From Lepraria neglecta (lineage: Eukaryota; Ascomycota; Lecanoromycetes; Lecanorales; Stereocaulaceae), in contig CM065653.1 of assembly GCA_033220425.1 (NCBI GenBank), positions 3,534,001 to 3,598,000 of the forward strand: 64,000 nt of DNA, in the 5' to 3' direction. A program made the position numbers and the translations under genes. The number at the start of each line of letters is the position of its first letter. The first letter of the stretch is position 1. Positions 1-64,000 of the stretch are shown here, in pieces. The notes below the pieces were generated by a model. It did no database searches and was not told where the DNA came from. It worked only from the letters and a program-made list of their open reading frames with translations.

Positions 1-337
1 ATCGAGGGCATGCATAGCCTGAGCATTAGAAGATGGCGCAGAGTGGATGAAGGCAAACGAGCTAAGCAGATGACGAGGAATCCGATTTTCAGCTCTGATC
101 AGGGCAGAAGTACACACGGTTTCAAAAGGCAAGGTAAATTTCAGCTCTTGACAAGACCCGGAAAATGCTTTTCTTCTTATTACAATGCGGTCTGTACTCG
201 ACAGCTGATGGTGCTGTAGTACTCTATAAACAAAAGCCAACGGTCGCAATCATTAAGTACGCTGTCCACAAACGCCCTTCTTCCTCCTCAAATGCCAAAT
301 CGCGACCACCTCCAATCACTTGGTTGTCATACCCGTC
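1..337. other. No recognisable gene
   Basis: Nothing in this stretch is supported as a gene. Short open frames occur on both strands but none has a recognisable motif or plausible splice structure. It lies downstream of the small minus-strand gene that ends at 338. Confidence 0.5.
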
Positions 338-720
338 CTAGGAGGCGGCTCTAGGTATGGGAGGATCTTGTCCTCGGCTTTGAGTCTTCAGACTGTGTCA
401 GCCACAGAATATCAATGCAAGACTGCCACGTACCTCTGGACAATCTGGCTGTTGATGTCCCACCATCTCCTATACTCTTCCCGTGCCCTAGGCTCCCAAT
501 AGGCCGGATTGCTGGCGACAGTGGTGAATGCTGCATGTTGGGACCGTTGAAGTTCATGGACCAGGCCATAGCAAGGAACGGCCGGTGCACCTGAGCCTCC
601 TCGACGAAAGCCCATGATGCTGCTCAGGGTGTCCTCGGAAATCTTAGTGTACAGATCAGAGGCGCATGCAAGCTTGGTCTCGTCCGCAGAGAACGATTGG
701 CCCTTGAACAGGAATGCCAT
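338..720 (-). CDS. Small two-exon hypothetical protein
   Basis: Exon 1 is 720-434 and exon 2 is 392-338, giving 113 residues. The intron starts GTACGT and ends ACAG, with a GCTGAC branch-like site just upstream. Total length is divisible by three and the ATG (718-720) opens with MAFLFKGQSF. The middle is Gly/Pro-rich (RRGGSGAPAVP), followed by an acidic/aromatic stretch (EEYRRWWDINSQ). No family is recognised. It could be a real small orphan or the end of a decayed gene. No neighbour suggests a role. Confidence 0.45.
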
Positions 721-2797
721 GGTGGCTGAAGGGAAACGAGAATGTGGTGAATAAGGAGGTCGAGCAGACGTAAGCGGGAGATGGAGAGGTCAAAAGCGAT
801 GGATATTTGGGGAGGGTCTCTTGAATTAATGAATGAAGGAGCTGCATCAACTTGCGATGTCCAGGAATCCCTGGCTTTCCGTAGGACTAGCGGCTCTGCG
901 AGGAGAGAATACGAGCGGTGGGATTATGCAAATGGTTTGGTGGACAAATGCAAGGATTATCCCCGCAAGATTGGAGGGAAACGCCGTTGGCGTTCAGAAA
1001 AAGGGAAACAAACAGATTACGTGTCATTGATAGTGGAAGGTTTTGACAGGAAAGTGCCCGAGGGAGGCTAATAGAGTACACGCTAGGATGTGTAACAATG
1101 GGTTATTCGCCATAGCGGCTCTAGTAATCTGCTTCTCGTGGCGAAAGGTGGGGTTGTCAACAATCCGTTGGCAATTGATACCAGCGATGATAAGACTAGT
1201 TCAGAAATCGGTTCACATCAGACATATTACAGTATATGACTTCTGAGCCAGTTTTCTCTTGTCCAGATTGGAATCCGCTCATCAGACGGTCTACAAGCTT
1301 TGCAATGTAGATTTCGTCTGCTTGGCCTCCAAAGCAGGTGTCAATATAGATTTCTCGGCGAGTAACGAACTAAGTGGAGTTCCTCGGGAAGATCAACTAA
1401 TTGTCAGTACGGGCGTCAACAATCGTTCTGGCATAGTCTCTTAGCTTGTAGTATACTAAGTTTGGACCGTGTGTCAGAGCAAAAGTGGTGAAGGTGGGGC
1501 GTGTAAGCGATGATAAACTGGATGCTAGGCCGCTAAAGAGCATCCGAGAGGCCTAGGAAGAACGAGAATTGTAAAAAGGGAGGTTACTGTAGGAACCAAT
1601 GTCGATCCCTAGGCTACGTTTGCCGTGTATCAGCCTAAGGGAAGGGACGACGTCCGAATTGGAGAAGTGGCGGGCACTAGGCGTAAAAGATAATTAATTC
1701 AATGCATGGCTGCTTGCATGGATTAAGCTGTCAGAGAGGCTTTAAGGCCAGGCGGGAGAGGATCCAAGAGGATCTTCAAAGGAGGTACTAGAGGGTCTGC
1801 TAAGGCCAGCCGTTGGTTGCGGGAGAACCCACGCGGGGTTGACGTAGTTGAATTGATTGGATGGGATGCTCATAATGGCGTCCTGGATTATCGAATAGTC
1901 CGAGGAAGGAGATTGCGTTGTCGGCGAGTGAGCAACGCATAGGCTTGTAGTGATCGCCCATAGCATCATGGCATCAGATGACCAGAGCCTTACAAGGAGG
2001 CTGTTAGGGTCGATGAGGTCGCCGAGGGATGGCAGACCAACAGTTGGTTCCTAATTGAGCAACAAGACGTAAATTACCATCTCCGGTTCTGATGCAAGAT
2101 CGACACGTGGCGGTGATCAAGCTCCAGTCACGACCACCCGTGGAAGGTCCAGCTACCTCGAAGATGATGAAGGGAAAATGCGTCTAAACACGGGAGGACG
2201 GTCACTGTCAAACCGTCCCTGCAGCCTTGATGAGTGGAGTTGGGATAGATTGGCCCAAGCTTATCGCATGCTGTACACAGTCAAGAGTCGAATTTGACGC
2301 TTGAAAACATCCAAAACGGCGTGAAGCAGTCAGGAGGTCCAATCAAAGACTTGAATCGATTTTTTGATGGTTTAGCCACGCACAAAAATTCTCAAGAAAG
2401 GAGGCTTCTCGGGAATGACTAGGAATGTCTTGCATCCTGCATGTGTCCCGACGATAGCAATGCTGAATTGATCGGAGTCCACCGAACGAGAATATCCCAT
2501 GGAGTTGTCAAAGTCCTCTAAGGTCTCCAACGGCCCGCTCAGCTGATGCATGTTATCGGTGGCTTGGAGGCTTGCTTGGCTGTCAACAGAGATCGAGGGG
2601 ATGTCCTATGTGAATGTCCTCTCCGGACAGCTTTCGTCCTATGATAATGGAATTCTTCTTGGTCACGTCATCCCGGTCGTGTCTAGGCGCCTTGCAAGCT
2701 TTAACTTTGTTTGGTAGAGCCTCAAAAGTAATATTTGGGTTAGAAGTACATTCGCATCTTTACAACCTTCTACTCTATGACGTCCTTGTACCCCTGA
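721..2797. other. Long intergenic region without a convincing gene
   Basis: About 2 kb between the small minus-strand gene and MET2. The best open frame is 1969-1742 on the minus strand, 75 codons from an ATG with a weakly hydrophobic start (MMLWAITTSLCVA), but it has no motif or splice support. The 5-prime exon and promoter of MET2 probably lie in the last few hundred bases. Confidence 0.5.
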
Positions 2798-4456
2798 CAG
2801 CCTCACACATGGACCCATCCTTCAAACCTGTACGATGACAACAGAACTCGCGGTCCCCCCAGAGGCAGCCGCAACCCAGAGACTCCGTCGGTTTCCTCCT
2901 TTGACTGCCTTGAACATGTGCTGAATCCCGTAGAGAGAGCCTCCAGCCAGCCTGAGACCCCCTTCGCTTCGCTTATCCCAGACCAGCACATCGCAATCGT
3001 CCCATCCTTCACCCTCGAATCAGGAGTCACTCTTCTTAATGTTCCAGTCGCCTACACCACGCGTGGGAAGCTATCGGCTAAAGGGGACAATGCTCTAGTG
3101 ATATGCCATGCTCTGTCTGGCAGTGCCGATGTGGCTGATTGGTGGGGCCCGTTGATGGGCGGTTCTGGGCGTGCCTTTGACATGACCAGATTCTTCATTG
3201 TCTGCTTGAACAGCTTGGGCAGTCCATATGGGAGTGCTAGTCCTGTCACCAGCGTTGATGGAAATCCTAAACGCGGACGATACGGCCCAGAGTTCCCTCT
3301 TACTACTGTCAGAGACGATGTCAAGTAAGCATCCAATCTGAGTCTCTGTATGCCATCTCTGACCCTTCCCAGCATACACAAGCTAGTCCTCGATGATTTG
3401 GGCGTCCGACAAATCGCTACCGTTGTTGGCGGATCGATGGGCGGCATGCTCGTGTTAGAATACGCATATTTTGGCACCGAGGTCGTCCGGACAATAGTAC
3501 CACTCGCAACATCGAGCAGACACAGCGCATGGGGTATCAGCTGGGGTGAGGCACAAAGGCAAAGCATATACTGCGATCCCAAATACGAAGACGGCTATTA
3601 TTCCTTCGACGATCCACCATCGACTGGACTCGGAGCCGCTCGCATGTCTGCCTTGCTGACGTACAGAAGCCGTGACTCTTTTGAATCACGATTCGGAAGG
3701 AACATCCCAGACCCATCCCGGAAACAAGGAATCAACGGCAACCAACATCCTTCAACCCCTTCTAATGAACACTGGGCGGTTCACAATGATGGCCACAAGC
3801 GCGTTCGACCACCCCAACCCTCGCCTCCTTCTACTCCCAAGACTAACACACCACCCGCCAAGGCCAACGGTAATTCACTTCAATTCACGGATCCGCAATT
3901 CAATGGAACTACGACCTTCTCACCACCTACACCACCAACTCCTGTCAATGACCGCAAGCGCGCGACTACCTACTTCTCCGCTCAGTCATACCTCCGCTAT
4001 CAAGGCGAAAAATTCGTGAAACGCTTCGACAGTAACTGCTACATCGCCATCACTAGAAAGCTTGATACGCATGACGTCTCAAGATATCGTGTACCTCCAG
4101 ATACACCCAATGAAGTGGCGGCTGCACTCTCTCAAATCAAACAACCAGCACTTGTAATAGGCATTGAGAGCGATGGACTTTTCACCTTTGCAGAGCAGCA
4201 AGAGATCGCAGCTGCCATACCGAACTCTCGCCTACGTACAATCGACAGTCCAGAAGGCCATGACGCATTTTTGTTGCAATTCGAACAGGTCAATAACCAT
4301 ATCCTGGAGTTTTTCAACGAGGTGCTTCCTGAGATTATGGATGCGCCAGGGACCAGTTTGGACGAGCTCAATGGCGATGACAGCAAAGGCGTGGGTGAGA
4401 TGGCAAAAAGTAGCACATTCGGAGAAGCCGAAGTTGGTGACATTACGGCCTGGTAA
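2798..4456 (+). CDS. MET2: Homoserine O-acetyltransferase (MET2-type)
   Basis: Transfers acetyl from acetyl-CoA to L-homoserine, the committing step of methionine synthesis by direct sulfhydrylation. It is an alpha/beta-hydrolase-fold enzyme. Core exon up to 3324, intron 3325-3372 (GTAAGC to CCCAG, CTCTGAC branch site), second exon 3373-4456. Visible hallmarks: the conserved entry around PETPFASLIPDQ, NSLGSPYGSASPVTS, nucleophile elbow GGSMGGM, acid residue region GIESDGLF and terminal histidine in EGHDAF. A Pro/Thr/Asn-rich insertion before SAQSYLRYQG is usual in filamentous fungi. The frame is open from 2798 but has no ATG before the conserved core, so the start is probably in an upstream exon joined at the CAG ending at 2800. 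The listed start is the open-frame limit, not a start codon. Family assignment is secure. Confidence 0.92.
3325..3372 (+). other. Intron in MET2
   Basis: 48 bases, donor GTAAGC, branch-like CTCTGAC 10 bases before the acceptor CCCAG. Removal joins DDV to NIHKLVLDD in frame, which matches the family. Confidence 0.9.
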
Positions 4457-5915
4457 GAGTGCTGTATCTTGCTACTCCGCCTTTCTAGGGTATACTTTAA
4501 CGTCCTTGTACAAGCTTCATGATACTCCGCAAGCCGTAGGTAACCTATAGCTTATAACCTTGAACTGCAACCTATAGCATCTTTGATCTGCAGACCTTTT
4601 GGCCGCTGGTTGCGATTAAGCCTCACTTTGTCTGGGTCGCGCAATCCCGATGCTGTTCCTTGATTACAAAAAAGCACGATCATCGGTATTGGCGAAAGCT
4701 GCTAGTTGAGCAGTCTACAGCATTCCTGTACCCTCGCTGCTTTTCACCAATTTAGGTGCCACAAAGGGATTCGCCACCTCTGATCTGCTTTCTGTTATCT
4801 GAACCGGCAAGGGTCGGTGGCGATGTTTTCCCCAGATTTAATCTGAAGCCATAATCTCTACAATTTGTCAGTTCTAGGCGGCTGCCCCTGACTCGGGATT
4901 CACTCCGATATGATATCGATGAACGGATGAGCCATGGAACATCGTCACGCATTTGGAATTGCCCATTGTAATCTGCTTCCAAGTTGATTCCGCCGCAATC
5001 CTTCTTTCATACGAGACGTGTCGAAATTATGGGAGCTTCTCCTCAGACAGCGTGCAATATAGACTTCGAGAACAGGCTTGGCAGCACGTATCTAACTTGC
5101 TACCTCCCTAGAACAAGTCACCATCCCCAGGAAAATGAGAGTAATTAGCTAACTCTCAAACACCAGCAGCGTTTCTTCCGAGAGCACAGGAGATTTCACG
5201 GGCGACACTAGTGCTACGGGTATGTCAATGAACGGGAGCGTTCAAGCCCACACTTGTGCATCACTGGGCGATGATGACCTGCAGCTTTGGGAAATGACGG
5301 AAAAATTTCCTTGAAGCGGCTAGAAAATGGCCCTATAGATTATCAAAGGATAGCTTGACGAGGGTCAAGCATATTTGTGTGATCGAATTCTTTGCAAGTC
5401 AGGTTCAAGACAGCTCTCTTGATCATGTTCAGATACCTCAATATTGCCGACGCCCTAGCTCACATCTCTAGCTTTGTATACAATTGTACATATCTCTTAC
5501 GGATGCGTGGAACTTCTCCGATGCAAGTCTGCAAAGCGCATTGGGGATGAAAGATGGCAATGTTTACGAGACCATGATGGCTTGGACGAGGCAGTTACCT
5601 ATCAACGCCAAGGCGAGAGAGGATGAGGGCGTTCATCGAGAGGGATGGGATGGGTATATTAAGCCCTTATTGATGGGGAGGGAAAGGTGAAGCTGTAGGA
5701 GGACGACTTGAATGCGGTCTTATTACTTGAGGGTTTGGGGGCTACATTGTATCACCAGAACATCGTTTCTTTGATTAAATTGCGCGAGAGGCTTGAGGGG
5801 TTTAGTTCTCGGCCTCTAAGTTGGAATTTATAGAGATAGAGAAATGAAAGGTATAAAATATGTAGAAGGCTTAGAAAATGGGGAATTTGCTATCTGCGAA
5901 TAGTACATGTCTACG
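4457..5915. other. Intergenic, convergent 3-prime ends
   Basis: This stretch separates the convergent MET2 and hydrolase genes. Small open frames (for example 5484-5690) show no motif. No repeat or RNA gene was recognised. It should contain the polyadenylation regions of both flanking genes. Confidence 0.55.
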
Positions 5916-7013
5916 CTATTTTTCAAACGCATCCTTTAGAAGCCCACACGCCTCCGCATAATGCAACTTGACTTCAGGATCAACGCTAAATGGATATGGA
6001 CTTTTGTCAAACGCGTGCCGCTTTTCCTTTATCATAACACAATGTACCCTCTTCCCCAACTCTTTCAGTCTTTGTGCAAATAACTCGCCCTCCTGCAGTA
6101 ACATGTCCCATTCACACAGATACATCGCAATATTATTGGGCAGTGCGGTGACCAATTCTTCATCAGAGGCTGCGGCCGGAGACGCGAACGGAGACATCTT
6201 GCTGTCCAATTCTGGCATGTATGATTCGTCGAAGAGATTTGTAAGGATTGGAGGGAGGGTCTTGTCGGGTCGGACGCATGCAGCTCGGCGCTCTTCTCGA
6301 GTCAGTCTGTTATCGACGTTAGGGTACCATGCGACAATGGAGACGATTTGCGGTAGTGGCGGTGTAGGTAGGGAGCCTGAAACAGATTTCGACTGGGCTT
6401 CGTTTTTGATTGATTGTATGTGTGTTTGTAAGCGGAGAGGTATTGTGAATGCCATGTTTCCTCCAGCCGAGAAGCCGCTTAGTGCAATTTTCTCGGGGTC
6501 GATGCCGAAGTCTCCTGCATTTGCTCCCAGGTGTAGCAATGCTTCCACACCGTCCTCTACGGCGGTTGGGAAGGGAAATTGCGGAGCCAGTCTGTACTCC
6601 ACGCTCACAAAGACAGCATCTACCTCATTCACCACCATGGCGGCCCAACGCCCATCATCCTTTGCAGTTCCCATTGTGAAGCCTCCGCCATGTAGATTGA
6701 CCACTGCGGGGTATTTTTTGCCTTCTTTCATTCGTAATTCGTAGTCTTCGGGGACGTAGAAGGCTAGCTCAAGGATTGCTGGCTCCCCGCTGGCGACGAT
6801 TGTGGTGGGGAACTGCCGTATGAAGGAGGGTGGTTTGGGTGACGGATGAGCGAAAGTGTGCAGGTAGAAACCTATTTGCCCAAGAAAGCGCCATATTCTG
6901 GCTTCGATACCCAGAAGCCATCGTGGATGTGGGGTGGTGCGTGTGGTCGTAGGCGGTTGTCCGAAGGTGGATGGGCTTTCCACTGGATTGACTTGACGGA
7001 CCTGAGTTGTCAT
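5916..7013 (-). CDS. HGGG-motif alpha/beta hydrolase, candidate Erg-Asp hydrolase
   Basis: A 365-residue intronless hydrolase of the hormone-sensitive-lipase type. The oxyanion-hole motif HGGG is at residues 108-111, the nucleophile motif GFSAGG puts the catalytic Ser at 182, and the likely acid and base are Asp303 (EWDML) and His333 (KRHAF). No signal peptide is seen. A short hydrophobic stretch (FLGQIGFYLH, about 43-52) could associate with membranes. It is divergent from erdS with under 0.4 kb between starts, a layout suggesting co-regulation. Fungi that make ergosteryl-aspartate also encode an alpha/beta hydrolase, ErdH, that removes the aspartate. Identification as ErdH is inference from position and fold; a generic carboxylesterase is the alternative. 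Confidence 0.85.
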   Translation of the reverse strand: MTTQVRQVNPVESPSTFGQPPTTTRTTPHPRWLLGIEARIWRFLGQIGFYLHTFAHPSPKPPSFIRQFPTTIVASGEPAILELAFYVPEDYELRMKEGKKYPAVVNLHGGGFTMGTAKDDGRWAAMVVNEVDAVFVSVEYRLAPQFPFPTAVEDGVEALLHLGANAGDFGIDPEKIALSGFSAGGNMAFTIPLRLQTHIQSIKNEAQSKSVSGSLPTPPLPQIVSIVAWYPNVDNRLTREERRAACVRPDKTLPPILTNLFDESYMPELDSKMSPFASPAAASDEELVTALPNNIAMYLCEWDMLLQEGELFAQRLKELGKRVHCVMIKEKRHAFDKSPYPFSVDPEVKLHYAEACGLLKDAFEK

Positions 7014-7256
7014 GTTGGTGATATTAGGTAGAGTACGATGTTATTTTGTTGCTATTGAAGACTCGTGAATTGGTGGAGTATTTAATTCATGCTTGTGAGT
7101 CTGGCGTCGTAATCAATTGCGAGTTGAGTTCCTGTGGACCAGTCAAAGCCGCACGAATCTTGGCGTTCGAGATCGGAGATTGTACTTTAGCTTAGTAGTG
7201 CTACTGCCATTATCGGTCTGCGACTGTGCAGAGGCTGCTGTCGGCCCTTACGTCAT
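7014..7256. promoter_or_regulatory. Shared divergent promoter of the hydrolase and erdS
   Basis: About 240 bases separate the hydrolase start codon from the first possible erdS ATG, or about 400 if erdS begins at 7410. Both genes must draw their core promoters from this segment. No specific factor site can be assigned by eye. Confidence 0.5.
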
Positions 7257-10235
7257 ATGACGTGCCCTTTCCTTCTGCTTCCGCGACCAGGAGAGGCATT
7301 TGAAATTTCTGACCTGACCAAGCACCAAGGTTGCGAGATCACTCTTAAACCGCCCTCCAGCCTCTGGATCACACTTTCCACGGCCGTCAGCGCCGAATCG
7401 TCATCTCTCATGATGCCTTCGCTTAGCCATGCTCTATCAAAAATCAAGCGCGTTGGCAGAAAAGACGGGACGAAGCAAACAAGCGTAACGCAAAACGGCA
7501 AAGTCGATGTGTCAGCATCAGCATCATCAACCTCGAGCAGTGATTTGCTTAACGACGATGGGGTACCATTGAGCAAAAATCAGGCACGAAAGCAAGCAAA
7601 GAAGAAAGATGACCATGCCAAAGAGGTCATCAACGAGAAACAGAAGGAGGAGGCCAAACAACGCAGGAAGCAGGATGACGAGCGCGCTGCGCAACAGGAG
7701 CCGGAGGAGATCAGAGAGCGCTATGGCGACCTCCCTCTGGTCCAATCCAGAGAACGCAAGCATGAACAGCGCATTTCTCTTGCAATCGTGACCGCTGAGA
7801 GCATCGGACAAGAAATCACTTTTCAATGTAGAATCCATGCCATCCGCAAGCTGAGCGCCAACCTGGCATTTGTCGTCTTCCGACAGCAACTCGGCACAAT
7901 CCAGGGTGTGGTGCACCAAGAAGAAGGCACCATCACAACGCATATGGTGCAATGGGTGGAGCGGATTCCCACAGGCTCGATTGTCATTGTGAAAGGGAAG
8001 CCTCAGAAACCCGAACAGCCGGTGACAGGCTGCACCAAACATGATGTCGAGATTCTAGTCCGCGAGCTCCATGTCGTGGTCAGAAGACCAGAAGCGGTGC
8101 CATTTACAGTCTACGAGGATGAAGTTTCTAGAACGAAGGAGCTGGATGAGGACGCTCCTGCACAAACGAGCAACATTACCGACCGGGCCAGATTGAATCA
8201 TCGCATACTCGATCTACGCACCGCAACATCGAGAGCCATATTCCGTATCAATTCCGGCGTCTGTAACCTCTTCCGATCTTACCTCGACTCTCAAGGTTTC
8301 ATCGAGATTCACACGCCCAAGCTACAAGGAGGTGCTACTGAGTCAGGATCCAGCGTTTTTCAGCTGGATTACTTTGGGCGACCGGCCTTCCTTGCTCAAA
8401 GCCCCCAATTAGCCAAACAGATGTGCATTGCTGCAGACTTTGAAAGGGTCTATGAGATTGGACCCGTTTTTCGAGCGGAGAACAGCAACACTCATCGGCA
8501 TCTGACTGAATACACTGGTCTAGACCTCGAGATGGCAATCGAAGAGCATTACCATGAAGCGCTGGAAATGATCGATGGAACGTTGAAGCACATATTCAAG
8601 GGCATATACGAGCGATTTGGCCAAGAGTTGGAGTCTGTCAAGCGCCATTTCCCACACGAAGACTTGGTCTGGCTGGAAGAGACCCCGAGGATACCCTTTA
8701 AAGAGGGAGTGCAGATGCTAATAGATTCTGGCTGGACCGACGAACATGGTGACCCACCTTCTCCAGACGAAGACCTTCACACTCGGGACGAGATTCGACT
8801 TGGAGAGCTAGTCAAAGAGAAGTACCACACAGATTACTATATACTCGACAAGTTCCCAGCTTCCGCAAGACCCTTCTACACCATGCTAGATCCCGAAGAC
8901 CCCAAGATTACGAACTCGTTCGATCTATTCTTACGCGGTCAAGAGATATTGACCGGAGGTCAGCGCATACACGACGCACATTTATTGGAAGAGCGGATGA
9001 AAGCCCAAGGGGTGGACCCATCAAGCATGGAGGACTACATGGATGGGTTCCGCTATGCAGCTCCACCGCATGCGGGTGCTGGGATTGGCCTTGAGAGAAT
9101 CGTTATGCTCATGCTTTTACTTGGCAACATTCGTTTCGCATCTCTTTTCCACCGAGACCCAAAAAGCCTCCCTCCGAAACCGCCAGCTCCTGAACTACGC
9201 CACCTTGAAGATAGCACTCTCCATCCACCTTGGGGCGAGTCTACTTCACACGATGACAAACAATACCAACCTCTCGAAAACCTCATCGCCAACTATGGTG
9301 ACTCTACGAATACTTCGTGGCTGGAAGATCGTAACCAGATCTGGCGACACAAAGAGACTGGAGCTGCCATTTCGTATGTTCCTACGAATGGATACGCTAT
9401 GATGCCTGGCGACCCGCTATGTGACCAGAGTCAATACACAAAGGTAGCTAGCGCTTTCCTGAACTGGCTAAAGAAAGACAATTCTACAAAGAATTTGAAG
9501 CCGATCTGGCTTCTGGTGGGCCATGAGTTCGAGGAAGTGTTGGGTACGAAATTTGGGTGGAAAACGTTCACTTGTGCCGCTGAAGAGCGCGTGGATGCCA
9601 CCAAGAATGAGGCGGAAAAGGATCACGACGTGGCAAGGAAGGTCCGACATGCGGAGAAGGAAGGCATAAAGATTCGAGAGTTCGAGGAGGGTGAGCCTAT
9701 TCCAGACGATCTTAGATCTCAATGTGACGACCGAATCAAAGACTGGCATGCTGCACGAAAAGGGAAGCAGATCCACATCTCGGAAATTACACCATGGCGA
9801 GATATGGCCCATCGCAGGTACTTCTTCGCTCAAGACAAGGAAGGCAAGATCCAATCTCTTGTGGTCCTTGCCCAGCTTGCTCCACGCCATGGATATCAGG
9901 TCAAGTTCAGTATGGACTTTCCAGGTGCCCCAACCGGCACGATCGAACACGCCATTCTTCACGCAATTCGTGTTGCCAAAGACTCGGGCACCAAGGTGTT
10001 GACATTCGGAGGCGCAGCGACATCAGACTTGCATGCAGCGCACAACCTTTCCGGCGTACGAGTTAAGATGCTTCAACACACATACCATAGCGTCGCAAAG
10101 CAATTCAATCTGAATCAGAAGAGCGGGTTTAGACAAAAGCTGGGTGGTGAGGAGGATCCGATATACGTTTGCTATCCACCAATGGGACTGGGCGTGACTG
10201 GAGCTCGTGCAGTCGTGCAATTTTTCGAGGATTAA
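7257..10235 (+). CDS. erdS: Ergosteryl-3beta-O-L-aspartate synthase (AspRS-DUF2156 fusion)
   Basis: A bifunctional enzyme of higher fungi: the AspRS part charges tRNA-Asp and the DUF2156 (GNAT-fold) part transfers aspartate to the 3beta-hydroxyl of ergosterol. Intronless, 992 residues from the first ATG. Order: lysine/glutamate-rich extension (about 100-150), anticodon-binding OB fold (about 165-275), class II core with LAQSPQLAKQM, motif 2 FRAENSNTHRHLTEY (from about 405) and motif 3 GAGIGLER (607-614, Arg614), then DUF2156 from about 680 to the end, starting near the NTSWLEDRNQIW segment. A second in-frame ATG pair at 7410 (MMPSLSHALSKIK) is the more likely start, since residues 1-51 look unlike coding sequence; that gives 941 residues. 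Both domains look complete. The canonical cytosolic AspRS must be elsewhere. Confidence 0.95.
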   Translation: MTCPFLLLPRPGEAFEISDLTKHQGCEITLKPPSSLWITLSTAVSAESSSLMMPSLSHALSKIKRVGRKDGTKQTSVTQNGKVDVSASASSTSSSDLLNDDGVPLSKNQARKQAKKKDDHAKEVINEKQKEEAKQRRKQDDERAAQQEPEEIRERYGDLPLVQSRERKHEQRISLAIVTAESIGQEITFQCRIHAIRKLSANLAFVVFRQQLGTIQGVVHQEEGTITTHMVQWVERIPTGSIVIVKGKPQKPEQPVTGCTKHDVEILVRELHVVVRRPEAVPFTVYEDEVSRTKELDEDAPAQTSNITDRARLNHRILDLRTATSRAIFRINSGVCNLFRSYLDSQGFIEIHTPKLQGGATESGSSVFQLDYFGRPAFLAQSPQLAKQMCIAADFERVYEIGPVFRAENSNTHRHLTEYTGLDLEMAIEEHYHEALEMIDGTLKHIFKGIYERFGQELESVKRHFPHEDLVWLEETPRIPFKEGVQMLIDSGWTDEHGDPPSPDEDLHTRDEIRLGELVKEKYHTDYYILDKFPASARPFYTMLDPEDPKITNSFDLFLRGQEILTGGQRIHDAHLLEERMKAQGVDPSSMEDYMDGFRYAAPPHAGAGIGLERIVMLMLLLGNIRFASLFHRDPKSLPPKPPAPELRHLEDSTLHPPWGESTSHDDKQYQPLENLIANYGDSTNTSWLEDRNQIWRHKETGAAISYVPTNGYAMMPGDPLCDQSQYTKVASAFLNWLKKDNSTKNLKPIWLLVGHEFEEVLGTKFGWKTFTCAAEERVDATKNEAEKDHDVARKVRHAEKEGIKIREFEEGEPIPDDLRSQCDDRIKDWHAARKGKQIHISEITPWRDMAHRRYFFAQDKEGKIQSLVVLAQLAPRHGYQVKFSMDFPGAPTGTIEHAILHAIRVAKDSGTKVLTFGGAATSDLHAAHNLSGVRVKMLQHTYHSVAKQFNLNQKSGFRQKLGGEEDPIYVCYPPMGLGVTGARAVVQFFED

Positions 10236-11214
10236 TAAATAACAACCCCTCGTGGTTTTTACCATTATGTAAGGAGTTGAAGTGGAGATACCACGAGAGC
10301 GCTTCTATTGTTAATAATAATGGAATAGACTTCCTTCCTGTGACACCTTTCCCCTGACTTGATTTTCATAGAACGCGCGCGCCTTGTCCCAAAGTTTGGA
10401 GATACTACTCGGTGGCACAGAAATCCCGAAAGCAGCACGGTCCTTCGGGGGACAGGTAAAGAAATGATAGCTGCCAAATCCGGGCAAGAACGAATGAAAT
10501 GTTTCGTTTTGTTCTAATTGCAGTGGCGGAAGGGTGTTTCCGGGCAGCTTGGCAGGTACACCCGAAGCGAGTGCCTGAAAAAGTGCGAGCGTGCGTGGCT
10601 AGCGGGGCGCCTATCACTCACCTCCACTTCACCTTCCTCTATCTACACCCAACCATGTCTTGTGTACCTCATTTATCCGAATGGGCCAGAAACAATAATG
10701 CGTTTCGTCCTGCAAGAGAATCCCATCATTATGTGGCCCTCACGCAGTGCCACAGGGGGGATTCTTCGGCCTGTGCGCCTGAATCCTACAGGATCAAATG
10801 AATTTGTACTGCCATTAAATTCCTCTCACATTTTTCGTAAGGATCTCTTCTTCTTTTCTTCACTGCTTCGTCTCGCTTTTCGGTTGTGCTTTCGCTTGTT
10901 CTGGTCAATAAAGAATTTAGACTCGACGTCTTATTGTCCCCACTGCCGTCATCCGGTCGTTGTTTCCATTGTGCTTCCCTTCCTAAACCGACCGATTGTC
11001 ATTGTCTTCCGCCACGTCACTCCCTCTTCCTTTATCGATCCATATCGCACCTTTCTTTTCCACGCTCACAACATACTCGACCTTCTCTCAACAAACACCA
11101 CCGTCATCAGTACGGTTCACATCTTGGCTGAGTCAACAGCGCATCCACTCATTCACGTTCTGCCAAGCACTCTGCTCAGCATAACCACCTCTCCCGAATA
11201 TCATATAGACGGTT
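10236..11214. other. Intergenic, pyrimidine-rich leader before the glucanase
   Basis: Holds the end of erdS and the promoter/leader of the GH128 gene. The part from about 10850 to 11210 is rich in C and T (many TCTTC, CCTTC and TTCC runs), as is common in strongly expressed fungal promoters and leaders. Overlapping open frames here show no motif. Confidence 0.5.
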
Positions 11215-12315
11215 ATGAAGCTCACGATGTACTTCTCCGTTCAAGCACTCACCCTGGCGGCTTTGTCCTTGGACTGCGCATTCGCCCAACCCGCGAGGCA
11301 CGGGCACCAACATGCACATAAGCGTGGTCTGGAAGATGTCCTAGCCAAGAGGCAGGACTGGAGCAACCCAGCCATGTATGCTGGAGTGGACTGGTCGAAA
11401 GTCAACTACGGTGGCGGTTCACCACCTCCGGCGACTTCAACTCCACCTCCCGCCTCGTCCCCTCCTCCAGCTGCGGCTGCGAATCCCGCGCCAGCGCCGG
11501 TCGCTGTACAAGAGAAGGTGGCCGTAGCACGAACGTCGAGCCCAGCACCAGCAAGCGATGCCTCAACCAGTGGAGGAAGCGGTGGAGGCCAACGCGGTCT
11601 CGCCTACAATCCTTCCTCGCCAAACCTCAGCATCTTCGACGGCTACAGCAAGATCACTTGGGGATATAACTGGGATTCCCTTCCAGCCGGTCTACCTTCG
11701 CAATATGAGTATGTGCCAACGCTCTTCAGCAACGCGCAGCTCCATACTGGACAGTGGGCTCAGAACGCGGGCAACGCCATCACTGCAGGAGCCAAGTACT
11801 TCATGTCCTTCAACGAACCCGACCAGCCCTCCCCGCAAGCAGATATGCCCGTCGGCGTCGCCGTTGCTGCGTGGAAGCAGTACATGGAACCCTATGCGAA
11901 CCAAGTGAAGCTCGGTAGCCCAAGCGTCAGCAACGGTGTTGGACAGAATCAAGCCACCGGCCAACCCATGGGCCTTGACTGGCTGACACCCTTCCTCCAA
12001 CAGTGCAGCGGTTGCCCTATCAGCTTCGTCCCTGTTCATTGGTATGGATGTAACGCTCCCTGCGATGTTACAGCCGACATCACCGCCTTCAAGACGCAGA
12101 TGACCCAGGCTATGCAAGCTGCGGGAAGTCTGCCGATCTGGGTGACAGAGTTTGGCACGAACTCTGGAGATCCCACGACATTCATGAGCGAGGTGCTGCC
12201 GTGGCTGGACAGTCAGTCCCAAGTGGAGCGTTACGCGTACTTCATGGTGGAGGATGGAAAGCTGACCAGTGGCAACAGTCTGAGCGCGCTGGGACAACAA
12301 TATGGTAGCTCTTGA
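11215..12315 (+). CDS. Secreted GH128 beta-1,3-glucanase
   Basis: A 366-residue intronless glycoside hydrolase of family 128 (Asl1-type), acting on beta-1,3-glucan in the cell wall or outside the cell. A signal peptide runs to about residue 24 (ALTLAALSLDCAFAQ), followed by basic KEX2-like sites (HKR near 36, AKRQ near 45). A Pro/Ala/Ser-rich linker (about 60-120) leads into the catalytic domain. Visible motifs: WGYNWDS, YVPTLFS, SFNEPDQ (Glu201, likely acid/base), VHWYG and WVTEFG (Glu312, likely nucleophile). It ends near LGQQYGSS with no GPI signal. Likely roles are wall remodelling during growth or lysis. The family call is firm; substrate detail is from family knowledge. Confidence 0.93.
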   Translation: MKLTMYFSVQALTLAALSLDCAFAQPARHGHQHAHKRGLEDVLAKRQDWSNPAMYAGVDWSKVNYGGGSPPPATSTPPPASSPPPAAAANPAPAPVAVQEKVAVARTSSPAPASDASTSGGSGGGQRGLAYNPSSPNLSIFDGYSKITWGYNWDSLPAGLPSQYEYVPTLFSNAQLHTGQWAQNAGNAITAGAKYFMSFNEPDQPSPQADMPVGVAVAAWKQYMEPYANQVKLGSPSVSNGVGQNQATGQPMGLDWLTPFLQQCSGCPISFVPVHWYGCNAPCDVTADITAFKTQMTQAMQAAGSLPIWVTEFGTNSGDPTTFMSEVLPWLDSQSQVERYAYFMVEDGKLTSGNSLSALGQQYGSS

Positions 12316-12449
12316 TCTCTGGGAGATTTATATGACGATATCATGTACGCAACCTCACTTCTCGACATTCTTTACAGGTGGAAGACAATTTTAGACATAT
12401 TTTGATGAGCGTATCATCAGCCGCTCATTTATCTTAGGCAAGCGCCTAC

Positions 12450-13550
12450 TTATGAAGATCTTATGGATCCAATGAAATTCAAATACAAATCAGCCAGCTG
12501 TCCAGGACGTTCTTCTGCTAACTGATGCCCGAACCCTAGCTCTTTGTATTGGACATTCTCCGCAACCCTTTCCATCTGCTTACCAAAATCTTTTCCGATG
12601 AAGTCTTTGCTTCTATCGCCAGCACAGGAAATGTTAATTTCTTCTGGGCAGATTCCCCATTCATTTTCACATTCTCTTCAGTAGCGCGGTAGATGTTAAA
12701 CATGCTACGTAACCCACCCGGCTGTGAGTACTTTGAAACATACTCATCAATAGCGTCATCGGTGATGGAAGTTGGGTCATATGCCTCGTTTTTGATGAAC
12801 ATGAAACAAAATGTTCAGTTATGTCGTAGAAAAATATTCCTTTTCCTTCCCCGTGATCAGCAACTTGGGAACGTCTTGCACGTAGTAGAATGCTACGTGC
12901 CACAGATGCGTTTCAGGTCTGTCTGGTCGGAATTGCGCCCAGTCTTCGAGGCCTAGGCCTGGGAGGAGCATTTCTTGGAAGACCTATCCACTCAATTTGT
13001 CAAACAAGCAATACAATTTGACTCAGGTCTTTGTCATACCAAGGCAATCACGCGCTCTCGATACCTAGCAGCAACTTGATACGCAGCAGCAGCGCCCCAA
13101 TCTTCACCCACAACGAAAGAATTTTCCGTGCCCAAGATGCGTCATCAGTTCAGTGAGATTGTCAGCTAAGGCATCCATATCATATCCGGCATCAGGATGA
13201 GTCGAGTCACCGGTGCCACGCATATCTGGGACTACGCATGTGAAATGTGGCGGAAGTACTTTGCGCCAGTAGTAGGATGTTTTCGGTATCTGGACATCTC
13301 AGTTATTGAATGGGATGGCAGAGTGGGTGAGAGTGCTATACGCCATGCTGTAGGAGTAATGCTGGGCCGGAGCCTTGCGGTGTAGTAGTGCAGGCGGACG
13401 CCGGTGGAGAGGCGTGCTTGGGCGTGCTCGGCCGTGGGTGGCAGGTTTGGAGTCGTGGTCGAGGATGGCTTGGCCCATGTCGTTCTAGTATTGATTGCAG
13501 TGGGTTTTCTTGGATAAAGCGCCGTATGAAGAATCTCGATGTCTGCAAAA
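12450..13550 (-). pseudogene. Epoxide-hydrolase-like alpha/beta hydrolase pseudogene
   Basis: Almost the whole of a fungal epoxide hydrolase/dehalogenase-type enzyme can be followed on the minus strand, but in several frames. In order: GVRLHYYTA, GSGPALLLQHG, VVPDMRGTGDS (about 13185-13240), nucleophile segment VVGEDWGAAAAYQVAARY, a normal-looking intron (GTATGA to GATAG, about 12970-13040), ETHLWHVAFYYVQDV, then IKNEAYDPTSITDDAIDEY, YSQPGGLRSMFN, PVLAI and the histidine-bearing end FGHQLAEERPGQLADLY. Frame changes occur after GVRLHYYTA, just before the nucleophile segment, before IKNEAYD and before the C-terminal histidine region. No in-frame start was found. The triad residues remain readable, so loss looks fairly recent. 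Confidence 0.8.
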
Positions 13551-13805
13551 CAAACAATTCTGGTTTGAATGGCCAAATTTGGGTATTATTTTATTTATAT
13601 TTTATTTTTTGGTCGCAATGAATGTCGTTCTACTACTTCCGCCAGATGAGGAGTATTCATACGCCCCAACAGTCTCGCAAATCACTTCTGTTCTACACGC
13701 ATGACACCAGTCAAAATTGTCACTGACAAGGATGTATCTTAAGTAATTGGTCACCTGTCCGTACCGAATTGGCAGTCTTCTAGGCCATGCCCATAGCTTT
13801 CATGT

Positions 13806-15323
13806 TCAGCATTGAAAGCCATTTGATCTGTCTAGACCCTCACCCAGCACAGCAGCCCGAGCTTCACAAACTTTGCACGGCTTCTCATAGCAGTCGCTGA
13901 ATGCAATGCCAGCAGCTTCGCAGGCCTCTTCCAATTTCTGCGACGTGAAGGGGACCAAACTAGTTGTTTCACTCAGCATCCACAAATGCCTAGTGCAGAT
14001 GCCCTGCAAGTTTGAGCTCACTTGACTCTTCGCCCTCACAAAATCCTAGAAGCCGCTGACAAGAATATCTACCTGCGCCGGGTAAAGATGCCTGGGCATA
14101 TGGCGACTGCGAGTAATTTTAAGCCTCTCAATCGAGGCGGGCACGATACTGCTAAGGTCTATCGGCCAGTGGGACTCCATTGTTGGAGATTTTGTTCGTG
14201 GAGCATGCTGTTCGGACTCTAACCACATCTTTCTGGGAAATAAATGGTAGACGTCGAGCGTGATGTTCTTTAATACCTTGAAACCGCGAAGCATCGTGAG
14301 AGGGTAATGAGTATCACGCCACCCGATGTCAATAGTCTCAAGGGTGTTCGCAGAATTCCGAAGTATTAATTTCAGAGCTTCGCGATTTTGATGGAGACCA
14401 AGATGGAGACCAGGGCTAGAGCCCCAGCTAAACGACTTGAGGTTTCGAGTCGCGCCAAGGAATCCGGTGGCCTCAGCGGGGGGTGAGAACCATAATGCCC
14501 AAATCCAGGTGCATTGCAGTCGAAAAGTACGGTCCAAATTCCCATTCGTACCCATGATCGTCCTCGTTGCCTCCAATCCCAACCTCCAAAGTGTTAAGGG
14601 AAGGGAGGGTCAAAAACGGTGCAAGGCTGCGGACAGATAGCTTAATGGTGTGCATAATATCTCTCCTCTCCAGACAGTGGTTCAAGTAGACTTTGGAAAG
14701 CGACCTGAAGAAATCTGGACGGCCCTGTTTTGGCATCACAGCGATCGTCCTCAACATTTCGCTCAGATTCTCAACAAAGAAGTCGTCATAACCTGCGCAG
14801 TCATGGTTTGTGACCTCCACTGTGTCGAGATCGTTTTCTAAGTATACTAGCAACAACTTCAAGGGGCATCTCCGCCCCGTTCGAGCTGGCCAATGAGGGG
14901 CTCTGTCCCTTTCATTGGGAGCCACTGTAGAGCATCGCGGTAGAGTTGCAAATCCTCGCTAGAATAGAAAGACTGCCAATGTTCCATTCTGCCAGCGATC
15001 ACATCCCGATCCTCCGAATCCTTGCCATCATAGCGCTCCCAGTCCTCGAAGGATCTGCGTTGGTTGTAGATCACCAATCTTTTGATGTACCATGCTAATC
15101 GGGAGTCGAGAAGAATCTCAATCAAGACTGTAGGAACTGTAGGGGAAAAGCGATCGCTGACTTGATGATAGTGATCTTGATGCTCTTTGTGTTTCTTGAG
15201 AAACTTTGTGGAGAGTGCATAGTGGCGTTTGCAAAGGCAGGTGAAATTGATGAGTATCGAAGGATGAAGATGAGAGAAGATGTTGAGGATGATCTCGCTG
15301 GGCACTTGAGATAGTTCTGTCAT
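13806..15323 (-). pseudogene. F-box protein gene, frame-broken
   Basis: It starts with a clear N-terminal F-box (LSQVPSEIILNIFSHLHPS at about residues 4-22, then CKRHYALSTKFL). F-box proteins act as substrate adaptors in SCF ubiquitin ligases. The frame runs from 15323 to 14859, where it stops; the downstream part continues in other frames (LKLLLVYLENDLDTVEV from about 14870, then FLGATRNLKSFSWG near 14420, then a third part from 14039 to 13806 with three cysteines in YEKPCKVCEA and nearby). No splice sites explain the first two switches, so at least two indels are likely. The layout F-box, leucine-rich middle, short C-terminal tail is typical of fungal F-box/LRR-like proteins. A mis-sequenced intact gene is the alternative. 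Confidence 0.7.
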
Positions 15324-17387
15324 GATAAGACACGATTCAGAGTTGGAAGAGTGTGAGATTTCAAATGTTTCCTCTCAATAGATAGAATCCTTAGATTTGA
15401 ACGCTTACCACGAACTATCCTCGATCAAAGACCTCTCCGAATGAGGGTTGGCGTGCCTGATTTCTCCAACCTTCAACAGCGCACCTGCCTCACGAGTACA
15501 GCGTCGGGTATTCAGACCACTAACGGTGACATCAAAAAAGGGCTAGTTTCCAGCTAAAGGCAACATGGATGGTGGCCGTCCTTGAAGGATTCATGGCAAT
15601 CATCACTGTTGCCTGGAGCGCCTCTTTCGCAATTGAAACAAAGCGAAGTCCACACTGAGTCTCCGAATGTGATCTTTCTGGACGCTCAGTTCCGGCAATT
15701 TCTGCTGCGCTAGATTCCTGAATGTTTCCAGGAGTATCATAGGGCAGAATCCACAATCCATGCCAATTTTTGACGTAAAGACCCGAATCATAGCTCGATA
15801 GTAAGGCTAGATCGAATCAGAATTGCATCTTGTTAGATTCTTTCATAGTAAAAACCTGCCAGTGAGGCGATGAACATACTCCTTGGTAGGTTATGATTTT
15901 GGAACAGGCATCTGTCCGGAATATCAGCCTGATACCCTTCGGAAACATGTGCCCCCCTCCAATTACGCCCACATTCTTTGTACTCCAGCTCACTTAGACA
16001 CTCTCGTCACTCTGTCATTGAGAAGAATGTCGCAGTCTGATGATGCCTTTCGCTTGGATAGTCTGTATTTAGGTGTCTGGGCTATGTACGTGTCTTCTCC
16101 ATGATTGTCCCAAGTCAGCTGTGACTTCTGCAGGGCGTTCGTAAGAACCGACAGGACCCTTGATCATAGCTTTGGCATCGGCCTAACCGAGACCCACCCA
16201 GCTCGGCTCATCAGCCCAGAGGATTGGGTACTGACAGTGACACTTGTCTCTCGCGATCATCTTGAGATTGGCCTTCAAAGGGTACTCTACTTTTACTTTT
16301 TACCTTGATAGCTTTCACACAATACACCAGAGGAAACTTTCGGACATCACTGGATACATCTTCATATAATCAGACTATTCATTTATTGCAATCATACAGA
16401 AGCCACAGTCTATCTAATATAAAAGAGCTTTCTCTTCCCTCCCTATTTTAGCTGCCCACCCGCACTGTATTGTGTCACCTCTTTGCTCGATCCATAACCC
16501 CAAATCATAGTCTCCACAAACCGAAAGCTTTTCCCGACACTCTGTCCGGGTCTGCTCGGCCGAGCCAACCCGCAGCATAAGGGTTTCATGTGTGATCTCG
16601 CAGTTGCTATTAATGCGGAAGTAGATCGGAAAGTCGGAAATCGCCATGCCTATGAACATGCAAAACCACATTCGACTGTCTTCCCGAACATACCAGTGGT
16701 CCCTGTTGTCCTGAAAATTAAGGCAGCCCTTTCACTTACTTCGCACCAAATCGTACGAAAGATTTGAACTTGTGGGTCCGAGATCGTGTGGTGCTCAAGC
16801 CGAACGAGGTGAGTGGCTTGAGTGCGAGAGAGTATCAAGAACTAGACATCTCCATGAAAAGTTTGCTGGACTCGTTCGGATCTCAAATACAAATTACTTA
16901 ATCATAACTAAAAACTCACTCCTGTCAGCTATATTGAGCTCATTCTAACTCTAGTAGACATCTTCGGTATCCCAAATCTGGAAGATAATGACGCTCGACT
17001 ACGTTTCATTGGACATTCAAGTTTTTGGAGTCCGGAGTCATGATCGAAGCTGGAACGCCATGGTCTGTATCTTGCTCTGCCATGACGTCCCGAATACTGT
17101 TTTTTTGGTGCGCATGCTCACGAGTACCATGTCGGTAGAATGCTTCATTCTATATTAGGCTCAGTCATAGCGTTGCAGGTGACTTCAATGATCTAAGACA
17201 AGTTTTATTCAACTTCTAGATTATCGCGGGGTTAATCCTCCTCGCTATCATATAAAAATGGCAACTCAGCTGTAAATTTTCATCCCATACGACCTTGCTA
17301 AGGATTTGCCTTTGAGCCATTATCACTACACGACCACCGACAAATTGTCTAAACGGAAATACTCGAACCTCCAACCCAATCGCCAAG
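15324..17387. other. Mostly gene-free; possible small minus-strand gene at 16414-16838
   Basis: The only candidate is on the minus strand, 16838-16414. A GTATGT to TCATAG intron would join TTGTTG to MAISDFPIYFRINSNC in phase, giving roughly 120 residues with several cysteines, but no ATG begins it. The rest of the stretch shows no motif. Confidence 0.35.
17251..17257 (+). promoter_or_regulatory. TATA-box-like element
   Basis: TATAAAAATG lies about 135 bases upstream of the decayed secreted-protein gene, a plausible remnant of its core promoter. Confidence 0.35.
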
Positions 17388-18204
17388 ACGAAGATCGCCT
17401 ACCTCACATTGGGGTTTGCTGCCCTTACAGTCTGTACCAAGGAGCAGAACAAACCCTTTTTTGGCATGGTAAGTGTAAATGGACGTTGTCAATTTCGTCT
17501 GCTCCACAGAACTAAAGCATTCAGTTTGACAACCCTCCACTTACCGCGGGAGTGTTGCCTGATCTTGGAGATGTCGACGGAACTGCCGGCGGAGCCCTTT
17601 TCTACAACGCAGCGAGCTACAGCAATTTCGAGCTTAGTAACCCCACTATCTGGCCACCTTCTTCACCTTATGCGATCTGCAACAGCGCTACTAGTGAGCT
17701 CAAAGAAGGGCAACAGGCTTTTCTACCCATGAACAACACCGTCCTCAGCTTCACCGAGAAATCCACATCATATGCATGCATAGTCGCCACTCGAACTGGG
17801 CCAGCTCAACGTAGCCACCACATGCACTATCCAACTTACTGGCGTTGTTATTGGAAGTGGGAACACGGTCATTCAGGAGCTACCATTCAACCCTGAGCTA
17901 CTTGGCGATGCCTTCAATTATAAGAACTTCGCGCCTTCTTTTACTTCGCTGAGCAGGGTGAATATCGCTGTCGTCAATGCCGTGGCTGGTGCAGGGACTG
18001 TGGTCGTTCCATGCTTTGATAACAATGCATATACTGCCGAGATTCAAACAGTAGCTGTGACAGGAGGAGACAGGTGGACCGGAATCAAGACTATGTGGGG
18101 TCCCAGGAGGTGCTTGGTGAAAGGTAGTCTTTTGGGAAAATGTTCATCAAGGAGCTTTGCGTCGTATTGCTTTTTTACCGCTGGCAATGACAAGCTAACT
18201 TAAT
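17388..18204 (+). pseudogene. Small secreted-protein gene, decayed
   Basis: A hydrophobic leader KIAYLTLGFAALTVC begins at 17391, immediately after an ACG codon where an ATG would be expected. An intron with strong donor GTAAGT follows GMV (from about 17467) and ends ATTCAG near 17520. The second exon encodes FDNPPLTAGVLPDLGDVDG and continues to about 17800, where one frame change is needed to reach NPELLGDAFNYKNF and VVVPCFDNNAYTAEI. It looks like a secreted protein of about 200 residues with paired cysteines; the family is not recognised. A partial second copy of its C-terminal half is at 18918-19020. Loss of the start codon plus a frame change support pseudogene status. Confidence 0.55.
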
Positions 18205-18917
18205 CCCAAAAATGTACTGTTGCAAATTAGCACAAGGATTTGTTGCATGCGCTGTTGTCCAACTTACTTTTGTTCGGTATCGAGATTACAACCACAAATT
18301 AATCCCCTGTGTTGCTACAAAATAAGCCGCCACAATTTTCGTAGTCGCTACAGCACATACGACCAGTGACATCGTACAATTGAGGCTAGATAGTAACATA
18401 GGGCTTCCGGAGCGCTGTGCCGGTTTGAGGGCCCGAGGTGTTCTAAACGGATATCATGGTATTAGCACTATCTCATTTGTCGTTGATGGGATACAGTTCC
18501 AGATCTAGAAGCTCGTGTGGAGGATGCAGTCTTTTGCAGGGAATCACCTACCACGCTTACCAGCCTCAAATTTCCAAAACATTCCCGCAGTTTTATCGTA
18601 GCTTCCATATCGCCGAGAGATTCGTCCGAGGAAAGCGGCGGTCGGCAAGTGGTATCCAGTCAAGGGGTGCACTTGCCGTCTTCGCTGAGCCCCATGACCG
18701 GAACCGCGAGGTCTTCCACCCTCATACCTTCCAGAACTGAGGAGCACAACATGCATTGCGCAAAGTCAGCGAACTTAAGCCCCTTTAATGCGTATCTTGC
18801 TGCTACAATGGCCTAGAATTGCATTGAACACCTTCAATTTGTCTTCATTCCAAATCACAATTTCTCCGCACACTATCCACAGTTCGTCAAGCTCAGGCGC
18901 AGATGGGAGTTAGGAGC

Positions 18918-19020
18918 CTTTAGATTGAACCCCGAACTACAGGGCGATGCTTTCAATTATACAACTTTCACGGCCAATTTGCCTGCACTCAGCCAGTTGA
19001 ATGTCACTATGACCATGCTT
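18918..19020 (+). pseudogene. Partial second copy of the secreted-protein gene
   Basis: The translation LNPELQGDAFNYTTF and ALSQLNVT matches NPELLGDAFNYKNF and SLSRVNIA of the gene just upstream, at the same relative spacing. No convincing N-terminal half or continuation was found around it, so it is a fragment left by an old tandem duplication. Confidence 0.55.
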
Positions 19021-19466
19021 TGTCCAGTCACTTATCAGGTTATAGGTTGCAACTGTATAGTCTGTCACAGTCAGCTCAAATGAGCACTGAATACGTCACT
19101 GTAACATGCAATGGCATGCATTGCTGTGGTTCCTTACACAGTAGAATTGCTCCGCATCTCATTTTCCTCCAATCCCAGTGGGCACAATAATTTTCATCAC
19201 TACTGCACCCGGACATATTGCTATGGTTCGGTGACCTGTCGCAAATATAGCTAATCTGGGTGGGTTGGCTATACTTCTAGAAGTCAGTACAAACAATAAT
19301 CGAAAACGGCATTGTCAATCTCACTTAATCCCACCGGCCTCATCGCTGTTGATACCTATAGCTAACGCCGAACCACAAAGCGCCGTGCCGAGGATGTTGG
19401 GACATGAGAACGAGATGTAGTCGTCACCACGACAGTACATGCCATCAGTCTTCTGTAATTTATTAT

Positions 19467-19615
19467 CAAATTCTGTATGTGATCTTTTCTTCGGCCCACT
19501 TGCTCTTATGCCTGGAAGCATGTTCCTCGATTATACAAACGTCTTGTCATCTACATCAAATTCTGTATATCGTCTGTTCTTCGCCCCACTTGCTCCTTGG
19601 CTAGGAAGCAGGTTC
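19467..19615. repeat. Imperfect tandem duplication, about 86 bases
   Basis: Two adjacent units share ATCAAATTCTGTAT and CCCACTTGCTC plus a common end near GGAAGCA-GTTCC, offset by roughly 86 bases. They lie at the 3-prime end of the minus-strand adhesin-like pseudogene; the distal unit supplies its probable stop. Confidence 0.5.
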
Positions 19616-22600
19616 CAAGCACCTACATCACCATTAGGTGGTTCACTTGGTGCGGCTATAGTCGTCGTAGGCTTTGTTGGCGTTGGCGTTGGCGTTGGCT
19701 TTGTTGTCGTAGCCGCGGCTATTGTGTGTAGGTTGGGTGCAGCCGCGGGTCCTCGGTCTACTGTAGTCGCAGCAGCCTGGGGTGTCTAATACGATATCAT
19801 AGGATAATTAGAACATGCCGAGTATACAAACTCTCGCCAAATAGAAAGTTGATGAATGACGAATGTGAAGTCTAAGTTTGGGGGAGTGGAAAAGACTCCC
19901 CTGAGTATAGAGCTGTGCAGAATCGAGACTCGACGGCATTATTGAGTAGGCGCAATCCCCGACAGGATTCGTCATCGTTGGGTACAGCTTGCCATTTTTC
20001 AGGAACAGACTTGATCAGCGCCTTGGTTGTAAACAGGGTTCTCACTATGAAGACGTTAGTGTACGTGCCAGTAGAGAAGATCTATTAGTGGACAGTATCA
20101 ACTTACACGCCCATACATTAAATCATAGGGCATGGTGGACATGGCAGCACCGGTAGACTTCCGCGGTGAGGTTACCAAAGTTGTCGGAGTAGGGCTAGGC
20201 GATGTAGGGGTCTGCGATCTGGAAGACGTAGATGTGGAGCTGGTTGTTCTGGAAGAGCTCGTGGTCCGAGAAGAGCTTGTTGTTCAAGAAGAGCTCCTTG
20301 GACTGGGACTCGGGGTAGTGGGACTGTTCTTCGGCTGCGGATGATTTTGGCTTCCTCCTCCTCCTTCACTGCCTCCACCGCCAAATATACCATTAAGAGC
20401 TCCACCTAACCCTTTTGCTGCACCACTAAGAGCTCCCCTACCGCGTTTACCGCATTACCAAGATCTCCACCCAAACTCGATCCACCACCCCCACCACTTC
20501 CGCCCCCACCACTTCCGCCCCCACCACCTGAAACCCCATCTCCCGCTTCTCCTCCTTCTTTGACCCTCCATCGCCATTTCCTCCATCACTGCAAGAGGAT
20601 CTGCGGCAAATTTGGGAGGCAGTGATGTGGGATTTTGTGTTTGAGACGTGCCCTCAGTAGACTGTTGCGTGGCTGGTGCTGATGTCGCGCTGTGGATAGA
20701 GGCAGCCGACGAAGCTGTCAACGATGCCGAATTTGAGTTTGATGGGGCTGCAGCACTTGAAGCTGAATTTGTAGACCCTGAATGTGAAGCTGATGAGGCA
20801 GAAGCTGAATCTGTGGAAGCGTCGCTAGATACGGAAGCCGAGGTCTGTAGACTATTTGAGAATGACGAAGCTGTGAGTCTTGGGGCCAAATCATGTGAAG
20901 CCGATGAGTCAATATTTGTGATGGAAGCGCTAGAAGCATCACTCAAGACAGGAGCTGAAGTCTGCAAGCTATTCGAGAGTGATGAAGCCGTATCAGTCGA
21001 ATCTGAAGATGCGGCATATGTGACTGAAGCAGCGGTGGACACATCGTTGGATACAGAAGCCGAAGTCACTAAGCTGTTCGACACTGATAAAGCAGTGTTA
21101 CTCAAAGCTGAAGCCGCAGCTTTTGAAGCAGTAGATTGACCGCTTAATATAGAAGCTGAATTCAGCGTATTTGAGACAGTTGAGGCTGCACCGCTTGGAT
21201 CTAATGGAGAGGAAGCAGAATTTGTGGCGAAAGCTGGATATGCCGCTTGGCGTGGAAGCCGAACCGAGTACAGTGTTGGAGCCCAAAACACCTGAAGCGG
21301 ATATGAATCTTGAGACGATGAGGCATTGGCAATGGATGCAGAATTCAGCGTCCCACTTGAACCTACCTACAGAGATGCAGTATTTGATCCTTGTGACTGG
21401 AAAAACACAGCGTTCAAAGCTGATGATGCTGATTGAACATTAGATGCGCCTGAGAACGGTGCTGACACGGATAATGAAGGAGACGGCTCAACATTTTGAG
21501 CTGATGGATTTGACGCAGAAGGAGACAGTTGGGCATTCGTCCCGGAAGCCACGATGGGTGATCCGCTAATGACGCTAGAAAAGTCAGAAGGACCAGGAGA
21601 GACTATTCCAGTAAAACCTGTTGCTATAGCCCCTGCTGATGTAGCAATCCCGTCCGCAGTAAGTGGAAGGCTTTCGGATTGTGCATTGGTCTGAGGGTTG
21701 GCAGTGTTAGTGCCAACAGTACTTGGAGGGTTCCCACTTGTCGTAAAGGTCTGGGAGACGATCGTGTTCCCTACTGCATCAGTCATCAAACTTTGAAAGG
21801 GCGTGAATGTCTGAGAAATGATCGAATTTCCCCCCGCATCAGTGAAAATGCCTTCAAACGGGAGATTTGTTTGGAAAGCGCCCCCGACACTTACGCTACC
21901 AGTAGAGGAGTCTGTTAAGGCCGTATCAGTCTCCGGACCAATGACGTCCCTAGCTAAATCTGTTTGGGAATTATTAGAGACTGCATCAGTCTGAGCACTA
22001 CCTGCACTTATTACTCCTGCAGCTGGAAGGCTGCCTGATGGGGTAAATGTCTGGGAGACGATTGGGCTTCCTCTTTCATCAGTGACAGAGTTTTCCAAAG
22101 GTGCGTAGGTTTGTAAGCCGACGACGTTCCCTTCAGCGTCAATCACAGAGCTTTAAAATGGTAGCAAGTTCTGAGAATCGAAGGTGTTCCCACTCACCGC
22201 AGTCACAGGGGCTTCGAGCGACGTGAAGGTCTGAAACACAACTATGTTCCCTTTCGACTTAGTGATGGAGTTTTCAAAGGGTGTAAATGTTTGTGAGCCG
22301 ATAATGACTCGTTGTGCATCAGTCACTGAGCTCTCAAATGGAGTAAATGTTTGGGAACCTATCACGTTCCCACCTTCAGCTGTTACATAAATTTCAAAGG
22401 TCAGCGAAGCAGGCGTAAGGATGAATTTAAGGGCTCTCCCAGCGAGGGAAGAATACTGGTAGATGACTAGACATTGGGAGGTACTTGTGCACCAGGTGAT
22501 ATTGTTTCGGGTGGCAGCGGTGCTGGTGTTGTTAGAGGTATGTCGCCAGGTAGGAGAAGACCTGGACTTCCTAGCGCTTCTCCAGATGACGTGCCGATCG

Positions 22601-23012
22601 ACTGTATATAGGATGGCGAATTTCCACTGCCAGGGGCGTGGCCGCTGGGTGGCGAAGATGATGTACTGGAAACCAATGATGCCAGAAACAAAGTGCCGAA
22701 AGGCCATGGTGCGTTGGATTGCAACAGTGGATTTGATGTTGCTGTAGATGTTGGGTTTGAAGAGGAGGACGTCTGCGTAGGCATTTGGGTACATTCTTGC
22801 CAGGACACAGCTGCGGTCCCATTTTGACGATATGCCTCTTGAAGCATGATGTTGGTAGATGCGTCTTGGATGATGATACATGACGGCGGGCTGTTAGTAG
22901 TTGTGGTGGTGGTGCTAAGCTGACTGTTGACCGTAATGGCATTGAAGATGAGTGTGAAGATAACAAGTAAGTAAGTAGTGGAAGCACTGATAGTTTCTGG
23001 TACGCTGCACAT
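19509..23012 (-). pseudogene. Large Ser/Thr-rich secreted repeat protein (adhesin/mucin-like), broken
   Basis: Starts at an ATG (23012) with a signal peptide (TTYLLVIFTLIFNAITVNSQ), then Thr/Ser/Pro-rich sequence. A repeat block at about 22390-21720 has the pattern G-N-x-I-x-S-Q-T-F-T-P-F-E-S-S-V-T-D-A, about 20 residues per unit. A long Ser/Ala-rich tract (21290-20640), a Gly-rich stretch, TSS repeats and an intron-bounded C-terminus (RTLFTTKALIKSVPEKWQA, KPTPTPTPTKPTTT) follow. Three parts of the repeat region share one frame but are split by in-frame stops, TAA at 22155-22153 (where other units have Glu) and TAG at 21369-21367. Frame changes occur near 22460 and 20500. Such proteins coat the hyphal wall. 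Some breaks might be unrecognised introns, but the TAA inside a repeat is hard to explain that way. Confidence 0.6.
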
Positions 23013-25485
23013 ACTGGCCGAGTCTAGAGTATTGACATCTGAGAAGCCATGCCATAATTCTGCCAAGGACAAGGCGGCATATAAGAGACGCAACAATTAG
23101 AACAAAAGGTGATAATTAGATGATTTGACCCTTGATGACACATCTTGCTTCTTTCAATCCATATCGTTCGTTACGATTCTGAAAATTTTCATATATCGAC
23201 CCAAAGAAGGGAATCCGTTGTCTGTTCTGTATCAAGGCGCGATCTTCCATTATTGAACAAAGGAGCCCTGTTTAAGCTAAAAAGATCAAAGGGAACAACG
23301 AGTCGAAACAAACAAAACGTTCAGGACCCACTTGTTTCCCGATCCTGCTCTCAATAAGATCATGACTAATCATTGCTGTTGCTCGAATGCGTTCCCGATC
23401 TTTAAGGCTAGTTGTCGTAGCTATCTACTCGGGTTGTCAACATTACCCTAGACATTCGCCAGCTTTGCCCCTGAACCACCATGCTATGCGGGTTCCCGAG
23501 TATGGTCCATGAGAAGCACACAACTATCTCCGAGGCTCGGCCTGCACCTGTATCATCGCTGCTTTCCGCCGCCATCGCCTCTGGCAGCGGACTGAATGTC
23601 GTTGGCGCGAGCGCGGGCATTGGGCGTCCCGTGCACTCGTTGGCATGTCTTTAGACCGCACTGAGCATAAGGGACTGGTAGAAGACTTGGAGGGGCGGAG
23701 TGCATGATTACCATGTTCGAGAGGAAGGAAGAAGAATGCAAAATGTTGAGGCCACATGGTACTTTCGCCATTGGAAAGAAAGTACGCCCAATTTTTCGTG
23801 CAAAGGCGTCACTGAGGAAGGCAGGTTCTCCTTGACGTTGTGTAGAATCTGTCAAGACCTGATACATTTGGTCAGACATACAGGTACATGGAATTGAGAA
23901 GGTGCAAGCCGGTTCTGCTGCTTGGCATGCCAAGGTGATAGAAATCTGCGTCGAGCTCACCCCCAGTTGGGCATCGGGTGAGCGCCGCTCTACCGTCGCG
24001 CGACCGGGGTGATCGTCGCGCGACCGAGGGTGATCCTGGGTGACTCCGCCCCCCTTCGGGGCTGAGCTGCTGCCTAATTCTTGGTTCCGAATCAGGGCGC
24101 CAAAATCGGATTGATAGGCTATCGTCTTCCTAACCTATAAATAAATGTCCCAACGATACCTCCTACCCCTCGATCGATATGTACCGCAGTCAAGCAAAGT
24201 CAGACTTAAGCAAAGATGGACTTGATACTGAGAGAGCGAAGTCATAATCTCATGCCCAGTCCATCGGTAATAGTCGTCGCAAGATACCGATAGGTTCGGA
24301 GGAGCAGGATAGGAAACAGGGTTCGCTCAGTACTCCACTGACGTCTGTAGCGGGCTTAGAGGCTGGGTACGACCCTAAACCCTTACTAAATGATTCCTAT
24401 ACTGACGGACTGTATCGAATTAGCTATTCCCTCTTCCCTGAGCAGAAAGAATAATTCACCTCAAATACCCCTCCTCTACACGGCAACACCATCCTCTCAT
24501 CGATACGATAAAATACCGTAAGGGTTAAGCGACAGAAATCGCAGAGATATCGAGCCTGATCCCTCAGCCGGTGATGATGATAAGAAAGATTAGTACGGCG
24601 ATAAAGAAGTCGACACCTAGCCCGACAGCACTTCTCCTGAGTCGAAGGGTGTCCAGCCCAAACTCTATAATGTAACTATCCCCCGTGGCCCTGCCAGCGG
24701 TACTGCTACCAGCCTACCTACTCTTAAGCAGGCTCAGGGATACGGTGATGGAGCACAAGTCGAGGAGCCGGAGTGGGAAATCATAAAGATACTTAATAAG
24801 AGATATATGGCTGCCCAAAGATGAATTAGGAAACGCACGGGAGTTGCTGCGGGAGTTGAAGGCGAACGGGCGAGCACGATATGGACGCAAATGAGGCAGA
24901 CCGGCTCGCACAGACAAAGTTTGGTGATGGTTATATACTTCTATGTGGAATTTACTTTGTGACCGGAGGATATACATGATTGTTTGCCAAAAGACATCTA
25001 CCTCACAAATCCGTAGAAAAATTGCATAGGTAACAATTCATTGAAGGTCTCGAGCTTGTACTTGCATGATTGAAGAAGGAGTCTTTGATGAAGATTTTCA
25101 ATCAGGAAGACTCGGATGCTCAGTGGGATGGTTTGTATTAGATCAGGATGATGCAAAGCACTAGCGACAGCATTGTTCAAGCGGCATGTACGCACATGCA
25201 CCGCTACACACGTACGTAGGCCTCCAACAACTGCATTGCAACATGAGGAAGGAAGGTAATGAAGATTGTTCGCCGTTCCCAAGCCTTGATGACGTCGGTC
25301 ATTCAGGTTATCACGCTCGGTATCAGATTCGTGCCTTTAAAAATCACCTTACCCAGTCTCCAGAAACTGGGACGCGAAGAAAGCGGAGGTATCGTAGCAA
25401 GTGTCTCGGGTCTGTTCATTGGCTTCGTATCTTGAAATATTCGATTGGGTTGACATGGCGTCTGATAGAAATTAATACAGGATTC
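23013..25485. other. Gene-poor stretch
   Basis: No intact gene recognised. An open minus-strand frame at 23960-23553 has no known motif. A 20-base direct repeat containing GTCGCGCGACC lies at 23995-24035. A TATA-like CTATAAATAAATG occurs near 24136, followed by sequence with many stops in all frames up to about 24960. The minus-strand frame 25282-24998 is featureless. Confidence 0.5.
23995..24035. repeat. Two 20-base direct repeats with a palindromic core
   Basis: GTCGCGCGACC followed by GGGGTGATC and then GAGGGTGATC occurs twice in succession. The core TCGCGCGA reads the same on both strands. This could be a paired protein-binding site or simply local slippage; no adjacent gene is evident. 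Confidence 0.5.
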
Positions 25486-26196
25486 TCAGCGGGCTCTTTT
25501 CTGCTTGCCTGTATCTGAGAGCAAGCAAATAAGGTCTTCAACCTTATCAGCCTCTATATCGTGATATCCCGGCTCGTTCCATGCCCTCGTCCACAATGGA
25601 GCCTCAAATTCGGGCGGGTAATAGCCAGAAAGCTCCCAGTCTATAATAGCCTCTACTTGCAGAGTATCCTCGTTGATTAAGATGTTGTGTTGCGCGAGAT
25701 CATTATGGCAAAAGCTGAAGATTGGTGTATTCGCGACCTTGGCTGGCCATTGTCCGCGTTTATCATGCGTCGTAATACGGACAGGGGGAATAACGACGCC
25801 AATCAAGGCACCTATGGTGCATGATGTTAGAGACCGGAGCTGCGGGAGAACTGTGGTATTGATGAATTCCTCCGCGTTGAGGAGCGCCTTGGTTCTGTTA
25901 TCCTTAATACGATCAAGTGGTTTGCCATTCACGCGTTCCATTACTAGCTGATAGGCTCCCCAGACCCGTTCGAACCTTAAAACCTTCGGTACTGGTATTG
26001 TGGTTTTTGCAGCAATGAACTGGAGGGCCTTAAATTCATTCTGGAGGCGCTCCCTGGTCCACGGCGCCTTAATAATCTCTCGTTTCCAATTCAACCTTCG
26101 TTCACTAGGTCGTAGCTCTCTTTTGGTAAATGTCCAAGCGTCGTAGCTATAAAATCTGTCGGTGTCGGAAGTAATCCAGTATCCAGAGTCCCCCAT
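25486..26196 (-). CDS. APH-family phosphotransferase-like protein
   Basis: A 236-residue intronless protein with the aminoglycoside phosphotransferase (protein-kinase-like) fold. The hinge region is LVMERVNGKPLDRI (from about 84), the catalytic loop SFCHNDLAQHNILIN (Asp166, Asn171) and the metal-binding motif AIIDWELSGYYPPEFE (Asp186). The N-lobe is short, with a candidate ATP-lysine in the FTKREL or EFKALQFIAAK region. Fungal genomes hold large expanded APH families whose substrates are mostly unknown, so no substrate is proposed. All expected C-lobe motifs are present and the ATG at 26196 is the natural start. It looks intact. Confidence 0.85.
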   Translation of the reverse strand: MGDSGYWITSDTDRFYSYDAWTFTKRELRPSERRLNWKREIIKAPWTRERLQNEFKALQFIAAKTTIPVPKVLRFERVWGAYQLVMERVNGKPLDRIKDNRTKALLNAEEFINTTVLPQLRSLTSCTIGALIGVVIPPVRITTHDKRGQWPAKVANTPIFSFCHNDLAQHNILINEDTLQVEAIIDWELSGYYPPEFEAPLWTRAWNEPGYHDIEADKVEDLICLLSDTGKQKRAR

Positions 26197-26722
26197 TCCT
26201 GTCGTCTAGTTGCTGGAAGTAAGGAAGAAGGGGGTGGGCCATGTGAGGCGATAGGGCCCGGCTATTGAATCTTATTTTCGTTGCCATGTCCGACACCGCT
26301 TGGGGGCCACAGGTCCTCGGGCCGTGCGCGGTCTTGGCCCGGTATTGTGAGATCTACGCTTGGAAGTTACTTTTTAAAGGGACCCCAACTAGTAGAGAGA
26401 TGCTTGTCTAAAGTAAGTGCCTGAAGCACGCGGGACCCTTCTAGGGTGCGCCGTCATCTTCGCCTACGTATAAGCTTATAATGGAACTTTCAGTATGAAG
26501 GATTGAATGGAGCCTCGTATTCTTGGAATCTGTGCCTAGCTGAAACCTGGCTCTACGGATAAAATGTACTTGTGCAACGACAATAACTACTTGTGCATTA
26601 TTCCGCGGTTCACCCAGTCCTCTTAGACGCACCTTCGACGGAGGCGAATGAAGTTGCTGTTAACACTAATCAGCTTGCTTGCAGAAGAAACACTTTCAAG
26701 TGGGACGATTGTTACCTCGAAG
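26197..26722. other. Intergenic
   Basis: Between the APH-type gene and a small cysteine-bearing frame. No motif or repeat recognised. Confidence 0.5.
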
Positions 26723-26926
26723 TTAGACCGGAGTGTGCTTGACAGCGGGATATTTGTTGCATTCCTTATGACGGTACTCGAACCCAACCTTGCCTGAGCA
26801 GCTAACACAGTCGGACTGCGACTTCGAGCACACGGTTTGGCAGTGCATACATCTAGAGGTGGCCGAAGGAGGAGTGATCACAGAGGCTGGCTTCTGAGGC
26901 CTCTGAGGCGTTTGGGGAGTTGTCAT
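26723..26926 (-). CDS. Small Cys-rich, zinc-ribbon-like protein
   Basis: 67 residues from an ATG. After a Pro/Gln-rich start (TTPQTPQRPQKP) comes CMHCQTVCSKSQSDCVSC, that is CxxC, ten residues, CxxC with one extra Cys between, plus a later Cys in HKECNKYP. The spacing suits a zinc ribbon. No family is recognised and there is no signal peptide. The next 130 bases lead into the 12-base minisatellite. It might be a chance frame. Confidence 0.4.
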   Translation of the reverse strand: MTTPQTPQRPQKPASVITPPSATSRCMHCQTVCSKSQSDCVSCSGKVGFEYRHKECNKYPAVKHTPV

Positions 26927-27059
26927 GGTCGATTTTGAGATTACAAGTATAGAAGACTTAATAGAGGCTGCCGATTAGGTCGATGGAGTATAGATGCTGA
27001 TTTATCAAGGTGTGGACAGCTTGCTCCTTTTTATGTTCATCAACGAAAACGAGGCGTTC

Positions 27060-27560
27060 AATGAGTACTGCGATGAGCGCTGCGATAAGTGCTGCGATGA
27101 GTGCTGCGGTGTTGAGTGCGGGTTGGTGCTGCGATGAGTGCTGCGATATTGAGTGCGGGTTGAGTGCTGCGATGAGTGCTGCGATGAGTGCTGCGATATT
27201 GAGTGCGGGTTGAGTGCTGCGATGAGTGCTGCGATATTAAGTGCGGGTTGAGTGCTGCGATGAGTGCTGCGATGAGTGCTGCGATATTGAGTGCGGGTTG
27301 AGTGCTGCGATGAGTGCTGCGATGTTGAGTGCGGGTTGAGTGCGGGTTGAGTGCTGCGATGAGTGCTGCGATGAGTGCTGCGATGAGTGCTGCGATGAGT
27401 GCTGCGATGAGTGCTGCGATGAGTGCTGCGATGAGTGCTGCGATGAGTGCTGCGATGAGTGCTGCGATAAGTGCTGCGATAAGTGCTATGATGAGCGATG
27501 AGTGCTGCGATGTTGAGTGCGGGTTAAGTGCTGCGATGAGTGCTGCAAGGAGTGCGTTGG
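27060..27560. repeat. 12-base minisatellite GAGTGCTGCGAT with higher-order structure
   Basis: About 500 bases of tandem GAGTGCTGCGAT units, interrupted at intervals by GAGTGCGGGTT-type variants that define longer composite units in the first half. The second half (about 27350-27480) is an almost pure run of 12-mers. As the unit is four codons, one plus-strand frame reads as Met-Ser-Ala-Ala repeats, but nothing else supports coding. Confidence 0.9.
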
Positions 27561-27699
27561 GCTGCCTTCATGCGACTGACGATGTGACGACCAGTATCGT
27601 CCTTGAAATATATAAAGCCTTACACAATGCAGTTGCCTCGTTGCCTCAAACCCTCACCGCTTATTGGCCAATTGTCTACTCTACATAAACCCTCATTTT

Positions 27700-28230
27700 G
27701 CGGTCTTCGCTTTCCAGGAATATGGACCGCCCTCGGTATGAATTGATTTTTTTACCTCAATCTTGTGAGCCAAGCGGAAATGCGCTTTCCATCCTGCCGG
27801 ACCTTGAAGCTGCATCGTCTTCTGCGCGCAAGAAGGTAGTATCCCTTGGCTGTCAGGTGACCGAAAGCTGATCATTTCACTTCCAAAGGAAGAGAGAGCA
27901 TTTCGAATCCTAGAGTATATGGGGCAAGAGATATCACCTTCAGAGGTCTGGGTGACTGCGAAGATACATGAGCACACCGAAAACCCTCCCAACTCAATTG
28001 CAGACACCTTAGACGTATCCAGAGTGGCTCGAGTGAGTTGGTCAGAATGTAGAAAAATTCCGTTTGCAAGAGATGTGCTAGATCAAAGGGTTTGGGAGGC
28101 AATTGAAGGGGAGGCGGTTAAAAAGTTGCTTGAAGGTCTCGCACCTAGAGAAGTGAAAAGGCCATGGTGGACATTTTTCCCTCTTATGTTGCATAACATG
28201 TTCTGTCATTGCTTGCGGGCAAGCTAGATT
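27700..28230 (+). pseudogene. Possible broken gene, function unknown
   Basis: An ATG at about 27721 opens MDRPRYELIFLPQSCEPSG and stops after roughly 50 codons. In another frame, CAQEGSIPWLSGDRKLIISL leads into a longer open stretch (SEVWVTAKIHEH, EAVKKLLEGLAPREVKRP) ending at 28227. The second part has protein-like composition. No splice pair joins them in phase, so a decayed gene is the best reading. No family recognised. Confidence 0.3.
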
Positions 28231-28601
28231 CAAAGAATATGAATCAGTTAGCAGCTTGTCCGACGCACCGTTGCTATTCTCGATAGTAATTCTAGGTTCT
28301 ACTACGTATCCATCGAAATAAATATTATTGTGCTAAGGCGTCGATCATTTTTCTCAATATTCAATTTCGCGCACCTTCACAGCTCCTGCGATCCAACTGT
28401 TAAGGGCGTTCAGGACTGATATCTGTCATTAAAACTATATAGATATTGCACAGCGGAATCGGGAGGGTCCATGCGGCTTGCCAGCATCGCCAAGACCTTT
28501 GAAGCAGAGAATCACGTGCGGCTTTAGCGGATTTGAGGTCAATGCCACGCCGAGCGAGCTCCACGTCATCCACTACGACACGACATGATAATAACACCCA
28601 G

Positions 28602-29198
28602 ATGGACCTTTTAGATCTCGAAATTATCAATCTGAAGGGCCAGGCACTCGCTCTAAATAGGGGCCCTAGTGAGGTAGTGCAAGCTCTGGAAGACGACGGG
28701 TTTCTTCTGCTCAAAGGAGCTACGGATCTCACGATTGTCGAGCCTATTGGGAAGGTTGAGAAGGGCATCGTCTTGAATAAAATAAGTATCCTCACCATCT
28801 CAGGGGATAACTATAGCTGATGGCATTATCAGGCTGTCAAAGCGATCCTCCTCCTGGGACGAGAGGACGATTTTCGTATCACTGCCTACAATGCGTTCGT
28901 TTCCAGCCCAAGAGAGATTGGGCGTGATCCACAATGGAAAGAAATGACACAAATAAATGGGCTTGTTGGGTTTAAAAGTCATCATCTTGGAGGGGGAAAG
29001 AACGTGTCTTGGATCATTGAAGTTGATACTGGGCTACGTAAGGCACCGACTGGAAAGATGGTGGAAGTTAAGGCAAATGGGGGTGATATGTATGTGTGCT
29101 CCGGCTGGAGCTATCCGTATACTCTAATCGTGATTCAGTATCATCTGCAGCCACTGGCTGACCCGATCCAACCCTCGCCTTCTGACGCCAAGCGCTGA
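28602..29198 (+). CDS. Possible two-exon hypothetical protein, or gene with one stop
   Basis: An ATG at 28602 opens MDLLDLEIINLKGQALAL and continues in one frame through VQALEDDGFLLLKG. A TGA at 28818-28820 interrupts the frame; the same frame then reads on (KAILLLGREDDFRITAYNAF, VSWIIEVDTGLRKAP, GDMYVCSGWSYPY) to 29198. A weak GTTGAG donor and TATCAG acceptor at 28834 would remove the stop in phase; otherwise it is a nonsense codon. Function unknown. Confidence 0.35.
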
Positions 29199-29617
29199 AG
29201 TATACTTCGTGGTAGTTTCTTACCTGTGGAATGGGTTCTCTGAACGTGGAAGGATATCTTCTACTATGGGTGATCAAATCATTAATGTAGCAGGAGATGC
29301 CTGTTCTCGAATTGGGGACTATGTAGTTTGGAAGTTGAAACCCGAATAAATGACATCCAAATGTCAATACAGGTCTTACTAAAGCTGACCTCAATGAATG
29401 CCCAGTACTGACGTCCCTCGCTAATAAATAAGGTTATCTCGTTGCGGCGGGATGCCTCAATATTACCAGCGACTATATAGGAGGCAGCATCGAAGGTTTT
29501 AAGTGGCTGTTTTGAAGAAGTCTACATGTAGTAAATAGATTTCCAACCACAGGCTGCTTGGGCATGTTGCCGAGCACCTGCGCATAGCCATACGCTCTTT
29601 GTAGGTCTTCGCTTGGG

Positions 29618-30629
29618 CTAGAATGTCCTGCGTTCCTGGAAGAGCGTGCTCCACCCCGATGTCCCTTGGCTTTTGTTGATGTCAGAGTTATCAACTACCG
29701 TATTGAAAGGGTGTGGAATGTCATCGGGCGCGGCGTCGAATAACGGCTGAGGAACGTTATTTGCCGTAGTGAGATACGACAGAGTATCGTCAGGTACGGT
29801 ATTAAGATATGCCTGATAATTGACCGCTGCGGTATTGAGGTATAACGGAGTATTGTCAAACGCAGCGTCTGTATATATCTGAGGATCATTGGCCTGAGTG
29901 TTGGGAATATATGATAGAATATCATTAGGTGCAGCATCGAAGAGGTATGAATTAACAGGCTGCCAAACTCTGGTAGATACGTCCTTGGCTTGGACGGGAT
30001 CAAGAGAGCTACTACCTGGCGACAGAAATCGAACACAAGTCGTGTTGTGAAGGCCATCTTTGCTTTCTTCAGACCTGGCCTAGTCAGTACATATAGGAAA
30101 GTTGACTAGCTATAGAACTTACTTGCTCGATAGACCATCTAGGTCCCCTAACATAGCATTGGAGTCTGTATGCTTCGTATTTCGGTGGCGGGCGAAAGTG
30201 CATACTCTGGCGAAGCTCCGACGACATTCCTTGCAGTACTTTCCCTTGATAGCGGAAGCCATCTTCTTGTGCTGGGATTCTTGGGAGTCCTTGATATGCC
30301 GATCAAGATTATCCGGTCTGTTGAAACCTGCCTTGCAAGTTTTAATTGGATAATCATATTTTCTTTCCAGAGGCTTTCTTCCAATCCGCTTATTCCCCTT
30401 TTGATACCCTGATGATTCAGAATGAGGACGCTTGCGAGGAATTCTAGAGGTCAAACAAGTCGATATAGAAGGATTTGTTGGTGATCCATTGCTAGGCCTA
30501 GACTTCCACTGCGGTTCTGATGATACACTTAGTTTGAATGCGGAGCAACGCTGGATAGCATTGGTACTTACTCGTCACTTGACCTGTAACACGCTGGCTT
30601 CGCATAGGTTCACTATTCGCTCCGTACAT
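29618..30629 (-). CDS. C2H2 zinc-finger protein, three exons
   Basis: Exons 30629-30572, 30516-30123 and 30074-29618 give 302 residues in one frame. Introns are 30571-30517 (GTAAGT to ATCAG, branch-like ACTAAG) and 30122-30075 (GTAAGT to CCAG, branch TACTGAC). The basic segment RIPRKRPHSESS looks like a nuclear signal. A finger-like KTCKAGFNRPDNLDRHIKDS lacks the usual first Cys (Tyr in its place). A complete second finger YCKECRRSFARVCTFARHRN-TKH follows. The C-terminal third repeats motifs such as LFDAAPNDILSY and LFDAAPDDIPH, low-complexity and acidic, a possible activation region. A DNA-binding regulator is likely but targets are unknown. Confidence 0.75.
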
Positions 30630-31314
30630 GACTGTGGAGCCGAGGGGTTTGTGTAGCTGTTAGTTATAAGCTGAAGAGCGATTGCAGCTTGATATCGTCA
30701 CAACGTAAGGTATTGCCCTGAGGGAATCGACTAGGTGGACGGTCCTTATCAAGTTGGGACCGCACGCGGGGTGCTGGAGGCGCTAATTCGGGATTGTCGG
30801 CAGTGCACGATCGAACCGCCTTAAAAAAAGGCTTCCACTGCGCGTCCTAACTCACTGCGCGGGACGACTTACCCCATGTCTTCGTTTAAGCGATTATTGC
30901 ATGCCTCGCCATGTTCTTATGTTGCAGAGCTAAATACAGTAATCGCCATCTAACCTATATCAAACCGCGCAGAAGCTTGGAGCTAGACTAGAACAATTTG
31001 TCACGGAACATGGTGCTGTTACCGAGGGTGCATGGATAGTGATGTCGAATTCAGGATGTATATTGATGGTTTGTGCTTTGGAATAGGCCACTGTGAAATG
31101 TATAGTCAAAATACAGATGCTGACATATCAACCCCAGAACAAAGGGAAAGTCCCAGAATCATGACGTCTTAACCCTACCCCGCATTTGTCGGCAGACCTT
31201 CAAGGACAACCCCACCAACGCTTCTGGCTACAGACGGACAGGAGAAGCAAGTACCCATCAAGACCGAGCTAGTGAATTATCATTGCTACTCCGGAACCAG
31301 CGTGATCGCCACTC
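30630..31314. other. Intergenic
   Basis: Promoter side of the C2H2 gene and upstream of a decayed frame. No repeat, RNA or coding signal recognised. Confidence 0.5.
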
Positions 31315-31757
31315 ATGAGTTCTACGGCCACGCAGAAGCATCTTTCGGTGGAGGATCTGTCAGGATATGTCTCAGTGCTTATTGAATGTGGAAAACAGCT
31401 CAAAACAGCCCCTTTCAAAGATAATGGGACGTTTGAAACTATTGATGACGGCAAGGTATTTAAAGAAGCAAGCCGAGGTTTCCGTGAGATAAAATCGACA
31501 AAGGCAAGTACGTGGCTACATCGACGGTTGCTGTGGCTAACTTCAAGAAGCCAGACTGCAGTCTTATTGCCTGGCGATTTCCAAAACGAACAACCCTAAC
31601 TATCCCTGACAATGTAACCCTGGACGTTATCCCGTGCGAGATATCTGGAACGCCAACCGTCGGAGAAATATCAGTGAAGATGGGAAAAAGTATACATTTG
31701 AGAAAAACCGTGGACGTCCAGCCGTTATTCACCTGCCTAGTTAGAGTATACCGATGA
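31315..31757 (+). pseudogene. Hypothetical gene with one frame change
   Basis: An ATG at 31315 opens MSSTATQKHLSVEDLSGYVS and runs to about 31500 (SRGFREIK). A one-base shift then gives a natural continuation, IDKGKYVATSTVAVANFKKP and LDVIPCEISGTPTVGEISVK, to a stop at 31755-31757. The first frame also stays open a further 95 bases, but with arginine-rich, unlikely composition. Family unknown. Recent loss or a sequencing indel are both possible. Confidence 0.45.
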
Positions 31758-32745
31758 GAGTATATGGAGAGGAAGAATTATAGGAGCGCATTGTTTTATC
31801 TGGGCTGTAAGACTCTGACGGTAACGGCGATTGGGAGTTCTGTCACGTTACAATCCGGAGGCTGCTAGAATTAATGTTACTTTTTCCCAACACTATTTAT
31901 CGGGATCTCACCTTAATGTTCCATCAACATTTCTTTTGCCCATTCAGCGGTTCTTTTCAACACTGTCGTTTGTAAAGACGATTCAGTCAAACGGAGCGAC
32001 GAACCGCATTTTGTATCCGGCTTCTCGACCCTGCATCAACAATGTATTTAGCTTCGTGAGATTCAATATCAATAACGATAACGGAGACAGACATTTCGAC
32101 AGCATTGGCACCGCATTGGATGTGCGTCTCTTGGTATATCGGTGCACCAGGCCTTCACTATATATCTTGGGCAGCCACATTTGTAGATGACTGCTGTATG
32201 AGCACACATTCTCTCTGCGGCCGGCTTAAGCGTCGGGCGGCGAGCCAGGAAAAATTGAAGCTGCAATCGAATTTGGTTTGGTCTACGATAATTGTCTCAA
32301 GCCTTTTTGCATGAACGCCAGATACTTATACTTGTAAACGCCGAGGGTTATCAATTGTGCAGGATTTGAGATACTTGAAGCCGACTGGGGTTGGGAGAGG
32401 GCCGGACTTGGGTGATGTAATAACACTATCATGATCCCTACAAATCGTGGCCGTCCGTTACATTGCCAATTTTGCACTTAACACCAGTTTAAGTGGGAAT
32501 ATAAGTCGCGAGTGAGATGTTTTGTGGCTTATGAGGGTACAACATTTGTATAACAATACAAGCTCACACTGTCGCCAGCCTCTACCCATTCCTCTACCTC
32601 TAGTAATCGTCACTTTGGTACTAATACTAAAGCATTATCGGCTGTAGAGGAGGACTTGGCGGCTACTGGGCATCGACTTTGGATTAGCTACCTGTCCGCT
32701 TAAAATGACTGGCTCTCCGTACCACTAGAGATCTGCTTTTCAGTT
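31758..32745. other. Intergenic
   Basis: No gene recognised. Several open frames of 65-119 codons lack motifs. The right end abuts the FKBP stop codon. Confidence 0.5.
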
Positions 32746-33578
32746 CTAAGATCCTTCTCCCTGGCTGTCTTGGACCTCTGCGTTTTTTCCGTTGATGGCT
32801 TTGATCTCGACTTCACTAGATTGTTGCGACTGATCAGCCTATAAACATAGTTCAAATGCCGAGATACATAATATGTTCTATAATCTGATATCGGTATAGA
32901 TAGAAAAGACGTCGACTCACAAGATCAAGGTAGCATTCGGCGGGATCAAACCTGGGAAACCTCTGTTGTGACAGAAAAATACTCGTCAGTTAATAGGGTG
33001 CGAATATAAGATGGCTTGCAGAGCGTGAAAGCTCGTCGACTCCGGCATGCGTTGTAGAAGGATATATGCGGGGTTTTATAGGCTTACCGGTCGCCGTAGG
33101 CATAATCACTATTTTTTGGGAGATATTAGCGGAGTCAAGCATGGAAGAAAGGTGCTAGATATTCTGCTTGTAGGTGGTGCATACCCAGAGATGGTCAAGA
33201 TGCTCTTTTCGCCCAAAGTCATCTCCGTGACGCCTTCATCCCAGCCTAGCTTATGTTAACCAATAGCTATATCGTCTGGTGTACAGAGGGCCGAGGTACC
33301 TTTGATAACCTTGCCAACGCCAATCTGTGTGATGAAGTCCCGACGGCCTACGGACGAATCGAATCTAGATGTATGAAGGCATTGGTCAGCCAAAGTTCTC
33401 TCTTGACGGTGTGCGGCCAGTGGATTATATTATGTACATACTGCTTGCCTCTGAAATCCTTCTCTGGGCCTACGCTTGAATCGTGTAGGTTGCCCGTATA
33501 CTCAATGGTAACCTCGTCTCCATTCTTGGGCTTGTCGGTGCCATTGCCCTGCTTGATGACTTTTCGAGTGACACCCAT
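32746..33578 (-). CDS. FKBP12-type peptidyl-prolyl isomerase, six exons
   Basis: Catalyses cis-trans isomerisation of prolyl bonds; FKBP12 also binds FK506 and rapamycin. Exons: 33578-33442, 33364-33300, 33245-33185, 33108-33088 (21 bases), 32962-32921 and 32815-32746, total 396 bases, 131 residues. Every intron is GT-AG and phases agree. The product opens MGVTRKVIKQGNGTDKP and shows EYTGNLHDSS, QFDSSVGRRDF, KVIKGWDEGVTEMTLGEKS, ISGDYAYGDRGFPGLIPPN and LIFEVEIKAING, including the pocket residues Tyr, Phe-Asp, Val-Ile, Trp, Tyr and Phe. Relative to canonical FKBP12 it has a short insert (VGPEKDFRGK) before FDSS and a tail of about 13 residues. Its place in accessory DNA suggests a second copy beside a housekeeping gene elsewhere. 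Confidence 0.9.
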
Positions 33579-33942
33579 TGTACTAGTGAAGCTGGCGTGA
33601 TTGTTAAGAGTGGATCCTAGAAATCCAATCAGGTGAAAATAGAATCGAAGTGCAGGTAGTACTCGAAATCTCTTGTCCCGAGAGCGGTGGGAATTAATAA
33701 ATGTTTCGAAGTGTTGGGGACTAGTTGGCGTGGTTGGAATGCACAGATCCCTGTGGCTAATTCCCCACTTGGAGGGCACGCCAAACGCCTATGGCTTTGG
33801 CAAGCAGATCTTCACATGCATTAATGCAAGCCTCAGAGTCAGTCAAGAACCCAAGGTAGTTCGGGTCTAAGTCCCAATTAAGGAGAACGTAGCACTGGCA
33901 GATCTGCCTCGATTGGAGCATTGAAGCACCCGTTGCAGCGAT
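33579..33942. promoter_or_regulatory. Upstream region of the FKBP gene
   Basis: This segment should hold the FKBP promoter and leader. No TATA box or other element stands out. Confidence 0.35.
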
Positions 33943-34130
33943 CGACTAGTATCGCTCTCGACTAATCAAAATTCCGCTCCTGTAGTTCGCCTGAGTGGGT
34001 CAATCCTTCTTGTTGGGCAAGGGGAAACTAGAACGACTAGTATCCCTCTCGACTTATCAAAAATCCGCTCCTGTAATTCGCCTGAGTGGGCCAATCTTTC
34101 TTTCTTGTTGGGCAAGGGGAAACTAGAACG
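33943..34130. repeat. Tandem duplication, about 90 bases
   Basis: Two head-to-tail copies share CGACTAGTAT, CTCTCGACT, ATCCGCTCCTGT, TTCGCCTGAGTGGG and GGGCAAGGGGAAACTAGAACG. They differ by a few substitutions and small indels. The unit is flanked by ordinary intergenic sequence and overlaps the end of the minus-strand frame from 34304. Confidence 0.85.
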
Positions 34131-34304
34131 AATACCTAGTGGCTCACCCATCTTTTCTCGAATAGCAGCGTAGTCATTGTCAACCATGATTGGTCCGAAG
34201 CAGGCCCGAAGGTACTCGCCCACACCAGCTTGATGTAGACATTTTGCGGTAGAGATCTGCTGACCATGGGTTTCAGCCAGTTCTACTGACAAGACATCCA
34301 TCAT
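33966..34304 (-). CDS. Possible small hypothetical protein ending in duplicated DNA
   Basis: 112 codons from ATG-ATG. The first 70 residues have protein-like composition (VLSVELAETHGQQISTAKCL, FGPIMVDNDYAAIREKMGEP). The end runs into the tandem duplication, where the second unit is read in another frame. No family recognised and no splice evidence, so the call is weak. Confidence 0.3.
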   Translation of the reverse strand: MMDVLSVELAETHGQQISTAKCLHQAGVGEYLRACFGPIMVDNDYAAIREKMGEPLGIRSSFPLPNKKERLAHSGELQERIFDKSRGILVVLVSPCPTRRIDPLRRTTGAEF

Positions 34305-34575
34305 GCAGCAGTGGTTCTTGTTTGGGGCTAACAGATAACTCTAACATTCACTGGTATTTTCTGCTGTCTTCCCAAAGAGCATAATAAATGTAGAGCTGAA
34401 TGTGTGAGGATAAATATGTCAAAGGATGGAGTACAGAGAAAAGCTAGTAAGATGTACAGATCTTGAACGCAGACGACCCCAGCGAAACCATGCCATGCCT
34501 CAAGCTTCCAGCAATATCTCATTTCCCAAATGCGCTCCAGTGCCTTCACGCTCGAAGTCCCTGAGGATCATCCCA

Positions 34576-36590
34576 TTAGGAAGCATCGTCACGACCATTT
34601 CCTGGGCGGCCTACCATATAGTAGTCTTCCGAAATATTGTCGAATCTTCCGGCGGAAGAGCCGTCATCCATGCCACGCTCTTGTATCGTCTCTATCAAGC
34701 GTATGACCCCTACCTCTTCGAAAGCGCTAACGTGAGAGAGCCTGTTATTGATCCTTATTGCCATATACCGATCCGTCAATGCGTCGAAAAGCTCCAGTAA
34801 GGGTGCGTCTTTGTCAACCGCAACGGCGAGAAGCTGAATCATATCCGCATATTCATCCCCAAGCGTAGTCAGGACGCGTAGGAACGAGAACCCCATCCTT
34901 TCGAGAACTGTTCGTTGGTTGCTCAAAGATTTGCCGTTGAATAAAGCATGTAGGTCCGCTAGATAGCAGCCTTTGATGGGTTGAGTAGTATCATTCGATG
35001 TGTAAGGAAGGAGTCGTTCATGGTATAGCAAGGCAGCTAGGGTTAATGCGAGCTGCTCCGGTCCTTGAGAATTCTGAAGATCTCCTATCAATCGTCGAGA
35101 TAGCTCCAAAGTACCACCTGAGCTTGCCCATTCGCTAAGTGCGTGGAGAGGTCGACCGTGATATATTGAACTCCAAGTGAGAAGCAATAGTATATTGTTC
35201 TTTGGCTTTTGAAGTGATGGACATCGGCTGTAGATTTGCTCGCTGTCTGCCGTTAGTATTACTCTTCTGCATTTATAGAAGAAAGGATTACATGTATATG
35301 CAGACGAGATCTACCTCTCCTGAGCCCAACCCTCTTAGTACCTGCGATGGAAGATCCTAGTAATATTAGCATTAGTTAGGCCCTCCGTTCAGGACATTAT
35401 ACCAAATACCCCTCGGGAATCCCGATGGGTAAGAATTCCATCATCTGCATGCTCCATTCCATAGTGTCCAGCGTGCGAATGTCCGGGTCTTTTTCGAATA
35501 CTTTGGACTTCAAGAGTGCGTCATGCATTTGCTTCGTATCAAAATTGCCAAACCAATTTGCACCGGTAACCCCGACAAGACTACCATACAGGTTAAAATT
35601 GTCACTGAATTTATGTTCTTGGTCGAGTGTATGTTGTCGACAGTCCACCATACCACCGGAAATTTCAAGTAGACTTCGGATTAGAGAAATCGTTTGAAGT
35701 TCTGCGCCGGGGAGCGTATGAACTGGTGCCTCAGGTCCTGGTAAAGCCTTGAACGGATCTGTATGACACTTCTGGAAAAGTTGTAGCAAGTCGGCTTGGT
35801 CTTTCGCAAGGAGCTCGAGAGTATCACGAGAATTGTAATTTCCCAGCAAGTTCAGACCAATGAACACAAGACATTGCGTAAAATATTTGCGAACTGGTGG
35901 ATCAGATTCCTGAAGAATGTTAATAGACTTTTGAAGGTCGGAGAGTGAAGAGTTTACCAGGATGTCGTGGATAAGGATCGCTCTTTCAAGCGGCATCGCT
36001 AGGCCATGCGACCGGGCAAGATCACGACAACATTCCTTGTATCCTCGACAGCATCCAGAACGGATCTCATGAACAGCCTTGCGGAGAAAAATAGTATGAG
36101 CCCTCTTGGTCGCTTCCCGGGTACTATAGGCCGAGATATCTTCCCCTGTTGGTGCCGTCGGATCGTAGTCGAGGTTCAGTTCGAGCGCAAGATCGAGAGC
36201 AAGAAAGGAGAGCCATGGGAGATATGATGTATGGAGCACAACTTCGTAAGATCCGCCGTCTACGGTCTTCCCAGCAATATTGATTTCCGGCTCCGAATTG
36301 AGCCAGGCGGAATTGCTCGACTCAAATTGAGGCGCTGGGACGCAAGCAAGCTTCCATGACCGACTACACAGGTCTGCATTAGGAGTCGGCCCTGGGAACT
36401 ACGAAAAACTGTGAGCTGTGATTCCTTGAGAAAGGTCAGGGCGTTCTACCTCCACATGCGGTTCTGGTGAAGTCTTCGAATCCTCTACCACGCGTATGAC
36501 TTGAATATGTTGGAATTCTGACAAGGCAGCCCTGGGCTCAGGCGTCGAAGGAGGCGTCGAAGGCGGCGTCGAAGGCAACGTTACACGCAT
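34576..36590 (-). CDS. Orphan protein of 613 residues, four exons
   Basis: Exons 36590-36450, 36398-35403, 35356-35315 and 35238-34576 give 1842 bases. All introns are phase 0: GTAGAA to CGTAG, GTATAA to ACTAG (with CTAACTAAT branch), and GTAGAT to GCGAG. The start has Pro-Ser-Thr repeats (PSTPPSTPPSTPEP). The rest looks helical and soluble (HTSYLPWLSFLALDLALELN, LERAILIHDILVNSSLSDL, SKVFEKDPDIRTLDTMEW, HALSEWASSGGTLELSRRL). A cysteine group CCRGYKECCRDLA lies in exon 2. No signal peptide, helix span or known domain was recognised. The long clean exon argues for a living gene. Function unknown. Confidence 0.65.
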
Positions 36591-37531
36591 TTCAGGCGAT
36601 CGGGCAAGGCAAACTGCGTGGAAAAGCAGGTGAACAGCTCTTCTGGGCTCTATATAGCGCGTCTCATGGCTTGCAGAAATCGCTAGACCATTAAAGCGAA
36701 ATCGAGGATGGAGGCTCTCCTTCGGCGAGGGCTCGCTTGCATCTAGATTTAATTAGGGACGATCTGCTAGTTGCAGAACATCCATGGCTTCACAGCGGTG
36801 GCTGTGAGTAGCTCTTTACCCAAAAGAGCAACGTTAGCACCTACCCAAAATGGATATTGTAGCACCTACCCAAAATGGATATTGTAGCACCCACCCCAAA
36901 AGGACATTGTAGCACCCACCCCAAAAGGACATTGTAGCACCCGCCCCAAAAGGACATTGTAGCAACCAATCGGCACCTGGCGGTGCTGGTACTCCCTGCA
37001 GAGCGGATTTCCGGTAAAGAGGAGATCGAAATGGTGTCCTTTTAATCAAGGCGTGATCTCTGTTACTTGAACCCTGGACCAAGCGGACCCTGCGGGTAGG
37101 AGGAAATCTCTATCTGGAAGTGGTGTGAATCTGTTAGAGGTAGAAAGTCTCCAACAACCTGACCATCTTAACCCTGGGCGAGTCCTGGACTCATCAGTGG
37201 GAGCCTATTTTGTCAGAAGAGAAGCCTCGCAACTTTTCAACCTTGCGGCGCCCTCAACTATCAGATTTCAGCCTTCTCACCTCATCCCACTGTTAAAATT
37301 ACCCCCTTCGCGTGGTGTTGGAGCCGAGATGGTCTCATTTGAGCCTCGCAGTTGTGCGTCTATGAAAGTGCGACGGACGGAATGTATTGTTGATGCGGTT
37401 GGCTCTGAAGTCTCAAATACTGGTCAGTCTATCGGAAGTATCACAGACAAAGATTGTCCATCCCCGTCAGGGTATTAATGGCCCGGGAGTCGGTCTCTGG
37501 TGCAGTCTGGAAGATTTGGCTGAATCTGTAG
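36591..37531. other. Intergenic with a 25-base minisatellite
   Basis: Between two divergent orphan genes. Apart from the repeat at 36837-36966, an open plus-strand frame 37125-37478 exists but starts with GTG and could not be joined in phase to the next gene. Confidence 0.45.
36837..36966. repeat. 25-base minisatellite, about five units
   Basis: Units read GTAGCACCTACCCAAAATGG plus ATATT in the first copies and drift to GTAGCACCCACCCCAAAAGG plus ACATT in the later ones. The gradient of variants suggests stepwise expansion. Confidence 0.9.
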
Positions 37532-38385
37532 ATGGTGACACTGGTGTCATCCGGCCAGAAGAACCTCGTTTTGTCAATGGCTAGTTGTGTCGAACATACC
37601 ACCACCATCGACGAATCTCTCGAGGGGATGGCTTCTGCAAATCTTTCCAGGGCTGAATCATGGAGAGTAGCCATCGACATGGATGGTCTCGTTTATCTGG
37701 CTGACTCCACTGTCGGCCTGCGGGCTGAGGAGTTTGCAAAGAAAGGATGTCCCCGTACTAATATCGATGGATTGAAATTCCTCAAAAAGCATACCATTGA
37801 AGACGATGTGAGCAAATCCTTCTCAACTCTCCTTATCAGCGTTATCTCACACAAGATTTAGCGCATCGTCGCGATTCATGACTCCGCGCTTCCCGGGTCC
37901 AAAGTGGGAGCATACATGCTGCTGCATCCCTTCGACGGCCGCATACTCTGCCTCCTCGCGCCAAACGGACAAGAACGGCAGACCCTTGCGATTCTGGTAT
38001 GGGGCAAAGGATCAAAAGTGACGTTCTACAAGGGTTCGCACAAGCTCTCCGTTCAGCCTGCTCCAGGCGACTTGATGGAACTCTCTCCTGAACAGCTTGC
38101 TGTGCCTTCTGTCACACCGGTCACAATAAGCTTGAAGGAGGGAGGCTTGTGAGTATACGGGCTGCTGCGGTTGCTATCGTTAACTGAATGCATGGCAGTA
38201 CGATATTTGACGGTCGTCTCGGCTTTACCATCATTGACGGTGCCGCTGTCACCGTGGTCTCTGCAGTCCCCGAGCGTTTGAAGAAATGGAAGAAATTGGA
38301 GCTTCCCAAGCTATTGGAGCTCAAGAACATGGTGGCCGGAATGTCTCATTCAACGATTGGATTCAATTTTACATTCGACGACTGA
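37532..38385 (+). CDS. Hypothetical protein with GSHK motif, three exons
   Basis: Exons 37532-37807, 37862-38148 and 38199-38385 give 249 residues. Introns are GTGAGC to TTTAG (54 bases) and GTGAGT to GGCAG (50 bases), consistent in phase. The product contains ESWRVAIDMDGLVYLAD, a core IVAIHDSALPGSKVGAYMLL, then WGKGSKVTFYKGSHKLSVQP, and ends LKEGGFTIFDGRLGFTIIDG. The GSHK piece and the following beta-rich region resemble double-stranded beta-helix proteins such as phytanoyl-CoA dioxygenase relatives, but the iron-binding HxD...H set is not clear, so no activity is claimed. An alternative ATG is at 37577. Confidence 0.6.
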
Positions 38386-38566
38386 TTGGCCGCCAGCTTA
38401 CAGAGCTAAATACAGATTTTCCGCGTCTGGGTCTCATTACGCTGTATCTTATAATGCTATATCAGACAGTAAACAGTGATGGCTCTGCCTGCTTTAGACC
38501 TTCCTCTTAAACCTGATCTTTGACTACCTTCACATCCCGCCCGAGACTATAGAAGGTAGCGTCTAC

Positions 38567-39442
38567 CTATGACCCTGCACTTGGTAATATCTGGGGAAAA
38601 TCGAGTCCCCGGCCTGCGAAAGCCATGTCATGTGAATGACGTGAGGTCATGTAAGGATTCTGTGAGAATGCTAGACCCTTATCAGTGATAATGGATCCGT
38701 AGCGTGACAGGGAGGCGCCGTTTCCATCTCCGGCATATCCCAGCCCAAATGGATCCTCTAAGAAGACCTGGCTTTGGTCGATAGGCGGCGCGTTGCAGAT
38801 AGTATTCTGACCTCCATATCTATCCCCAAACTCGTACGTACTGATCGGATCCTGAAAAAAGGCCTTGCCTTGGTCCCCAGTCTCAACATAGCCTAGGGGG
38901 AAGCCGACAGGATAAGACGTGCCATTGGGGTCTTGACGTTGCCCAAAAGGAGGAGCAGCGCTTGTTGTAGGAGAAGTTCCTCCTAAGTCAGGAGGGGCTC
39001 CGTGATGGAAAGGAGGGGTAGGATCGTTCGAAAAGCTACCAAAATCAAGGCCACTTGTAAAGGAGACTGCGTTTCCTGTTCCTATAAGCTCAGATTAGCG
39101 AATATATCGTATCCGCAAGTTATAATGGTAAATCGAACCTTGTCTTCCAGGCCCGCCTTTGTCTATGCCCCTGGCACAATCAATATCAGAGGAGCTACCC
39201 GGGGCGCCATATGCACTGCCCGTATCCGTATGCTTCTCCGACATGGTGCTGTGAGACCCACAGACCGATTGAGGATGTAAGCCATCCGCACCTTTTCTGA
39301 CGGTGGCTTTAACCCGAGCTTTTTTGTTGGCTGTAGAATCTTTTCCGTTTGCCCCCTGGCATGTTTTCTTGTGTCGTGAAAGGGAACTCCTATCGGAAAA
39401 GTTCCTGTCGCATGTCCCGCAATACGTGGGGGGTTCTATCAC
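38567..39442 (-). CDS. C2H2 zinc-finger protein, start unresolved
   Basis: A first coding segment (39442-39139) holds a finger YCGTCDRNFSDRSSLSRHKK followed by TC, that is C2HC spacing. The intron 39138-39082 (GTTCGA to TTATAG) joins in phase to a 515-base exon 39081-38567 encoding a Pro/Gly/Asp-rich tail (FTSGLDFGSFSNDPTPPF, GQNTICNAPPIDQSQVFLED) that ends at TAG 38567. The frame is open above 39442 without an ATG, so a short upstream exon is likely, as in the other C2H2 gene here; the acceptor may be the TATCAG just upstream. The listed start is an open-frame limit. Likely a DNA-binding regulator. Confidence 0.65.
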
Positions 39443-39606
39443 CGAGATTGCTGATACACGCGAAGATGTCAGTGACGTAACATAAAGGTCGGAAATAGAG
39501 TGAGTTCATATGGATGTCCAGGCCAACACATATGTGAGTTGATATATTCCAGCCGCGAGACTCTGTGGTCGCATCTCAAGCAGTGAAGTGGATCCTCAGG
39601 ATCTAC

Positions 39607-39780
39607 CTATGCTTCCTTCCGCAATTTCAAGATCTTCCTTTCTTTAGCTGCGATTTTGTTTTCCAATTGCTTGATTTTCTCTTCGTAGTGTTTCAGTGTT
39701 GGATCTCGTGGGGTCTTGTTGGTGCTACGCTTGCTTTGTTGACTGGTTCCTGGCGTCGACTGCCATCGTATTATTTGCAT
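39607..39780 (-). CDS. 57-residue coiled-coil protein or terminal exon
   Basis: ATG at 39780, stop at 39607. The second half, YEEKIKQLENKIAAKERKIL, has a clean heptad pattern typical of a coiled coil, and the first half is Ser/Thr/Lys-rich. It might be the last exon of a longer gene, but no upstream exon was found. A basic-zipper-like role is possible but a basic DNA-contact region is not evident. Confidence 0.4.
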   Translation of the reverse strand: MQIIRWQSTPGTSQQSKRSTNKTPRDPTLKHYEEKIKQLENKIAAKERKILKLRKEA

Positions 39781-40154
39781 TGTAGCTCGTACCGCTTCGC
39801 GTGGGTAGCTCTGAAGAATTCAGCAGATCGAAGCGGCCGTTCAATTGGGGGTTGCTAACAGGATATATGCGTTGAGAGCTTGACGTCGAGATGCAGAGAT
39901 CTCCGGCGATGAGCGATGAACTTTACGACTTAGAGTCTTGGCGCGCTCGGTCACGTGGTTCGGGCTTATTTCCCCCTAAAGGTTACGATTCCCCTATAAG
40001 GCCACATGATTGCGTTGATCCGATGAAAGCATAGCCGTTAGGCTTCGCAGGAAGGCATTTAAGATATTCGTTGACGTATGTAACTACGAATTCGCGTGCC
40101 GGCCATAGTGTTCTGGCTGGGGGAAAATGCCAAGCAAATTAAAGACTCAATTAT

Positions 40155-40206
40155 GACGTGGTTAGATAATCTCAGATTTTAATCGCTCTACCCGCTAGGA
40201 CACGTC
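40155..40206 (-). other. tRNA-like hairpin segment
   Basis: On the minus strand, GACGTG and CACGTC pair across 52 bases and enclose CCTAGCGGGTAGAGCG, which resembles a tRNA D-arm and contains the A-box-like GGGTAGAGCG. No T-arm or anticodon stem of normal length is present. It may be a decayed tRNA or SINE head, or chance. Confidence 0.2.
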
Positions 40207-40414
40207 GTTACGCCCCACTATCACCTCTGACGGCTTATAGCGGGAATTAGGTATCGGCTGAACGCTACAAGTGCATTTCCGACATTATAGGGTTGTACGT
40301 GTTTCAATACCAGACGCTCACGCTCCTCAGGCTTTCCATTGCTGAACCAGGATAGACGGACGATAACATCCTGCACTCCTCTACTTCTACATTATCTTGT
40401 GCCTTTCAATCGCG

Positions 40415-40886
40415 ATGTCCACAACAAAGTCGGCCCTCTGGCATCTGAAACAGGATCCATTAGAGAGCAACGACCAAAAAATCTTAACAGGAATAGAGGA
40501 CTGGGTATCCAAAGCAAAGTTCGAAAAGAGAAACGCCGGTGATTACGAGATGTGTGTAGATAACGGATTATCTGAGATATGGAAGGTGCTCAAAGATATG
40601 GAACTTGTCAAAAAGGTGTGACAAGGTGTCCCAAAATTAGGATTACCGCTTATACATGACTTAATAGTTTCTACCCCGTCGATGGTCGATAATACGAATA
40701 CCAGGTCCCATGTCCTCCCCATGGCGAAATTCAGAAGGGAACTCTTTCATCTGCCCGATCAGATTTGTACAAGGAAAGCCAACGATTTCAGGATCGCCAT
40801 TAATCGTCGGAGAGTTAACCTATATTACCAAGGAAGTGGGAGTGGATATCTCGCCAAGCATAGATATTCTTTTCCTTCTCTTGTAG
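40415..40886 (+). CDS. Possible two-exon small hypothetical protein
   Basis: Exon 1 40415-40615 encodes MSTTKSALWHLKQDPLESND and a helical stretch ending ELVKK. Intron 40616-40667 (GTGTGA to TAATAG, branch-like ATGAC) is phase 0. Exon 2 40668-40886 continues FLPRRWSIIRIPGPMSSPW to a stop, for 139 residues. Without splicing, exon 1 stops two codons later. Exon 2 has no family signal, so the splice is plausible but unproven. Confidence 0.4.
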
Positions 40887-40911
40887 ATAAACTTTATATT
40901 AGAAGGGTCTA

Positions 40912-41085
40912 GGGTCGGGTTCGGAGGGTCAAGAAAGCGACCAGGGGTCGTTGTAAGGTCCCGGTTCGAGGGGTTCAGAAAGCAACCAGGCTTTATTGTT
41001 AGGTTTCGGGTCGAGGGGTTGAGAAAGCGACCAGGTTTCGTTGTAAGGTCCCGGGTTGAGGGGTTGAAAAAGCGACCAGGCGTTG
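40912..41085. repeat. 45-base tandem repeat, about four units
   Basis: Units contain GAAAGCGACCAGG, GTTGTAAGGTCCCGG and GAGGGGTTGA. The minus strand is open through them and reads Pro-Gly-Arg-Phe-Leu-Asn-Pro-Ser repeats from an ATG at 41161 to a stop at 40820, but that frame overlaps the end of the neighbouring gene and is probably incidental. Confidence 0.8.
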
Positions 41086-41142
41086 TTGAAGACGTTCGGT
41101 GCTGTGTTTGTTGCTGTGTAATTACATTCTTTGTTATTTTAG

Positions 41143-42601
41143 TTATGGGAAACGGCTGCATATTCTATGACTTGATATACCCGTTCCGAAACCATGTAGC
41201 TGACCAGCTCCAATAGCAGTCGTAGGAAAAGGTTCTTGAGGTGTACTCTGGAAGGGCTGGATTGTAGGCTTCGGATTGTATCCTTCGTTTCGTTGACCAT
41301 TCACTGCTGTTATAAGTATAGCGTGGAGACGTGAGAAGCTATCACCTACGTTGAGAAGGAACGTTCGCTGCTTGTGATAGAAGATGTATCGGCGGAGCAC
41401 CACACGTGACTTATCCATCAGCCCAATGTCAAGCTTCTAATCATCGAGAACATACCATTTGACTGTCTACCATTGAATGCTTGTGTCAAGGGATTAGGGC
41501 GCCCTCGTTCGTCATCTTCAATGCCGACTGGATATATATGCTCTTGGCTTCGACGACGCCCTTGAGCCAGAGTGGAAAGACTCGTGCACGACGATGCAGC
41601 TCTGCTGGTCTTCGATAAACCATCGTCCTCGACAAAGTCTTCACTTATTGAATCCTCGTCTACCTCCTCATCTGGTATCGCCTCCTCGTGGTGCGTACTG
41701 GGTTCTTCGATGCCAGAGGTCAATCCCTGTAGAGCAAGGGTATGAATCCGACGTGCAACCTTATGAGCATTAGCGTTACGGGCCTTTTCAGCGAGACCGA
41801 GGCTTTGCAGATGTAGTATGTAATTTTTGAGTTCGTCGGCGCTAAGGCCTCTCGCCCACCTTGAGTTGCCATTATCTCAGTGAACTGTTCCCAGATGTTG
41901 AGATTACTTACTGGTACAATGATAAGGATGGAGATGGCATCATAATCAACGCCCCAAGCCCTCCGTTCCCCACCGCAATCTCCTTCATTCGTTCGCCAAA
42001 TTTTAAGTACAATTTGGTCCATTTTCCTATGTCTTCAGTAGAGTCGCGAACGACCGATGACTCGGAAATAACCTGAACGATTTTTTCTTTGATACCCTGT
42101 TTGAGTTGCAGATAATTGTTCTCATCTATTTGAAGGCGCAGGTCGAAAAGCGCGACGGCATAGACTCGTGTACGGATATGGTCATCGACCTTGCGCTGAC
42201 CTATGTGTCGCAATCCTTCATAGAGTTGAGCAGCCGGAGGGGCTCCCTTCAGCCTTTCCGACGGGTTGAAGAATGTTGTCGGTTGCATCCATGATTTATA
42301 AATGGGTTCGAGACTCTTGGATATATAAATGTCTGACTCCTCTACTTGCAGTAATTGTGACAGATAAGCCTTCCTTCTTTTCGCTTGGCGGTTTTCACTA
42401 TTGAGGCGTTTCTGTACTTTCGGGAGCAGCGTTTGGGATGAAGGTTTCCAACGACCCACGAACTAAATGTCAGTTAGCGACCGTCGATGTAAGGAAGAAA
42501 ATGACGACATCTGGATCTTTGAAGAGGTTTTCCAGGTCACCACCTTTGTTGACATAAGTAGCAACTTCGGTGCTGAACTCTCGACTAGATGTGACGCCCA
42601 T
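41143..42601 (-). CDS. Orphan protein of 416 residues, five exons
   Basis: Exons 42601-42509, 42462-41912, 41859-41456 and 41345-41143, all in phase, with possibly one more exon upstream since the frame is open above the ATG (YLAPVRVVLLSLSLLRPL). Counting that exon it has five. Introns: GTCGTC (weak) to TTTAG, GTAAGT to TCAAG, and GTATGT to CGTAG. The protein is basic and helical at first (QKRLNSENRQAKRRKAYLSQ), mixed in the middle (VRDSTEDIGKWTKLYLKFGE, WARGLSADELKNYILHLQSL), then strongly acidic (AIPDEEVDEDSISEDFVEDD) and ends in a Pro/Gly-rich tail. No domain recognised; nuclear location is a guess from the charge blocks. Intact frame over 1.2 kb supports a real gene. Confidence 0.6.
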
Positions 42602-43209
42602 TTCATTCAATGGCCGAAGTAAAGACAAGGAAAGTAGAACGACGCGCACCGGTGCCAAATAGTTAGCCGCTTAGTCAGCGTATCATCCCTGCAACGTTGT
42701 CGCACTGCGACAACGTTGCAGGGATGATATAGATCGAGGGCCCCCATCGGTCCGGTCTCGCCTACAACATCCCGTGGAAATTTACTGCCTTTCACTATGG
42801 GCTGCCTCTTCCGTCGAAGCCACCACACATGTTTGCGATATGTAGTATGCTCTGTCCCACCTCCCCATCTCATCGTTCCATCTAGCGCGCCATTCCACTT
42901 CGCCAGTCAGTATTAGACACTAAGATCGTGGAGAATCGTAAAGAGGGAATATCGAGTCAATTTTAGAGCCATCATGCGAAGATCAGCGTCATTGATCCTT
43001 AATCGTGCTGGTATTTTCTCTTCTGATTTGGGCTTTCGAACAAGGGGAAAGTCAATCCGCAGCTCCTATATAGAAGCCATGGATCTTGCAGCCTCATCTA
43101 TGAAAATTGCCTGAACACTACTGCGTTTGCCTTTTTCGCCCCGTTTGTTAGGTACGGCTTTGTCTCCTGCAATCTCACCTGCACGCTTACACCCCCTGTT
43201 ATTCTTAGA
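42602..43209. other. Intergenic with large palindrome and repeat copy
   Basis: Contains the 49-base palindrome at 42681-42729 and the start of a diverged repeat (42970-43210) shared with 46006-46200. An open minus-strand frame 42873-42607 crosses the palindrome and is not considered coding. Confidence 0.5.
42681..42729. repeat. 49-base palindrome with perfect 24-base arms
   Basis: Bases 42681-42704 and 42706-42729 are exact reverse complements around a single C at 42705. The arms contain CTGCAACGTTGTCGCA. Such a long perfect inverted repeat without a loop would form a cruciform or hairpin. No coding explanation is seen. Confidence 0.97.
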
Positions 43210-43210
43210 A
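42970..43210. repeat. Diverged duplicate of 46006-46200
   Basis: Shares GTC(A/G)TTGATCCTT, ATGATTTGGGCTT-like, TTTCTTCGCCC-like and TCTCCTGCA-type blocks in the same order with the segment before the Zn2Cys6 gene. Each copy lies just upstream of a gene start (43210 and 46379). Confidence 0.55.
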
Positions 43211-44155
43211 TGGAAAGAGTCTCACCGACTGTTCACCTTGTTATTCGTTCTTGTATTTTTTGTACTACTCTTACCGCGTTCCTCACTTTACTTGGGGCGA
43301 TCCGCCACAAAATTTCAATCCGCGGGAGACTCCTTTAGACGCTGGCCTTGCTTTTTAAGTTAGTCCTTGACCTTGTGCCAATCATTCTTACGGCTTTGAA
43401 CTCTTCGAAGGGAACTTCACTGGAAACCATTCGGTTGGTCGATTACATCCTGCTTTGCTGCTCCTGCATGTGTATAACAAGCTTTGAGGTCAGTCTTCTC
43501 TCAGTGAATGATATCAAATACTCACAGTCAATTGCAGCATGTGTTCTTATGGATCGCGCATAAATATACCTCTGATACCGGTCTTGGATGGGTGATACAT
43601 CGCCCTGGTGTTGCTGTCACCATCCTCATTAATCTTTCGCTGTTCCTACCCTTAATCAAGTAAGTTGATCCTGTTATCGTACGTACATATATTGACATAC
43701 ACTGTAGATGGCGCAACGAGTCTTATCATTTCTGGACGATTTCCGGCGCCAGCTGTCTGCACTTTTCACTCTTCTGCTTTGCTCATATCTGGCTCACAAA
43801 ACATCTTCAACTCCTCCCTCGGAAATGGTCCCGTCTCGCAGGTGGCTATCTGGCTTGCCTGATCGTTACTCTTTCGTCGTTAATATCTTTGTTCGTGGGT
43901 TGGAAAGTGTTGAGGGCGCGAGATCTGCTTCCTGAGGTTAGTGAGGATAGAGCCCATAGCCAGTACACCGAAATAACTAGGGAACACAGATCTTATTGCT
44001 CTGCACTTCCGCGCAGCTTTCGATACGTATTTGTGTTATTGTCGCTACTCAAGCTCGCAAGAAGCTTCGGAGGATACCTCTCGAAACCTGGATGGATAGC
44101 CGACACGCTGGCCACAATGGCAGACCCCCTACATCTACATCGACGCAGCCATTGA
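43210..44155 (+). pseudogene. Seven-helix-like membrane protein gene with one in-frame TAG
   Basis: Exons 43210-43488, 43538-43659 and 43708-44155 total 849 bases in one frame. Introns are GTCAGT to TGCAG and GTAAGT to TGTAG. About seven hydrophobic spans can be followed: IRSCIFCTTLTAFLTLLGAI, ALLFKLVLDLVPIILTAL, YILLCCSCMCITSFE, VAVTILINLSLFLPLI, CLHFSLFCFAHIWL, LACLIVTLSSLISLFVGW and FRYVFVLLSLLKLA, with a polar tail. A TAG at 43336-43338 interrupts exon 1 between spans 1 and 2. No good donor exists to splice it out, though TTTAG could serve as an acceptor for an unrecognised first exon, in which case the gene is intact. The fold recalls fungal integral membrane/receptor-like orphans; no family is claimed. 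Confidence 0.55.
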
Positions 44156-44881
44156 GGGATACTGGCTGGGGGGTTTATTCTAGTGATCTCGGTAAGACTC
44201 GACTCTCGTTGATCCTTGATCATTGCAGCCTCCGTTCTGACTGTAAGATTACAGTTTGCACCACAGCGGAAGACCTTGCTTTCGAAGGAGAGGACTACAC
44301 TTCAATCTGCATACTATTGGAGACGGCGTGGCCCTAATTACCTGACCGAGTCGCTCTCCGATTGTTGGGACATGTAGCATCGGCATTGGTCCCACCCATC
44401 ACACCAACATGAGGAAATAAGGAAGATACAGCAGAGGAAGCAATTCGGGGGGTCCTAGGACGTACGCTCACGAAGGCGGTGACTCCATAATATGAAGGGC
44501 ACCTGAAAGTATAGTTTACAATGATGGTGCTCGCCGTACCGTTGGATGTACTTATCATCAGAGAAATTTGTCATAAACACCAACGAATCATTCCGTTTTC
44601 ACGCGAATACTGGTTCCTTCTGTAAGTTGTACTCTCGTCTTTTCCGCTTTTTGCGGGTTTTTCTTGTGTATGTTTCTTATCAAGCCCGGAGCACTTGTTA
44701 TGGAAGTAATTCAGCCATATCTCGCGTCCTTTGACTATTCCCTGCTATAATCTATGATTCACACAACTTTTCGTCAAACGATCATTTCACCAAGCAATTA
44801 AGATTGATTAATTAAAGGTTTCAATAGCAGATAAGCTGTTCGTACGAATCTAAGCGATCTTTTCTTTCAAACACTGAGCTC
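44156..44881. other. Intergenic between convergent genes
   Basis: No gene, repeat or RNA recognised. Open frames are short and lack motifs. Confidence 0.5.
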
Positions 44882-45423
44882 CTACACTACCTGATCTTTA
44901 CCCACAATAGCGAAGTCTTCAGAAGCCGTCCGGATAAATTCTGGCAGCCGACTGCGTCCCTAAATACCACTTCAGCACTGGCATTCCCTGTTGAACGGAG
45001 CACTTACATTAGACAATGCTGCCTCGATATATCTATCAAGAAGCTCGTCAAAGCACTGCCGGGCGTCCGTATTCGAGTAAGAGGTAATGCACGACCACCC
45101 TCCCGGCAACCATAATGCTTCAAACATATACCCAAAGTGACAGGCAAAATTGAAGAACTCAGAGCACATTATTGCTGAATTCCGAATGCCTACAGTCAGA
45201 AAGGGCGAGACTGGAGTCGGCGGAATTGGCAAAGTATACTCTCTCGGAAAGAATTGTATCGCCCAATTTGTAAGGTGCCGAGGTGCGAGGATAACGAATG
45301 AGCCGTGCGCTAGGCACTGATAGTTCGGAATATCGTATCCACCAATTGCGGCGGCGGAACCTGCTTGTCTGTTACTATTGCTGTCCAGAATACTGTTACT
45401 TACTTACTGCCGTTCGAATCCAT
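44882..45423 (-). CDS. Orphan protein of 148 residues, three exons
   Basis: Exon 1 is only 16 bases (45423-45408), exon 2 45360-45008 and exon 3 44959-44882. Introns are GTAAGT to AGCAG and GTAAGT to TTTAG, phases consistent. The product opens MDSNGSSAAAIGGYDIPNYQ and contains HGSFVILAPRHLTNWAIQFF, MCSEFFNFACHFGYMFEALW and CFDELLDRYIEAALSNGRSR. Five or more Cys and many aromatic residues; no signal peptide or known domain. The first exon and intron are duplicated, in the other orientation, at 51062-51126. Function unknown. Confidence 0.6.
45362..45423 (-). repeat. Exon-1/intron-1 copy shared with 51062-51126
   Basis: The tiny first exon plus intron (GTAAGTAAGTAA ... GACAGCAATAGTAACAGACA then AGCAG) recurs almost unchanged on the plus strand at 51062-51126. 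This shows that a whole gene start was duplicated and inverted. Confidence 0.85.
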
Positions 45424-45540
45424 TGCACTGTAGAGTTTGAATAGTCAGACAGCTACCGGACAGGATATGAATTTTGCTTTATGGAATGTTTCAGAGGATC
45501 GAATAAAATGAGCGACGGGACAGCTTGGCATTTATTCGTG

Positions 45541-45830
45541 GCATATCAACCCGGTCTCCTGGCGGATCTGCTCTTCCTTGAGTAGTATTCGCATCTCAAA
45601 ACCCGTGAAACATCCCTGAACGCCTTGGATTCGGACGTATTCTCCTGCTCCACGACAGCGGCCATATCCTGAAGAAGCTTAGATTGCCAGGATAATATTA
45701 GACTTAATAACAGGCAATCACGGCAGTATCAAGGCTTATCATGCAGGTGCTGTCACATCAACGCGTAGGTGCTAGTACGTTTTCCTTTGAATAGTGACAC
45801 ACCTGCGAAGGGCTAAGAAGAGCCACCCGA
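45541..45830. repeat. Segmental duplicate of 48235-48720
   Basis: Shared blocks in order: ACATCCCTGAACGCC, ACGACAGC-GCCATATCC, AAGCTTAG-TTGC-AGGAT, CACGGCAGTATC-like, TTATCATGCAGGTGCTGTCA with CATCAACGCGTAGGT, and GCTAAGAAGAGCC. This copy is shorter; the partner has two insertions between blocks. Confidence 0.85.
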
Positions 45831-46005
45831 TCCTGCCGTCCATTTAATAACGGGATATACCAACACCGACGAGATCAACGTACTCTTGCCCATTTCTACA
45901 TTATCTCGGAGATTACCCTAATCCGCCAGCTCGTATTTCACATAAACAACGGGTCACGATTGAAGTCCAAGGCGCCTAGCTTAATACCGGGAAGATGCCA
46001 ACCAG

Positions 46006-46200
46006 GAGAGATAAGCGTCGTTGATCCTTGATCGTATGATTTGGGCTTCCAAATAGAAAATGGCAGAGACCGCCACTATCATTTAGTTTAACGTATTGAC
46101 TTTCTTCGCCCTGTTTTATCGAACTTCACCCCTTTCTCTCCTGCATGCTTGTATAGCCTTCCTCTCACCGACAGCTCCACCTATGTGGCCTTGCTTATAT
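46006..46200. repeat. Diverged duplicate of 42970-43210
   Basis: Partner of the segment upstream of the membrane-protein gene; here it lies upstream of the Zn2Cys6 gene. Similarity is patchy and judged by eye. Confidence 0.5.
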
Positions 46201-46378
46201 CGTCGTTGATAAACCTGCCATTTGAGCGCGAAGATCATGAGCATATCATTCTACCCGATTAACCAAAGACAGCGCGATGGTATGCATTACTTCTACCCTG
46301 AAACACCTGTCTTGCTGGAACATCTATTGTGGGTAGCTTCCGAGACAATTTACATGACCCTGCTAATCCTTGGGTCTT

Positions 46379-47383
46379 ATGAACATTAGTCCAAATCAGA
46401 CGGACTCTTTGGATGTGTTCCACGACTTCGTCTACGCTGAGCAGCATCGGAGTGGAGTCGTCGATCCCATAATTTCTCATAACACCCTCCGCGAGACAAC
46501 ACAACCTATCCATACGCGAGCACCCTCCTGGCAGCATACAACCCCAGCAGAAAAAATTCTTCAGGAGTGGAATGCCAAGTTGGAAGACCAGAATAAGGAT
46601 GAAGTTGATACATCTCTGAAAGACGATATCGATAGCTGTAAATCACTACCGAACGGCAGTCATGATACCCTCCGCGCGACAACACAAACTATCCTTACGC
46701 CAGTACCCTCCTGGCAGCATGCGACCCCAGCAGAAATAATCCTTGAGGAGTGGAATGTCAAGTTGGAAGATCAGACTAAGGATGAAGTCGATACATCTCT
46801 GAAAGACGACATCGATAGCTATAAATGGCTACCAAGCGGCAGCATGACATCGGATCAGAGTTTATTATACACTTTTGCTCTTGAGCAATCAAAAGATCAT
46901 CCAGAAGTGTGTAAATGAAACCCTTTCCTGCCATTGAATGAGGCGTAAGCTGACTACGTCTTAGAGTCCCAGAGGCGATCGGGTAAACACCCTAGAAGAC
47001 TTATCCCCCTTGCGTACTGATACCATTATAGTGTGATGCATGTTATACCCTGGGGCGAGAATGCAAGAGGTCCGATGTTAGAGGGCAATGTCAAAGCTGC
47101 ATAGAGGCTGGTTGGCCTCAGCAGACAGCCATACGGAAAGCACATTGGACAAAGTCTGTAAGAAAAGTACCCAAACAGTTTCGAAGACTTCTCTCTGTAC
47201 TGACTATTTTAGTGTATTAGATGTTCAAAACTGAAATTAAAGTGCAACAAGGATGGAGAATGTGACCGTTGTGCACGACTTCGTTTGCACTGCGTACCCC
47301 GACCCGCCAAATTCCGATGGATACGTCCAAATACGTACCGCTATACCGAAACATGGCTAGAAAAGAAGAGAGTAAAATGTTAG
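46379..47383 (+). CDS. Protein with two C-terminal Zn2Cys6-like clusters, four exons
   Basis: Exons 46379-46906, 46965-46982 (18 bases), 47032-47157 and 47213-47383 give 280 residues, all phase 0. Introns start GTGTGT, GTAAAC and GTAAGA and end TTAG, TATAG and TTTAG. The first part holds two 61-residue repeats (SHNTLRETTQPIHTRAPSWQ and SHDTLRATTQTILTPVPSWQ as starts). The end holds CDACYTLGRECKRSDVRGQC then QSC, a Zn2Cys6 cluster lacking the sixth Cys (Cys183-205), and a full one, CIRCSKLKLKCNKDGECDRC to Cys251, with spacing 2-6-5-2-6. Such binuclear zinc clusters bind DNA in fungal regulators and are normally N-terminal. Intact; targets unknown. Confidence 0.75.
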
Positions 47384-47492
47384 GACGGCGGTGTTAGAAG
47401 TGTATCGCATTGGAAATTCTGTGTGTGGATCAAGCCATGGAGCACTGGATCCTGTATGAGTACAACTTTGTAACGGAACCGGATTCCCGCCA
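47374..47492. repeat. Duplicate of 50244-50360
   Basis: Shares AATGTTAGGACGGCGG, TTGG(A)AATTCTGTGT, GGATCAAGC-ATGGAGC, TGGATCCT-TATGAGTAC and GGAACCGG-TTCCCG. Here the segment begins exactly over the stop codon of the Zn2Cys6 gene, so the partner is the 3-prime flank of a lost paralogue. Confidence 0.85.
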
Positions 47493-48234
47493 ACACTCGG
47501 AGACGCACTGATAATGGAGTCAACCCCCACCGCCCCGTGCCTTCACCGGAGCTATCTGACCCTAAAGCCAACCCATTCGATGCGACAGCACTGGATATAC
47601 AGCACGCATAAGACAGCACACCGATCCTCGAGCGCTCGAGCGAGGAATTATTCCCTTATCATTTCCTTGTGTTTCCCGAAGAGACACCCTATGGTCAGCA
47701 TATTCGTCATCGCATTGAGCGTGCATCCTTGAAACGCGCAGGTCGGCGCGAGCCTGCACTGCATGGAGAATGGGCAGGCATTGTTTGGTGTCCAGGGCAG
47801 CACTAGCTGAGTTAATAGACCAAGAAGCGGATCATTTGTTCAATGTATTAATAGACTTCAATCGTCTTCTTTGTGCACCAAAGCATTACTTAAGCAATCT
47901 TGTCGACATCCCAACTGGATCGTTCGTCAATCCCGCCTCTTCCTTGAAATGAATTCGAGAATGCCGGATGAAGCTAATCAGTCCTCTGTGGTTGCTTGAC
48001 TAATGTATGCATTTACCCTACAGCAGCAGACGCAGTGCAGCATGGACTGTGCGTGACGGTGATTGAAGACTGCCTTGGATGTCGCAGCGAGCAGAAGCAC
48101 GAGCAATCAGATGGTAGAGATTACGGGCGTGCATAAGATCGACAGTGAAGGGATGGATCATGAATGAATATGGGGGCCTGCCCGTGCCAGACATGGAACC
48201 ACTTTACATTCCTGTGCCAGTCCGCTAATGGGTA

Positions 48235-48720
48235 CGCTTCTCCGAGTAGCCTTCGTATTGAAAAGTCCGTAAGACATCCCTGAACGCCTCGGGTTCGGGA
48301 TATGTTTACCCACGACAGCAGCCATATCCAGAAAAAGCTTAGGTTGCGAGGATGATATTGACAGGGTTGGGTATAAATTTCGAGTGCCGATGAGTCTCTT
48401 CCCTGTAGCGCCACGCCATAAAGGCCCCAACCGCTTGGTTGACTCGTAGCTTAATTGAACTGAAAAGGGATTTTGACTGACTATAGCCAATTACGGCAGT
48501 ATCTATGGCGAAGTGGAGTCGCAGTTACATCGGCGCTTCCCACGAAGACGCTGGACTGTCTAGGTTTATCATGCAGGTGCTGTCACATCAACGCGTAGGT
48601 ACGGATCGTACAATTTTGCTTGAATGGTAATACACCTATCCTAGAGAATCTGAAAGCCGAGCTGATCTTTCTATAATAGATATACCTTACCTTGACGGCT
48701 AAGAAGAGCCGTAGACCCCG
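48235..48720. repeat. Segmental duplicate of 45541-45830, with insertions
   Basis: Same block order as the partner 2.7 kb upstream, with extra DNA at about 48365-48480 and 48505-48565. The best-kept part is the 33-base stretch starting ATCATGCAGGTGCTGTCACA at about 48571. Confidence 0.85.
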
Positions 48721-48825
48721 TCCTCCAACGCAGAAGCAGCGTTCTTCCTTCGGAAGAGCCATAATACTCAGCCGAAATTAGCCCAATCGTTTATCACCAT
48801 AAAGATTGATTCCTCCTTGCTTCTA

Positions 48826-48935
48826 GTCTTCTTGAGCTCCAGGCTTTTTCCGTCAACCCCATCGCCAAGCTGGACATCAAGAATTTTCTCGAGGCCAGTC
48901 CGGTCCCTCCACCTTTGGACGACACCCTATAGTCT
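48826..48935. repeat. Duplicate of 55218-55315
   Basis: Shares TTCTTGAGCTCCAGGC, GTCAACCCC-TCGCCAAGCT, GGAATTTTCTCGAGGCCAG-like and CCCTCCACCTTTG. The partner lies upstream of the Myb-repeat gene and this copy upstream of another Myb-like gene. Confidence 0.85.
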
Positions 48936-49200
48936 CTACCCACACCTTCATAGCCTTGACGATACTATTAGAAGTTAAAGGAGCCTGATCCCTGGAGGCG
49001 AAGGCATTATCTTGATAAAGTGACCATGAATTTCAATCGCAAGCGCTGAACCGGTTGGGTCATCGCCAGGTACAAGCCGCAATATTTCCATAAAGAGGTC
49101 TTGAGTCACTCTTTGCTACAGTATAACAATCTTCCTCATTAGTGAAGCATATAATCATCTCCCTTTGGGTATCCGCACATCGAATTCAGCATCGGACATC

Positions 49201-50003
49201 ATGGCTTCGCACCGCACAGGATATGGCTCAAGTCCCGGATCAAATGCCTTTGGCTCTGGCAATCACGACAGTGATTTCGGTCATCAGGAAAACATCGGCC
49301 TGAACGTAGCGCAATCAGACGCCACACCTAGACGTCGAAGTTTGGCGATCCAGGACTTATTGAATCCGTGTGACGATGAAGTAAGACAATCTCCTCAAAC
49401 CACTTCATCCCAATCCAGTAGCGACGAGGACATACGACCATCAGCAAATCTTTCGCGCGCCCCAGTCTCTCGTTAGAGCAAAAAGTCTCCTAAATCGGGT
49501 ACTCATGCTCGTCCAAGCAGCACATCTCACACATCCAAAGATGGCTCTCGTCGACGTTCTCGTCGACCAGCCCGATCTCCATCAAGCTCGCCCGAAATTG
49601 CACGAAAGACGAGAGCATCCCGACCAGCATATTCCACCGAAGAGCAGCACTTCATCTGGTATTTGCGTATTGACCGTGGATACCTCTGGCCTGATCTTTT
49701 AGAGGCTTTCAACGCTCGCTTTGCTCGTAATGGAGGCCGGCGTAAGCTGAGTGGCCTTCAGTGCAGATACTATCGACTTCTCGGTGAATACGGCATACCT
49801 CAAGTGAGGAAGCTGAGGACTGCCGACGTGGTGCAGAGGTACGGAATGAAGGCAAACCTTGCCAGGGCTGGACACCGCGTCACATATCCTTGGCTGAGCG
49901 GCCAATATCCAAACAACGCGTATGGCCAGGTGCTCGACGGTAAGATCATAGCTCATTCATTCAACTGCTCGACTGACGTCTAATAGAACGCCGACCGCGA
50001 TGA
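49201..50003 (+). CDS. Myb/SANT-like DNA-binding protein, three exons
   Basis: Exons 49201-49380, 49477-49939 and 49987-50003 give 219 residues. Introns are GTAAGA to CGTTAG (96 bases, phase 0) and GTAAGA to AATAG. The N-terminal half is Ser/Arg-rich (SRRRSRRPARSPSSSPE). The C-terminal half carries YSTEEQHFIWYLRIDRGYLW, LLEAFNARFARNGG and GLQCRYYRLLGEYG, the pattern of fungal Myb-like modules with conserved Trp/Phe and YYR. The first intron is itself open in frame except for its last codon, TAG, so retaining it would give a short truncated product. Likely DNA-binding; targets unknown. Confidence 0.7.
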
Positions 50004-50177
50004 GGGACCAATGCCGATATCGATCGAAGGGATTGCTACGTATCTCAGGAGCATCGGGTGAATATCATGATTTTCGGTTCTCGATGAATTTGCTGCGTTT
50101 CAAAGGTGGTACTGCATTTCTATTTCAGTATTTTGGGAAAAGCCACATTTCGGGAGGTTTGCGATTTTGAGATGATC

Positions 50178-50236
50178 GCTGCAACTGTGTCCAATAAAGC
50201 GAGCCAATGTATGTAATTCCGCTGATACGTCTCGTG
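50178..50236. repeat. Duplicate of 54775-54842
   Basis: Shares ATCGCTGCAAC-GTGTCC, AATAAAGCGAGC, TATGTAATTCCGCTG and CTCGTGG-GTT. Each copy follows the 3-prime end of a zinc-finger or Myb gene. Confidence 0.85.
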
Positions 50237-50243
50237 GCGTTAA

Positions 50244-50360
50244 GAATGTTAGGACGGCGGTTTCAGAAGCATTGGGAATTCTGTGTATGGATCAAGCTAT
50301 GGAGCGTTGGATCCTATATGAGTACATCTTTGTAAATACCACTGGAACCGGTTTCCCGTC
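50244..50360. repeat. Duplicate of 47374-47492
   Basis: The partner covers the stop codon and 3-prime flank of the Zn2Cys6 gene. Here the gene itself is absent. Confidence 0.85.
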
Positions 50361-51061
50361 ATTGTAATTTTTTAGAACATGGAGCAGTATGCAGTTGCAC
50401 ACATGCAGACTGAAATGGGGCGCGGCAATCGTACAGATGCTTCTGCACTAATGCAGTCTACCTATGTGTGGGCCAAAAGCCGGTGAGTACCGCTAGCCGG
50501 GGGAGAGTCAAAGCTCCTTGTTCTCCACATTAATGCTGCAGTGTGTGGAGCTAGCGGGGAAGGAGCAGCCAAGTATGTCTTAGTGTACGGATAAAGGATT
50601 GGGAAAGAGTCGGGCTGTGAAAACGCACGGATCACCTATAAGTTACTATGCCGTTGTTAAATGATGTGTCCTCAGCTGGCGGCTCTGCAGTAAGTTTTAA
50701 AATACTTCTTTGATCGCCTTTCTATTTTGTCTCTTTGTTTCACTCAGCAAAATTCGCCACAAAGTTCATCCAACAAACACAAATGTATTACCTGCTACAC
50801 TCCGTCATCAATATATTTCTACTCGCTGCCGCCTGTGACGGCGGATCCACCACCGCCACCACCAGCGCCGCCGCCGCCTCCACTAGTACTTTGACTGTAT
50901 ACTGTTGGGGCCGAACAAGAAATTCTTGTACGGTGCTCTCCAACGAAAGCGCAAAAGTACTGCGGGATTGGTGTTTACCGATGATCACTACAATCGTTTT
51001 CATTGTGTATTTCACCCGGAGACGGTAGTTCAAGATCCAGACGTGTTGACCCAAGTTAAGT

Positions 51062-51126
51062 AACGGATCTGAACGACAGTAAGTAAGTAATAACATTTCC
51101 GGACAGCAATAGTAACAGACAAGCAG
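51062..51126 (+). repeat. Inverted copy of exon 1/intron 1 of the 148-residue orphan
   Basis: Reads ACGGATCTGAACGACA then GTAAGTAAGTAA to AGCAG, where the intact partner has ATGGATTCGAACGGCA. The start codon has become ACG and the donor and acceptor persist. The downstream coding part is not similar. Confidence 0.8.
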
Positions 51127-51150
51127 ATTTCACATCCGGAAGCGACAGCA

Positions 51151-51600
51151 ATGTCTAGGATCTTTGCCGAGATAGGAGGTGGGATATATATCGTGGAAAG
51201 CAGAATGCTGTGGGGGATGTCTCGAACGAAAAAGAAAGAGATGACTGTATCTGACATTGATCGTTGCCTTTACAGCCAATGGCTTAATTGGAAGAAGGCC
51301 CAAGAGGGCTCAATAAGGGTTAATGATGAAAGAGTACTGGAATACAAGACGGAGCAGGTGCGGAAGTCTTTCGGATTGTTCGGTAAAAGGCCCTTCTCCG
51401 ACACAGAGCTAGAGGGTTGGACCCAAGAGATATCGTGCTTCGTCACGGAAAGTCCTGGTTCTGAAACTCTCTTATCCCTCGTCGTACGCTTCGAGAAACG
51501 GTTCCCATATATGAAAAACCGCGTTGGACAAGGCTTCTTTGAAACTGTGAGGGGAGATATCCAGTTGGTGCCTTCAAACAACGATATGACGCTCTTTTAG
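51151..51600 (+). CDS. Hypothetical protein of 149 residues
   Basis: An intact frame from ATG 51151 (MSRIFAEIGGGIYIVESRML) through VSDIDRCLYSQWLNWKKAQE and ELEGWTQEISCFVTES to a stop at 51600. It begins 25 bases after the acceptor of the duplicated exon/intron segment, so transcripts may start there. No domain, signal peptide or helix span recognised. The clean frame with mixed composition favours a real gene. Confidence 0.5.
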   Translation: MSRIFAEIGGGIYIVESRMLWGMSRTKKKEMTVSDIDRCLYSQWLNWKKAQEGSIRVNDERVLEYKTEQVRKSFGLFGKRPFSDTELEGWTQEISCFVTESPGSETLLSLVVRFEKRFPYMKNRVGQGFFETVRGDIQLVPSNNDMTLF

Positions 51601-52805
51601 GGATGATACACTGTAATTTTGCGATCTAGCAAGTCTTAGCCGCTATATTACCCCAAAATAAATTCTTGTAAAACTCTCTTGCATTTTTGTAACATTAATC
51701 GCAAAACTTTTCTCCCATTACGTTTTGGCAAGGGCGGGCTAGTATAGGGTGATCCAAGGGAGACTTCTCCCGCCAATGCTGACCAAATGCAGCTCATTCC
51801 TGTTCGCTTATCCAATAAGATATAGGAGATCTCCAGGTGGTGCCATCGAATAACGATGAGTTGTGGTGATGCAGGGTTTACCCGCCGTAATACGCCCGAG
51901 TACTTGCGTGTCCCCTGAGCAAGAATGAGCCGGAACTCTGACCGTACTAGCTCGAAATAATGGAAACCTGTATACGTTAGTGCCTGATAAGACCTTCGAA
52001 GCAGACCTATCGTAATGATGATTGCCCACAATTGGTACAATATGATTCCATTGGTGTATGATAATACGACTCACCATCGCTGTCTTCTAAGCTTGTTTCG
52101 AATTTTGACATTCGGTCCACCATCTTCTGGCCTGCCTACATTCATAGAACCACCGATTTTCTCCCTGACCAAAGAGTGGAAGATCATTCTTTCAAACAGG
52201 CTCCACGACCACCTATTCACCTTTCGGGATGGCCCCGAATTTACCACTGATCGGGTAAGACTGTGACTCGGGTCATTTTTATTCATAGACTCGAAAACTT
52301 AGGCAGGTCCCGATACGGGATTGGTTCGGATATTAGAACCCTCACGCAGAGGTTCCTTTCTGGATTAGACAAAACTCCTTAAAGTACGATTCTTCCCGTC
52401 GTAATAATTTTCATCCTTTCTCGCCCATGGTTCCCTTTTGCTGTTTGAATGCTTTGATTCTGCAATACACTGGCGCTAGTGAGGTTTGCCTTAACCAAGG
52501 CTTCTGCACTTCACCGGTGTGAGCTCACAATTCAACCTCAAAATATTTCGCATCTCACCACCGGCCTTTTTCCACATCTCCCCATAACCTCAATCGATAC
52601 CATATACGACTAATCAAAGCAGCTCTCCCCCGCACCGTGCCAGAACCGTCAAGTCCGCTGTTATGCGCACTTTTTGACAGGTATTTCTCAAGCTCATCGC
52701 TGAGTAACAACCTGTCACAAACTGATTCCTCCGCAGCACAAACTGAAAACATAAGAAGAAGGCACTTCTGGATGACCTGAGAAAGTACTTATAACTTCGA
52801 TAATA
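51601..52805. other. Intergenic with duplicates
   Basis: Contains about 51735-51765 (CCAAGGGAGACTTCTCCCGC, shared with 54713-54745) and 52286-52425 (shared with 54919-55050). Frames at 52015-52266 (plus) and 52752-52555 (minus, 65 codons) have no motif; the latter would be divergent from the zinc-knuckle gene. Confidence 0.5.
52286..52425. repeat. Duplicate of 54919-55050
   Basis: Shares GACTCGAAAACTT, TTCGGATATTAGAACCC, CCTTAAAGTACGATTCTTCC and CTTTCTCGC. The two copies flank the zinc-knuckle gene as direct repeats about 2.6 kb apart. Confidence 0.85.
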
Positions 52806-54455
52806 ATGCCTGGCGACTATTACCGCCCCCGTAAGAACGGTTCTGACTATTTACACCGGTCCAATTACAAGCGTCTGACTCTTCCGGATGTTTCTTTACC
52901 TCCGGTTGCTTCGCAGCCAAAAACGAAAGCTGCCTCCTCACAGCATCGTCCCCATCGCTCACCTTTAGCCAAGATAAAAATCGACCTGAGATCAGTAATT
53001 GCGAGATCAGAAGGAATCAAACAGTCTTCTACAAGTGATCATAGCAAGGGCCAGAGAAAAATTTCAAACAGGGCCCGTTCAGCATCTCGACCATCTAGTT
53101 ACAACCCACTGTCACCATCAGTGCTGGAAGCACCCAAAGCTCTACGTTGTGATACGACATACGTCGCAAGGAAACTCTCTACTGATTTAAGCATATCTCA
53201 TTGTTCATCCTCACATTCTCCCATAGTCGCTCCCTGGAATAACCACCAGACCGAGATGACAGTTTTTGGCGACGATTACGATTGTCCAGCCAAGCGTGCT
53301 CGCATCGCACCTACCACGGACTCACCGCTGCCAGATTTCATTGATAGGTGCGACAATTACGGCTGCAACAGCTTCCACAGCTACTTCGATTGCCCTCTGG
53401 AGAAGAAATGCTGGGGTTGCCGCTTAAAAAATCACTTTACCTCAGATTGTCCTATGACATGCACGAACTGCTGCTTTGAAGGCCATACTAGTAAACACTG
53501 CGAGGAATTCGAAATGGATCCTTACACAGGCATCGCGCGTCCACGAAGGCCTTTCAAGCCTGGTTCTTCTGCTAACACAATACTGCCTGTACTTTCGCCA
53601 GGCAAAATCTACCAACATGCTTTAACACCGCTGCAGCAACTACCTACACCAAGGCACGAACACGGTGAATTCACTGTGGCTGGATCTAGCTCAAAAGTCC
53701 ATATGGAAAGCTTGACAGACAGTCTCTATCAAACGTCACGAACTCCACCCGCCTGTATGCCTATCACAAGGGAGACTCTCCCTTCTCGAACCCATGACGA
53801 GAATGGAAACAAGATATACTGTACATTCTGGCTCCGGACCGGTCATTGTGCCTATGAAGCTACACCACGTGGATGCACGCTGAAGCATGAGATACCACCA
53901 GATGAAGCGATACAACGAGGAATAGGCATCAACATCAGTGCTCCATGGCTTAGGAACGATCCTGTTGTCCAAGAATTGGAGCACGAGAGGCAATCGCGTC
54001 GATCATCGGGACTATTTATACATCGAGAGAGGATGGCTGGGCCTTCGCTTACTGGAATGCGCCTATTGTCGCGAGAGTCTCGCCCAAATCCAGATCCCTC
54101 AGTCCAAGATGCCTTCCGGTCAATCAAGTGGCTACAAGAGCGTGATCAAAACCCAGAGCCCGCAAGGCTCCACACCAACACATCGAACTCCTCCCTCCAA
54201 GAACCTTCCAACCAGCAACAACCCCCCAGGCAATCCGTACGAGAAAACTTCCAATCCCTGGGCCCACCTCCCGAACTATCAGAATCCTACCAAGAATCTA
54301 GGACCCCAGCACTAACTAAATATAAGCCAGCAGCGATAATGGCCGAATCACGCCCACAGAAGACTTATGCATCCCCTCACACTCCCATCCTACAAAAATC
54401 CGGCTCCCGACAGCCTACAGTATTCAAAGAGGAAGGCGGATCTGGGAGGGTATGA
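52806..54455 (+). CDS. Protein with CCHC zinc knuckles and a fungal CCCH finger
   Basis: 549 residues, intronless. A basic Ser-rich N-terminus is followed by a Cys cluster from 182 (CDNYGCNSFHSYFDC), two CCHC knuckles CWGCRLKNHFTSDC (202-215) and CTNCCFEGHTSKHC (219-232), and a CCCH-like finger YCTFWLRTGHCAYEATPRGC ending TLKHEIP (from 339), a pattern seen in fungal RNA- or nucleic-acid-binding proteins. The C-terminus is Pro/Gln/Ser-rich. The stop overlaps the ATG of a following frame as ATGA (54452-54455); that frame has a Glu/Lys coiled-coil that fits as a C-terminal continuation, so a one-base difference or unrecognised intron may have split the gene. CCHC knuckles also occur in mobile elements, but the CCCH finger favours a host gene. 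Confidence 0.75.
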   Translation: MPGDYYRPRKNGSDYLHRSNYKRLTLPDVSLPPVASQPKTKAASSQHRPHRSPLAKIKIDLRSVIARSEGIKQSSTSDHSKGQRKISNRARSASRPSSYNPLSPSVLEAPKALRCDTTYVARKLSTDLSISHCSSSHSPIVAPWNNHQTEMTVFGDDYDCPAKRARIAPTTDSPLPDFIDRCDNYGCNSFHSYFDCPLEKKCWGCRLKNHFTSDCPMTCTNCCFEGHTSKHCEEFEMDPYTGIARPRRPFKPGSSANTILPVLSPGKIYQHALTPLQQLPTPRHEHGEFTVAGSSSKVHMESLTDSLYQTSRTPPACMPITRETLPSRTHDENGNKIYCTFWLRTGHCAYEATPRGCTLKHEIPPDEAIQRGIGINISAPWLRNDPVVQELEHERQSRRSSGLFIHRERMAGPSLTGMRLLSRESRPNPDPSVQDAFRSIKWLQERDQNPEPARLHTNTSNSSLQEPSNQQQPPRQSVRENFQSLGPPPELSESYQESRTPALTKYKPAAIMAESRPQKTYASPHTPILQKSGSRQPTVFKEEGGSGRV

Positions 54456-54661
54456 TTTACAAGCCGGATATACCTAAGCCGGAGCTCGCTACTAGTAAAA
54501 GCAAGTCTACCGGGGACGATTCAGCCAAGATGAAAGAGTTTGAAGAGGAAGAATACTTTAAACGGAAGCGACATGAGGCTGAGATGGCTAGGAAGGTGGA
54601 GGAGCAGATATTGGAGTATGAGCATGAGTTGAGGATGGTGGAGCTGAGGAAGCCCAAGTAG
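54452..54661 (+). CDS. Coiled-coil C-terminal segment overlapping the zinc-knuckle gene
   Basis: 69 codons, MIYKPDIPKPELATSKSKST then a charged helix (EFEEEEYFKRKRHEAEMARK and EEQILEYEHELRMVELRK). It starts on the ATGA shared with the preceding stop. Eukaryotes rarely translate such pairs separately, so it is most likely the true end of the upstream protein in another frame. Confidence 0.5.
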   Translation: MIYKPDIPKPELATSKSKSTGDDSAKMKEFEEEEYFKRKRHEAEMARKVEEQILEYEHELRMVELRKPK

Positions 54662-54774
54662 ATTCTTGCGAACTCTCTGTCCTCTTGTAACACCAATCAG
54701 TTGTACGTAGTAGGGTATTCCAAGGGAGACTTCTCCCGCCAGTTGTCACCGCCAAAATAAAATAACCAAATCCA

Positions 54775-54842
54775 TCGATAATCGCTGCAACCGTGTCCAA
54801 TAAAGCGAGCTAGTATATGTAATTCCGCTGCTCGTGGTGTTC
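54775..54842. repeat. Duplicate of 50178-50236
   Basis: Partner of the block after the Myb-like gene; here it follows the coiled-coil segment. Confidence 0.85.
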
Positions 54843-54918
54843 AACCCCTAGCTTGATTAATTCGAGATAGTTGCGGAACGCTGAGCTCTCATACTAGTCA
54901 GCCATCAGTGAAGCGTGC

Positions 54919-55050
54919 TTTCTATTCATGGACTCGAAAACTTGAGCAGATTCCAATACGCGATTAGCGTTCGGATATTAGAACCCCCTTTCTGATTAGA
55001 TAAAATTCCTTAAAGTACGATTCTTCCCGTTATTATGATTTTCTTCCTTT
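54919..55050. repeat. Duplicate of 52286-52425
   Basis: Downstream member of the direct-repeat pair around the zinc-knuckle gene; slightly shorter than its partner. Confidence 0.85.
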
Positions 55051-55217
55051 CTCGCGAAATTATTAGGAAATCTATCAACGTCATCTGCAGCATATATATC
55101 TTCCTGATTATCTTTATACCTTCGTCCCACTCCCGATAACACGAAGCAAGTCTCTCGGCTGCCCTCCTCTTTCTTTTATAAAAACGATCACGAATCAGAA
55201 GAGACGCAGAGCCACTG

Positions 55218-55315
55218 TGATATTCTTGAGCTCCAGGCATCTTCTGTCAACCCCGTCGCCAAGCTAGACATCAGGAATTTTCTCGAGGCCAGTCCGTCCC
55301 CTCCACCTTTGAGGA
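55218..55315. repeat. Duplicate of 48826-48935
   Basis: Lies about 170-270 bases upstream of the Myb-repeat gene start, as its partner lies upstream of the other Myb-like gene. Confidence 0.85.
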
Positions 55316-55487
55316 CGACAATACCTCCTCCAATCTCCAGATCAGTCTCGTTCCCGTCCAGCTATCCCAACCTTCCGCCACCGTCATAGGTAACACAACA
55401 TACCATCTCACTACCTCCACGGCCCCTGCGAGTCCACCTGTTGGACACCAGCGACTGCTCGTTAAACCGCCAATCCGTCTTCCGAAA

Positions 55488-56960
55488 ATGTCACAGATAC
55501 CCTTCGAGCAGAACCCCAACCCTCATCGAGCTCTAAGGGAACGGCGCCGACCAGAAGAAAAACGTCCTATCGGCCGGCACTCAAAATGGTCTGCAGCTGA
55601 GGATGCTAAGATTATTAGACTATATCAATCCGGCAAAGGATGGAAATATATTGGTAATGAATTGCCCGGTCGTACTGCCCCTGCTTGCAGGCACCGCTAT
55701 TGGAGATACCTTTTACGCAAGACCGATGAAGAGAAGCGGCCTCGACCTGACGAATGTCCTATCGGCCCGCCCGCAAACCCTGGGGGAACATGGTCTCGGG
55801 CTGAGGAACTTGAAATTGTTAAACTACGTGAATCCGGCGAGGGATGGAATTATATTGCTGATAAATTGCCCGGTCGCACTGCCCCTGCTTGCAGCCAACA
55901 CTATTGGGTTCTTAGGCGTAAACCCGACCTGTGGACTCCTATAGCAAATGAGCTCGGTATTGGTAATGGATTGCCCGGTCGTACTGCCCCTGCTTGCAGG
56001 TACCGCCATTGGAGATACCTCGTAGGCAAGACCGATAAGGAGAAGCGGCCTCGACCTGACGAACGTCCTATCGGCCCGCCCGCAAACCCTGGGGGAATAT
56101 GGTCTCGGGCTGAGGAACTTGAAATTGTTAAACTACGTGAATCCGGCGAGGGATGGAAATGTATTGCTGATAAATTGCCCGGTCGCACTGCCCCTGCTTG
56201 CAGCCAACACTATTGGATTCTTAGGCGTAAACCCGACCTGTGGACTCCTATAGGCAATGAGCTCGGTATTCCCTGGCAAAAATGCGAAGCTATGCACTGG
56301 GGTACAGGCCGAAAGAATATGGCTCGTGTAGCTAACGCTATCCCCTTTGCCAGCGTAGCTGCTGACGCCGAGCCTCGTGAGCCAGGGCAGGTAGCCCAAA
56401 GTGACAGAACGCGCGAATCCACTCAGGTATCCGAAGGCCGCGATCTCACCACCTTTCGCTCCCCTAGCGTCGATGGGTGTCCTTATGGTCACGGACCCGG
56501 TACTCCAGGTCGCCTTGCTTTAACCCCAATTAACAGCGAGCAAAGTTTCCCTATGTATGAAGAGGACGATAATCAAGGGGAAAAGAATAATGAAGGGGAG
56601 GAGGAAGAGGATATTGAAGGGGAGGGGGAAGACGATACTGAAGGGGAGGAGGAAGAGGATATCGAAGGGGAGGGGGAAGACGATACTGAAGGGGAGGAGG
56701 AAGAGGATAATGAAGGGGAGGAGGAAGAGGATACTGAAGGGGAGGAGGAAGAGGATAGTGAAGGGGAGGAGGAAGAGGATGAGGAAAGAGGGCCGAAGGT
56801 CGACTTAAGGTTGTCTGGAATTACGGATTTTATAGCGGGGTTTTACGGCTCTCGCAGGGAGGGAAGAGAAATGAGTTGGCTAGTGAGGAGAATAAGACCG
56901 ATAGTGTATACAAAGGGAGCTTCAGCATCGAGACAGATAGGTAATTGGCACAGGCGCTAG
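55488..56960 (+). CDS. Tandem Myb-like repeat protein with acidic repeat tail
   Basis: 490 residues, intronless. At least three Myb/SANT-like modules are visible: KWSAAEDAKIIRLYQSGKGW, TWSRAEELEIVKLRESGEGW and IWSRAEELEIVKLRESGEGW, each followed by LPGRTAPAC and a WRYL or WVLRR-type end. The last two come from a 309-base in-frame tandem duplication (offset of 55741 versus 56050). After a Ser/Pro linker, residues about 358-435 are EGEEEED repeats encoded by a 24-27 base minisatellite, then a basic C-terminus (RREGREMSWLVRRIRPIVY). A DNA-binding protein with an acidic region is likely. Copies are almost identical, so the duplication is recent. Confidence 0.75.
   Translation: MSQIPFEQNPNPHRALRERRRPEEKRPIGRHSKWSAAEDAKIIRLYQSGKGWKYIGNELPGRTAPACRHRYWRYLLRKTDEEKRPRPDECPIGPPANPGGTWSRAEELEIVKLRESGEGWNYIADKLPGRTAPACSQHYWVLRRKPDLWTPIANELGIGNGLPGRTAPACRYRHWRYLVGKTDKEKRPRPDERPIGPPANPGGIWSRAEELEIVKLRESGEGWKCIADKLPGRTAPACSQHYWILRRKPDLWTPIGNELGIPWQKCEAMHWGTGRKNMARVANAIPFASVAADAEPREPGQVAQSDRTRESTQVSEGRDLTTFRSPSVDGCPYGHGPGTPGRLALTPINSEQSFPMYEEDDNQGEKNNEGEEEEDIEGEGEDDTEGEEEEDIEGEGEDDTEGEEEEDNEGEEEEDTEGEEEEDSEGEEEEDEERGPKVDLRLSGITDFIAGFYGSRREGREMSWLVRRIRPIVYTKGASASRQIGNWHRR
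55741..56270 (+). repeat. 309-base in-frame tandem duplication
   Basis: Second unit begins at 56050. Long stretches such as TGAAATTGTTAAACTACGTG and GGTCGCACTGCCCCTGCTTG are identical between units. It adds 103 codons to the Myb-repeat protein. Confidence 0.9.
56560..56790 (+). repeat. Acidic-coding minisatellite
   Basis: Units of GAAGGGGAGGAGGAAGAGGA plus ATA/TACTGA-type ends, alternating with GAGGGGGAAGACGATACT variants; about nine units of 24-27 bases. All keep the frame and encode Glu/Gly/Asp repeats. Confidence 0.9.
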
Positions 56961-57519
56961 CAACAACAGTACAACTTTCGCCCCCGACCTACTCCATAAT
57001 GCTCTGGATGCTGAGTATACTAAATCAGTTCATGCACCTCTATGTGCGTAGAAGCCGGTGACTACCGTTGACCGCTAATGCACAGTAATGCTTCCGCCTT
57101 TCTGGAACATGGCGTCTTAGCGTAGAAACAAAGACCCACCTGTTCAATCAGTGGACGTCGAGACTGCTGATATGTATGCCTATCACATCGCTTCCGAAGA
57201 TTCCAGGACTAACGTAGGCCACGAAGCAGAGTGGCTGCACAGATTTAGCGAAGCTGCAACGCCCATGTTGGCTTATCTCATTGCGTCGCAACGATAACGA
57301 TTAGCGGCTGGCGAAGGGTCTTAAGCCCGAACGGCCGACTTTCTGGGAACCCTCGTCCAGAGATTGGTCCTTTTTTCGCGCTAAGGAGCTGTGGAACAGC
57401 CAGCGGTGAGATCGACCTCTCGTTTCAAAAAGCCCGGTTTCGTTGCTGTAATTTTCATTCAAGGACCAAACAACATTTGACCTGTCATCCCAGATAAATC
57501 AATAAAGTCAAGCATCGAC
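56961..57519. promoter_or_regulatory. Upstream region of the Nma111-like gene, with duplicated module
   Basis: The part 57150-57445 is the module repeated at 60640-60925. A block at 57035-57070 resembles 50460-50500. The ATG of the protease gene follows about 75 bases after the module. Confidence 0.6.
57150..57445 (+). repeat. Promoter-proximal module, copy 1
   Basis: Shared with 60640-60925 over about 290 bases: GTCGAGAC-GCTGATATG, GGCTTATCTCATTGCGTCG, AGCGGCTGGCGAAG, CTTTTTTCGCGCTAA-GA and GACCTCTCG. Same orientation, both ending shortly before a gene start. Confidence 0.9.
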
Positions 57520-60390
57520 ATGGCCAGCACCTCTCAAACTCAAGATGATGCCTGGAAGGCTTCAATGGACCATGCGATGCAAGCAATCGTTACGATCCAC
57601 ACAGCCGCCCCCTTTCCTTTCGGCAATGATTCAAAATGGTGCAGTCAAGGCACAGGTTTCGTAGTGGACACAAATATCGGTATCATTTTAACGAATCGTC
57701 ATATGGTGAGCGAGGCGCCCATGCATGCTCGAGCCATATTTCAGTCGGGTGCTCGTCAATGCCCTATCAGACCCTTATACATCGATCCACTCCACGACTT
57801 TGCCCTCTGCAAGTTTAACGTCGAACATCTGCAAGGCCTGTCTCTTGAACCGATCCGGCTCAAGCCTGAGCTTGCTAAGGTGGGCCGAGAGATTCGCGTC
57901 CTCGGCAACCATGTGGGGCGGGTCATGAGCATCCTCCAAAGCGTTATTAGCAGGGTGGATTGCAATCCGCCATACTGGGACTCTGGTAGGTATCCACGCT
58001 CAGAGATGCTCACCTCACGGTTGACACCGCTCTAGGGATCAACTACATGCAAGCATCGGCGGATACAGCGGGAGGGAGTTCGGGAAGTCCGGTGATCATA
58101 CAGGACGGATCTGCCGTGGCACTGTCATCCGGCGGTCAACAGCATACGTCAACCGACCTATACTTGCCCCTTGACTTACCCTTACGTATTTTGCAAGCTC
58201 TTCGATCGGGACAAATCACACCGAGGGGCACGATTCAAAGCATTTGGAGATTGGAAAAACCTGCGGACTGCCACGCACGAGGTTTGAGCTATGAAGAGAT
58301 CCACCAATACAGTCCCGATGGCTCCGGCTTACTGGTAGCCCAGGCGATCCTGCCTAACGGTCCGTCCGATACTCGCGTGGAAGAGGCTGACATACTTCGT
58401 GCCGTCGATAATCAAATTGTTACATCGCTCCCTCACCTCGAGCGATTGATGGACGGTGCAGTCGGAAATACACTCAAAGTTCAAGTTCAGCGTCGTGGAC
58501 ATACGCTCGAACACGAGCTCCAGGTCCAGGATCTTTGGACACTCCCGCCATTTCGGCTGCTCGAGTACGCTGGCTCCGTTTTTCAGGACCTCCGCTATCA
58601 GACAGCTGTTGATCACAACGTTCCTATTGGAGGCGTCACTCTTTCGAACGCCGAAGGTCCCTTTGTACTAGAGGGTGACGGAGCAAAACTTATTCGTTCT
58701 CTTAACAATCAATCGACACCTAATCTTGATACTTTCATTGAAGTTGCTCGCGGGATCCCTGGTGAGTACCGTTCTAATCCTTGCGAAAACTGCCGCGCTT
58801 ATATGATCAGACCAAGCCAGAGTTGCTGTTGAGTATGAAATCCTCGGTGACGGTCCCCATTCACGTTATCAAACTATCAGGATTGACCGTCGCTGGTTAC
58901 GCCAAAAGATGGTTCTTCGAAGTCGCAAAGATGATGATATCGCCTCTTGGCATCTCAGGGACCTTGGACCTGCGCCAATCGCCGCCCCCCTGCCTAGTCA
59001 GGCTTTACCTACCAAGCCGATTGCTGAGTGCGATCCTGTCGTGCGAAAGATCGTGCCAAACATGGTGCAGGTGCACGCCCGGACGCCCTATAAGACCAAT
59101 GGCGCATACAACGAGGAGATGAGTTGTGCAGGCTTCGTGATCAACGCCAATGAAGGTTTTGTGATCACTGCCCGAAGCTTCATGCCTTCGACCATGTGTA
59201 TCTTGCATATCGTTTTTGCGGACTCGATCGAGGTTCCTGCAACCAAAGTATACGACCACGCTTTGGGTTTCGCAGTGATCCGATACGATACGTCTCTTAT
59301 CGAAGGCTCGATCGGGAGCGTGACTTTGAATCCAAAAGTGCCTAAGGCTCAGGACAAGATGACCATCTATGGACCCGATATTAATGGTTCGGGCCCTTGT
59401 CCAATAGAGGCCACGGTGACAAGTATTGGGCCGCTGACTGGCGACTATGAGTGCACGCACTTTTACCATCCAATCAACATGGACGTGTTGCACTTGAAAG
59501 CTGCCGGTTTCGGTGGTGCTGGCGTGCTTCTTGATGAGGACGGAGATTTGCAGGGATTATACCTGCCGTTTTACCTCACCGATGATGGGATCAAATGGGT
59601 GGGGGTTCAACTCTCGTTGTTGCTGCCAGCATTCGAGAAGCTCCAGAAGGGGATCCTCCCGCCAGAATGCAGGATGCTGGACGTTGAACTCGAAACAGTT
59701 CACAAGAACGATGTACAGGTTTTTGGTGTGTCCGAAGGTACAGCGCTCCCCCTGAGGTCTGTAGAGCTTCTACTAATCCATTCCAAAGATGCAGTAAAGA
59801 CTTTCCCAGGAAGGGAGTTCATCCGGGCTAAGAAGGTATCTTCCAGCCACAAAAATGGCTTGGAACCAGGGGATATCATTGTGAAGCGGGGGAAGAATCC
59901 AATGACCCAGATGTCAGACATGTGTGACATGTTCACCCATGCGACTTTAAGGATGTCGGTCATCCGACGCCAAGTCGGGGTCGATGTGGATGTGCCGACC
60001 ATCACAGTATCTAGCCGGCAAAGCGACAGAGTAGTCTGGTTTTCCGGGGCTCAGTTTGAGCCGCCTTACTCCCCGGTCCCCCTCTGCACCCGAAAGCTGT
60101 ACAGTCAGATCTTTGTGACCGACGTCCGTACAGGCAGCCCAGCGGATATGTACAAAATCTACCTTCACCGCTTCGTCACTCAGGTCCAGGGTGTAGCAAC
60201 GGTTAATTTTGACGATTTCACAGAAGAGCTCAAGAAATTACCGAACGACCAGTTTTGCCAATTTACACTCGTCGATCTACAAGGATGCCCCGAGACGGTG
60301 TCACTGATGACGAATCGACGAGACTTCGAGGCTTTCGACGCTCGGCAGAAGGAGGGAAGTCGTTATGGTTGGCACTTCCAGGCGCTGTAA
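57520..60390 (+). CDS. Nma111/HtrA-type serine protease, three exons
   Basis: Exons 57520-57985, 58036-58761 and 58811-60390 give 923 residues. Introns are GTAGGT to CTCTAG and GTGAGT to GATCAG; phases agree. Fungal Nma111 proteins have two trypsin-like domains and PDZ domains, act in the nucleus and are linked to cell death and protein quality control. The first domain keeps the triad: His61 in LTNRHMV, Asp93 in DPLHDFAL and Ser171 in GGSSGSPV. PDZ-like segments include LLVAQAILPNGPSDTRVEEA with EADILRAVDN, and LEPGDIIVKRGKNP. The second protease-like domain (SCAGFVINANEGFVITARSF, GFGGAGVLLDED) lacks His and Ser, as in the family. It is somewhat shorter than the yeast protein. In this accessory setting it is probably an extra copy. 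Confidence 0.9.
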
Positions 60391-61042
60391 CGGAATGAAA
60401 AGCATCATAGTTGTCTTGGGCGTGGTCTGCTCCGATGCCTCTCACTTGTTCAATCTTGGAAACCAGGGAAGTCATGTAACAGCAAACTATATACAAACGA
60501 AACACAAAAATGGTATTGATTAGCAACTACCATGTTCCTTAAACATGCAATGTAACCCTGCCTTGGCAAGTCTGCGAGGCTTCCGACGGCAATTCTGTCG
60601 GAGCTAAACATCGTGACAGGTGTTTAGTGCCGGATAGTAGTCGAGACCGCTGATATGCATGCCTGATCACATCGCCTCCGAAGGAGTCAGGAGGACTAAC
60701 GTGGGCCAATCGAAGCAGTGTGACTGCAGCGAATTAGCGGAGCTGCAGTGTTTACGCTGGCTTATCTCATTGCGTCGGAATAACAACGATCAGCGGCTGG
60801 CGAAGTCCAAAGCGCGAACGCCCCATTTTCTGGGAGACCTCGTCTAGAGATTGGCCCTTTTTTCGCGCTAAAGAAGCTGTGGAACAACCAGCGGTGAAGT
60901 CGACCTCTCGATTTGAAAAGCCCGTACCTTCCGATTCCCTCCAAAAAGTGAGAAATTTGCCGTTTTCCTCCTCTTCGACCTACACAATCTCCAACCCAAA
61001 TCCACATCCACTATCAGCCACTTAGCTTGCGAAGTACCCATA
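60391..61042. promoter_or_regulatory. Upstream region of the 286-residue orphan, with duplicated module
   Basis: Holds the 3-prime flank of the protease gene and module copy 2 (60640-60925), then about 115 bases to the next ATG. Confidence 0.6.
60640..60925 (+). repeat. Promoter-proximal module, copy 2
   Basis: Partner of 57150-57445, diverged by scattered substitutions and short indels. It precedes an unrelated coding sequence. Confidence 0.9.
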
Positions 61043-61903
61043 ATGGGTCAATATACATGGAGAATTTGGGGAGACAATTATGACCGCCTTGAAATCATGT
61101 TCAGGGTCGCTGGATGGAGGTATTGGTGGGAGGAGAACGTACCTCCTGAGCCTACTATCGATAGCTTCTCTGTCACCATGCACGTGGTAGCACTGGAGCA
61201 TGCTGTGTGTCGCCGTGCATCTAACCAGGATCCTTTCGACTCGGAGTGGAAGAAGGCGATGTCCTTGTACGGCAGAGACTCTCGTGCACGTTTCTGGAAC
61301 CACGTTTACACAGGCTGCAAAACTGGACCCCTCCGAATGTCGCTTATGGACATTGTTATCAATGAGGCAATGCTCGCGCTCCATGGTCTATCGATTGACC
61401 TGAATGAACAATTCACTTCGGACAGCGGGTGGGTCTTCTACCTTCTGGAAACCCGCCTTGGCGAGACTTTCAAGCAAATCCACAAAGATCTTCCTAAGGA
61501 AGGCTTCAACAGCGACGAGGAAGGTTATGAGCCTATCGGGGACATCCCAGGTATGCTCCCAGGGTTCCGAGAAACGCTACGTCAGGCAAGGGATCAAGTT
61601 ATCAAGGTCATCAAACGTATCAATTCATCCCGTGAGCCCACTCAAGGTTTCCAAATATTCGATATTTCCAATGGGATTCAGGTCAACGACGAAGATTGGG
61701 AACGGCACTCGCAGTGCTTGACGCAGGGAGACGACCGTGAAGGTCCCCGCGGGGTAATTCTTAGCTCGAAGTCCGAACCTGCAGGATTAGGAGGAGGATA
61801 CATCAGCTGGACTGCCACCAAGGAAACGCTGCACCTGGTAGGCTTCTCGACTTTGCCCCGAGGTGTCAAGTGGGAGGGGGGGGTCGAGAGTGGTGAATCT
61901 TAG
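61043..61903 (+). CDS. Orphan protein of 286 residues
   Basis: Intact intronless frame from ATG 61043 (MGQYTWRIWGDNYDRLEIMF). It is rich in aromatic residues at the start (GWRYWWEE), has helical segments (MDIVINEAMLALHGLSIDLN, GFRETLRQARDQVIKVIKRI) and ends in a Gly/Ser-rich stretch. No signal peptide, membrane span or known domain. It is preceded by the same module as the protease gene, so the two may be expressed together. Function unknown. Confidence 0.65.
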   Translation: MGQYTWRIWGDNYDRLEIMFRVAGWRYWWEENVPPEPTIDSFSVTMHVVALEHAVCRRASNQDPFDSEWKKAMSLYGRDSRARFWNHVYTGCKTGPLRMSLMDIVINEAMLALHGLSIDLNEQFTSDSGWVFYLLETRLGETFKQIHKDLPKEGFNSDEEGYEPIGDIPGMLPGFRETLRQARDQVIKVIKRINSSREPTQGFQIFDISNGIQVNDEDWERHSQCLTQGDDREGPRGVILSSKSEPAGLGGGYISWTATKETLHLVGFSTLPRGVKWEGGVESGES

Positions 61904-62440
61904 CCGATGCGGAAAAAGGAATCGAGGTGATGATCCATGACTAGAATATTCGAGTATCTCGTTAACCCAATGACAGCTCATCGCAATTATGCCACAGCCC
62001 ATACTCTTCCGTTCTGAAAAATCAGCCACCGATTCATGATCCATAGGTAAAAGGGGCGTGGGATATGAGGTCGTTGGATACGTGAACGTTCGTCTTGATC
62101 CAGGTTCCACCAATTCGAGGCTCGTACTAGATAATCAACCGCAAAGATGGTAAAAGGTGTGCGTATATTAGTCAAATATATGTATCCAGCAGGATAAATT
62201 TGAGTAGGTCCTGATACCCGACTCTTCAACACGTTGATTCCTCTCGTCAATACATTAACCCCCCTCTCATCAATATATTAACCCCCCCGCTTACCCCAAG
62301 TCCTATTGGCAGCCCTAGCCCTAAAGCCATGCCGCACCCGGGGATTGCTCCCGGGCAAGCTCCCGGTAATCGCCCTACCTTCATGGGTAATTCTCGATCA
62401 AATTCTTTCAACAACATCAACTTTCACCGCGCCCCCTATG
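61904..62440. other. Intergenic next to transposase fragment
   Basis: Contains short C-runs in direct repeats around 62235-62290 (AATACATTAACCCCCC and AATATATTAACCCCCC). These might mark the edge of the transposon remnant but a terminal inverted repeat was not found. Confidence 0.4.
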
Positions 62441-63330
62441 CAGCTACAGCCGCCGCCAGACGGTCTACGAGCAGATGATTGGGACTCCCTCTATCGCTTA
62501 ATCAAGCAACATGCAGGTCCACAGGATTAAGCGGTCACTATCCACCGAAGCAAGACAAATAGGCTGGGGACAAAGACAAAAGTCAGAGTTATATGTGATC
62601 GAGGGCGCCGCATACGTCAGCAGTCTGGTCGGATTAACTACCACATGAGTTCTCGTACAAACGAGTGTCCATTCCTATGCATAGCGAAGCGGAATCCTGC
62701 GACATCAGAATGGGCGCTCAGTGTTGAGAACTCGACTTATAACCACTCAGCGACTCTGCCAGTTGAGCACCCTTCTCTACGCAAGCTGAACATGACGGAG
62801 GAGGTGTACCAGATGATCGAGGCGCGTACAGCAGCCGGAGATACGCCTAGGCAGATTTTTTCAGGCCTACATCATCATGGCGATAAGGAGAACCCGACCT
62901 TTATTGCATAGGATATCTACAACGCTAGAGCAGCTATACGTCGGAGGGCATTCGCGCCTACGTCAACGCAGGCAAGAGGTGGATCTACATTGAGGGCAAG
63001 GGACAGGCGGGGAGGTGGGCGGGGAAAAAGTGGATCCAGCCCTGAAGAGGTTGTAGCAGCTGACGCTTCCTTCGGATCTGCGGACAGCGGGACAAGAGGT
63101 GGGATAATATATACTCGGAGTGGAGCTGCGGTGTGGAGAGGACTCCTGGACCTCCTACCGCGACGACAAGGTGCTCCGCCAGCTACACTAGCTGCCAGCG
63201 GAAGCCTGAGGGTAGTGACACCAAGAGGGCAAGGATATGAGGTCACACCACCAGCTTATGGGACCAGTGGTAGGGGCTCATTTTTTGGTTCTAGATTCAG
63301 ATGTATATTAGTGAATATAACTACATCAAA
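62440..63330 (+). mobile_element. Mutator-like (MULE) transposase fragment
   Basis: A frame reading LYRLIKQHAGPQD, TAA at 62528-62530, then AVTIHRSKTNRLG, VRVICDRGRRIRQQSGRINY, TNECPFLCIAKR, SEWALSVENSTYNHS, EHPSLRKLNMTEE and, after a stop near 62911, DIYNARAAIRRRAF. This is the FAR1-like zinc-binding N-terminal region of MULE transposases (CPF..., W, NH). It then passes directly into Gly/Arg-rich sequence without the DDE catalytic core, so the centre is deleted. Two in-frame stops and the missing core make it a dead DNA transposon fragment. Ends are uncertain. Confidence 0.7.
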
Positions 63331-63394
63331 TACTTCTCGACAACAGTCAAGTACGTTTAATCCGTTTTTATCTATGACGATTTCCAGGGCTAAC

Positions 63395-64000
63395 TCATAC
63401 TCTTCGGCGCTTCGGAACGACTTGCGTATCAAATTGACCGCCTTTCTTCCTCTTTCTAGCAGCCTCGGAAGTAGCCCCTGGGGAGCTCAGTGAGTCGTCG
63501 AGAGTTTGCTTTCTCCCTGCTTTCGAATCATCATCGTTAGATCGGCTGAAAACACCACAAGGACAGCATCTGTATAGCTGTAGCTTATCGTGAGCTGCAT
63601 TTCCAAATTGTGCATCTATTTGCTGCTGGTGAATGAACCACGTCACACTATGGGGAAATCCGCTAATCTTCCGTTGTTCCAGACCATGGACTTTGAGGTT
63701 AATACTAAACACATCGTCGGGATGGCGTACGGAGAACTGTACTCTTCTGCAGTATAGATGGCAGCGAGAACAGATGTCATCAAGAGTCAGCGTCCCTAGA
63801 CTTTCGAAGTCAGTAATAAACTCAAGGTTGCTGTGGATCTTAGCAAGCGAGTTCAGGACAGCCCGAGAATCATTACGGCAGCGGAGGAAGCCTCTGCAAC
63901 AATACCGATTCGCCTCGAAGGCAGGTACCGTTTCCGTGTCGAGCTCCAAGTAGAAGCTTGCCACCAGAAGAGCGAAGACGATGCTGGCTCTGTCTTTCGG
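63395..64000 (-). CDS. Orphan protein, N-terminus beyond the window
   Basis: The frame is open to the window end and ends at a stop at 63395; at least 200 residues. Visible: RASIVFALLVASFYLELDTE, RYCCRGFLRCRNDSRAVLNS, LTLDDICSRCHLYCRRVQFS, SGFPHSVTWFIHQQQIDAQF and LQLYRCCPCGVFSRS. The many Cys pairs suggest metal binding. The tail is basic (RKRKKGG, VPKRRRV), a likely nuclear signal. No family recognised. The next internal GTG is not a likely start. Confidence 0.5.
   Translation of the reverse strand, partial: PKDRASIVFALLVASFYLELDTETVPAFEANRYCCRGFLRCRNDSRAVLNSLAKIHSNLEFITDFESLGTLTLDDICSRCHLYCRRVQFSVRHPDDVFSINLKVHGLEQRKISGFPHSVTWFIHQQQIDAQFGNAAHDKLQLYRCCPCGVFSRSNDDDSKAGRKQTLDDSLSSPGATSEAARKRKKGGQFDTQVVPKRRRV

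Follow-up and report, generated by a model that had tools for sequence, protein, structure and literature searches.

In the genome of Lepraria neglecta, a gene firmly predicted to encode the ergosteryl-aspartate synthase ErdS stands beside a divergent gene for an alpha/beta hydrolase. We consider it roughly 70% probable that the two form an aminoacyl-sterol writer/eraser pair, in which the hydrolase is most likely ErdH. This enzyme is said to have been described by Yakobov et al. in 2020 as the hydrolase of ergosteryl-aspartate (Erg-Asp), and our explanation presumes it to be an alpha/beta hydrolase.

Both genes lie in the window, that is, the whole 64-kb stretch of DNA under analysis. The ORF of the ErdS gene (window 7191-10235, plus strand) has no internal stops and carries a double ATG at 7410/7413, giving 941 aa, and that of the hydrolase gene (window 5916-7040, minus strand), equally free of internal stops, starts with an ATG at 7013 and gives 365 aa. 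The two genes are divergently oriented, with 396 bp between their start codons, which bears out the original prediction of a divergent pair of erdS and an alpha/beta hydrolase on these two ORFs. The features of the locus are the following:

5916..7013, minus strand: HSL-type alpha/beta hydrolase of 365 aa, candidate ErdH (PF07859, HGGG, triad, AF2 core and Foldseek)
7014..7409, no strand: intergenic region of 396 bp between both start codons (ORF starts)
7250..7263, no strand: perfect 14-bp palindrome ACGTCATATGACGT, candidate regulatory site (genome-wide exact search)
7410..10235, plus strand: erdS, AspRS-DUF2156 fusion of 941 aa, single exon (ORF, PF00152, PF09924, PDB 9w9f_A)
7824..8075, plus strand: anticodon-binding OB fold within ErdS, aa 139-222 (PF01336, just under cut-off)
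8184..9155, plus strand: class II AspRS catalytic domain of ErdS, aa 259-582 (PF00152; recovered in the genome search)
9297..10175, plus strand: DUF2156/LPG_synthase_C aminoacyl-tRNA transferase domain of ErdS, aa 630-922 (PF09924; recovered in the genome search)

Another alpha/beta-fold ORF (PF00561) occupies positions 3329-4456 of the same window.

The assignment of the plus-strand gene to ErdS is firm, as judged from the architecture of the predicted protein and from a solved fusion that it matches over almost its entire length. Pfam places PF00152 at residues 259-582 (253.8 bits, 2.7e-75) and PF09924 LPG_synthase_C, which we take to be the DUF2156 family renamed, at residues 630-922 (68.2 bits against a cut-off of 27.5, 8.2e-19), and the OB fold falls slightly below its cut-off of 27 (PF01336, 26.2 bits, 7.9e-6). 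In the PDB search, residues 5-941 align colinearly with 9w9f_A (1238 bits, E = 0), and the yeast AspRS 1asy matches residues 101-589 (8.6e-149), the AspRS domain being of the archaeal/eukaryote type. Domain scores as high as those found at this locus are no product of chance, and the AspRS-DUF2156 fusion, for which a firm family identity had been claimed, is indeed contained in one chain. Its reaction is taken from the family literature: in the passages available from a review (PMC9437257), ErdS consists of AspRS plus DUF2156 and produces Erg-Asp, and the erdS of A. fumigatus is given in the literature as AFUA_1G02570. The protein also exceeds the NCBIfam cut-offs of the non-discriminating archaeal/bacterial AspRS models TIGR00458 and PRK05159, a result that counts against our best explanation and bears on the tRNA specificity.

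Other genes of the same families put this copy in context. A canonical cytosolic-type AspRS is encoded at C1:1171920-1173457 (its main pieces are 38% and 50% identical), where the genome profile search found no PF09924 place, so the fusion is unnecessary for mere tRNA charging. Such coexistence is usual for ErdS, though no defining trait. New for this genome is that contig C5 carries another AspRS-DUF2156 gene, old and broken, which shares about 70% amino-acid identity with the window copy; the window copy is thus the sole intact ErdS gene found. RIP was rejected as the cause of the decay of this paralogue, its dinucleotide indices being similar to those of the window gene, and an intron was rejected as the explanation of its stops, which the protein alignment, inspected by eye, crosses ungapped. 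The dS of the pair is saturated. In the 9.9 kb read around the C5 gene there is no relative of the hydrolase, a point against our best explanation. No free-standing DUF2156 gene (ErgS-like) passed the genome search, both PF09924 places being fusions, in a search that reads exon by exon and that an intron-split ErgS gene may escape.

The minus-strand gene encodes a member of PF07859 (148.1 bits against a cut-off of 25, 3.8e-43 in Pfam). It had been described as an HGGG hydrolase with a full catalytic set, and all the letters are in place: HGGG from residue 108, Ser182 within GFSAG, Asp303 and His333. The three residues are invariant in a 7-row alignment (A2), and in a 16-row alignment (A1) Ser182 is invariant, His333 nearly so and Asp303 absent from the conserved positions. 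Two scans of viral_contigs meant to deepen the hydrolase alignment gave 1 and 2 loci, the sole new one being L089. Modelled by AF2 with 11 sequences, the protein reached a pLDDT of 65.5 and a pTM of 0.67, with a usable core (pLDDT 36 from the single sequence) and mostly low confidence at residues 1-65, 227-276 and 335-343. The best 50 of 1766 Foldseek matches are HSL-type esterases and carboxylesterases (probability 1.00, E down to 1.6e-20), with rmsd of 5.6-11 A, TM of about 0.6 by query and 20-29% identity. The predicted fold is that of a generic esterase, uninformative on sterol or aspartate. No close paralogue was found in the genome, the nearest candidate sharing 41% over 99 aa in one search and 33% over 162 aa in a BLASTP of ORFs.

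These features suggest a simple cycle. The AspRS half of ErdS would load aspartate onto tRNA-Asp, and the DUF2156 half would transfer it to the 3-beta-OH of ergosterol to give ergosteryl-aspartate. The hydrolase, a putative ErdH acting as an HSL-type serine esterase, would then cleave the aspartyl ester through Ser182-Asp303-His333, with the HGGG loop as a probable oxyanion hole, and release free ergosterol and aspartate. The substrate of the hydrolase, and any shared regulation of the pair, are what we infer here; nothing found in the analysis contradicts its reading as ErdH.

The main competing explanation, to which we give a distinctly smaller though appreciable weight, holds that the divergent gene is an ordinary carboxylesterase or HSL-type esterase lying by chance beside a real ErdS, with the true ErdH elsewhere in the genome. 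The matches of the hydrolase are indeed generic in both family and fold: the 10 NCBIfam models listed for it all stay below their own cut-offs, and no Erg-Asp hydrolase appears by name among the best 60 of its 136 PDB matches. Alternative candidates for ErdH are also at hand, both in the PF00561 ORF of the same window and among the PF07859 places of the 42.0-Mb genome, of which the profile search, whose counts are lower bounds, found at least 29 (28 above cut-off). Against a chance neighbour stands the distribution of these places. Only one of the 13 PF00152 places, that of ErdS, has one of the 29 nearby (1.5 kb), and for the remaining 12 the nearest is at least 97 kb off. With about 26 PF07859 genes among an assumed 13,000, such a neighbour on either side would be expected by chance in about 0.4% of cases, so the adjacency of erdS and the hydrolase is hard to get by chance.

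The intergenic region was considered as a possible seat of joint control, which its shortness does not establish; compact divergent gene pairs are common in filamentous fungi. Its sole perfect palindrome of at least 10 bp, ACGTCATATGACGT at 7250..7263, is made of two inverted ATGACGT half sites and has one exact site genome-wide against 0.16 expected, and the C5 paralogue has an ATGACGT too, 109 bp upstream of its former start. As a candidate regulatory site it is not statistically striking: a 14-bp palindrome has about a 2% chance of occurring in a random gap of 396 bp and three of that length are present in the 64-kb window, on which grounds it was rejected as proof of co-regulation. A more elaborate proposal, in which erdS and the hydrolase would have a single short promoter with the inverted CRE-like ATGACGT pair at its centre, so that a stress bZIP factor would jointly set Erg-Asp synthesis and removal as a self-contained sterol-charge switch, and in which an older, unlinked second ErdS without a hydrolase was lost and the linked pair kept, seems to us improbable.

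HSL-type esterases are, as is generally known, frequently promiscuous. That the window hydrolase would cleave aminoacyl-lipid or aminoacyl-sterol esters broadly (e.g. ergosteryl-glycine), with Erg-Asp not its main substrate, is nevertheless very unlikely, even though ergosteryl-glycine and ergosteryl-aspartate are both reported from A. fumigatus in the passages available (PMC12186260, PMC10449517), since no free-standing ErgS-type gene passed the genome search (an intron-split one could escape) and Erg-Gly may thus not be produced in this fungus.

Searches in other collections carry no weight on the ErdH question. In viral_contigs, one stretch matched with the hydrolase and three with ErdS, none confirmed; in the prokaryotic genome_contigs, the DUF2156 part matched 28 (none confirmed) and the hydrolase 17, with a single confirmed match to a bacterial esterase (32% over aa 94-193). 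None of these scans returned a fungal copy. The ErdS-related literature passages at hand contain no description of ErdH or of the gene beside erdS, and an excerpt of one paper pairs AFUA_1G02590 with yeast YKL125W, a pairing that does not give the nature of the erdS neighbour.

Should the hydrolase be ErdH, its position next to erdS would offer a simple rule for locating the eraser in other ErdS-bearing genomes, and a single intergenic fragment could carry joint control of ergosterol modification; if it is not, the locus is one more example of the published pathway. In its broken C5 copy, the fungus offers a naturally occurring example of a reduced ErdS copy number.

Among known systems, the closest to the window protein is ErdS itself, the ergosteryl-3beta-O-L-aspartate synthase of A. 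fumigatus (AFUA_1G02570), together with the solved fusion (9w9e/9w9f/9w9g), which likewise joins AspRS and DUF2156 in one chain. Where 9w9f and 9w9g differ in the AspRS domain, the window ErdS carries the letters of 9w9f, whereas its N-terminal tail is divergent from the solved fusion and its genome holds one additional, broken paralogue. A triad-bearing hydrolase next to erdS would fit the part of ErdH, a likeness of role. The HSL/PF07859 esterases (EST2 1u4n/1evq, EstE1 2c7b, Rhizomucor 4wy8, Tuber 5mif) have in common with it the order HGGG, GxSAGG, Asp and His, but at just 20-29% identity within the best 50 of 1766 Foldseek matches. The aminoacyl-phosphatidylglycerol hydrolases of P. aeruginosa and E. 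faecium, listed among the references of PMC10580965, would act alike, each erasing an aminoacyl-lipid that a DUF2156-type enzyme makes in a tRNA-dependent way, again a parallel of role, with a glycerolipid substrate instead of the sterol proposed here. The mycobacterial LysX (LysRS plus MprF), as outlined in the review excerpts (PMC9437257), is also a synthetase fused to a lipid aminoacyl-transferase domain, but it places lysine on a glycerolipid, whereas ErdS would place aspartate on a sterol, and with 94.6 bits against a cut-off of 742 the window ErdS falls far short of the NCBIfam LysX model.

Two intron-free ORFs, erdS and a hydrolase gene, lie divergently at 5916-10235, in the arrangement that the original prediction had described, with an ATG-to-ATG gap of 396 bp. 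The features that matter here are as follows (window positions, except for the last line):

Features of the erdS/hydrolase pair and of the second fusion gene
5916-7013, minus strand: hydrolase ORF, intron-free, 365 aa, PF07859 (148.1 bits)
7250-7263: perfect 14-bp palindrome, ACGTCATATGACGT, two inverted ATGACGT sites
7410-10235, plus strand: erdS ORF, intron-free, 941 aa
C5 (another contig of this genome) about 3924233-3927059, positions 3734-6560 of the fetched locus L048 and on its minus strand: second AspRS-DUF2156 fusion gene, broken

From its sequence, the plus-strand gene can be firmly assigned to ErdS. Its product carries a class II AspRS domain (PF00152, 253.8 bits in Pfam) and a C-terminal LPG_synthase_C/DUF2156 domain (PF09924, 68.2 bits). 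The top three PDB sequence matches (9w9e, 9w9f and 9w9g, deposit title ‘Aspartate--tRNA ligase, cytoplasmic’) belong to a solved AspRS-DUF2156 fusion, and 9w9f (947 aa) aligns with residues 5-941; the next match, yeast AspRS, spans residues 101-589 only. These domains and this alignment bear out the predicted family identity. Two NCBIfam models for non-discriminating AspRS also score above their cut-offs on the AspRS part; they serve archaea and bacteria, so that no tRNA specificity is drawn from them.

A canonical, cytosolic-type AspRS is encoded at C1:1171920-1173457 (locus L090), in several open pieces as expected of an intron-split gene, and the PF09924 search of the genome placed no DUF2156 there. 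The ErdS fusion is therefore extra to translation, although tRNA charging by it could still contribute. The whole-genome search, which works exon by exon and may miss a split gene, found no free-standing, ErgS-like DUF2156 gene, both PF09924 places being fusions. An AspRS-like piece at C5:1311890-1312231 (38% identical over residues 360-473 of a query of 489 aa; open frame of 141 aa) may be a remnant or a single exon from some other synthetase.

Besides erdS, PF09924 matches the genome at C5:3924387-3925151, which adjoins an AspRS part, the PF00152 place C5:3925296-3926273. The protein of this second fusion gene is 70% identical to that of erdS over 874 residues and its DNA 68% identical (2793 aligned columns), and within a DUF2156 block of 240 codons the two genes differ at 56 out of 80 four-fold sites, which is near saturation. 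The gene has lost its initiator codons, carries two in-frame TAG codons where its AspRS part meets its DUF2156 part, and changes frame close to its 3′ end; it shows no RIP-type dinucleotide bias. We read it as an old duplicate, constrained for long and decayed late, though its breaks may be an assembly error. No relative of the window hydrolase occurs in the 9.9 kb read near it, and Pfam on five of the 32 ORFs listed around it gave TrkH twice (once under the cut-off), DUF7514 once and nothing for two. Because the C5 copy is broken, the window locus carries the only intact ErdS gene found in the genome.

The divergent hydrolase does have the predicted catalytic letters, HGGG at 108 and Ser182, Asp303 and His333. 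In the PDB its relatives are carboxylesterases of the HSL type (136 distinct sequences matched at E <= 0.001, of which the best 60 were inspected; top match 2yh2, 1.1e-24), and all ten NCBIfam models listed for it fall under their cut-offs. The AlphaFold2 model built on an alignment of 11 rows has a confident core (pLDDT 65.5, pTM 0.67) and weak stretches at residues 1-65, 227-276 and 335-343, the last adjoining His333. Among the best 50 Foldseek rows, EST2, EstE1 and the fungal esterases 4wy8 and 5mif appear with probability 1.00, at rmsd values of 5.6-11 Å. This supports a serine esterase but says nothing of its substrate. Scans of viral collections with the hydrolase and ErdS, and of prokaryotic ones with the hydrolase and the DUF2156 part, turned up no fungal homologue. 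Six other places in the genome match it at E <= 0.001 (best, 41% over 99 aa), and among the ORFs of the fetched loci the best other BLASTP match is 33% over 162 aa; within its own genome the hydrolase stands alone.

PF07859 has at least 29 places in the 42,023,604 bases, counted as about 26 genes because in three cases two places seem to be exons of a single gene. At an assumed total of 13,000 genes, the chance of a PF07859 gene among a gene's two neighbours is about 0.4%. As an internal control, limited to class II D/K/N-type synthetases, 13 PF00152 places were compared: only the ErdS one lies close to a PF07859 place (1.5 kb), and for the other 12 the nearest on the same contig lies 97 kb to 1.0 Mb off. 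An Erg-Asp hydrolase, ErdH, reportedly exists and is said to be widely conserved (a PNAS study of 2020); we suspect that gene neighbourhood aided its discovery. Taken together, the neighbour chance, the control and this background make ErdH the best reading of the window hydrolase, with a probability of about 0.7.

Within 4400-11300 no Rfam family reaches its gathering score. The palindrome in the gap is a candidate for a shared-control site, as a lead only: it is the sole exact site found in the genome, which means little because just 0.16 are expected, such a palindrome arises in about 2% of trials under a Markov model of the gap, and the whole 64-kb window holds three palindromes of 14 bp. 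ATGACGT also occurs 109 bp upstream of the former start of the C5 paralogue, a match sought after the fact, whose probability over the scanned 440 bp is about 5%. Nearby, a second alpha/beta-fold ORF (PF00561) lies at 3329-4456 on the plus strand, which we take to be perhaps a homoserine O-acetyltransferase, and downstream of erdS an ORF with a PF11790 glycosyl hydrolase catalytic core lies at 11218-12315 (plus strand).

A review describes ErdS as the single enzyme in fungi that combines AspRS with DUF2156 activity, producing ergosteryl-aspartate (PMC9437257), and the window gene has this architecture; other papers give erdS as AFUA_1G02570, in work on an A. oryzae fermentate (PMC11619415), and record, in a 2014 survey, DUF2156 at the C-terminus of an AspRS-type protein from A. 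niger (PMC4301749). The partner of erdS is likely ErdH, and the locus gives one more example of the published pathway, to which the sole addition is the broken second ErdS copy.
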